The notes beneath the pieces were generated by a model, which was not told the DNA's origin, made no database searches, and was given only the letters and a program-made list of their open reading frames with translations. A stretch of DNA of 64,000 bases, taken from Ureibacillus thermophilus (GTDB taxonomy: Bacteria > Bacillota > Bacilli > Bacillales_A > Planococcaceae). The DNA lies in contig NZ_CP036528.1 of NCBI RefSeq assembly GCF_004331915.1, forward strand, positions 2,179,651 through 2,243,650. The letters are read 5' to 3'. Both the position numbers and the translations under genes were made by a program. Below, piece after piece: positions 1 through 64,000 of this stretch. How positions within the stretch are numbered: position 1 is the stretch's first letter; every line of letters starts with the position of its first letter.

Positions 1-146
1 CTATCATTTCACTACATATGATAATAAATTACTGGATAGATGAACAATAATCAAATAGGTTTTGCGGTAATTCTATGTATTTGTACGTTTTTTGCTAAAA
101 AAGGTTCGAATAATTGGCATTTTTATCGAATTATGTATATTCTTTC

Positions 147-177
147 CTGCGGCGAATTCCAAAGAATCGCGCCGCAG
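147..177. repeat. GC-rich inverted repeat downstream of the DUF1292 gene
   Basis: Perfect 8-bp arms (147-154 and 170-177, CTGCGGCG / CGCCGCAG) flank a 15-nt loop, 12 nt beyond the stop of the first DUF1292 gene. No T-run follows on the minus strand, so it is not a classical rho-independent terminator for that gene. On the plus strand it is followed by a short A-run. It may still mark a transcript 3' end. The rest of 1-188 holds no gene that I can support. Confidence 0.4.
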
Positions 178-188
178 AAAAATTCGAT

Positions 189-695
189 TTACTGTTGATT
201 TAAATGCTCAAAAACTTCCTCAATTTTTTCCCATTCTTCATCAGATTCAACTGGAAAAATTTCATGAATTTCTCCATCTTCTGATTCTACAAAGCTTGCA
301 GCAAAAAATTCACTATTTTCTTCATCATCAACTGTATAAATCACGTATTTCTTTCCAAATTCTTCTATTTCAAATTGATGAAGAACTTTGCATTCCACTT
401 CATTTCCTTCTTCGTCAATCGCTGTAAAAGTTTTTCCTGAGAAAGTATCCACAAGGGTGTTATAAACTTCTTCCACCATATCCCACTCTTCATCGGTTTG
501 AAGCTCTTGGAAATTTGTCATTTCTAAGTTTTCATCCAACTCAAACCGCACTGCCGAAATTTCGCCGTTTTCCTTTCCTTCCTCATCCACAACGCAATAA
601 ATGCAGTAAGAATGTTCATCAGTGTCAAAAGTAAACAACACTTTGCATGTTTTCATTCCATCTTCCGTTTCTAATTTGAAAAATTGCTGATCCAT
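189..695 (-). CDS. DUF1292 protein with two tandem DUF1292 units
   Basis: 168-aa acidic cytosolic protein. Two similar halves are visible. Residues ~6-85 contain a 'DEEWDMVEEVYNTL' end and residues ~89-165 contain 'DEEWEKIEEVFEHL'. Each half starts with a short beta-rich stretch such as 'DEEGNEVECKVLHQF', typical of the DUF1292 (YrzB) family. Most family members have a single unit of about 90 aa, so this looks like an internal duplication. The start has a near-perfect AGGAGG site 5 nt upstream. The molecular function of DUF1292 is unknown. Its position after alaS-ireB-ruvX is conserved in Bacillales. A second, single-unit homologue lies just upstream with a terminator in between, so this copy is probably transcribed separately. 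Confidence 0.85.
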   Translation of the reverse strand: MDQQFFKLETEDGMKTCKVLFTFDTDEHSYCIYCVVDEEGKENGEISAVRFELDENLEMTNFQELQTDEEWDMVEEVYNTLVDTFSGKTFTAIDEEGNEVECKVLHQFEIEEFGKKYVIYTVDDEENSEFFAASFVESEDGEIHEIFPVESDEEWEKIEEVFEHLNQQ

Positions 696-731
696 CGTAT
701 CCTCCTAATAAATAGACATAATCATACACAA

Positions 732-758
732 GAAAAAAGTAGGCAATTCAATGCCTAC
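732..758 (-). terminator. Rho-independent terminator of the second DUF1292 gene
   Basis: On the minus strand GTAGGCA and TGCCTAC pair (arms 752-758 and 739-745, 6-nt loop) and are followed by TTTTTT. It lies about 12 nt past the stop at 770. Confidence 0.85.
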
Positions 759-769
759 TTTATCCTTTT

Positions 770-1084
770 TTATTCTTCGTCCTCGTCTTCTGACTCCCAT
801 TCTTCTTCGAGATTATTTAATACTTCTTCAACTAAATCCCATTCTTCTTCGGTTTCGATTGGGAGCAATTCTCCATCTTTTCCGTCCTCATCTGGAATGA
901 AGGCAGAAGCAAAAATTTCGATTTGGCCTTCTTCATCTTCTTCTGCCCCAACATAGGTATATAATACGTAAGACTTTCCAAATTTCTCAGAATCAAATGT
1001 GTGGATTACTTGGCATAAATGCTCATTTCCATCTTCATCAACGACTGTAATAATATTTTCATCGAACTCATGGTTATGTGCCAT
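770..1084 (-). CDS. DUF1292 protein (YrzB family)
   Basis: 104-aa acidic protein with one DUF1292 unit: '[15 protein letters not shown]' near residue 20, a 'YVLYTYVG' strand, and '[14 protein letters not shown]' near the C-terminus, ending in a run of Asp/Glu. The ATG at 1084 is chosen because GAGGTGA lies 6 nt upstream. The in-frame GTG at 1093 falls inside that Shine-Dalgarno sequence. This is the gene that normally follows ruvX in Bacillus. The adjacent duplicated paralogue (189-695) probably arose from it. Function unknown; cytosolic. Confidence 0.85.
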
Positions 1085-1193
1085 GATGGTCACCTCTTCC
1101 TATAAAATACGCAAAATCTATATCATCCCCGACGATTGTCTAAAGGATTTTTACAAATCATTTCATTCATATTATTCACCCAACATGGGCTAA

Positions 1194-1619
1194 TTATTTA
1201 AGAAATGATTTTCGGTCTAAATAACCTTGCAAAATCATAACGGCTGCCATCTTGTCGATGACTTTTTTTCTTTTCTTTCGGCTCACATCGGCTTCAATCA
1301 GCATTCGCTCAGCAGCCATCGTTGTCAACCGTTCATCCCAAAGCGTCACTGGCAAATTGAACGTCTCTTCCAAGAGCTTTTTGTATTTTTCTGAAGCTTC
1401 GCCGCGGGGCCCCACCGTATTGTTCATATTTTTTGGATACCCTACGACAAACTCCGTCACGCCATATTCTTTGAGAAGCTCTCTAATTCGTTCAATACCG
1501 AATTCGCCAGCTTCTTCATCTATATGAATCGTTTCGATCCCTTGAGCAGTCAACCCCAATGGATCGCTGATTGCAATGCCAACCGTTTTTGTACCGACAT
1601 CTAATCCCATAACTCTCAT
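1194..1619 (-). CDS. ruvX: RuvX/YqgF family: putative pre-16S rRNA nuclease / Holliday-junction resolvase
   Basis: 141 aa, the usual family length, with an RNase H-like fold. Visible motifs are '[15 protein letters not shown]' (catalytic Asp7) at the N-terminus, '[11 protein letters not shown]' near residue 58 and 'LWDERLTT' near residue 95. The family member YqgF in E. coli matures the 16S rRNA 5' end; a resolvase role was proposed earlier. The start is 3 nt after the ireB stop, with AAGAGGAA inside the end of ireB, so the two are translationally linked. It forms an operon-like run with ireB. Cytosolic. Confidence 0.93.
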
Positions 1620-1622
1620 TGA

Positions 1623-1889
1623 TTATTCCTCTTGATGATGTCTAATGTAGAATTTCACAAGCTCTTCTAAAATTTCATCCCGTTCAAGTTTGCGAATTAA
1701 ATTTCGTGCATCTTGATGGCGAGGAATGTATGCCGGATCACCAGATAATAAGTACCCTACAATTTGGTTTGTTGGATTATATCCTTTTTCCTGTAATGCA
1801 GAGTACACTTTCAGCATAACTTGCTTGACTTCTTCTTCCATTGATTCTTCTGGAAAACTAAATTTCATCGTTTGATCGAACGAATTCAA
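1623..1889 (-). CDS. ireB: IreB family regulatory phosphoprotein (YrzL)
   Basis: 88 aa if started at TTG 1889 ([10 protein letters not shown]...). The core '[18 protein letters not shown]' followed by '[23 protein letters not shown]' is diagnostic. In Enterococcus IreB is a substrate of the Ser/Thr kinase IreK and affects cephalosporin resistance. The start is chosen because GAGGTG lies 6 nt before this TTG, and homologues begin M-(S/N)-SFD-x-TMKF. The in-frame GTG at 1898 is itself part of the Shine-Dalgarno sequence. A TATAAT-like -10 sits about 60 nt upstream. Immediately precedes ruvX. Confidence 0.9.
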
Positions 1890-1945
1890 GACCAGCACCT
1901 CGCTTTCAGAAATCAGGAGTTGGAAATTCTCGCTCCATTTTCTCT

Positions 1946-1974
1946 ATTATAACTGATTCAACGGGTCAGCGAAA
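1946..1974 (-). promoter_or_regulatory. Possible sigma-A promoter for ireB-ruvX
   Basis: A consensus TATAAT (minus strand, 1951-1946) lies 17 nt downstream of a poor TTTCGC -35. It is the only obvious promoter in the alaS-independent gap between alaS and ireB. Weak support. Confidence 0.35.
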
Positions 1975-1993
1975 TAGATTTGTTCCCCAGTTT

Positions 1994-4654
1994 TTATAGA
2001 GATTTTACAAAATTATATACAGATTGAAGAGCTTCATCTAGTTTAGATGCATCTTTTGCACCTGCCATCGCCATGTCAGGACGTCCGCCGCCTTTTCCTC
2101 CGCATTGTTCTGCAACGGATTTTACGATATTGCCTGCATGATATTCTTTTCCAGCAATATCTTTTGTCACCCCTGCGCAAAGCATTACTTTGCCATCGCT
2201 AACAGCTCCGAGGACGATAACTGCTTTCTCCAACTTCGCTTTTAAGTCATCCATCATTTGACGAAGTTGATTATTATCTTTTGCTTCTACCCGTGTAGAT
2301 AATACAGTGATTTCGCCAATTTTTTGCGCTGCATCGAGAACGCTTGCCGCTTCAAGGTTCGCCAATTTTTGGGATAGCGAATCATTTTCGCGTTGCAATT
2401 CTTTATATTCAGCTTGCAATCCATGAATTCGCATTACTAAATCTTTTGGATTTGCTTTAAATTGAGCGGCTGCCTCATGCAAGATTCTTTCTTCTTCTTT
2501 CACTGCCAAATAAGCGCCTTTGCCAGTCACAGCCTCAATACGTCTTACGCCAGCACCAATTCCGCCTTCTGAAACGATTTTAAACAATCCAATTTCAGAT
2601 GTGCGGTTTACATGCAGACCACCACAAAGCTCGATGGAATAATCGCTGACTTGTACGACGCGTACAATATCGCCGTATTTTTCGCCGAATAGCGCCATCG
2701 CACCCATTGCTTTTGCTTCATCAATCGGCATTTCTTCGATAACCACTTCAATATCTTCCCAAATTTTTTCGTTCACGATGCGCTCAATTTGTTCAAGTTC
2801 TTCTTTAGATGCTTGTCCAAAGTGAGTAAAGTCAAAACGCAAACGGTCTGGTCCTACATATGAACCTGCTTGGTTAACGTGTTCACCTAGCACGTCTTTT
2901 AATGCCCGGTGTAGAAGGTGAGTCGCTGTATGGTTTTTCACGATAAGCTTGCGTTCTTCTTTATTCACCACAGCTTTCACTGGATCGTCAAGACGCATTT
3001 CACCGGATTCAACCACAACTGTATGAAGATGCTGGCCGTTTGGTGCAACTTGTACATCTTTTACAACAGCTCTAAATGTATCGCCTTCAATTACACCTTT
3101 ATCCGCAATTTGACCACCCATTTCTGCATAGAAAGGTGTTTCAGCCAAAATCACTAGCACTTCTTCGCCTTCTGAAGCCAAATCTACAAGCTCGCCGTTT
3201 GATACAATGGCAGCAACTTTCGTATCGCTTTCTTCCACTTCATAACCAACAAAGACAGAAGGCACTTTTAAGTTTGTCAACACTTCATTTTGCACTTGCA
3301 TGGAATCAACATCCACACGGGCATTTCTCGCACGCTCCCGTTGTTTTTCCATTTCTCTTTCGAAACCTTCATAGTCAACCGTCATGCCATGTTCAGCAGC
3401 ATATTCTTCCGTTAATTCAACAGGGAAGCCGTACGTATCATATAAACGGAATACATCTTCGCCTGGAATTTCAGTAAGTCCTAATTTTTTCTCCCGTTCA
3501 ACAACTTCGTTCAAAATTTCAAGACCGGCATCAAGTGTCTCTAAGAAACGAATTTCTTCATTTTTTACAACCCGTTGAATAAATTCACATTTTTCGCTTA
3601 CTTCCGGATAGAAGTCTTTCATAATTTCGCCAACAGTTGGAACAAGTTCATACATAAATGGTTTTTCAATGCCGATTTGTTTTGCATATCTTACTGCGCG
3701 ACGCAATAAACGGCGGATTACATACCCGCGTCCTTCATTGGATGGAAGCGCACCGTCACCAATGGCAAATGCTACTGTACGGATATGGTCTGCAATCACT
3801 TTAAACGGTGTATTGATGTCTTCTTTATTATTGAAAATTTCTTTTAGATCAATTTCACCAGGACGTTTATATCGGCGATTTGCAAATTCCTCAACTTTTT
3901 CAATAATCGGCATGAATAAATCTGTATCAAAGTTTGTTGGTACATTTTGCACAACGGAAGCCATCCGCTCAAGACCCATACCTGTATCGATGTTTTGTTT
4001 TGGCAGCGGCGTATAAGTACCGTCTGGATTATGGTTGAATTGAGAGAACACCAAGTTCCAAATTTCTAAGTAGCGTTCGTTTTCTCCACCTGGGAACAAC
4101 TCTGGGTCATTTGGATCATTTCCATATTCTGGGCCTCGATCATAGAAAATTTCTGAGTTTGGACCGGATGGACCTTCCCCAATATCCCAGAAGTTTCCTT
4201 CGATGCGGATGATTCGTTCTTCCGGCAAGCCAATTTCATTCTTCCAAATGTTATAAGCTTCTTCGTCTTCAGGATGGATAGTTACAGAAAGCAATTCAGG
4301 ATTGAATCCCATCCATTTAGGGTCTGTTAAAAATTCCCAAGCATAATGAATCGCTTCTCTTTTGAAGTAATCCCCGATAGAGAAGTTCCCCAACATTTCA
4401 AAGAATGTATGGTGGCGAGCTGTTTTCCCTACATTTTCAATATCATTTGTCCGAATGGATTTTTGAGCATTTGTAATACGTGGATTTGCAGGAATTTCAC
4501 GGCCATCAAAATATTTTTTTAACGTTGCCACCCCTGAGTTAATCCATAAAAGGGATGGGTCATTCACTGGAATTAATGAAGCTGATGGTTCTACTGCATG
4601 GCCTTTTTCGACAAAGAAATCTAAAAATTTGCGGCGAATTTCTGCTGCTTTCAT
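1994..4654 (-). CDS. alaS: Alanyl-tRNA synthetase
   Basis: 886 aa, full length. It charges tRNA-Ala with alanine and edits mischarged Ser/Gly. The class II catalytic core occupies the N-terminus ('[18 protein letters not shown]', '[18 protein letters not shown]' at ~81-98). The editing domain carries the zinc motif HTATH (575-579) and Cys677-x3-His681 within '[11 protein letters not shown]'. A coiled coil and DHHA1/C-Ala region follow ('[15 protein letters not shown]'). AGGAGG lies 10 nt before the ATG. It is preceded by a T-box leader with its own perfect sigma-A promoter, so expression responds to uncharged tRNA-Ala. Confidence 0.98.
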
Positions 4655-4694
4655 TTTTGCTTAACCTCCTATTAATTTTTTGTTTGACAAAATG

Positions 4695-4975
4695 AAAAAA
4701 GTCTTCATCCCAGTAAGGGACGAAGACGTACTATTCGCGGTACCACCCTCGTTACAGTTTCCGTAAGTTTCGGCAAAAGGAATTTGTCTATTAGCCATTA
4801 GAAACTGTCACTTTAGCCACTGTAACGTTAGTGAACGGCAGGGATTAGCTGCACTCAGGAGTAGCTTTCCGCAATTGCCGCAGTGGAGATTCTTTCAGCC
4901 CAGGGAATCTCTCTCTTTACACTCAGCAAAAACGTACTTTCTCCTTCATCGTGTTCAAATTTTATCCATTTTGAC
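4695..4975 (-). promoter_or_regulatory. T-box riboswitch (alanine) upstream of alaS
   Basis: The minus strand carries the T-box core AGGGTGGTACCGCG (4749-4736). It is followed by an intrinsic terminator, GTCTTCGTCCC ... GGGATGAAGAC then TTTTTT (4727-4695). Stem I lies further upstream. By alignment with the hisS leader in this window (GCG-A-rich-codon context), the specifier is probably GCU at 4865-4863, which matches Ala. The transcript start is inferred near 4980. Confidence 0.93.
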
Positions 4976-4988
4976 ATTTTCTCTGTAA

Positions 4989-5017
4989 ATTATATGAAAT
5001 GCGCTAAGTCATGTCAA
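4989..5017 (-). promoter_or_regulatory. Perfect sigma-A promoter for the alaS T-box transcript
   Basis: TTGACA (5017-5012), 17-nt spacer, TATAAT (4994-4989) on the minus strand: exact consensus at the optimal spacing. It sits directly upstream of the T-box leader. Confidence 0.92.
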
Positions 5018-5101
5018 TAAAAATAGCAGCCGCTTTATTTCTTAATATGGAAACTCGTTCATATACTTTCCAAAAAAACAGAAAGAATAGGAGAAGTATA
5101 T

Positions 5102-5785
5102 ATGGAAATGATGTCTTTCGAATTTTTTACAGCACTTTTGTCCATCATTTTTATCGATCTTGTTCTTGCAGGAGATAATGCTTTATTAATCGGAATGGTA
5201 GCAAAAAATTTGCCAACTAAGCAACAAAAAAAGGTTATTGTGGTTGGAACGCTTGCTGCCATTTTCATGCGCATTCTCTTTACAATAATGGCGGTAAAAT
5301 TATTGGAAATTGATGGTTTACTCTTCATTGGCGGCGTTTTATTGGTCTATATCGCTTTGAAACTGCTGGCGACAGAAGAAAGCAACGATATCCGACCATC
5401 TGCAAAATCCTTTTTGGGTGCCGTTTGGACAATCATGCTTGCCGATTTTTTAATGGGCATTGACAATATTATGGCCGTTGCTGGCGCTTCTTCCGGAAAC
5501 ATGCTGTTGGTGGCAATTGGTCTTTTCATCTCCATTCCAATTATTGTGTGGGGAAGCACCATTGTCATTGGCATCATCGAAAGATTTCCGCTCTTCATTT
5601 ATTTAGGCGCAGCCGTACTTGCATGGACTGCTTCAAAAATGATGATAAAAGATGCTTATGTGCAGCCTTATTTAACAAATCCATTGCCTATCATTTTATT
5701 CCAATTATTATTAATTTTTATTGTTGTTTTTATTGGGTATCTATTGCGCAGCAGAGATAAAGGAAAATCCCACCAATTTGAATAA
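5102..5785 (+). CDS. TerC family integral membrane protein (YjbE-like)
   Basis: 227 aa, about seven hydrophobic segments. The TerC hallmark 'IDLVLAGDNALLIGM' is near residue 18-32, with a second acidic membrane motif 'MLADFLMGIDNIMAVAGA' near residue 112-129. The conserved membrane Asp/Asn residues are thought to handle metal ions. Bacillus YceF/YkoY/YjbE homologues are linked to Mn2+ export or metalation of exported proteins. The specific substrate here is inference. AGGAG lies 8 nt before the ATG. I did not see a yybP-ykoY manganese riboswitch in the short upstream region, unlike some relatives. Confidence 0.85.
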   Translation: MEMMSFEFFTALLSIIFIDLVLAGDNALLIGMVAKNLPTKQQKKVIVVGTLAAIFMRILFTIMAVKLLEIDGLLFIGGVLLVYIALKLLATEESNDIRPSAKSFLGAVWTIMLADFLMGIDNIMAVAGASSGNMLLVAIGLFISIPIIVWGSTIVIGIIERFPLFIYLGAAVLAWTASKMMIKDAYVQPYLTNPLPIILFQLLLIFIVVFIGYLLRSRDKGKSHQFE

Positions 5786-5835
5786 TTTATCAATTTCTGA
5801 AATAAGATGGGATAAAAAGGGTATGGGGGCTTAAT

Positions 5836-6231
5836 ATGCAATTAATTTTCGAAGACGGTTTGCTGCTTTCAACTATTGAAATTTGCTATAAAGGAAAAAG
5901 AAAATATTTGAATCGTGTTGCCATCGATTCAGGGGCCTCCCATTCTTTCATCGATATCGATTCAGTTGAAGACTTAGGAATTGCCTTTGAAAATGGAGAC
6001 CCTTTAATTTGCCATTCAGGAATCGGCGGGGCGGAATATAGTTTTTCAAAAAATATCGATTATATAAAAATCGGAGAAAAAATCTTCCGAGAAGTACCCA
6101 TTGATTTTGGCACTTTAAGGGGATTTAATATTCAGGGATTGATTGGGCTAGATATATTAAAATCCGGAGAGTTTCTATTAGATTTAAAAAATTTGCAACT
6201 CATTGCAATCGATGAGAAAAAATTAGCATAA
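5836..6231 (+). CDS. Retropepsin-like aspartic protease domain protein
   Basis: 131 aa, a single retroviral-protease-like lobe. The active-site motif 'AIDSGASHSFID' is near residue 31-42, followed by a glycine-rich flap-like 'CHSGIGGAEYSF' and 'IQGLIGLDILKSGEFLLDL', a typical hydrophobic-G-hydrophobic C-terminal motif of clan AA. Single-lobe enzymes of this kind must dimerise to act. No signal peptide or membrane segment is seen, so it is probably cytosolic. Substrate unknown. A GGGGG site precedes the ATG by 6 nt. It follows terC on the same strand by 50 nt without a clear terminator, so co-transcription is possible. Confidence 0.75.
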   Translation: MQLIFEDGLLLSTIEICYKGKRKYLNRVAIDSGASHSFIDIDSVEDLGIAFENGDPLICHSGIGGAEYSFSKNIDYIKIGEKIFREVPIDFGTLRGFNIQGLIGLDILKSGEFLLDLKNLQLIAIDEKKLA

Positions 6232-6247
6232 TGGAATCGCAAGCAGG

Positions 6248-6530
6248 ACATGCTCTATTTAAAAAACATCACTTTCTCCAAAGAGAAAATGATGTTTTTT
6301 TTGATATGTTATTAAAAATTGATTTCCGTTCCGGGGACGCTTTCCGCAGGCCCTCCTCTGAGTCATTCCTTCGCTCCTCGTGGTCTAGAGAGGGCTCGTC
6401 GCAGGAAAACTTTGCTTTGCCACTAAGCGTGCGCGACAGGAACTCGCCCCGTCATTCCAATCAATTTTTAGTTATCAAAACTCTTTCAGCTACCCCTATA
6501 ATTTTTTGTTTATGTCCCAGCCCCTGCTTT
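6248..6530 (+). repeat. GGCTGGGACA-type intergenic element, copy 1
   Basis: About 280 bp between convergent genes. Left to right it holds a long perfect-type hairpin (6261-6302, AAAAAACATCA.. / ..TGATGTTTTTT), the core ATTGATTTCCGTTCCGGGGA, a GC-rich middle, CAATCAATTTTTAGTTAT, and the right end TTTATGTCCCAGCCCC (~6523). The left end is degraded compared with copies 2 and 4. It codes for nothing I can support. Confidence 0.85.
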
Positions 6531-6536
6531 TTCTTA

Positions 6537-6655
6537 ATTGGCGCCATTTATTGCTTGGCGACTATTTTATCCATTCTGACGATTATGTTTCCCTTTAAGG
6601 CGATTATTTTCCCTAAACTGGCGATTTTCCGATATTCTCAGAGGACATCAGCGAA
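6537..6655 (+). repeat. Degenerate 21-nt tandem repeat array A
   Basis: About five units of 21 nt with consensus near GGCGATTATTTTCCCTWAA: TTGGCGACTATTTTATCCAT, CTGACGATTATGTTTCCCTT, AAGGCGATTATTTTCCCTAA, CTGGCGATTTTCC... The phase is kept although the units have diverged. Non-coding; directly follows repeat copy 1. Confidence 0.7.
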
Positions 6656-6671
6656 TAGCTAAAATCCATAC

Positions 6672-6700
6672 AAAAAGAGCGAATGAGTTTTTCCATTCAC
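6672..6700 (-). terminator. Terminator of the spo0M homologue
   Basis: The minus-strand stem GTGAATGG / TCATTCGC (one G-U pair) is followed by TCTTTTTG, 16 nt past the stop at 6716. Confidence 0.7.
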
Positions 6701-6715
6701 CCTTTTCACGGTTTC

Positions 6716-7486
6716 TTACACATATCTTGAAATGATTTGCTGAAGTTTATCTTCTACCCGGTTATAATCCGCTTCAGTGATCGTCACACGAACGAGGCTT
6801 TCATCGATATCCAACATTTCCGCAAACAAACCGCCAAGCCCCCGAGCTTTCCGATCCACTTCCAATAATAACTCCACTGCTCCTTCCTGTTGAGCTAAAA
6901 AGGCGATTTCCAACTCATCCAATCGGCCGCGGAAAGGACCGGAAATCGGCACAAATTCAAATTCTTGAATAAATGGATAATTTCTTCGATAACGTAAAGA
7001 CACTTGCTCATTTTCCGCTTTTCGAAGACGGAAACCTAAATTTTGTACAGCTTCCAAAACTCTGGATGCCAACCTTGACGGGCGCACTTCCATATAGTCT
7101 TTATCCGTTGAATCAACGCCGCTTTGTATATCTAATTCCGTTTTCACCCATACTCTTGTGCTTCCAATTGTAAGAGGCGTATCTACAGGCAGTTTAAAAG
7201 AAAATGGGATGATTTTTACTTCATTTGCTTGAATTGTAAACGGATCGCTTATTTTAAATTTATAGAAAGCATATGGAACTGTCACTTTCCGGTCATCGAT
7301 TTCTTTAATATACGTCGTGTATAAAGTAAAGTAAATTGTATGAATCCGTTGCTCAACATTTCCCCCATACACTTCCACTTCGCCGCGAACTGTCTCGCCG
7401 GCACTGTAAGAAGATTTCTCCAGCTGCGTATCTACTTTGGCAGAACCAATTCCTAAAGATGCAAGCATTTTATTAAAAAATGACAT
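6716..7486 (-). CDS. spo0M: Sporulation-control protein Spo0M homologue
   Basis: 256 aa, the usual length. It has an arrestin-like beta-sandwich N-terminal domain ('MSFFNKMLASLGIGSAKVDT', 'YSAGETVRGEVEVYGG') and a C-terminal half with 'FEFVPISGPFRGRLDELE' and 'ARGLGGLFAEMLD'. In B. subtilis Spo0M affects the sporulation phosphorelay and cell division. It is cytosolic and associates with cytoskeletal partners; its biochemical activity is unresolved. AGGAGG lies 8 nt before the ATG. Single-gene unit with its own terminator. Confidence 0.92.
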   Translation of the reverse strand: MSFFNKMLASLGIGSAKVDTQLEKSSYSAGETVRGEVEVYGGNVEQRIHTIYFTLYTTYIKEIDDRKVTVPYAFYKFKISDPFTIQANEVKIIPFSFKLPVDTPLTIGSTRVWVKTELDIQSGVDSTDKDYMEVRPSRLASRVLEAVQNLGFRLRKAENEQVSLRYRRNYPFIQEFEFVPISGPFRGRLDELEIAFLAQQEGAVELLLEVDRKARGLGGLFAEMLDIDESLVRVTITEADYNRVEDKLQQIISRYV

Positions 7487-7559
7487 TTAAACTCCTCCTT
7501 ATTTGCAAATTTCCTCTTAATCATACGATTCAATGTCCAAAAAGTTTCAATTAGGGGAA

Positions 7560-8120
7560 TTATGGATTTATAATAAATGAAATAATCTCCACATACATAG
7601 CCGTCATTTCTTCAGGTGTTTTATCCATGCCGTTTTGAATCCATTGTTCTATCAACCCTAAAAAGGCCGCCGTAATGAAGGATCAAAAATAATCAATAGG
7701 CACTTTTAGATTTTTAGTGAAATGTTCATTTTTTCCAAGTTCTTCTGTAATTTTTTAATAAAGGCATCCTGCATGCGAAAATGAAACTCCGTACTTCCAT
7801 GAACACTTAAAAAGATTTTTAAAACATTGGAATAGTCTTCAAAAAAAGCGAAATAACATCTCTTGCTCTTTTTCAAAAGTAATGGTGGATGTATAGCGTG
7901 CTTGCAACTGATCGATATAATCACCTAATTTTGAAAACAGCTCTTCTTCCATTTTCTCTTGCAAATCATATTTATCTTTATAATGCAAAGAAAAAGTACC
8001 TCGATTGATATCGGCTTCTTTTGCAATTTTCCCTACTGTAATAGTTTCAAAAGATTTTTTCTCCAATAACTTCAAAAAGGAATTTTGAATTAGCTGTTTC
8101 GTTTTTCGATTCTTTTCCAC
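7560..8120 (-). pseudogene. TetR family regulator, inactivated by two frameshifts and a stop
   Basis: The first ~93 codons (8120 to ~7850) encode a good TetR N-terminal helix-turn-helix: 'TITVGKIAKEADINRGTFSL' followed by HYKDKYDL. At a run of seven T (minus strand, near 7845) the frame shifts. The next piece reads 'FFEDYSNVLKIFLSVHGS' to 'NLEKMNISLK' in another frame. Near 7710 the original frame resumes as 'LKVPIDYF', is cut by TGA, and continues as 'SFITAAFLGLIEQWIQNGMD' to the stop at 7560. The three pieces together have normal TetR length. The start is a GTG with no clear ribosome binding site. Confidence 0.85.
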
Positions 8121-8190
8121 ATATAAATCTTGATGGTAAATTTCCCACTTTGACTATCCCAGCCAACATATTGCAGGTCATTAATCATAT

Positions 8191-8240
8191 TAAAAATAAA
8201 AAAGATAGACCAACAGGAAATTACCTGTTTGCATCTATCC
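8191..8240 (-). terminator. Terminator of the GNAT gene
   Basis: The minus-strand stem GATAGATGCAAACAGG / CCTGTTGGTCTATC (one mismatch, small bulge) is followed by TTTTTTATTTTT. Confidence 0.85.
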
Positions 8241-8250
8241 TTTTTATGTT

Positions 8251-8814
8251 CTATGAAATTTTCTTTTGTTCTGAATACCATTTTAAAAATGTATTTCTTT
8301 CTATTACATTTAAAAGACATGGAACTTTTAATTGTTCTTGCACTTTCTTGTATTTTTCCGGAAACTCATGTTGAACATTCATTCGAATATACGGCAATTT
8401 TGCTTGAGCTTTTTGAGAACGAATATTTGATTTTTTCACTGCCACAAACACATATTGTAAATCCAACTCAGTAAAAGCCTTGTAGAGCATTTCCTTTTTT
8501 GCCAATTCGTTGTATCCTTTCCCCCAATATGGATAACCTATCCAAGTACCAATTTCACAAGTTTTCGAGTTTTTATCAATATCTTTCAATGTGATGATTC
8601 CAATCAACTCTTTATTTTCGTTGAAGATGACTCTTGAATATTGTTTTCCTAGTTTTTCTTGCTCTTTTATAAATTCAATAAATTGAATTGTGCCTTCAAC
8701 AGAAGTTTGTTCTTCAGACAGCCCTAATGGTTCACGTACTTGGGGCTGTGATGAAAGAGATGAAATAGATTTTGCATATTTTTTATCATGAGGCATTAGC
8801 AAAACTTTTTTCAT
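8251..8814 (-). CDS. GNAT family N-acetyltransferase (RimJ/RimL-like)
   Basis: 187 aa. It transfers acetyl from acetyl-CoA to an amine on an unknown substrate. The core strand-helix pattern is visible as 'YSRVIFNENKELIGIITLKD', 'CEIGTWIGYPYWGKGYNELA' (acetyl-CoA-binding region, near residue 85-105) and 'LQYVFVAVKKSNIRSQKAQA', where the N-x-R/S-Q pattern is typical of the RimJ/L branch. GGAGTGG lies 6 nt before the ATG. Own terminator downstream. The C-terminal 30 residues are longer than in minimal family members. Confidence 0.8.
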   Translation of the reverse strand: MKKVLLMPHDKKYAKSISSLSSQPQVREPLGLSEEQTSVEGTIQFIEFIKEQEKLGKQYSRVIFNENKELIGIITLKDIDKNSKTCEIGTWIGYPYWGKGYNELAKKEMLYKAFTELDLQYVFVAVKKSNIRSQKAQAKLPYIRMNVQHEFPEKYKKVQEQLKVPCLLNVIERNTFLKWYSEQKKIS

Positions 8815-8880
8815 AGAACCACTCCAAAATTAAAATTTATAATGGGATTTTACTATATATTGTAAAAATTTCAATATTAC

Positions 8881-8917
8881 AAAAAAATGCAACTTTAAAG
8901 AATACAAGGCTGCATTT
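8881..8917 (-). terminator. Terminator of the thioesterase gene
   Basis: On the minus strand AAATGCA ... TGCATTT pairs, with an inner CTT/AAG, followed by a run of T. It starts about 11 nt past the stop at 8928. Confidence 0.65.
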
Positions 8918-8927
8918 ATAATGGCCT

Positions 8928-9350
8928 TTATTGTTTCTTTTTCAATACGATGCATGTACTCGTCGCGTATGCAATCAATTTTCCCTCTTCATCTATGACG
9001 CTGCATTCCAACAAACCAAGTGTTGATCCTCGCTTGATTATTTTACTCTCAGCTCTTAATGCTTGACTGGTCGGGGCTTTTAAAAAGTTGATTTTTAGTT
9101 CGACCGTTGTGGAGATTTCATCCTCTGCCAAAGTGGTTGAAAAAGCATATCCCATCGCAGCATCTGCAATAAGGCTAATGATTCCTCCGTGAACGGTTCC
9201 AATCGGATTATGAAAATTCTCCGTTTTTTCCAATCCCACAACGACTCTCCCTTTTTCTGCTTCCAATACTCGATAACCAATCATCTGTGCCGCACTGCAG
9301 CTTGGAATTTGATTTTGGGCAAAATAAATAAGCTTTTCTAAGTAACTCAT
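8928..9350 (-). CDS. PaaI family hotdog-fold thioesterase
   Basis: 140 aa, single hotdog domain. The HGG motif 'NPIGTVHGGIISLIADAAMG' is near residue 48-67, with a following 'TTVELKINFLKA' strand. It hydrolyses acyl-CoA or hydroxyaryl-CoA thioesters in the cytosol; substrate unknown. The ATG at 9350 is preferred over the in-frame TTG at 9353 because AAGGTGA lies 8 nt upstream of it. It is transcribed divergently from a TetR regulator (9452) and lies next to an acyl-CoA ligase/dehydrogenase cluster, which fits a role in acyl-CoA recycling (inference). Confidence 0.88.
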   Translation of the reverse strand: MSYLEKLIYFAQNQIPSCSAAQMIGYRVLEAEKGRVVVGLEKTENFHNPIGTVHGGIISLIADAAMGYAFSTTLAEDEISTTVELKINFLKAPTSQALRAESKIIKRGSTLGLLECSVIDEEGKLIAYATSTCIVLKKKQ

Positions 9351-9451
9351 CAAAAATTCACCTTCCCTAAATCTTTTTGCAGGTGCTTTCGATTTTATGA
9401 ATTTTCATTATGTTATAATGTATAAAATTAGAATTTCGCCAAGGAGGCACT

Positions 9452-9991
9452 ATGAGGACAAAAGGTGAACGTTCAAAACAACATATTCTGGAAGTTGCCA
9501 GTATGCTGTTCAGTAAAAACTCTTTTAAAAACGTAACCATTCGACAAATTGCTAAAGAAGCCGGCATTTCACCTTCTCTCATTTACAAATACTTTCATAC
9601 GCAAGAAGATTTGTATTACGCTGCTTTGCAATCAGCCTGCCAAGATTTATTAGAGCGTTTAAAAACGATTGACCGTTTAGAAGATTTTGTGCATGAATAT
9701 TTGCGCTATATGTTTTCATCGGCACTGTTTGAAATGATGTCGTATTTTTCTCTTGAACATGATTCATCCAAAAACTTCATCCCTATTTCAAATGAAATTA
9801 ATAAATTTCTTCAATTATTGGAAGAAAAAATATCCGGACCAAATGCAAAAATCGAGGCCCAATTGTTGTTTTCCACCCTGAACGGGCTCATTATTTCATA
9901 CAAAAAAGTACCGCGCGACACGGAAGCGAAAATCGCGACGATTCAAAAATTGGCCGACTACTATATTGCCAATTTAAAAAACCGAATATAA
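9452..9991 (+). CDS. TetR family regulator, probably of acyl-CoA genes
   Basis: 179 aa. The N-terminal HTH 'VTIRQIAKEAGISPSLIYKY' is at residues ~29-48, followed by the family's FHTQEDLYYAAL. The C-terminal ligand domain is divergent. AGGAGG lies 7 nt before the ATG, and TATAAT lies about 35 nt upstream. It is divergent from the PaaI thioesterase and next to the acyl-CoA ligase/dehydrogenase pair. TetR members beside such genes commonly sense acyl-CoAs (as FadR of B. subtilis), so it may control these neighbours. Its ligand is not deducible from sequence. Confidence 0.85.
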   Translation: MRTKGERSKQHILEVASMLFSKNSFKNVTIRQIAKEAGISPSLIYKYFHTQEDLYYAALQSACQDLLERLKTIDRLEDFVHEYLRYMFSSALFEMMSYFSLEHDSSKNFIPISNEINKFLQLLEEKISGPNAKIEAQLLFSTLNGLIISYKKVPRDTEAKIATIQKLADYYIANLKNRI

Positions 9992-9996
9992 AAGAT

Positions 9997-10264
9997 GAGG
10001 CTGGGACAAATCTAAAAAAACATCATTTTCTCCAAGGAGAAAATGATGTTTTTTTGATATGTTATTAAAATTGATTTCCGTTCCGGGGACGCTTTCCGCG
10101 GGCCCGGCTCGAGCCTCCTCTGATTCATTCCTTCGCTCCTGCGGTGTCTCGAGAGGGCTCGTCTCAGGAGTCGCCCCGTCACTCCAATCAATTTTTAGTT
10201 ATATCAATTTTTTATCAAAACTCTTTCAGCTACCCCTATAATTTTTGGTTTATGTCCCAGCCTC
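9997..10264 (+). repeat. GGCTGGGACA-type intergenic element, copy 2 (most complete)
   Basis: 268 bp with inverted ends GAGGCTGGGACAAA (9997) and TTTATGTCCCAGCCTC (10264). Inside are a perfect hairpin with A-run and T-run (10014-10055), the core ATTGATTTCCGTTCCGGGGA, a GC-rich centre with two CTCGAG-containing short repeats, and CAATCAATTTTTAGTTATAT. It fills the gap between tetR and the convergent ligase gene and would terminate transcription from both sides. Confidence 0.9.
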
Positions 10265-10271
10265 AACATTA

Positions 10272-11744
10272 TTAAACCGGATTTTTTTCTTCTGCGAATT
10301 TTGACTTTATAATTTTGCCGACTGCATTGCGTGGCAGCTGATTAAGAAAGACCACTTCCTTCACGGTTTTGAAAGATGCCAAATGTTCTTTCGTGAATGC
10401 GATGATCTCCTCCTCTGTAACTTCCGCGCCTTCTTTTTTCACTATAAAAGCCCTTGGCACTTCTCCCCATTTTTCATCCGGCTTACCAACAACTGCTACT
10501 TCTTGTACTGCTGGATGTTCCGAAATCACCGCTTCAATCTCTGCTGGATAAATATTTTCACCGCCGCTGATAATCATATCTTTTAATCGGTCCACTACAT
10601 AAAGGAATCCTTCTTCGTCGATGTAGCCAACATCTCCCGTATATAATTCGCCATTCTGTACCGTTTTCTTATAACTTTCTTCATCTTTATAATATCCGAC
10701 AAACACTTGGGGACCACTTAATACGATTTCACCAATTTTCCCTTGCTGAACCGCCTCTTTTGTTTCAATATCGACAATACGCAAACCAGCCTGCATAACA
10801 GGTTTTCCCATCGATTTATATTTGTCTTTATTTTGAGATTCCTTCCAAAAGGTAATCGCACCAGTGAATTCTGTCATTCCGTATACTTGCTGTATTGGTA
10901 TGCCAAGTTGTCTGAAGCCAAGAATCAATGGCGCAGGTACAGCCGAGGCGCCGCATGAAATATTTCGAATACTTGAAATATCTGTTTTGACAGAAGGATA
11001 GGTTTTGAGCATAAATGCCAGCATCGCCGGTACACTCATCATTGTCGTAATTTGATGGCGTTCAATTGCTTTCCAAGCTTCAACCGGATGGAAATCTTCC
11101 ATCAATATCATCGTGGCACCAACATGAACATTTGTGATGAGCGGTGCAAATCCCCCTATATGGAAGAACGGTGCAACCATCAAGAAGCGATCTTGCTCCC
11201 ACCAATCAATTGTATGAGTAAGCCCGATGGATGCCGCTTGTAAATTATTGTGGGATATTAAAGCTCCTTTAGGTTTGCCAGTTGTCCCTGATGTGTACAT
11301 CATTAAGATTGGCTCATTGTCATGGGTCACATATTGCGGCTCAGCGGCTTTTTGCTTATAAATGTCTATTAGCTTATTTGTGCCGATTGCAGCAACAGGC
11401 AATTGTTTTGCCGTTTCTTCAAATACTTCATCATACACTAATAATTTAGCATCACTATGGGTGATAATGTATTGCAATTCTTCTGTATGTAAACGATAAT
11501 TTAAAACAACTGTCACAACCCCAATTTTTGCCGCACAAAAAAATGCTGCCACAACATGCTCATTATTTTTGCATAGCAGTGCAATTTTATCTCCTGCTTT
11601 AATTCCCTCTTGTTGTAAAAACTGTGCAAAGCTATTTGCTCTTTCATTCATCTCATGAAAAGTCAGTTGCACATCATTGCGGATAAACCCTACTTTTTCT
11701 CCTTGCAATATTGAACGGCTGGCTAAAATTTGACCGATATTCAT
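10272..11744 (-). CDS. AMP-dependent acyl-CoA synthetase (long-chain fatty acid ligase-like)
   Basis: 490 aa ANL-superfamily enzyme. It activates a carboxylic acid with ATP and CoA to an acyl-CoA plus AMP. Motifs are the P-loop 'LMMYTSGTTGKPKGALISHN' near residue 150, 'QQVYGMTEFTG' (A5), 'YTGDVGYIDEEGFLYVVDR' (A7/A8) with 'DMIISGGENIYPAEIE', and the C-terminal 'LPRNAVGKIIKSKF' carrying the catalytic Lys. GGGGATGGG precedes the ATG. It follows the acyl-CoA dehydrogenase gene by 30 nt, so the two form one unit. Chain-length specificity is not deducible. Confidence 0.92.
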   Translation of the reverse strand: MNIGQILASRSILQGEKVGFIRNDVQLTFHEMNERANSFAQFLQQEGIKAGDKIALLCKNNEHVVAAFFCAAKIGVVTVVLNYRLHTEELQYIITHSDAKLLVYDEVFEETAKQLPVAAIGTNKLIDIYKQKAAEPQYVTHDNEPILMMYTSGTTGKPKGALISHNNLQAASIGLTHTIDWWEQDRFLMVAPFFHIGGFAPLITNVHVGATMILMEDFHPVEAWKAIERHQITTMMSVPAMLAFMLKTYPSVKTDISSIRNISCGASAVPAPLILGFRQLGIPIQQVYGMTEFTGAITFWKESQNKDKYKSMGKPVMQAGLRIVDIETKEAVQQGKIGEIVLSGPQVFVGYYKDEESYKKTVQNGELYTGDVGYIDEEGFLYVVDRLKDMIISGGENIYPAEIEAVISEHPAVQEVAVVGKPDEKWGEVPRAFIVKKEGAEVTEEEIIAFTKEHLASFKTVKEVVFLNQLPRNAVGKIIKSKFAEEKNPV

Positions 11745-11774
11745 ACTCCCATCCCCTTTTTATAAAGTAGATCA

Positions 11775-13337
11775 TTATAAAATAGGCAAATGTTCAAACC
11801 GTTTCGTAATAAATTCTTGATATGAAACAAACAATTCTTCCCATAAAGCTTCCCATCTGCGGGCAGCACGCATATTATCCTTATTCGGTAAATCTACTAA
11901 ATTTATTTGCATAATCGAGGAAATTTCCTCCGCATATCTTCTTATTTCTTTAATGGATAAATGCGGGAACATTTCCTGCAATACAATTGTTAAAGGCCAT
12001 TTAGACTTTTGTAAATCGCGATAAATTTGTGATAATAATACATTTCTTGGGCCTTCCCATAATTCGTTAACTATGCTGTCTCTAAATAAGCGGGCGATAT
12101 CATTAAAATCTTCAATGGCCCCATTTCCGCCAAAAAGAGAGATTGCTAATCTCAGATTTTCAACCGCTTCTTTGGAAGTGTAAATTTTTTGCAGCAAAAT
12201 CAATTCGCGCAATGCAAAGTTATCTAATGGATCACCGCTTGGATTTGCAAATTTTTTATATATATGAAAAGCCGTTGCGACAGTTCTTTTTGCCGCGTAT
12301 TCCAAATCTGCGAGCTGGGCAGCTGCCATCGGAAACTGGTCAATTTTTCGATCAAATACTTCCCGAAAGCTGGCATAAAGTTTTGCTTCTCTTGCAGCGC
12401 GCATCATAAATGCCCCACTGGCAAATCCAATATCTAGACGGGATCTTGTCAACACAATACTTACGGCAATGGCAACCCCACAATCTTGAGGACCAATGCG
12501 ATAGGCAATCGCCCCTTTATATTCAATTTCACCAGAAGGCAATTCACAAGTTCCGAGTTTCCATTTCAATCGATTGATTTCATAGTGATTGCGGATTTCT
12601 TTCTTTTTATTCTCAGGAAGCCATGAAGGTACTATAAATACAGCAATGTCATCTGTATCTTCAATTCGTGCAGTTACAACAGCATAATCCGCATGTACAG
12701 CTGAACAGAAATATTTATGCCCATACAGCCTGTACACATTTCCATCAGGCACAGCATTTAGCACATTGGCAGGTATATCGGATCCACCCTGCATTTCTGT
12801 CATAAATTGTGCTCCTATTGCAAAATCGCCGTTTATTCCTTCTTTGGCATGGCGATGTATTTCCCGAACTGCATCCGGGACCTCATCATAATAGGCTTCA
12901 ATCAGTGCAATTAAACCATCTGTACAAACAAGCGGGCACGAAATGGCTGCTTCCCCGTTGCTTTGCAACAAATAACGTTTGCAAATCCCCTCATATGGCA
13001 AATTTTTAACAGAAAAAAGGGCTTCTTGAAAAACTTCTTTTGTCACTTGCACTGCTTCTTGTGGTTGTATGATTCGATCGATACGGTGATTAAAAGCATC
13101 AAAATGCCGAATTTTCGGATGATTTTCAGGTCGGGCATATTCAGAAATCAATGGGCGCCACCGATAAGCAACTTTCTTACTAAAGGGTTTTAATGCTGCA
13201 ATCAACTTTCCATAACCGTCTCCTGCCAATTCTTTTAACACTTGCAGCAAAAATGGATTATCCAAATCATTTAATTGAGCACGTTTTTTCAAAAATTCAT
13301 CAAAGGAGTACCCTTCATTTTTTTCCACTTTAAGCAT
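11775..13337 (-). CDS. Acyl-CoA dehydrogenase family protein (long form)
   Basis: 520 aa, longer than the ~380-aa classical enzymes and similar in organisation to the 556-aa paralogue at 17361. It is an FAD-dependent alpha,beta-dehydrogenase of acyl-CoAs or an AidB-like relative. Visible motifs are 'AIGAQFMTEMQGGSDIPANV' (FAD/substrate region), 'YRLYGHKYFCSAVHADYAVV' and 'SLFGGNGAIEDF' then 'LWEGPRNVLL'. The ATG at 13337 is preferred to the in-frame TTG at 13340; a G-run lies 4 nt upstream. First gene of a two-gene unit with the ligase. A 17-bp dyad lies ~46 nt upstream. Confidence 0.9.
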   Translation of the reverse strand: MLKVEKNEGYSFDEFLKKRAQLNDLDNPFLLQVLKELAGDGYGKLIAALKPFSKKVAYRWRPLISEYARPENHPKIRHFDAFNHRIDRIIQPQEAVQVTKEVFQEALFSVKNLPYEGICKRYLLQSNGEAAISCPLVCTDGLIALIEAYYDEVPDAVREIHRHAKEGINGDFAIGAQFMTEMQGGSDIPANVLNAVPDGNVYRLYGHKYFCSAVHADYAVVTARIEDTDDIAVFIVPSWLPENKKKEIRNHYEINRLKWKLGTCELPSGEIEYKGAIAYRIGPQDCGVAIAVSIVLTRSRLDIGFASGAFMMRAAREAKLYASFREVFDRKIDQFPMAAAQLADLEYAAKRTVATAFHIYKKFANPSGDPLDNFALRELILLQKIYTSKEAVENLRLAISLFGGNGAIEDFNDIARLFRDSIVNELWEGPRNVLLSQIYRDLQKSKWPLTIVLQEMFPHLSIKEIRRYAEEISSIMQINLVDLPNKDNMRAARRWEALWEELFVSYQEFITKRFEHLPIL

Positions 13338-13382
13338 CAAACCCCCCCTTTTTATTTAAATTTTATAAAAATTCACGCAAAG

Positions 13383-13399
13383 AGTAAACAGTGTTCACT
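13383..13399. promoter_or_regulatory. 17-bp dyad, possible TetR-type operator
   Basis: AGTAAACAGTGTTCACT: arms AGTRAACA / TGTTYACT with one asymmetric position. It lies 46-62 nt upstream of the acyl-CoA dehydrogenase start. It overlaps a plausible -35 (TTTACT) whose -10 is TATAAA, so a bound repressor would block the promoter. Assignment to the nearby TetR protein is inference. Confidence 0.45.
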
Positions 13400-13441
13400 T
13401 TTAAAAAATTGACCAACATAGTGTTATGAAGTATTTGAAAA

Positions 13442-13473
13442 CAAAAAAGGCAACAGGTTATTATTCTGCTGCC
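13442..13473 (-). terminator. Terminator of the thiolase gene
   Basis: On the minus strand GGCAGCAG / CTGTTGCC pair (arms 13466-13473 and 13449-13456), followed by TTTTTTG. It ends the ligase-thiolase unit 10 nt past the stop at 13483. Confidence 0.85.
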
Positions 13474-13482
13474 TAACATGAA

Positions 13483-14664
13483 TTACACTCTTTCAATTAC
13501 CATTGCAATCCCCTGTCCGCCGCCGATGCATAAGCTGGCAAGTCCATATTTTCCGCCCCGGCGTTTTAATTCATAGGCGCAAGTCAATACAAGGCGCGTG
13601 CCGCTTGCTCCGACAGGATGTCCTAACGCAATGGCGCCGCCGTTGACATTGGTGATTTCCCGATTCAATCCCAATTCCTTTTCAACAGCTAAATATTGGG
13701 CGGCAAAGGCCTCGTTGATTTCTATTAAATCGATATCATCTAGGGCAAGATTCGCTCTTTCCAACGCCTGTTTGATGGCTGGTACAGGACCGATGCCCAT
13801 AATGGATGGGTCCACCCCTTGAATGCCCCAAGAAACAATTCTTGCAAGAGGCGAAAGACCATTTTCATTAACTGCTTTTTCGCTTGCCACAATGACCGAT
13901 GCTGCGCCGTCATTGATGCCGGAAGCGTTCCCTGCTGTAACTGTCCCACCTTGTTTAAACACCGGCTTTAATTTGCTTAACGCTTCGATGGTCGTATCAG
14001 CTTTGATATGTTCATCCACTTCAATGATCGTTTCTTCTTTTCTTGTTTGAATTTTTACCGGCACAATCTCTTCTTTAAAAAGGCCTTTCTCCCGGGCGTT
14101 GGCAGCGCGCTGATGAGAAAGCAGGGCAAACTCGTCTTGTTCTTCCCTTGAAAGCCCGTATTGTTCAGCCAGATTTTCCGCGGTGATACCCATTCCTATA
14201 CCCGTATATTCATCAAAAAGAGTTGCTTGTAGCATATCGGTAAATTGCAAGTTTCCTGATTTCATTCCTTTAAAGCGCACATCAAAATTAGAGAAAGGCG
14301 ATTGGGACATATTTTCTGCCCCGCCAGCTAAAATCACATCCCCTTCGCCCAATAAAATCGATTGAGCGGCTGTTACAATGGATTGCATGCCGGAACCGCA
14401 CAGGCGATTCAACGTCAAAGCCGGCACTTCCTTTGGCACGCCTGCGTGAAGTCCGATATGGCGCGCTAAGTATGCGGCATTTCCGCTTGTAGCAATGACA
14501 TTTCCATAAATCACATGGTCAATTTGTTCAGGCAATACTTTTGAACGTTTCATCGCCTCTATTGCCGTAGCTGCTCCTAATGCAACTGCATTTGTATTGG
14601 CGAAAGTTCCTCCAAAAGATGTGAAAGCTGTTCTTGCACCATCCACTAAGTAAACATTTCCCAT
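13483..14664 (-). CDS. Acetyl-CoA C-acyltransferase (thiolase II type)
   Basis: 393 aa, standard length. It cleaves 3-ketoacyl-CoA with CoA or condenses two acetyl-CoAs. The catalytic Cys89 lies in 'LNRLCGSGMQS', His349 in 'NGGAIALGHPVGASGTR' and Cys379 in 'CIGGGQGIAM'. 'AGGAENMSQSP' and 'NEAFAAQYLAVE' are also typical. AAGGGGAA precedes the ATG. It starts 14 nt after the ligase stop, so they form one transcript ended by the terminator at 13442-13473. Whether it serves degradation or acetoacetyl-CoA synthesis cannot be told from sequence; the catabolic neighbours suggest degradation. Confidence 0.93.
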   Translation of the reverse strand: MGNVYLVDGARTAFTSFGGTFANTNAVALGAATAIEAMKRSKVLPEQIDHVIYGNVIATSGNAAYLARHIGLHAGVPKEVPALTLNRLCGSGMQSIVTAAQSILLGEGDVILAGGAENMSQSPFSNFDVRFKGMKSGNLQFTDMLQATLFDEYTGIGMGITAENLAEQYGLSREEQDEFALLSHQRAANAREKGLFKEEIVPVKIQTRKEETIIEVDEHIKADTTIEALSKLKPVFKQGGTVTAGNASGINDGAASVIVASEKAVNENGLSPLARIVSWGIQGVDPSIMGIGPVPAIKQALERANLALDDIDLIEINEAFAAQYLAVEKELGLNREITNVNGGAIALGHPVGASGTRLVLTCAYELKRRGGKYGLASLCIGGGQGIAMVIERV

Positions 14665-14678
14665 ATTTCCCCTTCTTT

Positions 14679-16169
14679 CTATACGGTTTCTTTTTTCGGA
14701 CGTAGCGTATGTTTCAAGACTTTCCCTGATGCATTCCGTGGAAGCTGCTTTAATTCTTCAATTTCCACCGGCACTTTATATTTGGCAAGTTTAGTGAAGC
14801 AATAGTTAATAATTTCTTCAGATGTCAGGGATTTTCCTTCTTTAAATACTACATACGCTTTTGGCACTTCCCCATACACTTCATGAGGAACACCGACAAC
14901 CGCCGCTTCTAATATTTCAGGGATTTGATACAGCACTTCTTCCACTTCTACAGGGTAAATATTTTCTCCCCCGCGGATAATCATGTCCTTTTTTCGGTCG
15001 ACGATGTATAAAAATCCTTCTTCATCGAACTTTCCTAAATCGCCTGAATATAACCAGCCATCTTGAATCGTTCTCGCCGTTTCTTCCGGATTTTTTAAAT
15101 AACCTTTCATCACCTGCGGACCTTTCACGCAAATTTCGCCTACTTCCCCAACCGGCACTTCTTCCCCATTTGCATCCACCAATTTGATTTGTGTATTTTT
15201 GAGCGGCTTTCCAACTGAACCGATTTTTTCGAGCGCATATTCATCGGTAAGGGAAGAGGCTGCAGGGGTATTTTCTGTTTGTCCATACAAATTTTGTACT
15301 TTTACCTTTGGGAACGTATCTTTTAATTTCTTCACAAGTTCATAAGGCATTGGTGCAGCGCCATAGCAGAATAATCGTAAATTTTGAAAATTATATTGTC
15401 TGATTTCCGGTTTATTTAAGATGATGGTATACATTGCCGGCACGCCGAAAAAAATCGTCGCTTCCGTTTTTTCAAGATTCTTTAATGTCCTGTCTGGTGA
15501 AAAGGCTTCCTCTATGACAACGGTTCCTCCTTTGTATAATGTCGGCATGGCAAATACATGAAGACCTGCACAGTGGAAAAGTGGCGTGCAAATATAAGTC
15601 CGATCTTGATTTGTAATGTTCATCGAATCCGACCAAATTTTTGCCGTTTCAATCATATTATAGTGGGATAACATGACTCCCTTTGGCTTTCCCGTTGTTC
15701 CCGATGTATACATAACAACGGCGGTTTGATCCTGTTCAATTGGCACTTTTGTAAAATCGGTTTGATTTCCATGAAGAATTTCTAAAATTTTCGATGTGGA
15801 AATGACTTGGTCAAAAGTATGAGTTGTCGGTTTGATGATTTCTTCGATTTTTTCATCATAAAATAACACCTTTGCTTCCGAATGTTGGAAAATGTAGTCT
15901 ACTTCAGGAGGGGCTAGTTTCGTATTCACCGGCATAACGGTTAATCCTGCTAATTTGACGCCTAAATAGACAGGCAAAAATAAATCGGTGTTCAGCATGA
16001 ATTGAGCAATTATATCTCCCTTTTTGTACCCCTTGTGTTGCAAATAGGCCGCAACCTTTTTCGCATTTTCAAACAATTCCCCGAACGTCATGGTCTTGTT
16101 CTCAAAAACAATCGCTTCTTTGGAAGGTTGTTTTGAAGCATGCTCCTCAATAATGTTTGTCATTAACAT
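14679..16169 (-). CDS. AMP-dependent long-chain-fatty-acid--CoA ligase
   Basis: 496 aa ANL enzyme. Signature motifs are 'VVMYTSGTTGKPKGVMLSHY' near residue 150, 'QNLYGQTENTPAAS', 'WLYSGDLGKFDEEGFLYIVD' with 'DMIIRGGENIYPVEVEE', and the catalytic-Lys tail 'LPRNASGKVLKHTLR'. It makes acyl-CoA for the thiolase pathway. The thiolase gene follows at 14 nt. The start ATGTTAATG has GGGGGATGGG upstream; the second in-frame ATG 6 nt later is an alternative. It is one of three paralogous ligases in 10 kb, each paired with a different catabolic partner. Confidence 0.92.
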   Translation of the reverse strand: MLMTNIIEEHASKQPSKEAIVFENKTMTFGELFENAKKVAAYLQHKGYKKGDIIAQFMLNTDLFLPVYLGVKLAGLTVMPVNTKLAPPEVDYIFQHSEAKVLFYDEKIEEIIKPTTHTFDQVISTSKILEILHGNQTDFTKVPIEQDQTAVVMYTSGTTGKPKGVMLSHYNMIETAKIWSDSMNITNQDRTYICTPLFHCAGLHVFAMPTLYKGGTVVIEEAFSPDRTLKNLEKTEATIFFGVPAMYTIILNKPEIRQYNFQNLRLFCYGAAPMPYELVKKLKDTFPKVKVQNLYGQTENTPAASSLTDEYALEKIGSVGKPLKNTQIKLVDANGEEVPVGEVGEICVKGPQVMKGYLKNPEETARTIQDGWLYSGDLGKFDEEGFLYIVDRKKDMIIRGGENIYPVEVEEVLYQIPEILEAAVVGVPHEVYGEVPKAYVVFKEGKSLTSEEIINYCFTKLAKYKVPVEIEELKQLPRNASGKVLKHTLRPKKETV

Positions 16170-16244
16170 ATCCCATCCCCCTTATCTTATCATTCATTTG
16201 AAAATTATTTGATTTTTCGAGAAATTATGTGTATTTAAGAACAT

Positions 16245-16466
16245 CCGCACTAATTAGGGCTCTATCCACACTAATTGATGAAGCATCCGCACTAATTGGG
16301 GCTCTATCCACACAAAATGATGGAGTATATGCACCAATTAAGGCTGGCTATGCACTAAATGAGAAACTATCCTCACTAAATCGAAGCAGTAAACGCACTA
16401 ATGGAAATTCCATTCGCACTAAATAATGAAGCAAACACACCAATCCAGGCCTAGCCTCATTAAAAT
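16245..16466 (+). repeat. Degenerate 21-nt tandem repeat array B
   Basis: About ten units of 21-22 nt: CCGCACTAATTAGGGCTCTA, CCACACTAATTGATGAAGCA, CCGCACTAATTGGGGCTCTA, CCACACAAAATGATGGAGTA, and so on. The core YRCACTAATT is kept while the rest drifts. Because 21 is a multiple of three, the array is open for about 65 codons, but no Shine-Dalgarno sequence precedes it. I treat it as non-coding. Confidence 0.75.
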
Positions 16467-16579
16467 CTTTTAAATATCCATTCTGGTTTTATCTCAAGGA
16501 TCAATTATTTTTATTTCATTATTACTAAATACCATAGAACTTGTAGGAATTTTGTATTATTTTTTCAATATAACATTCT

Positions 16580-16612
16580 TGTAACATTAGTGTAATGTTT
16601 TTTTGCTATAAT
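16580..16612 (+). promoter_or_regulatory. WalR-type box overlapping the promoter of the LysM/NlpC gene
   Basis: TGTAAC-ATTAG-TGTAAT (16580-16596) exactly fits the WalR (YycF) box TGTWAH-N5-TGTWAH. A consensus TATAAT follows at 16607-16612, placing the box over the -35 region. In B. subtilis WalR controls D,L-endopeptidase genes of the same class. Activation or repression cannot be decided from position alone. Confidence 0.7.
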
Positions 16613-16672
16613 CCAAACTGTGAATCAGATAATAAAAAAATAGTACAAGAACGAAAAGGACTTGATTAGGTT

Positions 16673-17269
16673 ATGAATAAATTTACAAAAATAATTGCAT
16701 CATTTGTTTTAGGAACATCCTTCTTCCTTTCAACAACATCAGGAGCTTTTGCTGCTACATATACGGTAAAAAGTGGAGACACACTATACAGCATTGCAAA
16801 AAAATATAATACGACGTACCAAGAAATTATGGAGTTAAACGGTTTAACTTCAACTCTCATCAAAGTTGGACAAAAATTAGAAGTGAATGGTACAGACAAT
16901 TTAACAGAGAATCCTAATTTAAAAGCTGTCGAGTTAGCAAAAAAATACATAGGCGTGCCTTATGTTTTTGGAGGCAGTTCTCCTTCAGGTTTTGACTGTT
17001 CCGGATTTATTTATTACGTGTATAAAAATGCCGGAAAATCCATCAGCCGCGAAACTGCAGCTGACTACTATCAAAAAGCTACAAAAGTGACTTCACCAAA
17101 AGTAGGCGATTTAGTCTTTTTCAGCAACACTTATAAAAAAGGCATTTCACATGTTGGAATCTACATTGGCGATGGACAAATGATTAATGCCTCAAGTTCA
17201 GGCGTAAAAATCGAATCCATCAAAACAGGCTATTGGAAAAACCGTCTTTCTGGCTATGGACGCATTTAA
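16673..17269 (+). CDS. Secreted LysM-NlpC/P60 peptidoglycan endopeptidase (LytE-like)
   Basis: 198 aa. A signal peptide (Lys-rich start, hydrophobic 'IIASFVLGTSFFLSTTSGAF', AFA-A cleavage site) is followed by one LysM domain (~28-72, 'YTVKSGDTLYSIAKKYNTT'). A NlpC/P60 domain (~82-198) has catalytic Cys in 'SGFDCSGFIYYVYK' and His in 'GISHVGIYIGDGQMINA'. It cleaves gamma-D-Glu-mDAP bonds in wall peptides outside the cell. It has a single LysM, fewer than LytE or LytF of B. subtilis. The Shine-Dalgarno sequence is weak (TTAGGTT). The promoter carries a WalR-type box. It is the only wall gene in this catabolic block. Confidence 0.92.
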   Translation: MNKFTKIIASFVLGTSFFLSTTSGAFAATYTVKSGDTLYSIAKKYNTTYQEIMELNGLTSTLIKVGQKLEVNGTDNLTENPNLKAVELAKKYIGVPYVFGGSSPSGFDCSGFIYYVYKNAGKSISRETAADYYQKATKVTSPKVGDLVFFSNTYKKGISHVGIYIGDGQMINASSSGVKIESIKTGYWKNRLSGYGRI

Positions 17270-17315
17270 GCCAAGTTTGAAAATCTAGGCCATTCTTCAA
17301 ATCACATATTAAAAG

Positions 17316-17346
17316 GAGAATTTGAACTCGCTCAAATTCTCTTTTT
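17316..17346. terminator. Bidirectional terminator between endopeptidase and acyl-CoA dehydrogenase genes
   Basis: Perfect 10-bp stem GAGAATTTGA / TCAAATTCTC (17316-17325, 17332-17341) with a 6-nt loop, followed by CTTTTTCTTTTT on the plus strand and TCCTTTT on the minus strand. Confidence 0.85.
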
Positions 17347-17360
17347 CTTTTTCCATTTGC

Positions 17361-19031
17361 TTACACCACATCATCAAAATACAAAACCGTCTTCATCGGA
17401 TCGCCTAATTTTCGAAGCTTCCAAGTGTCTTCTAAATAAATTTCTGCCAGTTTTTCGTACTTTCCGCCGTAGCGATTCGCCCATTCAAGGGCTACAACGC
17501 TTTCATACATCCAAGCCAGTTGTTGAGCAATCCCTTTTCCTTCAAAAGTTTGCGCTGCTTCATCCAAAGACACAAAAGTTTCCAAAGCAGCTTCAAGTTG
17601 TCCAAGCTTTTCCACCACAATTTGTTTTAACTTCGAATCTCTTACCTTTTTCAAGCGCTGGTTCATTTCATCAACAAATAATTGATGGGCGTTATACTTT
17701 TTGAATAATCGAATCACTTCTAAGGCTAAGATGTTTGCCGTTCCTTCCCACACCGTCAATACTTGCGCATCCCTTAAAAGTCTTGGTGTAACGAAATCTT
17801 CAATATATCCATTTCCGCCATGGAGTTCAATTGCTTCATGGGCAAAATGAATGGACTGTTCCGCTGTCTCTTTTTTCATGATTGCAATATTCAAACGATT
17901 CATTATAATATCCCGCTCAGTTCCTTGGCCCCTTGTCACCACATCGTACAATTGAATCAAATCAAACATGGTAGCTACTTCCACATGAAGTTTTGCAGCC
18001 ATTTTCGCTAAAGAATCTTGAATCATTGGATAGTTGGTTAATCTTTGTCCAAAAGCTTCCCGATTGGAAACATAATATTTCGATTCAATGAACGCTCTTC
18101 GCATAATGCCGACTGAAGCAATTCCATTGCAGATTCTTGATAAATTCAATGCCTCTAACATATAGTAAATACCCTTTGTCGGATCTCCTACTACATAGGC
18201 AATTGAGCCGTCAAATTCCACTTCACCGGAAGGCACAGCGCGAACGCCCAATTTATCTTTCAAACGTCGAATCAGCAAATGATTGAGAGACCCATCTTCT
18301 TTTCTCCAAGGCACAGCAAACAGTGTAAGCCCTTTTGACCCTTTTGGAGCATCTGGCATGCGGGCTAATACCATGGCAACGCCGCACATCCCCGCATTAG
18401 ACGCAAAATATTTCTCGCCATATAATCGGTAATTCGTGCCGTCAAATCTTGCTTCAAGAATGTTTGCTCCGACATCCGAACCGCCTTGCCGCTCTGTTAA
18501 GAAAGTCGCTCCTTCGTACAATTCCACTTCGCCCGTTGAGCAGACGTGAGGCAAAAATTTTGCTTTTAATTCCTCATCTGCAAAATGATCTAACAAATAG
18601 GCAGTGGCAAGGGTTAATGTCACAGGACAATAAAATCCCGGCTCCGCATGGGAAAGTAAATAACCTTGGGCAAAACTGTAAATATAATTCCCTTTTCTCC
18701 CTAGTTCTGGAATTTCCTTATGCACGTAGCCAACAATTCCCGTATTATACGTTTGTTCTACAGTCTTTTTGTATCCCTCATTAACCCAAATTTCCGATAC
18801 TTCTTCTCCGTATTTGTCGTAACGGATCAGGCGGGGCTCCCCTTCCCGGTCCGTATGCTTTGCCCGCGCATCAATCTCGCCGCATACCAAAGCCCCGAAG
18901 TCTGTCAGTTCTCTAAATGCAAATTCATAAAACTCTTGATCCAGCATTTGCTCCAATATTTTTTGCAATGTATCATCGCTTGTAAAAAAGTTTGTCTCTT
19001 TTTCCGCCACCACATTTTGCAATACTTTCAT
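17361..19031 (-). CDS. Acyl-CoA dehydrogenase family protein (long, AidB-like)
   Basis: 556 aa, longer than classical dehydrogenases. N-terminal helices are followed by 'ATFLTERQGGSDVGANILEA', a beta region 'YRLYGEKYFASNAGMCGVAM', the FAD-binding 'AIELHGGNGYIEDFVTPRLL' with 'VWEGTANILAL', and an extra C-terminal helical domain (~430-556), as in AidB-type proteins. It probably oxidises an acyl-CoA with FAD. The ATG overlaps the stop of the upstream ligase by 4 nt (ATGA), so it is translationally coupled. Last gene of the merR-ligase-dehydrogenase operon. Confidence 0.9.
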   Translation of the reverse strand: MKVLQNVVAEKETNFFTSDDTLQKILEQMLDQEFYEFAFRELTDFGALVCGEIDARAKHTDREGEPRLIRYDKYGEEVSEIWVNEGYKKTVEQTYNTGIVGYVHKEIPELGRKGNYIYSFAQGYLLSHAEPGFYCPVTLTLATAYLLDHFADEELKAKFLPHVCSTGEVELYEGATFLTERQGGSDVGANILEARFDGTNYRLYGEKYFASNAGMCGVAMVLARMPDAPKGSKGLTLFAVPWRKEDGSLNHLLIRRLKDKLGVRAVPSGEVEFDGSIAYVVGDPTKGIYYMLEALNLSRICNGIASVGIMRRAFIESKYYVSNREAFGQRLTNYPMIQDSLAKMAAKLHVEVATMFDLIQLYDVVTRGQGTERDIIMNRLNIAIMKKETAEQSIHFAHEAIELHGGNGYIEDFVTPRLLRDAQVLTVWEGTANILALEVIRLFKKYNAHQLFVDEMNQRLKKVRDSKLKQIVVEKLGQLEAALETFVSLDEAAQTFEGKGIAQQLAWMYESVVALEWANRYGGKYEKLAEIYLEDTWKLRKLGDPMKTVLYFDDVV

Positions 19032-20533
19032 TCTACAATCGCCTGCGCTTTCAATTGTTGTTTTAATATTTTTCCGGAAGCATTCCGTGGAAGGGCTTCC
19101 ACCTGTTCGTATAGACGCGGCACTTTATAGCTTGCCAGATGCTCCGATAAATACGCCTTCAATTGTTCCACATCAATCGGTGTATTTGCCGCAAACACCG
19201 CTTTCACTGTTTCCCCCCATTCCGGATGAGGTACTCCAATAACTGTTACTTCCTGAATTCCTCCAAATTGTAAAATTCGATCTTCCACTTCTTTCGGATA
19301 AATATTCACGCCGCCGGAAATAATGACGTCTTTCTTCCGGTCAACCACCCAAATATAGCCGTCTTCATCAAAGCGGGCCAAATCCCCTGATTTCAGCCAT
19401 TCTCCATGGAAAGCTTGTTTTGTTGCTTCTTCATCGCGATAATAGCCAACCATGTTTCCTTCCCCATATAGCACAATCTCTCCAATTTCACCTACTCGAA
19501 CATCTTCACCGTTTTCATTGACAATGCGGATTTCTGTTCCAAAGGCTGCCCGCTTACCAATGCTGCCTGCTTTTTTTACATGTTCATATCCAAATAAAAT
19601 GGTTCCACTTGGCCCAGCTTCCGTTAAGCCGTAAACGCAAGTTAATTTATCCGTTTTAAATGCTTGTTGTATATGGCGCACTTCTTTTTCGGATAACGAT
19701 GCTCCGCCATAAACCCACCATTTCATGGAAGATAAATCCGCTGTTTGCAATCTCGGATGGGAAGCCGTTAATAAATAAGCAACCGGCGCTCCAAAGAAGT
19801 GGGTTGTTTTTTCTTTTTCTACCGTGTCAATAAGTAAATCAGGGGTAAAAGTAGGTGTAAGTACATTTGTTGCTCCAACAAGAACAGCTGACATTAAGAA
19901 CAAATGCAACGGCGCTGAGTGAGTGAGGGGCATCATTAACAACATTCGGCTTTCCGGCTTTACTTCCATTTCAATGGCAATCATATGGGCAACTGCTAAA
20001 ATATTGCGATAGCTGAATAATACGCCTTTTGGTTTTCCTGTTGTTCCAGATGTATAGAGGATTGTTGAATAGTCATCTTCTTTTAATAAACATTTAATTT
20101 CTGAGCTGTCGGACTTCTCAATGAGCTCGTTATAGTCGAGCCAACTTTCTTTTTTTGCTCCAGTTTTAATTTTAATTTTGACATTTTTTATGCTCTCAAC
20201 CGATGAAAAAATAGCTTCATGAGCGATGATAGCCTTTGCCTGGGCATGATCTGCCACATACTCCACTTCCGATAAAGTGAATTTCGCATTTACAGGCACC
20301 ACAATCGCACCAATTCGCTGTATTGCAAAATAACTAACTACAAATTCCAATACATTTGGCATAAAAATCATGACTTTATCCCCTTGTTGAATGCCAAGGT
20401 CAAGCAAAGCATGGCCCAATCTTGTCGCTAGTTCATCCAATTCCTTGTAGGTAACCCGGCGCCCTTGGCAAATCACGGCCTCGTTCTTTGGATATTTTCG
20501 GGCATTTCTTGCTAAAAGCATGGAACTATTCAT
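19028..20533 (-). CDS. AMP-dependent acyl-CoA synthetase in a MerR-controlled operon
   Basis: About 501 aa ANL enzyme. Motifs are 'TILYTSGTTGKPKGVLFSYR' near residue 165, 'VYGLTEAGPSGTILF', 'LKSGDLARFDEDGYIWVVDR' with 'DVIISGGVNIYPKEVED', and the terminal 'LPRNASGKILKQQLK'. It overlaps the 3' end of merR by a few nt and the dehydrogenase start by 4 nt. Two ATGs are possible. 20533 is preferred because the G-rich Shine-Dalgarno sequence lies 9 nt away, versus 3 nt for 20539. Substrate unknown; the LiuR-like regulator hints at branched-chain or fatty acyl substrates (inference). Confidence 0.9.
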   Translation of the reverse strand: MNSSMLLARNARKYPKNEAVICQGRRVTYKELDELATRLGHALLDLGIQQGDKVMIFMPNVLEFVVSYFAIQRIGAIVVPVNAKFTLSEVEYVADHAQAKAIIAHEAIFSSVESIKNVKIKIKTGAKKESWLDYNELIEKSDSSEIKCLLKEDDYSTILYTSGTTGKPKGVLFSYRNILAVAHMIAIEMEVKPESRMLLMMPLTHSAPLHLFLMSAVLVGATNVLTPTFTPDLLIDTVEKEKTTHFFGAPVAYLLTASHPRLQTADLSSMKWWVYGGASLSEKEVRHIQQAFKTDKLTCVYGLTEAGPSGTILFGYEHVKKAGSIGKRAAFGTEIRIVNENGEDVRVGEIGEIVLYGEGNMVGYYRDEEATKQAFHGEWLKSGDLARFDEDGYIWVVDRKKDVIISGGVNIYPKEVEDRILQFGGIQEVTVIGVPHPEWGETVKAVFAANTPIDVEQLKAYLSEHLASYKVPRLYEQVEALPRNASGKILKQQLKAQAIVE

Positions 20534-20915
20534 TCGCATCTTCCCCCTTTAATTTCGCTAGTTTTTCGCAAAAATTGTCATGAAGCTGAATTAATTCGTT
20601 TTTCAATTGGGTTAACTCCTGAATTTTTTCATCAATCTCTTTAATTTTCTGTGCACCGTACTCAACGGTTCTTTCCAGTTGTTTTATTCCGGTGCGGTCG
20701 CAATCGAATAGCAGAACCATTTCTTTAATTTCTTCTAAGGAAAAGCCATATCTTTTTCCGCGCATAATAAGCTTCAATTTGGCAATTTCTTTTTTGGAAA
20801 AGGTTCGTAAATTGGATTCCGTTCGATTTGGTGAAAGCAATCCGATTTCTTCATAATATCTAAGCGTTCTTGGTGTGATATTGAATTCCTTTGCAACTTC
20901 CTGTATCGTTTTCAT
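20526..20915 (-). CDS. MerR family regulator, LiuR-like
   Basis: 129 aa. The winged HTH 'TIQEVAKEFNITPRTLRYYE' is at residues 3-22, followed by EIGLLSPNR. The long coiled-coil dimerisation helix is at ~75-125, and 'GFSLEEIKEMVLLFDCDRTG' resembles the LiuR/fatty-acid subgroup. There is no metal-binding Cys pair of the CueR type. ATG 20915 is chosen because GAGGTGA lies 6 nt upstream; the in-frame GTG at 20924 falls inside that sequence. First gene of an operon with a ligase and an acyl-CoA dehydrogenase. Its own promoter has the stretched spacer typical of MerR control. Confidence 0.9.
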   Translation of the reverse strand: MKTIQEVAKEFNITPRTLRYYEEIGLLSPNRTESNLRTFSKKEIAKLKLIMRGKRYGFSLEEIKEMVLLFDCDRTGIKQLERTVEYGAQKIKEIDEKIQELTQLKNELIQLHDNFCEKLAKLKGEDANE

Positions 20916-20941
20916 CCCTTTCACCTCTTGAATTTGGCCTT

Positions 20942-20972
20942 ATTATAGCATTGACGTTAACGTAAACTTCAA
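20942..20972 (-). promoter_or_regulatory. MerR-type promoter with 19-bp spacer and palindromic operator
   Basis: -35 TTGAAG (20972-20967), 19-nt spacer, -10 TATAAT (20947-20942). The spacer contains TTTACGTTAACGTCAA, whose centre ACGTTAACGT is a perfect palindrome. A 19-bp spacer with a dyad between the boxes is the classical MerR-family arrangement. Confidence 0.8.
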
Positions 20973-21037
20973 GATATTATATTAAATATTTTGAATATTA
21001 ATAATATTGTATACTGATTCTTATATATAAAACATAA

Positions 21038-21065
21038 AAGCGGCAGCACTTTGCCACCGCTTTTT
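21038..21065. terminator. Bidirectional terminator after the arcC remnant
   Basis: AAGCGG ... CCGCTT with an inner GCA/TGC pairing, T-run on the plus strand and A/T-run on the other. It lies about 10 nt past the stop of the carbamate-kinase remnant on the minus strand, so it is probably the original arc operon terminator. Confidence 0.75.
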
Positions 21066-21074
21066 CATCCTCAT

Positions 21075-21476
21075 TTAATTTTCAACAATCGTTCCGGCTT
21101 GTCCCAACAATGCGTCAAGGGCCTTGTCCAAAGAGGTAATCATGGCTTTTCGGTCCGGTTTGGATTCCACAAACTGAATGGCTGCTTTTACCAAACCCTT
21201 CTTTGGCATAGCTATAAATACCGCTGTCTAAATCAGGCTTTTTGATGGATAGATTTTGGAATACAAGCCCAAGGGCGATAATTCCAATACCTGTAATAAC
21301 CCATCCAATCAACATAGCCCCCGCATTGGCACCGAGAGCTATGTCTCCTGCCATATTAAATGCTCCACTGCCAATCATTGAACCTACAACTAGTGCAATT
21401 AATGCAAATAAGTCATATGCGGAATTTCATCTTTTCGCACGCCGGCCATAATTTTTTTGACCATTTCGAGCGTGTC
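21075..21476 (-). pseudogene. Scar of an arginine deiminase operon: arcA, arcD and arcC fragments
   Basis: Three fragments in series on the minus strand. (1) ~21476-21420, '[18 protein letters not shown]', matches an internal part of arginine deiminase. (2) ~21418-21190, '[19 protein letters not shown]' through '[18 protein letters not shown]', is the N-terminal region of the arginine/ornithine antiporter ArcD. (3) ~21192-21075, '[20 protein letters not shown]' then '[18 protein letters not shown]' and a stop, is the C-terminus of carbamate kinase ArcC. The order arcA-(arcB)-arcD-arcC is the usual one, so two or more internal deletions have removed most of the operon. Family identification is from recalled motifs. 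Confidence 0.82.
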
Positions 21477-23186
21477 AAAAGATTATTAATTTCTTCACCA
21501 GCACATCCACTCCACCCAACAGGAAGGTAGGAATGCCAGCCATCACTAAAATGAGTATCCAGTCCAATATTTCAATTGGGGCTGTAGAGAAAACTTGCTG
21601 CAATGACGGAATATAAATCACCATCAACATTAATACAAAGGAAGATAAAACCGCCCCTGTCAGAAATTTATTTTCAAAAGGATTTCTAGAAAATATCGAC
21701 TTTTCCGAGCGGCAATCAAATACATGAATCAGCTGCGCCATTACAAGAGTTGCAAAGGCAACGGTTTGAGCATATTCAAGATCCCCTTTCTCAAGGGCCA
21801 TCATAAAAGCAGCAAGGGTAATAATGCCAATTGCAAGTCCCCGTGAAATGATTTTCCAGCCAAGGCCTCTTGCAAAAATTCCTTCTTTCGGATTCCGCGG
21901 CTTGCTTTTCATTACTTCTCCTTCCGGCTGATCCACTCCTAAAGCCATGGCAGGCAAACCATCTGTAATTAAGTTTACCCATAAAATATGAATCGGCACT
22001 AATGGCAATGGCAACGCAAGGATGATGGCAAAAATCATCACAAGCATTTCCCCGACATTGGAAGCAAGAAGATAACGGATAAACTTGCGGATGTTCTCGT
22101 AAATATTCCGTCCTTCTTCAATGGCTGATTCTATCGTTGCAAAATTATCATCCAATAGAATTAGAGAGGAAGACTCTTTTGCCACGTCGCTTCCGGTAAT
22201 CCCCATGGAAATTCCAATATTCGCTGCTTTAATGGCTGGCGCATCATTGACGCCATCTCCCGTCATGGCTACAACATGCCCTTTTTGCTGCAACGACTTC
22301 ACAATTTTTAATTTATGTTCAGGAGATACCCTCGCAAAAACTGCCACATCTTCAACGATTTCTTCTAATTCATCTACAGACATTTTTGCCAATGTTTTTC
22401 CGTCCATTATTTTGCTGTTTTCTTGATAGATGCCTAGTTGGGTAGCGATTGCTTTTGCCGTTGCCATATGGTCGCCGGTAATCATCACCGTTTTAATGCC
22501 TGCCTGTTTGCATTTTTCCACCGCTGCTTTCACTTCGGATCTAGGCGGGTCAATAATGCCTTCTAGTCCCATTAAGGTTAACCCGCATTCCGCCTCATCC
22601 GCTTTTTCGATTACTGTACTAGCTGGCACTTCTTTATAAGCAATCGCGATTGTTCTTAACGCCTGAGAAGCTAAATCATGAATGGCCGAATGAAGGGAGT
22701 TCTTTATCTCCTCCGACAACAATTCTTCTTTGCCATTCCAAATTATTTTGCTGCATTTATTCGTCAGTACATCCGAAAGCCCCCTTCGCAATGACAAACT
22801 TCTTCCCGCTCGCATCTTCAACGAGCATAGACATCATTTTTCTTGTAGAGTCAAAGGGGAATTCTTTTATGATTTTAAATTCTTTTAGCAATTCATTTCG
22901 ATCGAATCCGGCTTTCATTGCCGCAACCAAAAGAGCGCCTTCAGTTGGACTGCCAATCAACAAATATTCATGATCTTGTTTCTTGAACAGCAACCAATAA
23001 TACAATCACTAAAAAGTCTTTAAATTGGCTGAAAAAAAGTAATAAATCGGATTGTTTTTTATGTTTCTCAAGCTCATTATAGCCATATTGTTCAATCCGC
23101 TTTTGCGCCTCACTAGTTGTTAATCCCTGTTCAATGTCCGTGTTCAGCTTTTTTCGACTTCCTCAATATTCAGTGTGGTAATTCAT
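21475..23186 (-). pseudogene. Cation-transporting P-type ATPase, deleted and frameshifted
   Basis: ATG 23186 has a GAGGGAG site. The N-terminal cytosolic start survives in pieces ('LNIEEVEK', 'KLNTDIEQGLTTSEAQKRIE', 'LLLFFSQFKDFLVIVLLVA') with two frameshifts. It then jumps near 23000 to the nucleotide-binding domain ('GSPTEGALLVAAMKAGF', 'KEFPFDSTRKMMSMLVED'). Membrane helices 3-4, the actuator domain and the DKTGT phosphorylation site are missing. An extra T near 22783 breaks 'VIAKGA' from 'SDVLTNKCSKIIWNGKEE'. The last 448 codons ('TGDGVNDAPAIKAANIGISM', six C-terminal membrane helices) are intact. It resembles SERCA-like Ca2+ ATPases such as YloB. It cannot work as a pump. Confidence 0.9.
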
Positions 23187-23544
23187 CCGTCTTCACTCCC
23201 TCATAGCTGCCTTCCTTTCACCCTGTTCCATCAGCGAGCATTTCTAGGTGTTTATGTGAAAAACAAAATCTTTCTTACTTATAGATTACCATTTATTTTA
23301 CAAAGGGAATGTATCCGTTTTTTGAATATTTATAACTACTCAACAAATTTTAACCAATCTTTTCTTTGATGGCACAGCGAAAATAAGAAATTTGTATTTC
23401 ACGAAATGAAAAAGTTCCAGCGCCCTGCAACTGGAGCAATAAAGTGATTACATTTCCGAAACTTTTCTCTTTTTGTATCGTATAAAATTTAGAATTTGTA
23501 TTTTAAAAAAGGATGATAATTTTTTTCGGATAGGAAGTGACTAC
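23187..23544. other. Intergenic gap without a supported gene
   Basis: AT-rich. The only structure seen is CTCCAG ... CTGGAA followed by CTTTTTC on the minus strand (about 23408-23434), a terminator-like hairpin with no intact gene feeding it. It may be left over from the eroded region. Confidence 0.4.
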
Positions 23545-23877
23545 ATGCTTTTTGATTTTATGTTTTCCATTTTTCCGTTATTATTTTTTATTATTTTTGG
23601 CATTTTCCTTTTTCGCTTTTTTTCAAATATTAAGGAGGGCATAAAAAATAATCACTCTCCCCTTTTGACTGTTCCAGCGAAAGTCGTTGCGAAAAGGATT
23701 CAGGTTCGCGGAGACCATTCCCATACTACTTATTATGTAACCTTTGAAGTGCAAAGTGGAGACCGAATGGAATTGAAGGTGAATGGCAATGAGTATGGAA
23801 TGCTAGTGGAAAATGATATCGGTTTACTCTCTTTTCAAGGAACGCGTTATGTTTCCTTTGAACGGCAAAACTCTTAG
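23545..23877 (+). CDS. Small membrane protein, DUF2500-like
   Basis: 110 aa. One N-terminal membrane helix ('MFSIFPLLFFIIFGIFLFRF') is followed by a ~70-aa beta-rich domain: 'VPAKVVAKRIQVRGDHSHTT', YYVTFEVQSGDRMELKV and 'GLLSFQGTRYVSFER'. This matches the layout of DUF2500 proteins, membrane-anchored and of unknown function. The ATG at 23545 has TAGGAAGTGA upstream; the longer in-frame extension to 23473 has no ribosome binding site. The following sspO-like gene is on the same strand 60 nt later. Confidence 0.75.
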   Translation: MLFDFMFSIFPLLFFIIFGIFLFRFFSNIKEGIKNNHSPLLTVPAKVVAKRIQVRGDHSHTTYYVTFEVQSGDRMELKVNGNEYGMLVENDIGLLSFQGTRYVSFERQNS

Positions 23878-23937
23878 AAGAACTCTACATATTTAAAGAC
23901 ACCCCGAGGCAAACTAATTTCACGGAGGTGTTTTTTC

Positions 23938-24093
23938 ATGGCAAAAAGGGAAAAGAAAAATTTAAGCGGAAACTTCAGCGATGAACAAGCGGTAAGAAAA
24001 AATTTGTCAAGGGAGTTTGACCACGAGCTGGCGAACGAACCGTTGACGCCGGAAGAAAAATATAACAATAAGAAAACAAAAAAGAGGCAGTGA
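23938..24093 (+). CDS. sspO: Small acid-soluble spore protein O-like (SspO family)
   Basis: 51 aa, very basic, strong Shine-Dalgarno sequence (GGAGGTG, 7 nt before the ATG). It starts MAKREKKNLSG. The C-terminal part 'ANEPLTPEEKYNNKKTKKRQ' closely resembles the NEPLT...NNKKRKKN tail of SspO/CotK proteins of Bacillus, which are packed in spores. The N-terminal half is diverged. The identification is by recalled motif, so an unrelated small basic spore protein remains possible. A strong hairpin follows at 24144. Confidence 0.62.
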   Translation: MAKREKKNLSGNFSDEQAVRKNLSREFDHELANEPLTPEEKYNNKKTKKRQ

Positions 24094-24143
24094 GTATAAA
24101 CTTGGACGATCATATTTATTTCCTCTTTTTCTAATTAAAATAT

Positions 24144-24170
24144 CCCCCCACTTTTTATCCAAGTGGGGGG
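24144..24170. terminator. Strong hairpin between sspO-like gene and the ABC transporter
   Basis: CCCCCCACTT / AAGTGGGGGG, a perfect 10-bp GC-rich stem with an 11-nt loop between convergent genes. The T-runs on either side are short, so efficiency is uncertain. Confidence 0.65.
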
Positions 24171-24177
24171 TGTGTTA

Positions 24178-25914
24178 CTAAATAGTAATAAACTCTTCCG
24201 CTTTCTTAAACTGTGCGTTGTGCAAGTTGGCAAAGACGCCATTTAATGCTAAGAGTTCCTCATACGTTCCTTGTTCTACAATGCCGTTGTCCGTTACAAC
24301 GAATATTTTATCCGCATTGCGAATCGTTGCTAGGCGATGGGCAATGACTAATGTTGTGCGGTTTTTGGTGAGCTCGTTCAACGATTTTTGAATGAGCATT
24401 TCCGTTTCTGTATCGAGGGCAGATGTAGCCTCATCCAAAATTAGGATTGGCGGGTTTTTCAAAAACATCCGCGCAATGGCAAGGCGCTGCTTTTGTCCAC
24501 CCGACAATTTCAAGCCGCGCTCGCCGATTTGAGTGTCATACCCGTCAGGAAGGGATTCAATGAATTCCTTCAAATGGGCTTTTTCAGCAGCCGCTTTGAT
24601 TTCCTCAAAGCTTGCCCCTAATCGGCCGTATTCGATATTTTCCCGAATTGTTCCCGTAAATAAAAACACATCTTGCTGCACAATGCCGATTTGTTCCCGC
24701 AATGATGTTTGCGTCATATCCCGAATATCGATGCCGTCAATGGTAATCGATCCTTCATTTACATCATAAAAGCGTGGGATTAATGAACAAATCGTCGTCT
24801 TCCCTGCTCCAGATGGGCCGACGAAAGCAATGGTCTGCCCTGCCTCTATATCAAAGGAGATGTTTTTCAGTACAGATTTCGTTTCATCATATTGGAAAGA
24901 TACATTATGAAATGAAATATTTCCTTCCAAATGCGGCACTGCGATGGCATTTTTCCGATCTTTAATTTCCGGTTCTTGGCTAAGCAATTCCCGGAAACGC
25001 TTAAAACCAGCCATTCCTTTTGGATAAAGTTCCAACAATGCGCTAATTTTATCCACCGGTTTGATTAATACGTTTGTGTATAAGACGAAACTTACCAATT
25101 CACCGTAGGATAATTTGCCGTTGTAGCTCAGCCATGCGCCGACCACTAAAATAACCAAAGTGAGCAGCCGCGTCATAAAATAAATGCTGGAGTGGGTTCC
25201 GGCCATTACTTTATAGGCATAAAGCTTAGCGGCGCGGAAAAAGCTGTTTTGTTCACGGAAGCGTTTCATTTCAAACTCTTCATTCGTAAAAGCTTTCACT
25301 ACCCGGATGCCTGAAACGCTGTCTTCCACTCTCGCATTGACATCCGCAATTTTGCTGTACATTTCTTTCCATGCATTGTTCATTTTCGTGTTGCAGTAAG
25401 TAACAAGCCAAATTAAAAACGGCATGAACACTAGGGCAATCAAAGCCAATGTTGGATTGATTTGGAACATAATGACAAAAGCGCCGACAAAAGTCATCAT
25501 GGCAATAAAGAAATCTTCAGGTCCATGATGGGCAAACTCTCCGATATCAAACAAATCGTTTGTGATGCGGCTCATAATATGGCCGGTCTTCGTGTTGTCG
25601 AAAAACTTAAAGCTTTGTTTTTGAATATGATTGAACAAATCGCGCCGCATATCAGTTTCAATATTTATCCCTAGCTTATGCCCCAAATAGTTGACCACAA
25701 AGTTCATAAGGGTGCTTAAAAGATATACAAGGAGCAATAAGATGCTCACCTGCACAATTTTTCCCCAATTCCCTTCAGGCAGCAGCGTATCGATGAACCA
25801 TTGCACCGCAATCGGAAAAAACAAATCTAAAATGGCCACAAAAACGGCACATGAAAAGTCGATGATAAATAATCGCTTATGCGGTTTGTAGTACGAAAAA
25901 AAGTGCTTTAACAT
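24178..25914 (-). CDS. ABC exporter, fused permease-ATPase half transporter (YgaD-like)
   Basis: 578 aa. Six membrane helices (~15-300) form the exporter fold. The nucleotide-binding domain (~340-575) has Walker A 'FVGPSGAGKTT', Q-loop 'IGIVQQDVFLF', signature 'LSGGQKQRLAIARMFLKNPP', Walker B 'ILILDEATSALD' and switch His 'VIAHRLATI'. It acts as a homodimer or heterodimer in the cytoplasmic membrane. The sequence resembles B. subtilis YgaD, a putative lipid or drug exporter; substrate unknown. The ATG at 25914 is preferred: AAAGGAAAAG is upstream, whereas the in-frame GTG at 25941 has no site. Single-gene unit. Confidence 0.93.
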   Translation of the reverse strand: MLKHFFSYYKPHKRLFIIDFSCAVFVAILDLFFPIAVQWFIDTLLPEGNWGKIVQVSILLLLVYLLSTLMNFVVNYLGHKLGINIETDMRRDLFNHIQKQSFKFFDNTKTGHIMSRITNDLFDIGEFAHHGPEDFFIAMMTFVGAFVIMFQINPTLALIALVFMPFLIWLVTYCNTKMNNAWKEMYSKIADVNARVEDSVSGIRVVKAFTNEEFEMKRFREQNSFFRAAKLYAYKVMAGTHSSIYFMTRLLTLVILVVGAWLSYNGKLSYGELVSFVLYTNVLIKPVDKISALLELYPKGMAGFKRFRELLSQEPEIKDRKNAIAVPHLEGNISFHNVSFQYDETKSVLKNISFDIEAGQTIAFVGPSGAGKTTICSLIPRFYDVNEGSITIDGIDIRDMTQTSLREQIGIVQQDVFLFTGTIRENIEYGRLGASFEEIKAAAEKAHLKEFIESLPDGYDTQIGERGLKLSGGQKQRLAIARMFLKNPPILILDEATSALDTETEMLIQKSLNELTKNRTTLVIAHRLATIRNADKIFVVTDNGIVEQGTYEELLALNGVFANLHNAQFKKAEEFITI

Positions 25915-26213
25915 TTTCTTTTCCTTTCTTTTGAATGTCACATCTTGAATTATACAAAAATCTGTCGCAAATTGATAATAAAACTACCCATCCATCCCTT
26001 TTTTCAAAGTATTTTAGGAGACGAATGGGTTTATTTTTTTTATACTTTTCTCATTTAATCCTTTCAAAATAGCATTATAAGTAAGAATTTTTTTCCTCTA
26101 GTATACATATTTAATTTATAGTTTAAATTCTACTAAGTTCCTTACATCCTGAAGCAGGCTTCTAATGTAAACTACCCAAACTAACTATTATTTTTTCTGA
26201 AAGGATGATTCGT

Positions 26214-28193
26214 ATGGTTTCTGTAATCGAAGGAACACTGCTCTACAAAGCGGATGAAAATAAAATTGAAAACAGCGAATACAGCCGCTACAAAAAATGG
26301 TTGAAGGAGAAATATGGACTTGAATTTGAATCCCATCAAGCATTATGGGAATGGTCTACAACAGAAACAGAAGCTTTTTGGAAATCCATCTGGGAGTATG
26401 GAAAAATCATTCACAGCAAGCCTTATGATTCGGTTTTATCCGGCGAAAAAATGCCCTTTTTCAAATGGTTTCAAAACGCCCATCTGAATTATGTGGATCA
26501 AGTATTCCGCCACAAAGAGCAAAAAGGCCCGGCAATCATCTATAAATCCGAAAATCAAAAAACCCAATCCATTTCTTGGAGCGATCTTTACGAAAATGTC
26601 GCAACGCTTGCAAAATATATGAAGTTTATCGGCATCCAAAAAGGAGATCGGGTGGTCGCCTATGCTCCTAATATCCCTGAAACGGTCATCAGCTTTTTAG
26701 CCTGCGCAAGCATTGGGGCCGTTTGGGCAGTTGCCTCGCCGGATTTTGGCCTAAACAGCGTCGTTGACCGATTCAAACAAGTGGAGCCGAAACTTTTGAT
26801 TGCCGTGAATGGCTATCAATATAATGGAAAGGTTTATGAAAAACTAGATACCATTCAACATTTACTAGAAGAAATTCCATCCATTGAACATTGCATCATT
26901 ATTCAAAATGTTGGAGAGAAGCCGGCACTTAAGTCTTCCAACACCGTCCATTGGGAAGATGCTTTAAAAGATCGTACTAATGAAATCGAAAGTGAACAAG
27001 TGGAATTCAGCCACCCGCTTTGGATTTTATATTCTTCAGGAACAACAGGCTTGCCAAAACCCATTGTCCATTCCCACGGCGGAATCATCGTCGAACATAT
27101 AAAAACTCTTCAAATTGAGGCGGATTTAGGAAAAGACGACCGATTTTTCTGGTTCACAACAACCGGTTGGATGATGTGGAATATATTAGTCAGCGGATTG
27201 ATGACAGGCAGCACCATCGTTTTATATGATGGAAGCCCAAGCTATCCGAACCTTTCTGCTTTATGGGCCTATGCGGAAGAAGTAGGCATCACTGTTTTCG
27301 GCACAAGCGCCCCATTTATTGATATTTGTTTTAAACATAATTTCCAGCCAAACAGCTACTTTAAATTTCCAAAGCTGCGTACCGTATTATCTACCGGTTC
27401 GCCTTTATCCGCAGCTTGTTTCAAATGGGTATATGATGCTGTTAAACAGGACGTCTTGCTCGTTTCAATCAGCGGCGGTACGGATGTTTGCACGGGGTTT
27501 GTCGGTGGAAATATTAGTTTGCCTGTAAGAGCCGGCATTTTGCCATCCCGTTCATTAGGGGTGAAGGCGGAAAGCTACGATGAAGAAGGAAATTCCATCA
27601 TCGGCTCCGTAGGCGAATTGGTGATAACAAAACCAATGCCATCAATGCCTATTTATTTCTGGGGAGATGAAGACTTTAGCCGATATTTGGACAGTTATTT
27701 CAGCACCTTTCCAAATGTTTGGCGCCATGGAGATTGGATTCAAATACATGAGGATGGATGCTGCATCATCTTTGGGCGTTCCGATGCAACCATCAACCGC
27801 TCCGGGGTGCGGATGGGGACGAGCGAGATTTATAAAATTGTTGAATCTTTCCCGGAAATCCTTGATAGTTTAGTTGTTGATTTAGAATACAAAGACCGTC
27901 CTACTTGCCTCTCTTTATTTATTGTCATGCAGGAGCCGGACAAATTAAATGATGAATTAAATCAAAAAATTTGCGATGCTATCAGAGAAAATTTATCTCC
28001 GCGATTTGTTCCTGATCGAATTCATGTCATTCAAGAAGTGCCAAAAACTTTGAACGGCAAAAAGTTGGAAGTGCCAATTCGCAAAATTTTGCTTGGCATG
28101 CCATTGGAGAAATCTATTAACCGCGATGCCATGGCAAACCCGAAATCGTTGGATTACTTTATCGAATTAAGCAAATCCTATCATACGAATTAA
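26214..28193 (+). CDS. Acetoacetate--CoA ligase (acetoacetyl-CoA synthetase)
   Basis: 659 aa, the usual AACS length. It activates acetoacetate to acetoacetyl-CoA with ATP. An ACS-type N-terminal cap ('YKKWLKEKYGLEFESHQALW') is followed by 'WILYSSGTTGLPKPIVHSHG' near residue 275, 'FFWFTTTGWMMWNILVSGLM', 'ISGGTDVCTGFVGG' and 'WRHGDWIQIHEDGCCIIFGR', a pattern specific to AACS rather than acetyl-CoA synthetase. The ATG at 26214 is chosen; the earlier ATG at 26205 directly abuts AAAGG and has no spacing. The product feeds the same acetyl-CoA/ketone pool as the thiolase gene. Confidence 0.93.
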   Translation: MVSVIEGTLLYKADENKIENSEYSRYKKWLKEKYGLEFESHQALWEWSTTETEAFWKSIWEYGKIIHSKPYDSVLSGEKMPFFKWFQNAHLNYVDQVFRHKEQKGPAIIYKSENQKTQSISWSDLYENVATLAKYMKFIGIQKGDRVVAYAPNIPETVISFLACASIGAVWAVASPDFGLNSVVDRFKQVEPKLLIAVNGYQYNGKVYEKLDTIQHLLEEIPSIEHCIIIQNVGEKPALKSSNTVHWEDALKDRTNEIESEQVEFSHPLWILYSSGTTGLPKPIVHSHGGIIVEHIKTLQIEADLGKDDRFFWFTTTGWMMWNILVSGLMTGSTIVLYDGSPSYPNLSALWAYAEEVGITVFGTSAPFIDICFKHNFQPNSYFKFPKLRTVLSTGSPLSAACFKWVYDAVKQDVLLVSISGGTDVCTGFVGGNISLPVRAGILPSRSLGVKAESYDEEGNSIIGSVGELVITKPMPSMPIYFWGDEDFSRYLDSYFSTFPNVWRHGDWIQIHEDGCCIIFGRSDATINRSGVRMGTSEIYKIVESFPEILDSLVVDLEYKDRPTCLSLFIVMQEPDKLNDELNQKICDAIRENLSPRFVPDRIHVIQEVPKTLNGKKLEVPIRKILLGMPLEKSINRDAMANPKSLDYFIELSKSYHTN

Positions 28194-28200
28194 ATATATT

Positions 28201-28247
28201 GGCGCTATCTCCAATGAAATGATTAGAGGTAGCGCCTTTAATTTTTG
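28201..28247 (+). terminator. Terminator of the acetoacetate--CoA ligase gene
   Basis: GGCGCTA-CTC ... GAG-TAGCGCC stem (28201-28236) followed by TTTAATTTTTG, just past the stop at 28193. The remaining gap to 28514 holds nothing I can support. Confidence 0.85.
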
Positions 28248-28514
28248 TTAAAGAATGATACAAATGTCCAAAAAATATCAACACAAAGATGGTCTAATCA
28301 CACTTAAACCCGGATACATATCTTGCATTTCGTGGGCTTGTTTATTTCATGAATGGACAACGCTTAATACATTTTCAATTGAAGAGGATTGGGTTTCTGC
28401 CGATTTGAAGGATTGTTGGTATTGTTTGCAGCATTTGCAATTTCCGATACAGAAACAGCCACTTCTTCGGTAGTTGATGGATCACCACCTTATTTGGAAG
28501 TTTTTTGAGATGTC

Positions 28515-29900
28515 TTAAGAAGTTTTACTTTTTACGGCACCATGAGCAAGATTATTTAGCCGATCCGCCAAGCCTAGACCGTGTTCTGGTTTTTCATCGT
28601 TGCCATTGATGACTCTTTCAAGCAATGTTTGGCTCCATTCATAGGCATAAGAGCCGTGTTCAGAGTAATCAAGGCCAGCAATTTCATCTTCGGTAGAAAC
28701 ACGGATGGGATAAATGAAGTTGATTAGAACTGTTATGACACTAACGACGATTAGTGTATACACAATAACAGCCAAAACACCGATTGCCTGAATACCTAAT
28801 TGTGATGCACCTGCACCGTAGAAAAGTCCACTGGAAGTCGAGAATAAACCTACTGCAAGTGTTCCCCAAATTCCGCAAATACCATGAACGGCAATGGCAC
28901 CTACTGGGTCATCTACACGAACCTTCGTATCTAAGAAACGAACACCTTCTACTAATAAAATGCCAGATACACATCCAACAATAATTGAACCAATAATAGA
29001 AATATCTAATGCTCCAGCTGTAATACCTACCAAACCGCCTAAAACACCGTTTAATGAGATGGAAGGATCAATTTTTCCAAAACGGATTTTTGTATAAAGA
29101 GCGGAAACTACAAACGCAGCTGAAGTAGAAAGTAAAGTTGTGGCAATGACATGAGGTACTGCACTTGTATCTGCTGCAAGGGTACTAGCACCGTTGAAAC
29201 CGAACCAACCTAACCATAGTACAAATACCCCAAGTGCTCCAAGAGGAATATTATGGCCTGGAATAACGTTGACTTTTTTGCCTGTATATTTGCCAATACG
29301 AGGCCCAAGGAAAATAACAACTGTTAAAGCGGCAATGGCACCTGTTAAATGCACCACTGTGGAACCTGCAAAATCAGTAAATCCTAGTTGTGCAAGCCAT
29401 CCATCACCTGACCATACCCAATGGCCAATAATTGGGTAAACGATGATGCTCATTCCAACAGCAATCAAAATATAGCTCATGATATGGATTCGTTCAGCAA
29501 CTGCTCCTGAAATAATGGTGATGGAAGTTGCTGCAAACATTGCTTGGAATACGAAGAAGTCGATATCTTCTCTTCCGGATAGGAAGAATCCATTCGTACC
29601 GACGAATCCGCCAGCTGTATCTCCAAACATAAGCCCAAAGCCTACCATAAAATATAATATGGAAACAATACTGATCGTTAAGAAGTTTTTCATGATAATG
29701 TTCAAAGAGTTTTTCGCTCTTGTAAAGCCCGTTTCCACAAGGGTAAATCCGGCATGCATAAAGAATACTAAGACAGCGCCTAACATTACCCAGACAAGGT
29801 TTATGGATAATTCCAATGATTCAACAGTCGGAGCTTGTGCATAAGCTGGCATTGCAGCGAACAGTAATAATGGGAAAATAGATAATAGTTTTTTCTTCAT
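28515..29900 (-). CDS. amt: Ammonium transporter (Amt family)
   Basis: 461 aa. A signal-peptide-like N-terminus (MKKKLLSIFPLLLFAAMPAYAQ) precedes eleven membrane helices. Family motifs are 'HAGFTLVETGFTRAKNSLNI', 'DFAGSTVVHLTGAIAALTVV' (twin-His pore region), 'GVFVLWLGWFGFNGASTL' and 'AVHGICGIWGTLAVGLF'. It conducts ammonium across the membrane and is gated by PII. The cleavable N-terminus is more usual in Gram-negative AmtB and some Firmicute Amts. It starts 21 nt after the PII gene, in the classical glnK-amt pairing, as last gene of a seven-gene run. Confidence 0.95.
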   Translation of the reverse strand: MKKKLLSIFPLLLFAAMPAYAQAPTVESLELSINLVWVMLGAVLVFFMHAGFTLVETGFTRAKNSLNIIMKNFLTISIVSILYFMVGFGLMFGDTAGGFVGTNGFFLSGREDIDFFVFQAMFAATSITIISGAVAERIHIMSYILIAVGMSIIVYPIIGHWVWSGDGWLAQLGFTDFAGSTVVHLTGAIAALTVVIFLGPRIGKYTGKKVNVIPGHNIPLGALGVFVLWLGWFGFNGASTLAADTSAVPHVIATTLLSTSAAFVVSALYTKIRFGKIDPSISLNGVLGGLVGITAGALDISIIGSIIVGCVSGILLVEGVRFLDTKVRVDDPVGAIAVHGICGIWGTLAVGLFSTSSGLFYGAGASQLGIQAIGVLAVIVYTLIVVSVITVLINFIYPIRVSTEDEIAGLDYSEHGSYAYEWSQTLLERVINGNDEKPEHGLGLADRLNNLAHGAVKSKTS

Positions 29901-29921
29901 CTCTTCTCGACTCCTCTCTTC

Positions 29922-30275
<354 letters not shown>

Positions 30276-31613
30276 TTAGTATAGAGTGATATAGCGTTCA
30301 CGTTCCCATGGATGCACGTTAATTCTGAATTCATCCCATTCGATGCGTTTTGCTTCAATAAAGTGTGTTGTAATATGTTCGCCAAGGGCTGCTTTAATCA
30401 CTTCATTTTGTTCCAACGCGTCCAATGCTTCTTTGAGGCTTTCTGGAAGACTCTTAATTTTTAATTCTTCTAATTGATCTTCATCCATTTTGTAAATGTT
30501 GGAGTTTACAGGATCACAAAGGGTTAATTTGTTTTTAATGCCGTCCAGACCTGCAGCTAGCATAACAGCTAATGCGAGATATGGGTTTGCTGATGGATCT
30601 GGATTTCTTAATTCAATACGAGTGCTTAATCCACGGCTTGCTGGAATACGTACAAGAGGACTGCGGTTTTTGCCTGACCATGCAATATAACATGGAGCTT
30701 CATAACCTGGAACTAATCGTTTGTAGGAGTTTACTGTTGGATTTGTAATGGCTGCGAAACTGTAAGCATGTTTTAGAATTCCTGCTAAATATTGTTTCGC
30801 TGTTTCACTTAAACCTAGTTCATCGTTTTCATCATAGAAGGCATTTTCATTTCCACGGAAAAGAGATTGGTGGCAGTGCATACCTGAACCATTTACGCCA
30901 TAGAGAGGTTTTGGCATGAATGTGGCATGCAATCCATGTTTTCTAGCAATATTTTTTACTACTAATTTGAAAGTTTGAATATTGTCAGCCGTTTCGATAG
31001 CATCGGCATATTTAAAGTCAATTTCATGTTGACCAGGCGCAACTTCGTGGTGAGAAGCTTCAATTTCAAAGCCCATTTGTTCTAAAGTTAGAACGATATC
31101 ACGACGGCAGTTTTCTCCAAGGTCCGTTGGCGCTAAATCAAAGTAGCCGCCTTGGTCATTTAATTCCATTGTTGGGTTGCCGCTTGCATCTGTTTTAAAT
31201 AAGAAGAATTCTGGTTCTGGACCTACATTCATTGCTGTAAATCCAAGTTCGTTGGCTTCTTTTAAAACTCGTTTTAAAACTCCGCGTGGGTCGCCAGGGA
31301 ATGGATTGCCATCTGGCAAGTATACATCACAAATTAAACGGGCCACTTTTCCGTATTCTGTTTCCCAAGGGAAGATCAGCCATGTGTTTAAATCCGGATA
31401 TAAGTACATATCAGATTCTTCAATTCTTACAAACCCTTCAATAGAAGAACCATCAAACATGATTTTGTTGTCTAAAGCCTTTGGCAATTGGCTTAACGGA
31501 ATTTCAACGTTTTTAATAATTCCGAATAAATCTGTGAATTGTAAGCGAATATAGCGCACGTTTTCTTCTTCTGCGATTTTTAAAATGGCTTCTTTTGTAT
31601 AATTTTTCTTCAT
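30276..31613 (-). CDS. glnA: Glutamine synthetase type I
   Basis: 445 aa, the GSI-alpha length typical of Firmicutes. It makes glutamine from glutamate, ammonia and ATP as a dodecamer in the cytosol. Visible motifs are '[20 protein letters not shown]' (Asp50 latch), '[13 protein letters not shown]' (ammonia/ATP site) and '[14 protein letters not shown]'. It ends with '[20 protein letters not shown]'. There is no adenylylation insert. A GGAGGAGG site precedes the ATG. Unusually it is not next to glnR but between dapF (34 nt upstream) and PII (12 nt downstream), inside the nitrogen operon. Confidence 0.97.
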
Positions 31614-31647
31614 AAACTGTTTCCTCCTCCAAATTGTTATCCAATAA

Positions 31648-32535
31648 TTATTGTCCTGCTGCTTTAAGCATCTTTTCTTTGGTGAAATGTTCTAATTTAA
31701 TTTCACCGTGGCAGATGTACTCTGCCCTACCCTTCATCCAAATATGATTGTTTTCATCCCACCGAATCTCTAAATCACCTCCTGGAAGATGTACGGTTAT
31801 TAATTGGTTCTTCTCAATCTTTTTATTTAAGGTGGCTGCGACAACTGCTGCACAAGCACCTGTTCCGCATGCCATTGTAATACCTGAGCCTCTTTCCCAA
31901 ACTCGATAATCGAGTTCTTTGGAATTTTTAACAGTTACTATGCCGACATTGACTCTTTCGGGAAATATTTCAGCATGTTCGATGATGGGACCGATTTTCT
32001 CAAGGGGTACGTCATGAACATTGTCAGCAAATATGATGGCATGTGGGTTACCCATGGAGACACACGTTAAATGGTAGAGATTTTCACCAATGGTAAATGG
32101 TTCATTGATGGTCATCGTCATAGGCTCCCCTTTCATTGGAATCATTCCTTTTAACAATTTCGGTTCACCCATATCAACCGTCACAAATTCCACTTCTTTT
32201 TTCTTTTCTGAAATATGGACTTCTACAATTCCACCGAGGGTTTCAATGGTAAAACTCTCGGAAACTATAAACTGATGATCATATAAATATTTCGCAACAC
32301 ATCTTAATCCGTTGCCGCAATTTTTTCCTTCTGAACCATCTGCATTAAAGATTCTCATCCTGAAGTCCGCCACTTTTGAATCGCAAATGAGGATTAAACC
32401 ATCAGAACCAATGCCAAATCTCACATCGGAAAGATTTCTAGCAAGTGTTGGAAGATATTCATCTTCTAAGGTGTTTTCTAAAAGATTGATTAAGATATAA
32501 TTATTTCCTAATCCATGCATTTTCGTAAATAGCAT
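31648..32535 (-). CDS. dapF: Diaminopimelate epimerase
   Basis: 295 aa. It interconverts LL- and meso-diaminopimelate for lysine and peptidoglycan. The two active-site Cys are in '[20 protein letters not shown]' (N-terminal lobe, near residue 80) and '[19 protein letters not shown]' (near residue 225). 'MGNPHAIIF' is also typical. It starts 4 nt after the LL-DAP aminotransferase stop. Its substrate is the product of that enzyme, so the pair forms a direct route to meso-DAP. Cytosolic. Confidence 0.96.
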
Positions 32536-32539
32536 TTCA

Positions 32540-33790
32540 TCACCTTCTTTTAAATATGAACTGAACTCCCTTCAAGCGTCTCTCCATTTCCTTCATCACT
32601 TGTTGTTCTTCTTCTTCGGAATTTGCTTCAAAGGTGACGGAAAATCTGATGAAGCTTCCCGCATCATCCCATGGAACTGTTGAAATAAGGTGTTCCCGAA
32701 TGAGATATTGCGAAAAATCTTCCGCTGATTGAAATGATGGACCACCTTCTACTCCGATTGGCGCTTCTGCGTACAAGTAAAAGGAGCCTTTTGGTTTTTC
32801 TACTTGGAAACCACATTCGCGAAGAATAGTGACTAATAATTCATGACGGCGGGAATACTTTTTTGCAGTTTCTTCTGTTATTTCTGGATGGGATAAGGCA
32901 AAACATGCGGCTTTTTGGATTGGAATGAATTGACCGGAATCGCTGTTGTCTTTTACCGTTTGGAAAGCTTTAATACATTTGGCATTTCCAGCGATAAACC
33001 CAATTCTCCAACCGGTCATATTGAAAGACTTGGATAATGAATGAAGCTCTACTCCAACTTCTTTTGCACCAGGTACGGATAAAAAGCTGAGAGGTTTTTC
33101 GCCGTCAAACATCAACGCTGCATAGGCGGCATCATGGACAACAATGAGGTGATGTTTTTTTGCAAACGCGACGACTTCTTCAAAGAATTCTTTCGTTGCT
33201 ACCGCACCAGTCGGATTGTTTGGATAGTTTAAATAAAGCAGCTTTGCTTTTTTCAACACTTCTGGATTAATTTGATCGAGACGAGGTAAAAATCTGTTTT
33301 CTTTATGGAGTGGAAGATGGACAACTTCTCCGCCAAAATATTTTGTGTAAGTGCCAAGCACCGGATAGCACGGTGATGGCATCAACGTTATATCGCCTGG
33401 ATTAATGAAAGCTGCAGGCAATAAGCTGAGACCTGATTTTGAACCAATGACGTGGTTGATTTCCGTTTCAGGGTCAAGGTCAGGAACGTTAAACACTTCC
33501 GCCATATAGCGGAAAGCAGCTTCTTTAAATTCCTGAATTCCGTTATCTGCATAAAATCGGTTTTCAGATTTTGCTGCTTCTTCATATAGTTTGTCAACTA
33601 CTCTCCTGTCTGCCATAGCGTCAGGTTCCCCAACGCCTAAATCAATTAATGGCACATCCGGTTTTTCTTTCATGGCCTGCCTTTTAGCTCTCTTGATCTT
33701 TTCAAATTTAAAAATTTCTTCTTTTAGACCGAAGGAGGGACCTCCAATTCGATCTGCAAATAATTGTTGGATATAATCAACTGCTTGCAC
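32540..33790 (-). CDS. dapL: LL-diaminopimelate aminotransferase
   Basis: 416-aa fold-type I PLP enzyme. It transfers an amino group from glutamate to tetrahydrodipicolinate, giving LL-DAP in one step. Motifs are 'IDLGVGEPDAMADRRVVDKL', 'YFADNG'-like 'RFYADNGIQEFKEA', 'NYPNNPTGAVATKEFFEEV', the PLP-lysine stretch 'LHSLSKSFNMTGWRIGFIAG' and the C-terminal 'WDDAGSFIRFSVTFE'. The start is GTG with GGGGGG 5 nt upstream. dapF follows within 4 nt, which supports the DapL assignment over a generic PatA/AspC aminotransferase. Glutamate for the reaction comes from the products of gltBD just upstream. Confidence 0.88.
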   Translation of the reverse strand: MQAVDYIQQLFADRIGGPSFGLKEEIFKFEKIKRAKRQAMKEKPDVPLIDLGVGEPDAMADRRVVDKLYEEAAKSENRFYADNGIQEFKEAAFRYMAEVFNVPDLDPETEINHVIGSKSGLSLLPAAFINPGDITLMPSPCYPVLGTYTKYFGGEVVHLPLHKENRFLPRLDQINPEVLKKAKLLYLNYPNNPTGAVATKEFFEEVVAFAKKHHLIVVHDAAYAALMFDGEKPLSFLSVPGAKEVGVELHSLSKSFNMTGWRIGFIAGNAKCIKAFQTVKDNSDSGQFIPIQKAACFALSHPEITEETAKKYSRRHELLVTILRECGFQVEKPKGSFYLYAEAPIGVEGGPSFQSAEDFSQYLIREHLISTVPWDDAGSFIRFSVTFEANSEEEEQQVMKEMERRLKGVQFIFKRR

Positions 33791-33800
33791 CGTATCCCCC

Positions 33801-35276
33801 CTAAATTGGTAAGTTTACTTTATTTATTACATATTCATGGCAACTTTTTGCTGCTTCCTTTCCTTCTTGAATCGCCCAAACAATTAAACTTTGGCCTCTT
33901 CTTGCATCGCCTGCCACAAAGACATTTTCTACGGCTGTTTGGAAAGTACGGCTATTTCTCAATCCTTTTACATCAATGTTTAATTGATCAAAGAGTTCTC
34001 TTTCTGGCCCTTCAAATCCAATGGCTAAAAGGACGAGCTGAGCGGGTATGGTTTTTTCTGTATTTGGGATAGGTTCTCGAATCTTTTCACCTTTTTCATT
34101 AATGATGGTTTTCATGCCAACGCTTTTTACTGCCGTGAGTTGGCCTTGTTCATCCCCGATGAATTCCAAAGCAGAAGTTGCAAATAGTCTTGGATCATTG
34201 CCAAATTTCGCCTTTGCTTCTTCTTGGCCGTAATCCAATTTATAAACCATTGGATATTGAGGCCATGGATTATCGGGTGTGCGTTCTGTTGGACGTTTAG
34301 GATAAATATCGAATTGAACGACGCTTTTGCAATTTTGTCTTAGGACAGTAGCGATGCAGTCTACCGCTGTGTCTCCTCCTCCGATAACTACTACATCTTT
34401 GCCTTCAGCGGAAATATATTGGCCATTTTTAAAATTGGAATCTAACATACTTTTTGTATTGGCGTGCAAGAAGTCCATTGCAAAATGGATGCCTTTTAAA
34501 TTTCTGCCATCGACTTCTAAATCGCGGGGTTTTGTAGCGCCTGTGCAAAGGATGACCGCATCAAACTCTTTTTGCAGCTTTTCAATCGGATAATCCTTTC
34601 CTACTTCCACATTGGTTAAGAAGGAAATGCCCGATTCTTCCATCAGGCGAATTCTTCGATCAATGACAGATTGTTCGATTTTCATTTTAGGAATACCGTA
34701 AGTAAGCAGCCCACCCACTCGGTCACTTCTTTCAAAAACAATTACGGAATGGCCGTATTGATTTAATTCGTAAGCGCAAGCCAAGCCAGCCGGGCCGGAA
34801 CCAACTACGGCAATTTTGATTCCTGTACGCATTTTTGGAATTTGCGGTTTTACCCATCCTTCTTCAAAAGCTTTTTCAATAATGGCCCACTCAATATTTT
34901 TTATCGTTACGGAACTTTCATAGAGGGAAGCGACACATCCAGCTTCACAAGGCGCTGGACATGCCCTTCCTGTAAACTCTGGGAAAGGATTCGTTTTAGT
35001 TAATCTTTCATATGCTTCTTTCCAATCCCCTCGATAAACAAGCTCATTCCATTCAGGAATTAAGTTAAATATTGGGCATCCTGTCGACATTCCTCCTATA
35101 TGAGAGCCGTTTTGACAAAATGGAACACCGCAATCCATGCATCGAGATGCTTGCTGTCTTAAACTGCTTTCAGGAAGCAAGTTTGAAATTTCCTTCCAGT
35201 CTTGGATTCTTTCCAACGGGTCACGATACTGGGCATTTTGCCTTTTATATTCTATAAATCCAGTAGGTTTTCCCAT
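33801..35276 (-). CDS. gltD: Glutamate synthase (NADPH) small subunit
   Basis: 491 aa. It passes electrons from NAD(P)H to the large subunit. The N-terminal Fe-S Cys clusters are 'CMDCGVPFC' and 'CPAPCEAGC'. The FAD-binding 'IAVVGSGPAGLACAYELNQY' is near residue 145 and the NAD(P)-binding 'VVVIGGGDTAVDCIATVLRQ' near residue 290. The C-terminal 'VFVAGDARRGQSLIVWAI' completes FAD binding. ATG 35276 is preferred (GGTGA Shine-Dalgarno sequence 5 nt upstream; family starts MGKPTGF). The GTG at 35285 lies in the Shine-Dalgarno sequence. 16 nt after gltB. Confidence 0.97.
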   Translation of the reverse strand: MGKPTGFIEYKRQNAQYRDPLERIQDWKEISNLLPESSLRQQASRCMDCGVPFCQNGSHIGGMSTGCPIFNLIPEWNELVYRGDWKEAYERLTKTNPFPEFTGRACPAPCEAGCVASLYESSVTIKNIEWAIIEKAFEEGWVKPQIPKMRTGIKIAVVGSGPAGLACAYELNQYGHSVIVFERSDRVGGLLTYGIPKMKIEQSVIDRRIRLMEESGISFLTNVEVGKDYPIEKLQKEFDAVILCTGATKPRDLEVDGRNLKGIHFAMDFLHANTKSMLDSNFKNGQYISAEGKDVVVIGGGDTAVDCIATVLRQNCKSVVQFDIYPKRPTERTPDNPWPQYPMVYKLDYGQEEAKAKFGNDPRLFATSALEFIGDEQGQLTAVKSVGMKTIINEKGEKIREPIPNTEKTIPAQLVLLAIGFEGPERELFDQLNIDVKGLRNSRTFQTAVENVFVAGDARRGQSLIVWAIQEGKEAAKSCHEYVINKVNLPI

Positions 35277-35292
35277 TTCTTTCACCGCCCTC

Positions 35293-38200
35293 TCACGCTA
35301 AATAGTTGTTTAATAAGTACGGTTCTTCTTTTTCTAAAATTTCTTTATATTTGTAAGGGATGACGCGAATAAAGTTCGCTGCTTCCAACTCCCAATTTTG
35401 CAGAATCCGCTTTGCCACAGCGCTGTTTGTTTGCTGATAATGCTCTTTGATTAATGCTTTGACAAAACTCAATTCTTGCTGATCCTTCATATCTTCAAGC
35501 AATACAAATTCATCATTATAAGTTTCTGTAAAATGATTGTTGGCTGGAGAATATACGTAGGCGATTCCGCCAGACATGCCGGCCGCAAAGTTCTTTCCAA
35601 CTTCTCCTAAAACCACCACTCGGCCGCCTGTCATATATTCACAACCGTGATCTCCAGTCCCTTCTACTACCACATGAGCGCCGCTGTTTCGAACGCAGAA
35701 TCGTTCTCCGGCTTTCCCGCGAATAAAGGCTTTCCCACCTGTTGCCCCATAGAAAGCAGCGTTTCCAATAATCACATTTTCTTCTGCAACAATTTTCGAA
35801 TGAGAAGGTGGCGCCACAATAATCTTTCCGCCGGATAATCCTTTACCAACATAATCATTCGCTTCGCCTTCTAACTTCAACGTGATGCCTTTTGGGATAA
35901 ATGCCCCAAAACTTTGGCCGGCAGAACCATGGAAATGAACTTGAATTGTATCTTCTTTTAATCCTTCACTGCCATATTTTTTCGAAACTTCGTAACCGAG
36001 CATCGTGCCGACTGAACGGTTTATATTTTGGATTGGAAGTGTTATTTGAACAGGCTGCTTATGAACGATCGCTTTTTGGCTTAATGGAATCAATTGTTCA
36101 TAATCCAGCGTCTGTTCTAATTGGTGATTTTGGCTTTGCGTTGCTACGCAATCACCTTTATACCGAACAAATAGGGGGGAAAAGTCGAGTTTCTTTTCTT
36201 TCCAATCCATATCATCTTTCACTTGAATAATATCTGTTCTTCCTACCATTTCTTCCAACGTTCTGAATCCTAGTTCTGCCATAATTTCACGAACTTCTTG
36301 AGCAAGAAAATACATCAAATGAACCACGTGATCAGCAGTGCCAACCATTTTCTTACGAAGTTGTGGATTTTGAGTCGCAATTCCTACAGGGCATGTATCC
36401 AAGTGGCAAACCCTCATCATCACACAGCCAAGGGAAACAAGGGGCAATGTAGAGAATCCAAATTCTTCAGCACCTAATAGTGCAGCAATAATAACGTCTC
36501 TACCGTTCATCAATTTTCCGTCTGCCTCAAGTACCACTTTGTTTCTCAACCCATTTAACATCAATGTTTGATGGGCTTCCGCTAAACCTAATTCCCAAGG
36601 GAGCCCCGCATGTTTAATGCTCGTTTTGGCAGCTGCGCCTGTTCCGCCATCATAGCCGCTGATGAGAATCACATCGGCTTTCGCTTTCGCTACACCTGCC
36701 GCGATTGTTCCTACACCGCTTTCGGAAACAAGCTTAACGCTGATGCGGGCTTCAGGATTGGCATTTTTTAAGTCGTAAATTAATTGTTCCAAATCCTCAA
36801 TAGAGTAAATATCGTGATGCGGAGGCGGTGAAATAAGTTCAATGCCAGGTGTTGAACCTCTAGTTTTGGCAACTTCCACCGTCACTTTATGGCCGGCAAG
36901 CTGTCCGCCTTCACCCGGTTTTGCCCCTTGCGCCATTTTAATTTGAATCTCATCGCAGTTTACTAAATAGTGGCTTGTAACCCCGAATCGACCGGAAGCT
37001 ACTTGTTTAATACGGCTTAATTTTGAATCGCCGTTTGGCAACGGAATGTAGCGGTTTGGATCTTCTCCACCTTCGCCTGAGTTGCTTTTTGCGCCAATTC
37101 GGTTCATGGCAATGGCTATGGCTTCATGGGCTTCTTTGCTGATGGATCCAAAAGACATCGCACCGGTTTTGAAACGTTTGAAAATGGATTCAATCGGTTC
37201 TACTTCCTCAATTGGAATTGGTTTTCGGTCGCTCTTTAATTCAAACAAGCTTCTTAATGTTGTATGGCTTTCCTTTGAAAGCATGTCACTGTATTTTTTA
37301 TAAAGCTCATACTTGCCAGTGCGGCATGCAAGCTGCAATGTATGAATCGTTTCAGGGCGATACAGATGTTCTTCCCCATTTTTTCGCCATTGGAAATCTG
37401 AACCTTCCTCCAAGAGCAGTTTTTCATCTTCCCAAGCTTTGTTATGGCGAGCAACGGTTTCCTTTGCTATATCCGTTAAATCAAGGCCTCCGATTTGTGA
37501 AACCGTCCGTGGAAAATATTGATTTATCACATCTTGGCTAATGCCGACCGCTTCAAAAATTTGTGCCCCGATATAGCTTTGAACCGTTGAAATACCCATT
37601 TTGGACATGACTTTTAAAATACCTTTTGTAATCCCTTTTACATATTTTCCAATGAAATCGTCTTTTTCGTTTTCTTCCAATTGGGAAAGGGATGCATACA
37701 CTAAGTAAGGATAAATAGCATTTGCCCCATAACCTAGCAAGGCAGCGAAATGATGAACTTCTCTCGGTTCTCCCGATTCAATAATCAGGCTCACTTTATT
37801 GCGCAGGCCTTTTTTGATTAAATGATGATGGACGCTGGAAACGGCAAGCAATGATGGGATGGCTGCATTTTCTTTATTGACGCCTCGGTCGCTAATAATG
37901 AGCAATTGATAGCCATCTTTTGCTGCTTTTTCTGCCTGTTTCAGCAGTTTTTTTAAATGTTCTTCCATCAATTCAGGCTGCTTTGCAGGGAATAAAGATG
38001 AAAGTTTTTTCACTTTCCATCCGTTTAAATGTAAACTCATCAACTTCACCCAATCGTGTTTCGTTAGGATTGGAGATTTCAGTTTGATTTTGTGGTAATC
38101 TTTTCTTTTTGGATTTAATAAATTTCCTTCTCCCCCTAAATACACTTCCATGGATGTTACATACGTTTCACGGATTGCATCGATAGGAGGATTCGTTACT

Positions 38201-39771
38201 TGGGCAAATCGTTGTTTAAAGTAGTTGAACAACAGCTGCGGTTTTTTTGATAAAACAGCCAGCGGACCATCATAGCCCATTGAACCAACCGGATCATCTT
38301 CGCGCATCGCAAGGGGTTTAATATATTTCTCCCATTCTTCAAAGGTATAGCCAAAGGCCTTTTGAAGAAGGACAAGTTGTTTTTTGTTGAACTTTCTCGC
38401 TTTTTCGATATTCAACGCCGGAATGTTATCCAGTGGCAGAATCATTTCAGCTGCCCACTGTTCATACGGTTGTTCAATCATAATTTGCTGTTTTAGTTCT
38501 TCATCGAACAACACTTGATTTGTCTCAAAATCTACTAATAGCATTTGCCCTGGTTTTAGCCGTCCTTTTTGAACGATTTTTTCTTCTGGAATATCAACAA
38601 CGCCGACTTCTGAAGAGAGATAGAAAAAGTCATCCTTTGTCAAAATATATCGTGCAGGCCGCAAACCGTTCCGATCGAGACAAGCGCCGGCTTGCTTTCC
38701 ATTAGTGAATCCCATGGCAGCTGGACCATCCCATGGCTCCATCAACAAGCTGTGGTATTCATAAAACGCCCGCTGTTTTTTTGAAAGCAATGTATTGTTT
38801 TGCCAAGGTTCAGGAATCATCATCATCATCGCCTGTGGCAAAGACCAGCCGGAAAGCACTAAATGTTCCAGCACATTGTCAAACATTGCCGAGTCGCTGC
38901 CGTCTAAATTGACGATTGGCTGAAGTTCTTCTACTTTTACACCGAACACATCTGAATGCATCGATGCTTCTCGGGCAAAAATCCAATTCACATTGCCGTT
39001 GATTGTATTAATTTCCCCGTTGTGCATGATCATCCGATTCGGTTGGGCTCTGCTCCAACTTGGGAAAGTATTTGTACTGAAACGGTTATGAACCATTGCC
39101 ATTTTTGATTTATAATTTTCATTCGTTAAATCTTTATAGAAATTTTTTAATTGTTTCGGAAGCAATAGTCCTTTATATACAATTGTTCTGGATGAAAAAC
39201 TGGAAATGTAACAAGCATCTTTATTTTTTTCGAACTCACTAAATGTCTTTTCGATGTTTCGACGAGCTACGTACAAACGTCTTTCAAAGTCATCTTCTTG
39301 AATCTTAGACGTTGGCAATACGAATAATTGGTGAATTGAAGGGGCTAACTTGATTGCTTCCTTTTGCAGCGCTTCTTCGTTCGTTGGCACTTTTCGCCAT
39401 CCAAATAACTCTAAACCGCTCTTTTCAACGATTTCTTCGATTTTTGATTGATATTCAAGCAGTTTTTTTTGTTCGTTCGGCAAAAAAATCATCATAACTC
39501 CGTAATGACCGGATGGTGGAAGTTGTTTTCCGTTCTTTTCCCACTCTTTCGAAAATAGTTCATGTGGTATATCCGTTAAAATACCAGAACCATCTCCTAA
39601 TGTTTCCTCCACATCTCGCCCTCCGCGATGGCTTAACCGTTCAAGGGCTTCCAACGATTGGGATACAAGAGAATGTGTTTTCTCCCCATTAATATTTGCT
39701 AATAAGGCGATTCCACACGAGTCATGTTCCAATTGTGGGTTGTACATGCCTTGATTGAGTTGTTGTTTCAT
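35293..39771 (-). CDS. gltB: Glutamate synthase large subunit
   Basis: 1492 aa. It makes two glutamates from glutamine and 2-oxoglutarate. An 18-residue propeptide precedes the catalytic Cys19 in '[12 protein letters not shown]' (class II amidotransferase domain ~19-430). A central domain follows, then the FMN-binding synthase domain ('[20 protein letters not shown]', '[12 protein letters not shown]') and the [3Fe-4S] Cys cluster '[20 protein letters not shown]'. The C-terminal GXGXG beta-helix ('[11 protein letters not shown]', '[11 protein letters not shown]') completes it. ATG 39771 has AAGGGG 8 nt upstream. First gene of the nitrogen/DAP operon. Confidence 0.98.
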   Translation of the reverse strand: [1492 protein letters not shown]

Positions 39772-39833
39772 TTTTTGCACCCCTTAATTCTTCCTGATTT
39801 CTTATATTTACATCCTATCAGTTTGAAAAATAA

Positions 39834-39862
39834 AAATATTTAGACTATTAAGTCGAATATTT
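39834..39862. promoter_or_regulatory. Long dyad upstream of gltB, possible regulator site
   Basis: AAATATT-TA-GACT-ATTA-AGTC-G-AATATTT: 7-bp outer and 4-bp inner arms with a one-base offset, 63-91 nt upstream of the gltB start. No gltC-like LysR gene lies next to gltB here; the adjacent regulator is of AraC type. Function inferred only from position and symmetry. Confidence 0.45.
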
Positions 39863-39959
39863 GCACTTTTTTACACAACCTATAAATAAGAAAAAACTTC
39901 AATTACATCTTCCGCCACAAGCCTAGCTATTAATGGTGGAAGAGCTTAAAATAATTAAT

Positions 39960-39995
39960 AAAATAAACCGGCTTTTTTGTGGAAAATGCCGGCTT
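39960..39995 (-). terminator. Terminator of the AraC-family gene
   Basis: The minus-strand stem GCCGGC ... GCCGG with an A-rich loop is followed by TTTATTTTATT. It lies about 45 nt past the stop at 40038 and separates this gene from the gltB promoter. Confidence 0.75.
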
Positions 39996-40037
39996 TAGTT
40001 TAGGAGCTATTTTTTTGCCTTTCAGTGAACCAATCTG

Positions 40038-40901
40038 TTAGGCGTTTTTTCTTCTTGATGATGTTATTTTCGCTAGACCGGGTTTTTGAATTCCTGTAAT
40101 CATCCGGATTTCTGAAGGACTTTTTCCTGTATATGCTTTAAATTGACGGCTGAAAAAGTGAATATTGTTATAACCAAGGGCATCCGCTACTTCTGTTACA
40201 GACATCCCTGTATAATGCAGTAGATGCTCGGCTCTTTTAATGCGCGTTTCAACAATGTAAGATTGTATTGTTTGCCCCGTGATTTCTTTAAACTTTTTAG
40301 AAAAATAGCGCGGTGAAAAGTTTGCACGGGCTGCTAAACTTTCAACTGTATGATTGTCTCCAGGATGCTGCTGCACAAAATTGGCCACTTCTCTGATTGT
40401 ATAAAGAATTTGGCTTTGCAACCCTTTATCTTCATCCTTCTGCAACTCTATTTTTGTTTGCTGGTCATTTCTTATCAGATGAATCATGAGCTGTTTTAAA
40501 ATCAGCTTTCCTTCCATTTCCGCTCCAAAGGTATCTATTAAAAATAATCGGACATATTGGCTTAATAAGGATTCAAAATGAATGCGGTCTTCTAAAACTC
40601 GATAATGATTTGGAATGATTTCAGGTTCTCCATCTACATCAAAATGAATGTACGTAATCACCAATGGATTTGACGGATCGTGAGTGGCAGTTGTCCAATC
40701 CCCTGGACGAAATAGGAAACACGTTCCCCTTTCCAATGGATAATCTTTTCCGTTCAATCTCAAATTTCCTTTGCCGCTCCATATATAAATCAAATCATAA
40801 TTTGGAATGGGTGCTTTTCGTTTCCATTGCCAATTAGGTTCACAATTAATTGTTGCTAATGCAGGTTTAATGATGAATTGTTCAGGGTTTAAATTTAACA
40901 T
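40038..40901 (-). CDS. AraC family regulator with cupin sensor domain
   Basis: 287 aa. The N-terminal AraC-type cupin (~20-140) contains 'YDLIYIWSGKGNLRLNGKDY' and 'GTCFLFRPGDWTT'. The C-terminal double HTH (~185-275) contains 'VESLAARANFSPRYFSKKFK' and 'VTEVADALGYNNIHFFSRQF', ending with the usual Y-T-G-K-S-P-S-E. Such proteins often sense sugars, but the ligand is unknown here. It lies between asnB and gltB on the same strand, with an inverted repeat upstream and a terminator downstream, so it is probably monocistronic. It could act on either neighbour (inference). Confidence 0.88.
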   Translation of the reverse strand: MLNLNPEQFIIKPALATINCEPNWQWKRKAPIPNYDLIYIWSGKGNLRLNGKDYPLERGTCFLFRPGDWTTATHDPSNPLVITYIHFDVDGEPEIIPNHYRVLEDRIHFESLLSQYVRLFLIDTFGAEMEGKLILKQLMIHLIRNDQQTKIELQKDEDKGLQSQILYTIREVANFVQQHPGDNHTVESLAARANFSPRYFSKKFKEITGQTIQSYIVETRIKRAEHLLHYTGMSVTEVADALGYNNIHFFSRQFKAYTGKSPSEIRMITGIQKPGLAKITSSRRKNA

Positions 40902-40945
40902 TTAGATCGCCTTCCTTTCCCATGATTAGTCAACCTTTTTCGAGA

Positions 40946-40985
40946 TTCTCCCTCCCATCTTCTTCTCTTGTTGATGGCGGGAGAA
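40946..40985. repeat. Inverted repeat between asnB and the AraC gene
   Basis: TTCTCCCTCCCATC (40946-40959) pairs with GATGGCGGGAGAA (40973-40985) apart from a small internal mismatch. It lies just past the asnB stop on the minus strand. It lacks a clean T-run, so it is either a weak terminator or a transcript-stabilising hairpin, and may reduce read-through into the AraC gene. Confidence 0.5.
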
Positions 40986-40998
40986 CGCTGCAATGGAA

Positions 40999-42846
40999 CT
41001 ATGCGTCAACAAGATTCACATGATATAAGTCTAGCCATAGATTCATTTGCACTAAATGGGCCATGAGCTGTGGACCGGTCATTAATTGCCCGAACCATGG
41101 CAGTTTTATCGATTCATTGGCGTTCAGTATTTCTTCGACTTTTTCTTTTGAAAGAATCTCTAGAATTGGCGAGCTTTTCTTATCGATAATTTGCTGCAAC
41201 ATTTCTTTTACAAGTTTCGTATATTTCGGATGATGTGTTTTTGGGTATGGGCTTTTTTTACGATATAAGACTTCATCAGGCAAAATTCCTTCCAACGCTT
41301 TTCGCAATAAGCCTTTCTCTCTTCCATTTAACATTTTCATTGTCCACGGTATGTTCCATGCATATTCCACAATTCGATGGTCGGCGAAAGGAACGCGCAC
41401 CTCAAGACTTGCTGCCATGCTCATGCGGTCTTTGCGGTCAAGCAATGTTGCCATAAACCATATCATATTTAGATAAAACATTTCTCTCCGTCTTGCTTCT
41501 ACCGGATCTTCTCCCTCCAGTTTCGGCACTTCTTGAAGGGTTTCGTGATATCGTTCGTTAACATATTCCTCTAATTTCAATTTTTCTTTCCAATCCGCTA
41601 GAAGAAGTTCACGCCTTAAAGTTTGGGATTGCATCCAAGGAAAATTTTTTCCTTTTAGCAATTCTTCTTTGTAAAACCATGGATAGCCGCCGAAAATTTC
41701 ATCGGCACATTCGCCAGACAATGCTACGGTAAATTGCTTTTTAATTTCCTTTGAGAACAAGAGCAAAGATGAATCAATATCCGCCATTCCCGGCAAATCT
41801 TTGGCAATCACTGCATCTTTCAATGCTTCTGCAAGCCGTTCGTGAGAGAGTGTAACGGTTTGATGATTTACGCCAAAATGTTGAACGACTTTTTCAATCC
41901 AAGGGCGATCTTCATCCGGCTGAAATAAACTTTTTTGAAAGTAGGAGCTGTTTTCTTCGTAATCAATGGAATAAGTATGAAGGGCCCCTCTTTCTTGCTT
42001 ATTGAAATAGTTCGAAGCAATCGCCGTAATGGCGCTGGAATCCAAGCCGCCGGATAAAAAGGTGCAAACAGGAACATCCGCCACCAGTTGTCTTTCCACT
42101 GCATCTTTAATGAGATAGCGTAAATGTTCAATGGTTTCTTCCAAGGAATGTTCATGCTTTTCACTTTTTACATTCCAATACCGTTGTATCCGAAGACCAT
42201 GCCGATCAAAAATTAGAAAGTGGGCCGGCCTTAATTCAGAAATTCCTCGAAAAATGCCGTGTCCTGGTGTACGTGAAGGGCCTAACCCCAATAATTCCTG
42301 CAATCCTTCCCGGTCAATTTCTGCTTTCACTTCCGGGTGGGCAAGGATTGCCTTCAACTCGGAGCCAAACAATAAGCTGTTTCCGTCGTATTTATAAAAT
42401 AACGGTTTTACTCCAAGCCGGTCTCTCGCCATGTACAATTTTTCACATGCAGCGTCCCAAACAGCGAAAGCATAAATGCCATTTAGATAATTCACACAAT
42501 CTTCTTTCCATTCTATATAAGACGTCAACAATACTTCTGTATCCGAATGGGACTGGAATTGGTATCCCCGTTTTTTTAGTTCATTCCTCAATTCTTCTGT
42601 ATTGTATAGTTCGCCATTATAAACGATGGTGTATGAATTTTTGCCTTTCGTTTTTGTCATGGGTTGAATGCCGCCAGCGGGATCTACTACGATGAGCCGT
42701 GTATGGCCAAGTGCTATATGTGTGTCGCAAAAATGATTCGTTGCATCTGGTCCTCTTTTCTCCAACGTTTGTGCCATCATTTGTATCGTGACTTCGTGAT
42801 GTTTCATTTCTTCATTCCAGTGAACCCAGCCTGTAATCCCACACAT
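40999..42846 (-). CDS. asnB: Asparagine synthase (glutamine-hydrolysing)
   Basis: 615 aa. It makes asparagine from aspartate, ATP and glutamine. Class II glutaminase domain (~2-210): nucleophile Cys2 (MCGITGWVHW), 'RGPDATNHFCDTHIALGHTR' and 'IVYNGELYNTEELRNELKKR'. Synthetase domain (~230-600): PP-loop 'TFLSGGLDSSAITAIASNYF' and 'VALSGECADEIFGGYPWFYK'. The annotated start must be the second ATG (42846), since Cys has to be residue 2; an ATG three bases earlier would bury it. It uses glutamine made by the GlnA encoded nearby. A candidate promoter lies at 42888-42916. Confidence 0.95.
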   Translation of the reverse strand: MCGITGWVHWNEEMKHHEVTIQMMAQTLEKRGPDATNHFCDTHIALGHTRLIVVDPAGGIQPMTKTKGKNSYTIVYNGELYNTEELRNELKKRGYQFQSHSDTEVLLTSYIEWKEDCVNYLNGIYAFAVWDAACEKLYMARDRLGVKPLFYKYDGNSLLFGSELKAILAHPEVKAEIDREGLQELLGLGPSRTPGHGIFRGISELRPAHFLIFDRHGLRIQRYWNVKSEKHEHSLEETIEHLRYLIKDAVERQLVADVPVCTFLSGGLDSSAITAIASNYFNKQERGALHTYSIDYEENSSYFQKSLFQPDEDRPWIEKVVQHFGVNHQTVTLSHERLAEALKDAVIAKDLPGMADIDSSLLLFSKEIKKQFTVALSGECADEIFGGYPWFYKEELLKGKNFPWMQSQTLRRELLLADWKEKLKLEEYVNERYHETLQEVPKLEGEDPVEARRREMFYLNMIWFMATLLDRKDRMSMAASLEVRVPFADHRIVEYAWNIPWTMKMLNGREKGLLRKALEGILPDEVLYRKKSPYPKTHHPKYTKLVKEMLQQIIDKKSSPILEILSKEKVEEILNANESIKLPWFGQLMTGPQLMAHLVQMNLWLDLYHVNLVDA

Positions 42847-42887
42847 CATCCATCACTCTTTCGTAGTATAATTTTTTCTTGTAATTC

Positions 42888-42916
42888 ATTTTATGTTTTT
42901 TGTATATAAAGAACAA
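42888..42916 (-). promoter_or_regulatory. Candidate sigma-A promoter for asnB
   Basis: TTGTTC (42916-42911), 17-nt spacer, TAAAAT (42893-42888) on the minus strand, about 40 nt upstream of the asnB start. The gap 42917-43202 is AT-rich and otherwise empty. Confidence 0.5.
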
Positions 42917-43202
42917 TTTCATTTTTGTATGAAACCTATCTAATATCAAGATGAAAAATTGATAAATACTCTATAATTAAGCATTATATGTTTAAAATAT
43001 ATCAACATCTGACACAGATTCTTCACTTTTTGTATATTATTTTATTTTTAACTCACTGTTTCATTTCCAAAAGGACAAGAAACGTTCTCAATTTTATATA
43101 AATGGATGTACATAGGGCAAATAAGCAGCTGATTTAGGAATAAATAAAAAGAACAATGTTTGAATGAAAACATATTTATTGACAACTATTCTTATAATGA
43201 TA

Positions 43203-43414
43203 GAGGCTGGGACATAAACAAAAAATGAAAGGGGCAGTTGAAAGAGTTTTGATAAAAAATTGATATAACGAAAAATTGATTTCCGTTCCGGGCCCGAGGA
43301 AAGCGTCCCCGGAACGGAAATCAATTTTAATAACATATCAAAAAAACATCATTTTCTCCTTGGAGAAAATGATGTTTTTTAAATTTGTCCGAACCTCTTT
43401 TTTGTCCCAACCTC
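43203..43414 (-). repeat. GGCTGGGACA-type intergenic element, copy 3 (inverted, internally deleted)
   Basis: About 212 bp, opposite orientation to the other copies. Ends are GAGGCTGGGACATAAA (43203) and TTTGTCCCAACCTC (43414). It keeps the hairpin with T-run (43341-43382). The GC-rich core has collapsed into a palindrome: ATTGATTTCCGTTCCGGG ... CCCCGGAACGGAAATCAAT. It directly abuts the truncated MFS gene at 43420. Confidence 0.88.
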
Positions 43415-43419
43415 TTTAA

Positions 43420-43750
43420 GTTGCCGTAGGACTCATTGTTTTAAGTGCAGCTTCAAACAGCTTCGTACTGCTTCTTTCAAGCGTTTTAATTGGCCTCGGC
43501 TACGGCAATATGCAATCTTGCATTCAAGGCATAGCTGTTAAAGTAACGCCTGTCCATCGAATGGGGCTTGCCACTTCCATCATTCTTCATTTTCCTTGAT
43601 GGAGGATTGGGATTTGGGCTATATTTGCTCGGCTTCATTGTTCCTTACACAACTTACCGCAAGCTTTATTTCTGTTTAACTTTTGTCGTGTTGGCAACCA
43701 TTCTTCATTACTTTTTCCTTCATGGAAGAAAAGCAACGATTTTTCAATAG
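43420..43750 (+). pseudogene. MFS transporter, C-terminal remnant with frameshift
   Basis: Starting 6 nt after repeat copy 3, the reading frame encodes membrane helices of a major-facilitator transporter: 'VAVGLIVLSAASNSFVLLLS', 'LIGLGYGNMQSCIQGIAVKV' and TPVHRMGLATS. Near 43575 the frame breaks, and the next frame continues as 'FFIFLDGGLGFGLYLLGFIV', PYTTYRKLYF and 'VVLATILHYFFLHGRKATIF' to a normal stop. The motifs Q-x-IAVKVTP-x-HR-MGLATS and DGG-x-G-x-G are those of drug-type MFS pumps. The first ~9 helices are missing, so it is non-functional. Confidence 0.85.
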
Positions 43751-43764
43751 TGCCAGAATCAAAT

Positions 43765-43815
43765 AAAAAAACCGGACGAAGCTGAAGTTTTTCAGCCATC
43801 GTTCGGTATTTTTTT
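43765..43815. terminator. Bidirectional terminator between the MFS remnant and recD2
   Basis: Stem ACCG-ACGA-GCTGAA / TTCAGC-TCGT-CGGT (43771-43807) flanked by A7 on one side and T7 on the other. It serves recD2 on the minus strand. Confidence 0.88.
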
Positions 43816-43824
43816 ATCAGTCTT

Positions 43825-46278
43825 TTATTCATCTAAAAAATCATAAGGAGTGATTCCATCCATGCCAATCATCGGATGGATTTTCGATACGGTTTCGGCA
43901 TTAAGAACAGGCGGAAGCGGAATTGCTTCATTTTCTTTTTTTTCTTCAACTGTATCGCTAACAACATGCTGATTTATTTTAGTTTCCTTCTCATCCGCCT
44001 CGGCTGGATTTAAACGAATCTTTAAAGTCGTAAACCGCTTCAAATCGTCGGTGCGCTCGATGCCTTTCTTCAATTCTTCCGGTTCGCCGCACAAAATTAA
44101 AAAGTTTTTTGCCCGGGTAATTCCCGTATAGATTAAGTTTCTGCGAAGCATTTTGGCATAACTGCGGACAATCGGCATGATCACCGTCTGGAATTCGCTT
44201 CCCTGCGATTTATGGATGGAGCAGCAATAGGCCAGAGTTATTTGATTCAAGTCGCTCCTGTCATACACCACTTCATTTCCATCATACGAAACAACCACCT
44301 GGTCTTTCTTTTCAACGGTTTCCTTCGCTTTCAAAATGGCAACGATTTCTCCAATATCCCCATTAAATACGTTCTTTTCCGGCTGATTGACAAGCTGCAA
44401 TACTTTATCGCCAATGCGGAAAATCGTATCTCCATAGTTCACTTCTTTTCGCGTTCCGTCCTTATTTGGATTAACAAGCTCTTGAATTTCTTTATTTAAA
44501 CGGTCAATGCCAGCTGGTCCTTTATACATCGGCGCCAACACTTGAATATCTCGAATGGATTGCCCTTTTGCCATCGCACTTTTCACCACTTGTGTGACGA
44601 CGCTTGCAATTTGTTCGGCAGAAGCTTTTATAAAAGAACGGTCACTCGTTTTGGCCGTGAGACAATCAGGAACAAGACCTTTTTTGATTTGATGGGCCAT
44701 TTCAATAATCGTTGACCCTTCCGCCTGACGGTACACTTCTGTCAGTTCAATGGTCGGCACAATATTGGATGCCAATAAATCCTTCAACACTTGTCCAGGA
44801 CCAACCGGAGGCAATTGATCTTGGTCTCCCACAAGCACCACTTGCGCATCTGGCGGAATGCTTTTTAACAATTGATGGCTTAACCAAGTATCCACCATTG
44901 ACATTTCATCAATAATGACAAGACGCCCATGAATTTCTCGTCCGATTTCTTCTTCGTTGTTTTTTTCTTGTCCATTAAATCCTAACAAACGATGAATCGT
45001 CATCGCTGGCAATCCGGTTGATTCGGAAAGGCGTTTTGCGGCTCTTCCCGTCGGCGCTGCAAGAACAATAGGAAAAGGCTCTTCCCTTTTGGCATATTCA
45101 ATTGGATTTAACGAGAGCCCATGCAGTTCCGCAAACACTTCCACAATTCCACGAACCACCGTTGTTTTCCCAGTTCCTGGTCCTCCAGTTAAAATCATAA
45201 TCGAAGAATTGATTGCCTGTTCAATGGCTTTTGCCTGCGTCTCGGCATAGGTTACTTCCAGCCGCTCTTCCGCTTCGCCAATAGCTTTTCGGATTTCATC
45301 CTTTGAAAACTTTTTTGTATGTTCATTGTTCTTAATAAAATGTAGAATTTTAGTGGCGATGCCGACTTCGCTGTAATAAAGAGACGGCAAATAAATTCGC
45401 GTTTCTTCCCCGCAAATTTTCCCTTCTTCCTCCAATTCAATAACAGCTGCCGATATGGATTCATAAGGGATTTCTTCTGTTTGGCTTTGTTCTAGAATCT
45501 CTTTTACTTCCGGCAGAAGTTGTTCCGCTTCTAAATATACATGGCCTTCCGTTAAAGCTGCCTGGTTCAACACAAAAAGCACTGCCGCTTTAATGCGGTC
45601 GGGATGGTTTCCTATGATGCCGAGTTTCTTTCCTAATTCATCCGCTTTGGCAAAACCGACACCTTCCACTTCTTCAGTTAAGCGATATGGATTTTGGGAT
45701 AATAGCTCAATCGTCTCTTCCCGGTATGTTTGATAGATTTTCATACCCAGCTGCGGACCAAAACCCCACTCGCTTAATTGAATCATAATCCGGTCCAATC
45801 CTAAATTTTTCTCTAAGGTGCTTCGAATCGTGATTTTTTTATCTTCAGATAGCCTTGGCACTTCATCCAGTACATATGGATTTTCCATAATTTTTTTCAA
45901 CGCATCGGCCCCTAATGTTTTCACGATCAATTCCGCCGTTTTCCGTCCAATTCCCGGAAACAGGTCGCTTGATAAATAATGAATAACTCCTTGTTCAGTG
46001 GCAGGCACTTCTCTTTCAAAGGTTTCCACTTGAAATTGCAATCCGTATTTTGGATGAGTTGTTAAGCCCCCGAAAAATCGGTAATCCAGCTCTTCATCCA
46101 GAGGCGGAAAATATCCAACAACGGTAATTTCCTTCTCTTCATATTGCAAATTCGTTTCTTTTATTTTTACTTTTACTATGGAATACATATTGGATGCGTT
46201 ATGAAAAATGGAAACAATCGGTTGGCCTAAAATAAAGTTTTTATCAATATGTAAAGGAAAAAGTTCCCCCATTTTCAT
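43825..46278 (-). CDS. recD2: RecD2-like ATP-dependent DNA helicase (YrrC)
   Basis: About 817 aa. 5'-3' SF1B helicase not part of RecBCD. The N-terminal OB-like and HhH region ('SSDLFPGIGRKTAELIVKTL', near residue 100, and 'GVGFAKADELGKKLG') is typical of RecD2. Motif I is 'ILTGGPGTGKTTVVRGIVEV', motif II 'VIIDEMSMVD', motif III 'VVLVGDQDQLPPVGPG' and motif VI 'AYCCSIHKSQGSEF' with 'LIYTGITRAKNFLIL'. It works in DNA repair and fork maintenance. The ATG at 46278 has GGAGAGGAG upstream; the longer in-frame start at 46311 lacks a site. Confidence 0.95.
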   Translation of the reverse strand: MKMGELFPLHIDKNFILGQPIVSIFHNASNMYSIVKVKIKETNLQYEEKEITVVGYFPPLDEELDYRFFGGLTTHPKYGLQFQVETFEREVPATEQGVIHYLSSDLFPGIGRKTAELIVKTLGADALKKIMENPYVLDEVPRLSEDKKITIRSTLEKNLGLDRIMIQLSEWGFGPQLGMKIYQTYREETIELLSQNPYRLTEEVEGVGFAKADELGKKLGIIGNHPDRIKAAVLFVLNQAALTEGHVYLEAEQLLPEVKEILEQSQTEEIPYESISAAVIELEEEGKICGEETRIYLPSLYYSEVGIATKILHFIKNNEHTKKFSKDEIRKAIGEAEERLEVTYAETQAKAIEQAINSSIMILTGGPGTGKTTVVRGIVEVFAELHGLSLNPIEYAKREEPFPIVLAAPTGRAAKRLSESTGLPAMTIHRLLGFNGQEKNNEEEIGREIHGRLVIIDEMSMVDTWLSHQLLKSIPPDAQVVLVGDQDQLPPVGPGQVLKDLLASNIVPTIELTEVYRQAEGSTIIEMAHQIKKGLVPDCLTAKTSDRSFIKASAEQIASVVTQVVKSAMAKGQSIRDIQVLAPMYKGPAGIDRLNKEIQELVNPNKDGTRKEVNYGDTIFRIGDKVLQLVNQPEKNVFNGDIGEIVAILKAKETVEKKDQVVVSYDGNEVVYDRSDLNQITLAYCCSIHKSQGSEFQTVIMPIVRSYAKMLRRNLIYTGITRAKNFLILCGEPEELKKGIERTDDLKRFTTLKIRLNPAEADEKETKINQHVVSDTVEEKKENEAIPLPPVLNAETVSKIHPMIGMDGITPYDFLDE

Positions 46279-46418
46279 ACGCTCCTCTCCGATAAAATCT
46301 CTTAATATCATATCATTTTTATCATCTCTTCAAAATAGAAACTTCCCCTTCTCGATTAAATGAAAAACCAATGATATGATGGTAATAAAAAGTATAGTTG
46401 AAGGGATTCGTGAAGGAA

Positions 46419-47165
46419 ATGGAATTTAGACCATGCATTGACTTACATGAAGGAAAAGTAAAGCAAATTGTCGGAAGCACATTGGGACAAGAAAACGTAG
46501 TGGAAAATTTTATTTCAGAAAAAGATGCTTCCTACTACGCGAAACTTTTTCAACAAGATGGCTTGAAGGGCGGGCATGTCATTATGCTGGGCCCTGGAAA
46601 CGAAGAGCAGGCAAAATTGGCATTATCGGTTTATCCAGACGGCCTTCAAATCGGGGGCGGCATCACTGCGGATAATGCGAAAAAATGGATTGATAGAGGT
46701 GCCAGTCATGTTATTGTGACTTCTTACATATTCCATGACGGAAAATTGGATATGGAACGATTGGAGAAACTTGTGGAAGCCATAGGAAAAGAGCATATTG
46801 TCCTTGATTTAAGCTGCCGAAAACGAGACGGGAAATGGTATGTGGTAACAGATAAATGGACGAAATTCAGCGATTTTGAAGTGAATCAAGAAAATATTTC
46901 CTTCCTAGAACGATATTGCGACGAGTTTTTAATCCATGCCGTTGATGTGGAAGGGAAAAAAAGCGGCATGCAGGAAGAGCTTGTGCAAGATTTGGCGAAA
47001 TGGACAAACATTCCGACTACTTATGCAGGCGGAGTTCGCTCCTTGGAAGATTTAGAACGATTTAAAGAATTATCCGGAGGGAAACTGCACGTTACCATTG
47101 GCAGCGCTTTAGATATTTTTGGAGGAAATTTATCTTATCGAGATGTCGTGGCATATTGCAAATAA
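46419..47165 (+). CDS. hisA: HisA isomerase of the eukaryotic (HIS6) type
   Basis: About 248-aa TIM barrel. It isomerises ProFAR to PRFAR in histidine synthesis. 'FRPCIDLHEGKVKQIVGST', 'GGHVIMLGPGNEEQAKLAL', 'GLQIGGGITADNAKKWIDRG', 'ASHVIVTSYIFHDGKLD' and 'HAVDVEGKKSGMQEELV' match the plant/fungal HIS6 branch rather than the usual bacterial HisA (MIIYPAIDLK...). It stands alone, with no other his genes in the window. The start is uncertain: ATG 46419 fits family starts, while GTG 46410 has GAAGGG 4 nt upstream. It is divergent from recD2 and convergent with the TPR gene, with repeat copy 4 in the gap. Confidence 0.85.
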   Translation: MEFRPCIDLHEGKVKQIVGSTLGQENVVENFISEKDASYYAKLFQQDGLKGGHVIMLGPGNEEQAKLALSVYPDGLQIGGGITADNAKKWIDRGASHVIVTSYIFHDGKLDMERLEKLVEAIGKEHIVLDLSCRKRDGKWYVVTDKWTKFSDFEVNQENISFLERYCDEFLIHAVDVEGKKSGMQEELVQDLAKWTNIPTTYAGGVRSLEDLERFKELSGGKLHVTIGSALDIFGGNLSYRDVVAYCK

Positions 47166-47176
47166 AGAATTTTAAA

Positions 47177-47450
47177 GAGGTTGGGACAAATCTAAAAAAA
47201 CATCATTTTCTCCAAGGAGAAAATGATGTTTTTTTGATATGTTATTAAAATTGATTTCCGTTCCGGGGACGCTTTCCGCGGGCCCGGCTCGAGCCTCCTC
47301 GGAGCTCATTGCTTCGCTCCTGCGGTGTCTCGAGACACGGGCTATTCCCGCAGGAGTCGCCCCGTCACTTCAATCAATTTTTAGTTATATCAAATATTTA
47401 TCAAAACCCTTTCAACTACCCCTTTAATTTTTTGTTTATGTCCCAGCCTC
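47177..47450 (+). repeat. GGCTGGGACA-type intergenic element, copy 4
   Basis: 274 bp. Ends are GAGGTTGGGACAAAT (47177) and TTTATGTCCCAGCCTC (47450). It contains the terminator-like hairpin (47194-47235), the ATTGATTTCCGTTCCGGGGA core and a GC-rich centre that differs from copy 2 (extra CTCGAGACACGGGCTATTCC). It lies between convergent hisA and the TPR gene. No coding capacity supported. Confidence 0.9.
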
Positions 47451-47468
47451 TTTTTATTGAATTCTTCA

Positions 47469-48146
47469 TTAATTGAAGGCATCATTATTTTTTACTCTCA
47501 TGTTTACCATGTCGTAAATATATCTTGCCTGGTCATGTTCCGGCTGGATGGTGAAAGCCTGCTTTAAATGATAAAGGGTTTTTTCTGTATCATCGGTCGA
47601 AAGGGCGTAAAGCACCCCTAAATTATAATGGGCATCTGCATTCTTTTCATCTTTTTCTAAAACAAATTCCAATTCTTTCTTTGCCAAATCAAACATTTCA
47701 AGCTTGCATAAAATAATGCCGTAGCTTAAACGGATTTGCAAATCATCAGGCGCTAGTTCAGCCGCCCGCTGCATGTATGGCAAAGCTAATTTCACTTGGT
47801 TTTCCTTTTCAAAGCATTTGCCTAGCATATAGTAGCTATCGGCTCCTTCAATGCCATACTCAATTGACTTTTGATACAGTTTGGCAGCCTCTAAAAAACG
47901 CTCGGCATTATAATACAAATTTGCAAGCCCATAATAAGCTGTTGCTGCTTTTTCATCAAGGGTAATGGCTTTTTGGAAAAATCGTTCTGCCCGCTCTACT
48001 TCATTCATTGCCGCAAGCACGTTGCCAAAGTTAATGTAGCCTATCGGATTATCAGGATTTTGTTCGATGGCTTCCGTAAAAGCTTTTACGGCATCTTCAT
48101 AGCGTTTTTCTTGCAGCGCTTTGATTCCTTCTTCATTATAATTCAT
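47469..48146 (-). CDS. Tetratricopeptide-repeat protein (YrrB-like)
   Basis: 225 aa, made of about six TPR units with the W/L-G-Y/A-A pattern: 'YEDAVKAFTEAIEQNPDNP', 'VERAERFFQKAITLDEKAA', 'FLEAAKLYQKSIEYGIEGA', 'QVKLALPYMQRAAELAPDD' and 'LAKKELEFVLEKDEKNADA'. It is a cytosolic protein-protein adaptor. In Bacillales it lies between mnmA and recD2 as here, and its partner is unknown. ATG 48146 has GAGAGGTGA 5 nt upstream; the GTG at 48155 lies in that Shine-Dalgarno sequence. Confidence 0.9.
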   Translation of the reverse strand: MNYNEEGIKALQEKRYEDAVKAFTEAIEQNPDNPIGYINFGNVLAAMNEVERAERFFQKAITLDEKAATAYYGLANLYYNAERFLEAAKLYQKSIEYGIEGADSYYMLGKCFEKENQVKLALPYMQRAAELAPDDLQIRLSYGIILCKLEMFDLAKKELEFVLEKDEKNADAHYNLGVLYALSTDDTEKTLYHLKQAFTIQPEHDQARYIYDMVNMRVKNNDAFN

Positions 48147-48163
48147 GCTTCTCACCTCTCATG

Positions 48164-48188
48164 AAAAAAGGCGACTCATTCAGCCGCC
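48164..48188 (-). terminator. Terminator of the iscS-mnmA unit
   Basis: The minus-strand stem GGCGGCT / AGTCGCC (one G-T) with a 5-nt loop is followed by TTTTTTC. It overlaps the last bases before the mnmA stop and precedes the TPR gene. Confidence 0.8.
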
Positions 48189-48190
48189 CA

Positions 48191-50472
<2,282 letters not shown>

Positions 50473-50489
50473 TCTGATAAACTCCTTTA

Positions 50490-50909
50490 TTAAATATAGA
50501 ACATATAACCGTCATATTCAGTTTCTTCATTGTAGTTTGCTAAATCTTCAATCGTTGTTGTATCAAGCACTTGCTTTACCGCATCACGAATCCGGATCCA
50601 AAGCTGTTGCTGAGGCGGCTCTTCATCTTCAATTCCCTCAACCGGCTGGATTGGACCTTCCAATACGCGGATTACATCGGCAGCGGAAATTTTGCTTGGT
50701 GGAATGGCAAGCAAATATCCGCCATATGCGCCGCGCACACTTTTAACTAACCCGGCGATGCGCAAAGGAGATACTAATTGTTCTAAGTATGCCTCAGAAA
50801 GATTTTTTTCTTCCGCAATTTTGCGCAATGGAAGTGGACCGTCCCCATAATGTTTTGCTAGTTCAATCATAATTGTTAATCCATATCTACCTTTTGTTGA
50901 TATTTTCAT
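50490..50909 (-). CDS. cymR: Rrf2 family regulator CymR
   Basis: 139 aa. The winged HTH 'MKISTKGRYGLTIMIELAKH' with 'LPLRKIAEEKNLSEAYLEQL' and the wing 'LVKSVRGAYGGYLLA' are clear. It contains no cysteine at all, so it cannot bind an Fe-S cluster as IscR does. This fits CymR, the cysteine-metabolism repressor that works with CysK in B. subtilis. The gene order cymR-iscS-mnmA is conserved. ATG 50909 has GAGGTG 6 nt upstream. Divergent from rarA. Confidence 0.93.
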   Translation of the reverse strand: MKISTKGRYGLTIMIELAKHYGDGPLPLRKIAEEKNLSEAYLEQLVSPLRIAGLVKSVRGAYGGYLLAIPPSKISAADVIRVLEGPIQPVEGIEDEEPPQQQLWIRIRDAVKQVLDTTTIEDLANYNEETEYDGYMFYI

Positions 50910-51037
50910 CTCATACACCTCAAATTTTTATTCCGATATTCTTAGTCAAGTATACCATAACACCTTTTATTCCACTTGGAAAAGGTCTATTATAATTTTG
51001 TATAAAAAGTTTTAATCAGTTCATCGGAGGAAATACT

Positions 51038-52327
51038 ATGCAAAACGAACCATTAGCCTTTCGAATGCGACCTAGGAATTTAAATGAAGTAATTGGACAA
51101 CAGCATATTATCGGAAAAAACACCGCATTGTATAAAATGGTGCAAAAAGGTTATGTACCATCGATGTTATTATACGGCGAACCGGGAACAGGGAAAACAT
51201 CCATTGCATATGCGATTGCAGGAAGCACAAATTTGCCTTTTTTTCCATTAAACGCAACAATTGCAGGAAAAAAGGATGTCGAACAAATTGTATCAGAAGC
51301 AAGGCTCACAGGAAAAGTCCTATTATTTTTAGATGAGATTCATCGATTTAATAAACTGCAACAAGATACATTATTACCCCATGTTGAAAACGGGTCAATT
51401 ATTTTAATCGGCGCGACGACAGAAAATCCTTTCCATGACGTCAATCCGGCCATACGTTCCCGCTGCGGAGAAATTTTTCAATTAAAACGGCTCACTCCTG
51501 AGGAAGTAGTAGAACTATTAAATAGAGCCATAGTGGATGAAGAGCGAGGATTAGGAAAATATGCAATTGAAATTTCCGATGAGCAGTTAAAAAACATTGC
51601 CATCGCATCCAATGGCGATGCTCGAAAAGCCTTGACTTTATTGGAATCAGTTTTTTATGCTTCGGAAGAAATCGATGGAAAAGTGAAAGTGGAAGACCGC
51701 ATTATTGAGCAGTTATCAAAACGGATTGGCGTTTATGGAGATAAAGGCGGCTCGCATTTTTACAATTTATTGTCAGCTCTGCAAAAATCCGTAAGAGGCA
51801 GCGATGTTAATGCCAGCTTATATTATTTGGCGCATCTTTTGGAAACAGGGGATTTGGTGGCCGTATGCAGAAGGCTGCTTGTAATGGCTTATGAAGACAT
51901 CGGGCTGGCAAATCCTCATGTGGGCGCTCACGTATATGCGGCTACAGAAGCGGCAAAAGCGCTCGGTTTGCCTGAAGCAAGAATTCCCCTTGCCAATGCA
52001 GTCATTGAAATGTGCTTGTCTGAAAAATCCAATTCGGCCTATAAAGCGTTAGATGCGGCCATTGAGGCAATCCATGAAGGAAAAACTGGCGACATCCCAA
52101 TGCATTTACGGGATGCCCATTATGCGGGGGCAAAAACTTTAGGCCACGTCGGTTATCAATATCCTCACGATTTTCCAATTGGCACTTTTGGCGGATGGGT
52201 GAATCAGCAATACTTGCCGGACAATCTCCAAGATGCGGAATTTTACCGTCCCGTGATAGCCGGTGAAGAAAAGCGGATGGCAACCATCTATGAAAAGTTG
52301 AAAACTCTGAAAAACAAAAATCCATAG
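51038..52327 (+). CDS. rarA: Replication-associated recombination protein RarA (MgsA)
   Basis: 429-aa AAA+ ATPase of the clamp-loader group. Walker A '[20 protein letters not shown]' near residue 44-63. Walker B '[20 protein letters not shown]'. Sensor 1 '[20 protein letters not shown]'. The C-terminal tetramerisation domain includes '[20 protein letters not shown]' and the end '[14 protein letters not shown]'. It works at stalled forks. AGGAGG-type site GGAGG lies 9 nt before the ATG. Own bidirectional terminator. Position beside cymR is conserved in Bacillales. Confidence 0.97.
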
Positions 52328-52337
52328 TTTCCGAATG

Positions 52338-52394
52338 AAAAAGCCCCTATTTTTGTAAAATGTATTTCTACTTTTACTAAACAAGGGGCTTTTT
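52338..52394. terminator. Bidirectional terminator after rarA
   Basis: AAAAAGCCCCT (52338-52348) pairs with AGGGGCTTTTT (52384-52394). The loop is long but contains its own weak pairing. It serves rarA and the convergent 170-aa gene. Confidence 0.8.
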
Positions 52395-52453
52395 CTGTTA
52401 AAAACCATATTTTCTTGTCCAAAAGCATAAGCCATTCACTCAAAGGTTATTAG

Positions 52454-52966
52454 TCAATTAGAAATTTTTTGTAAACAGAATTCATGAAAATATTTGATGC
52501 AATCAAACAGACGATTATTTTTGGCTAAATAGGTTTTTTCAAATTGGGAATGGTCATCATATAAATGGCTGTAAGTTTGTCCGATTTCTTGTAAAAATTG
52601 ATAATTGCGCCCTTGCACATCCGGCAGGCAGCTTGCTGCATCGTACAAGGCATGTTTAATTTTTTCTTTTTGTTCTTCAGAAAGTTCTTTTTGAAGATTG
52701 ATATATGCAAAAATTTTAAAGTACATAATTCGGCTTACATTATCCATAAACAAAGACCAATACATTTCATTTTCCGGCAATTGTCTATTATTACTTTGAA
52801 TGTAATTTCTAAAGTAGGTATTTAACTCATTCAATAATTGCCCTAACTCTTCATAAGCAATATCCCATTTTTGAGATGTATCCACGTAATTAAATAAAAT
52901 CCTATCCAGTTCTTCCTGCAGCTGAAATAAATTCATTAAGTCATTCGTCACTTGGATTTTCGTCAT
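52454..52966 (-). CDS. Uncharacterised 170-aa helical protein
   Basis: I do not recognise this protein. It is predicted to be almost entirely alpha-helical and soluble, with no signal peptide or membrane segment. It has a heptad-like N-terminus ('LMNLFQLQEELDRILFNYVD') and a C-terminal Tyr/Phe/His-rich stretch ('NNRLFDCIKYFHEFCLQKI'). AAAGGGGG lies 7 nt before the ATG, so translation is likely. Monocistronic, between the rarA terminator and the tcdA gene on the same strand. Base composition is slightly more AT-rich than its neighbours and it is not part of the conserved block, so it may be a later insertion (inference). Confidence 0.7.
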   Translation of the reverse strand: MTKIQVTNDLMNLFQLQEELDRILFNYVDTSQKWDIAYEELGQLLNELNTYFRNYIQSNNRQLPENEMYWSLFMDNVSRIMYFKIFAYINLQKELSEEQKEKIKHALYDAASCLPDVQGRNYQFLQEIGQTYSHLYDDHSQFEKTYLAKNNRLFDCIKYFHEFCLQKISN

Positions 52967-53131
52967 AAAATACCCCCTTTGTGATCCTGGTTATTATCAA
53001 TAATAGCAATAAAGTTAATTTATTATTGGCGGAAATAATAAAACGTGAAAAAATTGTATTAAGTATGCTGATTTGTATTCATTATTGACAATTTTCGGAA
53101 TTTGGGGGTATTTGCATTTTTATATAGAATG

Positions 53132-53893
53132 TTAGTGCTTTACACGTTGAATAGGAATATCTTTTAACACTGAATTAATAACCCAGCTTGCACAAATGAG
53201 ACCACAAACAGATGGGCAATAAGCATTAGATGAAGGCGGCATTTTAGCTTTTCGAATCTCCGCATTAGGATTTCCTACTTCTTCCACCACATCCGGTCTT
53301 ACTACAATCGGCGACTCATCGGAAAAGACAACGGTAATGCCTTTTTTAATGCCCTCTTTTCGCAATTTTGTACGAATCACTTTAGCCATTGGACAAGTAT
53401 GGGTTTTGGAAATATCTGCAATGCGGAATCTTGTCGGATCCATTTTATTGGCAGCACCCATGCTGGATATAATAGGGATATTCCGTTTTAAACACTCTTT
53501 CATTAAATGAATTTTGTAGCTGATTGTGTCCGATGCATCAATCACATAATCAATATCGTATTCGAAAAATTTTTCATAGGTTTCTTCTGTGTAAAACATG
53601 TGCAAATGAATGACTTCACATTCCGGATTGATATCTTTAATCCGCTCTTTCATCACTTCTGCTTTAGGACGGCCGATAGTGGATAAATATGCCACTAACT
53701 GGCGATTAATATTCGTAATATCCACTACATCTTTATCTACTAAAATGATGCGTCCAATGCCGCTGCGCGCACAAGCCTCAGCCGCAAAGGAACCGACCCC
53801 GCCAATTCCCAAAATGGCTACTGTAGTATTTTTTAATTTTTCCAAACCTTCTTTACCTATAGCTAACTCATTTCTTGAAAATTGATGTAACAT
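53132..53893 (-). CDS. tcdA: tRNA threonylcarbamoyladenosine dehydratase (TcdA/YrvM)
   Basis: 253-aa E1-like ThiF family enzyme. It uses ATP to cyclise t6A37 to ct6A in ANN-decoding tRNAs. The Rossmann motif 'VAILGIGGVGSFAAEACARS' is near residue 27-46. 'VDKDVVDITNINRQLVA' is the nucleotide-binding stretch. 'DTISYKIHLMKECLKRNIPI' and a C-terminal Cys in 'SNAYCPSVCGLICASWVI' also fit. Usual bacterial length. AGAAAGGT abuts the ATG. It lies next to the 6S RNA gene, as in B. subtilis. Confidence 0.94.
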   Translation of the reverse strand: MLHQFSRNELAIGKEGLEKLKNTTVAILGIGGVGSFAAEACARSGIGRIILVDKDVVDITNINRQLVAYLSTIGRPKAEVMKERIKDINPECEVIHLHMFYTEETYEKFFEYDIDYVIDASDTISYKIHLMKECLKRNIPIISSMGAANKMDPTRFRIADISKTHTCPMAKVIRTKLRKEGIKKGITVVFSDESPIVVRPDVVEEVGNPNAEIRKAKMPPSSNAYCPSVCGLICASWVINSVLKDIPIQRVKH

Positions 53894-53989
53894 ACCTTTC
53901 TGCCTTTCATTCTAATTTTTCTCATCGGAATTATAACATAACTCGTTTTTTTAGGGTATACTCCAATCTTTAATCATTTCAATCAATAA

Positions 53990-54021
53990 TAAAAACTCCT
54001 CCAACGATCATGGAGGAGTCA
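53990..54021 (-). terminator. Terminator downstream of 6S RNA
   Basis: Perfect minus-strand stem GACTCCTCCA ... TGGAGGAGT followed by TTTTTATT. It ends the 6S RNA transcript and may leave a trailer that is processed. Confidence 0.9.
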
Positions 54022-54063
54022 TATTTCCGATACATTTTATTTCAAAAATCAGTCCCACATCTT

Positions 54064-54277
54064 ACGCGACGAATCCCGAAAGTGCCGTAGTGCGTAATTA
54101 ACATTGTTTTGAACCCGCAGCTCGGCAGGTGGGTGCCCTCACTGACTCTTTAAACGTCCCCTGTATTGGCGTTCAAATGGGGCATGTTTGCCAAGCCAGG
54201 ATTTGGGCTCCCTTTTTATAGGTGTTCGGTCAAAACTGTTAATGTAGCGCATTCGCGTACACTTCAGGATTCGTTTG
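54064..54277 (-). ncRNA. ssrS: 6S RNA (bsrA/ssrS type)
   Basis: A ~210-nt transcript on the minus strand that inhibits the sigma-A RNA polymerase holoenzyme. It folds as one long rod. The closing stem is CGAATCC-GAAGTG with CACTTTC-GGGATTCG (54260-54273 with 54070-54084). Above it lie an open central bubble and a GC-rich terminal arm (GGGAGCCC, TGCCCCATTTGAACG, CAGGGGACGTTTAAAG). Its location between tcdA (yrvM) and aspS is the same as 6S-1 in B. subtilis. No reading frame of note. It has its own promoter and terminator. I assign it by structure and synteny, not by alignment. Confidence 0.85.
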
Positions 54278-54282
54278 TCTTT

Positions 54283-54311
54283 ATAATATCATCCAATAAC
54301 CAATATTGCAA
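54283..54311 (-). promoter_or_regulatory. Promoter of 6S RNA
   Basis: TTGCAA (54311-54306), 17-nt spacer, TATTAT (54288-54283) on the minus strand. It starts transcription near 54276, a few bases before the closing stem. Confidence 0.75.
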
Positions 54312-54382
54312 TGAATAAGGAATGATTTGTAATATTCTTTTGATATTTTTATTTAATATTTGATTCATCATTTTTTAACAAA

Positions 54383-54415
54383 TGAAAAAGGATCAGGCAA
54401 CCCGCTCCTTTTCGA
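54383..54415 (-). terminator. Terminator of hisS-aspS
   Basis: The minus-strand stem AAAAGGA-GCGGG / CCTGA-TCCTTTT runs into T5, about 8 nt past the aspS stop. Confidence 0.6.
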
Positions 54416-54422
54416 TTCTTCA

Positions 54423-56189
54423 TTATTCTGGAAGATCCACTTTGATATGCAATTCTTTTAATTGTTTTGGTGTCACAGGGCTTGGCGCTTCCGTCAACAA
54501 GCAGCTTGCAGTCGCTGTTTTCGGGAAGGCAATTGTATCTCTTAAGTTGTTGCGGCCTGCTAAAATCATCACTAAACGGTCAAGACCCATCGCAATTCCG
54601 CCATGTGGTGGCACGCCGTATTCGAACGCTTCTAATAAGAAGCCGAATTGTTCATAAGCTTGTTCTTTCGTAAATCCTAAAAGATTAAACATTTTTTCTT
54701 GCAAGTCTCTTTCGTAAATCCGCAATGAACCTCCGCCCAGTTCATATCCGTTCAACACGATGTCATAAGCTTGGGCGCGGACTTTACCAGGATCTGTATC
54801 CATTAATTCGATATCTTCATCAAATGGACGAGTGAATGGATGGTGAGCCGCTGTATAGCGTTTTTCTTCTTCATCCCATTCAAGCAATGGCCAATCTGTC
54901 ACCCAAAGGAAGGCAAATTGAGATTCGTCGATTAAACCTAACTCTTTTCCAAGTTTGTTGCGCAATGCGCCAAGAGAAGCGGCAACGATGGAAGCTTCAT
55001 CTGCTCCGAACAATAATAAGTCGCCAGGTTCAGCACCAGTTGCATTTTTGATATCTTCTACAATTTGGCCTTCAAAGAATTTCGCGATAGGACCAGTAAA
55101 GCCTTCTTCCGTCACTTTAATCCAAGCTAATCCTTTGGCACCGTAAATGGCAACAAATTCAGTTAACGCATCAATATCTTTGCGGGTAAACTTGTCGTTT
55201 GCCCCTTTAACATTGATTGCTTTTACAACGCCGCCTTTTTCAACAGCACTTGTAAATACTTTAAAATTGCAGTCTTTGACAATGTCTGTTAAGTTGATTA
55301 ATTCCAAACCGAAACGAACATCTGGCTTATCGGAACCGAAACGATCCATTGCTTCTTGGTAAGTCATGCGTGGGAATGGCGTTTGCACTTCTATGCCTTT
55401 TACTTCTTTCATAACCGCAGCCAGCATGCGTTCTGTCATATCGATAATTTCGTCCATGGACATGAAAGATGTTTCAATATCCACTTGTGTAAATTCTGGT
55501 TGGCGGTCTGCACGCAAGTCTTCATCGCGGAAACAACGAGCGATTTGGAAATATTTTTCAAATCCAGCCACCATCAATAATTGTTTAAATAATTGCGGTG
55601 ATTGTGGAAGGGCATAAAACTCCCCTTCATGCACGCGAGATGGAACTAAATAGTCGCGTGCGCCTTCAGGAGTGGATTTTGTTAAGATTGGCGTTTCCAC
55701 TTCCAAGAATCCGTCATTTTGCAAGAAGTTGCGGATTGTACGAGTTACATCCGAACGCAATTTGAATGTGTTGTACATAACAGGACGTCTCAAATCTAAA
55801 TAGCGGTATTTTAAACGTACATCTTCGTTGATATCTACATAATCCTCAATAGCGAATGGAGGTGTTTTAGATGCGTTAATGATTTTAATGTCAGACGCTA
55901 CAACTTCGATGTTACCTGTTGCAATATTAGGGTTTACTTGGCTAGGGTCGCGAAGTACGACTTTCCCTTCAATTTCCACTACATATTCGTTTCTGATTTT
56001 ATCTGCAATTTCTCGGGCTTCAGGTGCTTCATCGCCAAATACAACTTGCACGATGCCAGTTCGGTCGCGAAGGTCAACGAAAATAAGGCTTCCTAAATCT
56101 CTTCGGCGTTGCACCCATCCTTTTAGCACCACTTGCTCGCCATGATGTTGTTCTCTTAACTCTCCGCAATAATGTGTTCTTTGAGCCAT
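54423..56189 (-). CDS. aspS: Aspartyl-tRNA synthetase
   Basis: 588 aa, bacterial-type class IIb enzyme. The N-terminal OB-fold anticodon domain (~1-105) contains '[20 protein letters not shown]'. The catalytic domain has motif 2 '[20 protein letters not shown]' and motif 3 '[20 protein letters not shown]'. The bacterial GAD insertion lies between (~290-420, '[20 protein letters not shown]'). It follows hisS by 26 nt and shares its T-box leader, as in B. subtilis. Whether it is discriminating or charges tRNA-Asn cannot be decided from the sequence alone. AGGAGG lies 7 nt before the ATG. Confidence 0.98.
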
Positions 56190-56215
56190 GTTAGTTCCTC
56201 CTAATTCTTTGCGTG

Positions 56216-57487
56216 TTAGTTTAAATGTTGTTTTAAGTAATTCACAATTTCATTAATTTGCACTTTTTCTTGATTGCCTGTTTCCATTTGTTTTACTACG
56301 ACAACGCCTTCTTCAAGCTCTTCTTCGCCAATGATGACAACAAATTTTGCTTGTAGGCGGTCCGCAGATTTGAGTTGGGCTTTCATTTTGCGCATCATAT
56401 AGTCCATATCCGCTGAAATGCCTTTTAAGCGGAAAGAGCTGACAAGTTCAACAGCTTTTTCTTTTGCCTCATCTCCAAGGGCGATGACATAAACATCAAG
56501 TCCATCATTGACTTCCAATTCCACACCCTCTGCTTCTAATGCAAGAAGTAATCGCTCGATAGATAAGGCAAAGCCGATGCCCGGAACGCTTGGACCCCCA
56601 ATTTCCTCCACAAGGCCATTGTAGCGACCGCCGCCGCAAAGGGTTGTAATAGCGCCAAAACCTTCAGATGTGCTCATAATTTCAAAAGCCGTATGGTTAT
56701 AATAATCCAATCCGCGCACAAGATTTGGATCGACTTCATATTCAATGCCTAAAGCTTCCAAATATTTTTTTACTTGGTCAAAATACTCTTTGGAAGCCGG
56801 CGTTAAATAATCCGTTAATTTTGGTGCTGTTTTCATGAGTGGATGCTCGCGGTCCACCTTACAGTCTAAAATGCGCAATGGATTTTTTTCCAAGCGATTT
56901 TTACAGTCATCGCAGAATTCATGAATATGCGGTTTGAAATGGTTGATTAGCGCTGTTCTGTGGGCATCTCTCGTTTCTTTATCGCCCAATGAGTTAATCA
57001 CTAATTTTAAATGTTTTAATCCCAATGTCTGATATACATCCATAGCAAATGCGATGATTTCCGCATCTATGGCAGGATCCGCGCTTCCGATGGCTTCAAC
57101 GCCAAATTGAACGAATTGGCGGTATCTACCTGCTTGTTGGCGCTCATAACGAAACATCGGACCCATATAAGAAAGCTTTACCGGCTGTTCAGGAGAACCG
57201 TACATTTTATGTTCCACATAGGCGCGAACCGTAGAAGCTGTTCCTTCTGGCCGCAATGTTAATGAACGGCCTCCCCGATCTTCAAAAGTATACATTTCCT
57301 TTTGAACAATATCTGTTGTATCCCCTACGCTACGTTGAAAAAGTTCCGTATGTTCGAAGATTGGTGTGCGTATTTCTTTATAACGATAAACGCGAGCCAA
57401 TTCCCGTAATGTATTTTCGATTTTTTGCCATTTCGGCGTTTGATCTGGCAAGATATCTTGCGTGCCTCTAGGTACTTTATAAGCCAT
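56216..57487 (-). CDS. hisS: Histidyl-tRNA synthetase
   Basis: 423 aa, standard length. Class II motifs: '[18 protein letters not shown]' at the start, motif 2 '[20 protein letters not shown]' (near residue 110), the His-specific '[15 protein letters not shown]', motif 3 '[16 protein letters not shown]', and a C-terminal anticodon-binding domain (~325-423). ATG 57487 is chosen (AAGGAG 8 nt upstream, family start MA-x-K-x-PRGT). The in-frame extension to 57607 runs into the T-box leader and is not coding. Transcribed with aspS under T-box control. Confidence 0.97.
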
Positions 57488-57521
57488 TTTGTATCTCCTT
57501 CCTGCAAACAAAATTTGGAAC

Positions 57522-57782
57522 AAAAAAATGCTCTCATCCCTCTCTTCAAGGGACGAAAGCATATGACTTCCGCGGTTCCACCCTAGTTGACGCAAAAAGG
57601 CGTCCACTCGTTACGGATAACGGCCGTTTCCGTTTTTCCCTACTCATTTTCAGGAAAAAGCCTCACAAGTGTTTTTCGCAAATCCCTCCGTAGGAAAGAT
57701 TTCAGCCAATGTCTTTCCCTCTCTGGACTTCAGGCAATTGCTACTCTCTTGGTCATGGGCTTTCGACAACATTTTTACATTA
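57522..57782 (-). promoter_or_regulatory. T-box riboswitch (histidine) upstream of hisS-aspS
   Basis: T-box core AGGGTGGAACCGCGG (57584-57570). The intrinsic terminator GCTTTCGTCCC ... GGGATGAGAGC then ATTTTTTTG (57560-57522) follows. Stem I lies upstream. The probable specifier is CAC at 57671-57669 within GCGAAAAACACTTG, in the same context as GCU in the alaS leader. Uncharged tRNA-His would allow read-through. Confidence 0.92.
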
Positions 57783-57788
57783 CTTTTA

Positions 57789-57817
57789 ATCTTAATTGTG
57801 GAACGAAAAGTTGTCAA
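57789..57817 (-). promoter_or_regulatory. Sigma-A promoter of hisS-aspS
   Basis: TTGACA (57817-57812), 17-nt spacer, TAAGAT (57794-57789) on the minus strand, directly ahead of the T-box leader. Confidence 0.8.
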
Positions 57818-57902
57818 CTATTTTCAAAAAAGTATAGATTTATGCCTTCACTCCATTTTACAATAAAAAGAGATTTCAACATTTTTTGTCATTGAAAGTT
57901 GG

Positions 57903-59450
57903 ATGTTTATGAAACAAACAATTTTATTTCTTTGTATGGCCCTTCTTCTAATTTGTTCTTCTGCATATCTTTCATCCTATGTTTTGGCCAACAATGGAGA
58001 AACCCGCATTGTTAATGCAGAGAAATTATATTTACGTGAAGGGCCTGGTTTATCTTATACCATCCTCGATACCCTTGAAAAAAACGAAAGATTAACAGTG
58101 TTGGATGCGGACGGGGATTGGCTTTATGTTGAAACCGATGGCAAAAAAGGATGGGTTGCCTCTTGGCTTACCCAAAAGGAACAAAAAGAAGATGTGCAAA
58201 AATATGCGATTGTACAAGTCGATTATTTAAATATTCGGCTTGAGCCCTCCCTCGATTCCCCTATCCTTGGACAACTGTTTACAGGAGATCAAGTGGCTGT
58301 TCAAAATGAGCAAAATGATTGGATTCAAATCCAGCATCAACAAATCTCCGGTTGGGTATCTTCTGATTTTGTAACCATCAACGAAACAAAAAACGATGAA
58401 ACTAATAGGGAGCAAAGTGAACCATCAGAATCTACCGAAATAAAGAATACGAATCAATTTACCATTGCTGTGGATGCTGTCATCGTTCGAAAGAAGCCGA
58501 GTTTAAAATCGAAACAGTTAGGCGTTGCCAAAAAGGGAGAACAATTTGAAGTCATCAATCGAAATCATCAATGGATTCAAATTGATTTTCACGGCAAAAA
58601 AGGATGGGTTTACAATTTTTACGGAACTTTTGGAATTTCTGAAAACAATGATGATGAAAAAGAATTAAACAAGATTACCATCATCTACAATGGGACAAAT
58701 ATCCGAAAAGAGCCTTCCACTGCATCCAATGTATTGTTAAATGCCCAAGCCGGGGAACAATTTGTACGAATCGGCACAGAGGGAGATTGGTTTAAAATTC
58801 AACTGCCTGATGAAACTGTTGGCTATGTAGCTAGTTGGGTCGTTTCAGCAAATGAAAAAACCCCTAAACAAAATGAAAAGAAAGTAGAACGCAAAAAAGG
58901 AACCTTAAATGGCGTTACCATTGTGCTTGACCCTGGACATGGCGGAAATGACCAAGGAACAGCCGGGCTCCGTAATACCATTGAAAAAGAAATCACTTTA
59001 AAAACCGCTGAACTGTTAAAAACAAAATTGCAGCAAGCGGGCGCTAATGTGATTTTAACCCGTGAATCCGACGTTTATGTGGGGCTTTATAAGAGGGTAG
59101 CATTAGCTCATCAACATGGGGCAGATGCTTTTATCAGCATTCATTATGATGCAAGTGAAGACCGCACCATCTCAGGATTTACAACCTATTATTACCATGA
59201 TTATCAACACTCTCTTGCCCAATATGTCCATGACGGAGTAGCAAATCAGCTTTCTTTACGCGACAGAGGCGTACAGAAGGGAAATTATTTGGTTTTGCGG
59301 GAGAACAAACAAAAGTCTGTTTTATTGGAATTAGGCTATTTAAGCAATCCGAGTGAGGAAAAAGTCATTAATGCGGAAAAATTCCGCGAACAAGCAACGA
59401 TGGGCATTTATGAGGGCATATTAAATTATTTTGATGATCAGCTTGAATAA
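57903..59450 (+). CDS. Secreted N-acetylmuramoyl-L-alanine amidase with four SH3b domains
   Basis: 515 aa. A signal peptide (~1-30, 'TILFLCMALLLICSSAYL') is followed by four bacterial SH3 domains of ~60-65 residues each ('LYLREGPGLSYTILDTLEKN', 'LNIRLEPSLDSPILGQLF', 'VIVRKKPSLKSKQLGVAKKG', 'TNIRKEPSTASNVLLNAQAG'). The zinc amidase_3 domain (~335-513) has 'IVLDPGHGGNDQGT', Glu in 'NTIEKEITLKTAELL', 'AFISIHYDAS' and Glu in 'SVLLELGYLSNPSE'. It cuts the glycan-peptide bond of peptidoglycan outside the cell. It resembles the YrvJ-type amidase found at this locus in Bacillus. The start is uncertain by 6 nt (ATGTTTATG) and has a weak ribosome binding site. Confidence 0.93.
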   Translation: MFMKQTILFLCMALLLICSSAYLSSYVLANNGETRIVNAEKLYLREGPGLSYTILDTLEKNERLTVLDADGDWLYVETDGKKGWVASWLTQKEQKEDVQKYAIVQVDYLNIRLEPSLDSPILGQLFTGDQVAVQNEQNDWIQIQHQQISGWVSSDFVTINETKNDETNREQSEPSESTEIKNTNQFTIAVDAVIVRKKPSLKSKQLGVAKKGEQFEVINRNHQWIQIDFHGKKGWVYNFYGTFGISENNDDEKELNKITIIYNGTNIRKEPSTASNVLLNAQAGEQFVRIGTEGDWFKIQLPDETVGYVASWVVSANEKTPKQNEKKVERKKGTLNGVTIVLDPGHGGNDQGTAGLRNTIEKEITLKTAELLKTKLQQAGANVILTRESDVYVGLYKRVALAHQHGADAFISIHYDASEDRTISGFTTYYYHDYQHSLAQYVHDGVANQLSLRDRGVQKGNYLVLRENKQKSVLLELGYLSNPSEEKVINAEKFREQATMGIYEGILNYFDDQLE

Positions 59451-59451
59451 A

Positions 59452-59816
59452 TCGAGTAGGAGGGAGCGATGAACTCCCGTCCTCTCACACCACCGTACGT
59501 ACGGTTCCGTATACGGCGGTTCAATTAAGATCATTGACGCAAGTTTTTATAACTTCCGTGAATAGCTGTTCTCTTTATGCCAGTGGTCACTCCACGCTCC
59601 AAGAGGACCCCCACGGGATTCACCGCTTCCTCCCTCAAGTGAGGTACTAAGTTTTCTGTGTTCATCATGACCCACTGAATGCCAAGGGTTATTCTCTCTT
59701 AATTATTCGGTCCTTCTTAGTAGTTCTAAACCAACTAATACGATGACCTCTGCTGACTTCTGTCTTCGGGGTTCGGGACTTACACCCTATCGTTCATGTA
59801 CATGCCGGGCGCACAC
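59452..59816 (-). mobile_element. ORF-less group II intron (class-C-like) downstream of dtd
   Basis: Read on the minus strand it opens with GTGTGCGCCCGGCATG (59816 or 59814), the GUGYG 5' consensus of group II introns. It ends with a domain V-like hairpin, GAACCGCCGTA-TACG-GAAC-CGTA-TACGGTGGT (59520-59486). A domain VI-like arm follows (GAGGACGGGAGTTCATCGCTC) and then CTCCTACTCGAT at ~59452. About 290 nt of structured RNA lies between. No reverse-transcriptase ORF is present. It begins exactly at the end of the dtd terminator T-run, the insertion style of class C introns. Boundaries are approximate and the family call is from recalled consensus. Confidence 0.75.
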
Positions 59817-59855
59817 AAAAAGTGGGCGTCTCAAACGACTTTTCAGACGCCCACT
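59817..59855 (-). terminator. Terminator of relA-dtd
   Basis: Perfect minus-strand stem AGTGGGCGTCT / AGACGCCCACT (59855-59845 with 59831-59821) followed by TTTT, which runs straight into the intron 5' end. Confidence 0.9.
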
Positions 59856-59861
59856 TTTCTA

Positions 59862-60302
59862 TTATTTTGATTCTAGAATGATTGTAACCGGTCCATCATT
59901 GACAAGGGATACTTCCATCATCGCGCCAAAAATGCCCGTTTCCACTTTCAAACCTTGTTCACGCAGCGCTTCATTGAAGGCATTCCATAACGGTTCTGCC
60001 TGTTCTGGCCGGGCAGCTTCCACAAAGCTCGGTCTTCTCCCTTTCTTTGTTTCTGCATACAACGTGAATTGGGAAACAGATAAAATATCCCCGCCATGCT
60101 CTTTGATGGAATGATTCATTTTCCCCTGTTCATCTTCCCAAATACGGATTTCCGCTACTTTCTTCGCTAAATATTGCACATCTTCCATTGTATCTGTATG
60201 GGTAATGCCCACAAGAAGCACATACCCTTTCTCAATTTGTCCTGTCACTTTTCCATCAATGGTTACTTTCGCTTCTTTGCTTCGCTGCAAAACAACTCTC
60301 AT
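59862..60302 (-). CDS. dtd: D-aminoacyl-tRNA deacylase
   Basis: 146 aa, the usual length. It frees tRNA from D-amino acids and glycine mischarged on tRNA-Ala. Start [16 protein letters not shown]. The catalytic '[19 protein letters not shown]' (SQFTL) is near residue 76-94. The Gly-cisPro-type motif is in '[20 protein letters not shown]' with N-D-GPVT. ATG 60302 has GAGGTG 8 nt upstream; the GTG at 60311 is part of it. It follows relA by 20 nt in one transcript. Confidence 0.96.
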
Positions 60303-60322
60303 TACAAACACACCTCAAAGCA

Positions 60323-62518
60323 TTAATTAATCACCCGTTGCACAGAATAAATATCTGGCATTTGTTTAATTTTCTCAACAACTTTATGCAAAACCGAAAT
60401 ATTCGAAATAGCAAGAGTTAGATGAAGGGTTGCAATCTTATCATGGGCTGCGCGGCCAGAAACAGCTAAAATATTGACTTTTGTATCCGTCACCATATGC
60501 ATGACATCATTTAATATGCCAGGACGATCAAAGGCAGAAATTTCAATATCCACTGGGTATTCTTTCTTCGTTGCTGAATCGGTATGCTCCCATTCCACTT
60601 CAATCAAACGATTTTCACCGCCTGACTGTATATTCGGACAATCTTTCCTGTGAACGGAAACCCCTCTTCCTTTCGTGATGAAGCCGACAATTTCATCGCC
60701 AGGAACCGGTGTACAGCATCGAGACAACCGCACTAATAAATTGTCGATGCCTTTGACGACAACCCCTAACTCTCCGCTGCTTTTCTTATGTTTTTGGCTT
60801 TTCATCTCTTTTTGGATTTTTTCAAGGGCTTCTTCTTGCTCCCGCTCTCTGCGCTTTTTCTCTGCCAAGCGATTAACCACTTGCTGAGGCGTAATTCCGC
60901 CAACACCAACGGCAGCATATAAATCTTCCTCGTTGGCAAAATTCAATTTATTTAAAACCCTTTGAATATTTTCTTCAGAAAGCACTTCTTTTACATCAAA
61001 TTCCTGTGCCCGAATTTCTTTTTCAATCAATTCTTTGCCTTTTAGGATATTTTCTTCACGCAAATGCTTTTTGAAAAATTGTTTAATTTTGTTTCTTGCC
61101 TGGGAACTTTGGGCAATTTTCAGCCAATCCCTGCTCGGACCAAAAGATTGCTTAGAAGTTAATATTTCCACAATATCTCCCGTTTTAAGCGGCGTATCAA
61201 GGGGAACCATTTTTCCATTCACTTTGGCTCCGATCGTACGGTTTCCGATTTCTGTATGCACCCGGTAGGCAAAATCAATCGGAACGCTGCCAGCAGGCAA
61301 TTCAATAACGTCTCCTTTTGGTGTGAACACATACACCATATCGGAGAATAAATCGAGCTTCAACGCTTCCATAAATTCTTCCGCATTGGAAGATTCATTT
61401 TGGAACTCCAGAATTTCGCGGAACCACGTTAATTTTTGGTCGATGCTTTCTTTATTCGGATTGACTGATTTTCCTTCTTTATAAGCCCAGTGCGCAGCAA
61501 TCCCGTATTCTGCGATTTTGTGCATTTCTTTTGTACGAATCTGCACTTCCAAAGGATCCCCATAAGGTCCAATGACAGTTGTATGAAGGGATTGGTACAA
61601 GTTTTGCTTAGGCATGGCAATATAATCTTTAAAACGGCCAGGCATCGGTTTCCAAAGAGTATGAACAATTCCTAAAACCGCATAACAATCTTTAATACTG
61701 TCAACAATGATACGGACAGCCAATAAATCATAAATCTCATTAAACTCTTTATTTTGCAGAACCATTTTGCGATAAATGCTGTAAATATGTTTCGGACGGC
61801 CGTAAATTTCTGCTTCAATATTCACTTCTTTTAATTGGGAGCGGATTTCTCCCATGACATTTTCCAAATACGCTTCCCGTTCCGTACGTTTTCGTTTCAT
61901 TAAGTTTACGATTCGATAATATTGTTGAGGATTTAAATAGCGGAGAGCCGTGTCTTCCAACTCCCATTTCACCTTTGAAATTCCAAGGCGATGGGCAAGA
62001 GGAGCGAAAATTTCCAAAGTTTCCTGAGAAATTCGTCGCTGCTTTTCTGTGGATAAATGTTTTAACGTACGCATATTGTGAAGGCGGTCGGCTAATTTAA
62101 TCAAAATAACACGAATATCCTGGGCCATTGCAACAAACATTTTTCGATGGTTTTCAGCCTGCTGCTCTTCCTTTGATAAATATTTAATTTTTCCTAATTT
62201 TGTGACACCATCAACAAGCATGGCCACTTCTTCGCCAAATTCAGCTACTAAATCTTCCCTTGTCACAGAAGTATCTTCCACTACGTCATGTAGAAATCCG
62301 GCTGCTACTGTTGGTGGATCCATTTGAAGATCCGCTAATATACCAGCCACTTGTATTGGATGGATAATATATGGTTCTCCCGATTTGCGAGTTTGTTCTT
62401 TATGAGCTTCTTTTGCCACTTCATAAGCTTTTTTCACAAATTCGACGTGCTCATCATTCATATACGTTTTTATTTTTTCAAATACATCTTCGGGCGTCAA
62501 AATTTGCTCTTTCGCCAT
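60323..62518 (-). CDS. relA: Bifunctional (p)ppGpp synthetase/hydrolase RelA (Rel)
   Basis: 731 aa, close to B. subtilis RelA. The HD hydrolase domain (~30-180) has '[18 protein letters not shown]' and '[20 protein letters not shown]'. The synthetase domain (~235-350) has '[14 protein letters not shown]', '[10 protein letters not shown]' and '[18 protein letters not shown]'. TGS (~390-450), a zinc-finger-like CC ('[16 protein letters not shown]') and a C-terminal ACT domain ('[20 protein letters not shown]') follow. It drives the stringent response on ribosomes. ATG 62518 has GAAGGTGG upstream and matches the family start; the longer in-frame extension is AT-rich leader. Confidence 0.97.
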
Positions 62519-62692
62519 GATTTGTCCACCTTCAAAAAATTTTCTGTTTAATAGTATAAAATTAATTTTATAAAAAAAATATATAAAAAGTAAAGCCCAG
62601 TCTTTTAATATTACTTTCAATCAACATTTTAGAATATTGTAGGAATTTGTCAAAATTTTTCTACTGTAATATTCTTTCTTTAATATAGATAG

Positions 62693-62726
62693 AAAAAATT
62701 CGCACGTTATTCATTTCGTGCGAATT
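62693..62726 (-). terminator. Terminator of recJ-apt
   Basis: Perfect minus-strand stem AATTCGCACG / CGTGCGAATT with a 9-nt loop then TTTTTCT, 12 nt past the apt stop. It indicates that relA has its own promoter. Confidence 0.88.
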
Positions 62727-62738
62727 CTTCCGAGAAAA

Positions 62739-63251
62739 TCAATATTGAAGCAATGTTTTTATAGGATAATTTCCGATTTTTTCTCGGCCCTTTAACTCTG
62801 TCAATTCAATAATGAATGCACAGCCTACCACTTCGCCGCCAAGTTTTTCAACTAGCTTGATTGTTGCTTCCACCGTGCCTCCTGTTGCAAGCAAGTCATC
62901 AATAATCAACACTTTTTGTCCAGGCGATACAGCATCTTTATGCATGGTAAGTACGTTTTTCCCATATTCTAAATCGTACTCTACACTTACCACTTCTCTC
63001 GGCAATTTTCCTGGCTTGCGCACTGGTGCAAAACCGATTCCTAATGCATAGGCAACAGGGCAGCCAACGATAAACCCGCGGGCTTCTGGACCAACAATAA
63101 TTTCTGCTCCCACTTCTTTTGCAAATTCCACGATTTGGTCTACCGTATATTTAAAAGCATTCCCATTATCCATTAAAGGCGTAATATCTTTGAAGCTGAT
63201 TCCTTCTTTTGGAAAATTCTCCACAATTGCAATATGTTCTCTTAAATTCAT
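62739..63251 (-). CDS. apt: Adenine phosphoribosyltransferase
   Basis: 170 aa, exact family length. It salvages adenine to AMP with PRPP. The PRPP loop '[20 protein letters not shown]' is near residue 120-139. '[14 protein letters not shown]' is near the N-terminus and '[18 protein letters not shown]' near residue 62. AAGGAGG lies 8 nt before ATG 63251. The in-frame extension to 63296 overlaps the recJ end and is not needed. 13 nt after recJ; the recJ-apt-relA order is conserved in Bacillus. Confidence 0.97.
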
Positions 63252-63264
63252 TACATGTTCCTCC

Positions 63265-64000
63265 TTAGGAATAAGAAAAATCCTTGATTCGCTCATTAAA
63301 CCATTGCTTTAACTCCGAATAAGTGGAATATAAAAATTGTTGTTCCATTTCAATTTGCTGTTTGCGCAGTTGATAGCTGGCAGCTTCGGTTAAAGACCGT
63401 TTTTCAGTAAATGGATTCACTGAAATCAGACCATTTTCTATTGTAACAAAACCAAGCTCAAAAAACACCTTTGTCATAAACTGAATGGCGTCTACATTTA
63501 ACCCTAAATGTTTCGATAAATGAGGAATGTGTTCCTTCAAGTTGATAAATGGCCGGCTTTTTAACAACGTATAATAGTGGGCAAAATGTTTCCGCGTTGG
63601 CATCCCATTGAAAAACAGAGGATTTGGCGTATAAAATACTGCATAAATCCGTTTAGGTTTGGCCGTTTCAATCAGTTTTTCCATCTCATCGATTTGTTTA
63701 GGCAAATCTAAGAGCACTAGAAAAGGTGAAAGGGAAAGCATCACCGCATCCTCTACCAATTGAATGGATGGCAATATACCGTGGAAACATTGAACGGTTT
63801 CCTCACGAAAAGCAATAAAGGAAGAATCTGCTGGGACCAATTTTAACCACTGATGAGCATTTGCTTTTCCTCTAAGATCAAATAACTGCCATTCTGACGT
63901 CTGGACATCTGAGATGAAAAATTGCGGTTTCTTTCGCCCTTGCCATTCGTTGATTTGCAAATCTCCAACAACGGATAATTTCACGCCATACGTGATTTCA
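63265..64000 (-). CDS. recJ: RecJ single-strand-specific exonuclease, C-terminal part (runs off the window)
   Basis: At least 244 codons, open to the window edge. Only the C-terminal part of the Firmicute RecJ is visible: an OB-like stretch ('[20 protein letters not shown]', [12 protein letters not shown]) and the Bacillus-specific C-terminal domain ('[20 protein letters not shown]', then [20 protein letters not shown]). The DHH catalytic domains lie outside. Identification rests on '[11 protein letters not shown]', typical of the RecJ OB region, and on position upstream of apt. The gene's start is not in the window. Confidence 0.88.

Follow-up and report, generated by a model that had tools for sequence, protein, structure and literature searches.

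A group IIC intron relic lacking the maturase gene and the domain I core behind the dtd terminator of Ureibacillus thermophilus

A segment of 364 nt between dtd and a convergent amidase-type gene of Ureibacillus thermophilus was confirmed as a genuine group II intron relic, beyond chance, since 59 matching pieces were found by DNA search in the same assembly (G000) and 28 5′ ends were fetched from it. The segment lies in the window, i.e., the whole stretch of DNA analyzed, 64,000 nucleotides in length. It probably represents a group IIC copy that became ORF-less, inserted at a terminator and lost the core of domain I (D1), the latter deletion being shared with other copies through exchange or recurrence. 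The features concerned are as follows:

59451..59814, minus strand: D1-deleted, ORF-less group IIC intron relic, 364 nt (ends from comparison with other copies; Rfam)
59756..59814, minus strand: 5′ remnant of domain I, from GTGCG to the CAGAAGT repeat (comparison with D1-bearing copies; repeat list)
59756-59762, minus strand: CAGAAGT repeat, site of the 276-nt D1-core deletion
59710..59792, minus strand: match to RF01998 (group-II-D1D4-1), crossing the deletion junction (Rfam)
59534..59668, minus strand: remnant of the start of the maturase (IEP) reading frame, IEP residues 1-45, 73% identity (from G000:C1:2239184-2239318)
59552..59553, minus strand: IEP-gene deletion junction, common to ORF-less copies (comparison of copies)
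59451..59521, minus strand: domains V and VI (RF00029), with the 3′ end CTACTCGAT (Rfam)
59817..59858, minus strand: rho-independent terminator of dtd, the insertion target (sequence; fold of the upstream 50 nt)
59862..60311, minus strand: dtd, D-aminoacyl-tRNA deacylase, the upstream gene (TIGR00256; ORF limits)
57903..59450, plus strand: convergent gene of SH3/N-acetylmuramoyl-L-alanine amidase type (ORF; amidase models below whole-protein cut-offs)

Anatomy of the element and its insertion site

Group II introns begin with GUGYG and end with AY. The window element starts with GTGCGCC at 59814 and ends with CGAT, the final AT lying at 59451; these terminal motifs agree in most copies, the exceptions being L040 (5′ GTGTG) and L039 (3′ CGAA). 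In the Rfam scan of the window, domains V and VI were matched by RF00029 at 46.1 bits (gathering threshold 40, E 6.9e-6), and RF01998 was matched at 46.1 bits (gathering threshold 35). The element therefore carries both the domain V-VI region and the ends of a group II intron. The earlier reading made from the sequence alone had described an ORF-less group II intron relic with a GUGYG-type 5′ end and domain V- and VI-like arms, and all of this was borne out; its coordinates located the element, while both ends had to be moved by 1-2 nt to 59814 and 59451 after comparison of copies. No reverse transcriptase was detected in the element beyond the remnant of IEP residues 1-45.

The domain I core, which provides the scaffold and exon recognition, is missing. 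RF02001, the model of this core, gave no match at gathering in the window and none near the element even at a cut-off of E 10; the element is thus a deletion derivative and not an intact intron. For the same reason, the description of an intron reduced to its ribozyme had to be abandoned, as 276 nt of the D1 core are deleted. Elsewhere in the window, Rfam matches on the minus strand comprised T-boxes at 4713-4958 and 57546-57765 and a 6S RNA at 54069-54273.

The upstream gene was identified as dtd by TIGR00256 (205.3 bits, cut-off 101.5; residues from 60302 down). A fold of −26.6 kcal/mol (z −6.9 relative to letter shuffles) was obtained for the 50 nt that precede the element. The proposal that the 5′ end lies at the terminator was correct as to the adjoining dtd terminator, with the adjustment that the element starts two bases beyond the T-run and not at it. 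On the other side, the stop codon of the amidase-type gene directly adjoins the 3′ end of the intron.

Passages in PMC4424553 and PMC8919778 describe class C introns as inserting directly behind terminator hairpins. The sequence-only reading, which had named such a terminator as the known target of class C introns, was right on this point. In the own genome, a hairpin precedes all 28 fetched 5′ ends, folding at −13.2 kcal/mol or lower, compared with a control in which 16% of letter shuffles reached −10 kcal/mol. Judged by eye, 27 of these 28 hairpins were terminator-like, while the one at L036 belongs to the copy in front, being its domain VI, and the L036 intron begins right after it. The introns of L033 and L050 both lie behind copies of one dispersed repeat that ends in a GGGGGCGTCT hairpin, and the stem of the dtd terminator in the window resembles this hairpin.

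The insertion at dtd took place in the window's lineage. The amidase locus was taken from 11 genomes of the genus, nine of which were readable from amidase to dtd, and none of these nine carried an intron between the two genes; no dtd gene was detected in the amidase loci of the other two (L103 and L106). BLAST of the window element against the amidase loci of the 11 relatives and against the Ureibacillus terrenus record (L063) gave no match. The spacer between amidase and dtd is the same in G020, a genome of the same genus, and in the U. terrenus record, whose amidase gene is 72% identical to that of the window; the host thus falls within the Ureibacillus group. A reading of the segment as a conserved untranslated or regulatory region of dtd, compatible with its position directly after the dtd terminator, has next to no probability and was rejected, as the segment is absent from the nine readable orthologous spacers and present at many unrelated loci. 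The sequence-only reading had named a missing domain V, a lack of full-length homologues or a conserved untranslated region as outcomes that would speak against it; what was found was a domain V match, full-length homologues and relatives without the segment between dtd and the amidase-type gene.

The intron family and its maturase

Thirty-two stretches were fetched from the own genome for comparison of copies. The family is present there as four D1-less copies, ten ORF-less copies with domain I (602-640 nt), two ultra-short copies (193-194 nt) and solitary 5′ or 3′ ends, together with RT-bearing copies, all of which were broken or interrupted in the fetched stretches. Open frames occur within or beside the intron copies at L046, L058 and L059, and we take them to resemble transposase or TnpB-type genes. 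Low-complexity tandem-repeat frames lie near or extend into intron copies at L035 (1113-1646), L057 (1376-1789) and L155 (reverse, from 1999).

The full-length introns, about 1885 bp in size, code for a reverse transcriptase/maturase of 460 aa. Ten of them, 1884-1885 bp each, were present in nine fetched loci of the related genome G018, and nine maturase frames were read there, each of 461-463 codons; a maturase-domain search placed ten sites of this genome in open IEP frames of the same length. Full-length, maturase-bearing homologues of the element, as sought by the sequence-only reading, therefore exist. In L138 (G018:C1:2656891-2660861), two full-length introns stand head-to-tail, one base apart; L036 is another tandem of this kind.

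The IEP matched TIGR04416 at 436.1 bits, its Pfam matches were RVT_1 and GIIM only, and its nearest solved structure was the GsI-IIC RT (6ar1, 554.8 bits). As the IEP is closest, among solved structures, to this enzyme, the family was assigned to group IIC, an assignment based on the nearest structure and on general models (TIGR04416, RVT_1, GIIM). Both the class C-type IEP of the full-length relatives and the insertion behind terminator hairpins fit this group.

No unbroken maturase frame was found in the own genome, where runs of 100 N may hide one. Such runs cut the copies in L036, L037, L048 and L055 (four of the 32 first-fetched loci), a fifth run being located in the flank of L060, and the maturase frame of L048 stays open until the run is reached. 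An intact IEP copy in this genome is accordingly possible. As to the suggested helper maturase encoded elsewhere, the matches in the own genome all lay in broken frames, though an intact one may be hidden by the runs of 100 N that cut four of the copies.

In comparison with the 640-nt copies, 276 nt are missing from the window copy between two CAGAAGT repeats; in comparison with full-length introns, a further stretch of about 1245 nt, belonging to the IEP gene, is gone (1885 vs. 640 nt). The junction left by the ORF deletion was identical in 29 of 38 rows, with slight variation just after it. The nine rows without it comprised six RT-bearing or ultra-short copies and three ORF-less copies with point changes at this spot; L073 (G018) and L074 (G020) carry it as well. 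Read simply, this pattern suggests a single ORF deletion that subsequently spread, a course also reported for Thermosynechococcus elongatus (PMC2882425).

The same D1-less form was observed at three further sites of the own genome, i.e., at four sites in total, one of which is shared with two sister species. All six D1-less copies at these four sites have one junction, apart from point changes. RF02001 was matched at 136.8-146.5 bits in all five D1-bearing loci scanned and was absent from all three D1-less loci scanned (L032, L033 and L034). The gathering threshold of RF00029 was reached by L032 and not by L033 or L034; L034 gave no match at all in the Rfam scan, and 11 nt of its domain V are lost. 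Another lesion of this domain, a 7-nt deletion, was present in three of 40 copies (L038, L040 and L074), located at three sites.

Two D1-less sites were informative in other species. The site of L034 is empty in G020, where the terminator is followed by six bases and then by the downstream sequence, so that L034 represents a precise insertion. The site of L032 is occupied in both G018 (L073) and G020 (L074), and this insertion was therefore shared or exchanged between species. The surroundings of L032, L073 and L074 are about 98% identical, yet the amidase proteins of these species are only about 72-74% identical, which suggests a recent transfer or exchange of the region.

Origin and sharing of the D1 deletion

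The following course of events would account for these observations. A group IIC retro-intron family would have multiplied in Ureibacillus by reverse splicing behind terminator hairpins, with the help of the maturase/reverse transcriptase that it encodes. From a single deletion removing the maturase gene, an ORF-less derivative would have arisen and spread as well, full-length copies presumably mobilizing it in trans. In the window's lineage, one of these ORF-less copies inserted behind the terminator of dtd. The 276 nt containing the D1 core, and with them the parts for scaffold and exon recognition, were lost between the CAGAAGT repeats. The window copy is most likely dead now. For the D1 deletion, which is identical at the four sites, gene conversion among near-identical copies or repeated jumping between the same repeats is the most likely route.

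A D2-D6 tree of 34 rows and 305 columns was used to examine the relationships of the copies. Grouping all D1-less copies as one clade was rejected, at a cost of 26.8 log units (p-AU 0.0196), in a tree whose support was thin (three of 23 forks starred, bootstrap not settled); an earlier 14-row tree pointed in the same direction. Copies L032 and L073 had no clear partner, and the remaining four D1-less copies each paired with a different D1-bearing copy (L031-L038, L033-L039, L034-L041 and L074-L040), two of these forks being starred.

This pairing would be expected if the reverse transcriptase, while copying the intron RNA, had jumped from the 3′ CAGAAGU (D2/D3) to the 5′ CAGAAGU (D1), passing over the D1 core, independently at several insertions. 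This is one route within the reading as a relic, possible but somewhat doubtful. The fold of the skipped interval also agrees with it. L041 has eight direct repeats of at least 7 bp, CAGAAGT among them, and the interval enclosed by CAGAAGT is mostly self-folding and the most closed of all eight, with about 15% of the pairing crossing its borders; repeated jumping is possible for this reason. A breakpoint close to the ORF end is moreover common to L055 and L056, both ultra-short, and to the 3′ fragment L053. On the other hand, five 6-bp repeats enclose intervals that fold at least as closed, and the D1-less copies at the orthologous site (L032, L073 and L074) do not group, so that conversion or replacement is needed anyway. 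Direct signs of conversion were modest, as divergence was clearly higher in the element than in its flanks only between L032 and L074 (10/357 plus seven gap columns in the element, 1/200 upstream, and 5/489 plus two gap columns downstream); between L032 and L073 the values were 9/364 for the element and 9/200 and 2/490 for the flanks.

The use of one 7-bp repeat at four sites, despite seven other repeats of at least 7 bp in L041, speaks against the favored reading of a relic with exchange or recurrent deletion. It looks like a single event followed by spread, as a mobile D1-less form would give. Such a form would be a mini group IIC intron that is still spreading, a retro-intron satellite supplied in trans with domain I RNA and maturase by full-length copies; the identical structure of its copies at four sites, all with recognizable ends and preceded by a hairpin, and the precise insertion of L034 fit this idea. 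Nevertheless, it was judged very improbable. Together with the D1 core, the parts for scaffold and exon recognition are gone, domain I being described in these roles in passages of PMC4424553, and no expansion was seen, G018 having one D1-less copy compared with 11 ORF-less and 10 full-length ones among the matches listed. Single ancestry of the D2-D6 parts was rejected (p 0.02). In addition, damage to domain V is likewise common to several sites and also affects L034. Since no movement is expected from a copy with a damaged domain V, the sharing of a lesion across sites is no proof of mobility, and the shared domain V lesion points to exchange among copies. Deletion accompanied by exchange between copies, or deletion that occurred repeatedly, is thus likelier than a mobile D1-less form.

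Related systems and distribution

The family may be likened to the group IIC intron of Oceanobacillus iheyensis. With group IIC introns such as the one encoding GsI-IIC RT it shares the terminator-hairpin target, in addition to the likeness of the IEP. The window copy differs from both of these introns in having neither the IEP gene nor the D1 core. A copy on the Bacillus smithii plasmid pDSM4216 (NZ_CP012025.1) has the same ORF-deletion junction and the same ends as the window copy and lies behind a hairpin of −13.4 kcal/mol; unlike the window copy, it has kept domain I and measures 640 nt.

The introns of Thermosynechococcus elongatus belong to another type and are not known to target terminators. 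Passages of PMC2882425 report 28 related introns in that organism, 17 of them ORF-less with one common ORF-deletion breakpoint, so that ORF-less introns stand beside ORF-bearing relatives in one genome, as they do here. The deletions described there concern the ORF (domain IV), in contrast to the loss of the D1 core in the window copy, and working helper IEPs were demonstrated there, whereas in the present host only broken IEP frames are visible. In the literature searched, no paper mentioning both group II introns and Ureibacillus was found, and a survey by titles yielded nothing on mobile introns without D1.

A strict pattern of the D1-less junction, which overlooks L033, L034 and L074 owing to their point changes, was present in two of 261 genomes of the family (twice in G000 and once in G018) and had no match in viral_contigs. 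Among the matches listed for 25 genomes of the genus, the own genome included, unbroken matches to the whole element numbered four in G000, one in G018 and one in G020. When 150 genomes sampled from the order were searched, again including the own genome and with up to four candidates scored per genome, E values of 1e-40 or lower were obtained only for G000, G018, G020 and G021. A match was found in 445 plasmid records, one of which, that of the B. smithii plasmid with its D1-retaining copy, held at least 80% of the query in one place.

Taken alone, the window copy is an ordinary relic. The four Ureibacillus-group genomes, however, show a terminator-targeted family in various states: G018 has ten open maturase frames, and there are amplified ORF-less copies as well as decayed copies with damage to domain I or V. 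The family thereby offers a natural system for trans-mobilization of class C introns and for the exchange of lesions among dispersed copies.

A divergent second type of 5′ domain I (GTGCGCCTGGCATGGG...) was also observed, joined to near-identical 3′ parts. It occurs in G018 (L125, L127, L129, L130 and L132-L134), G021 (L145-L150) and G000 (L045 and L046), and looks like the outcome of domain swapping between intron lineages.
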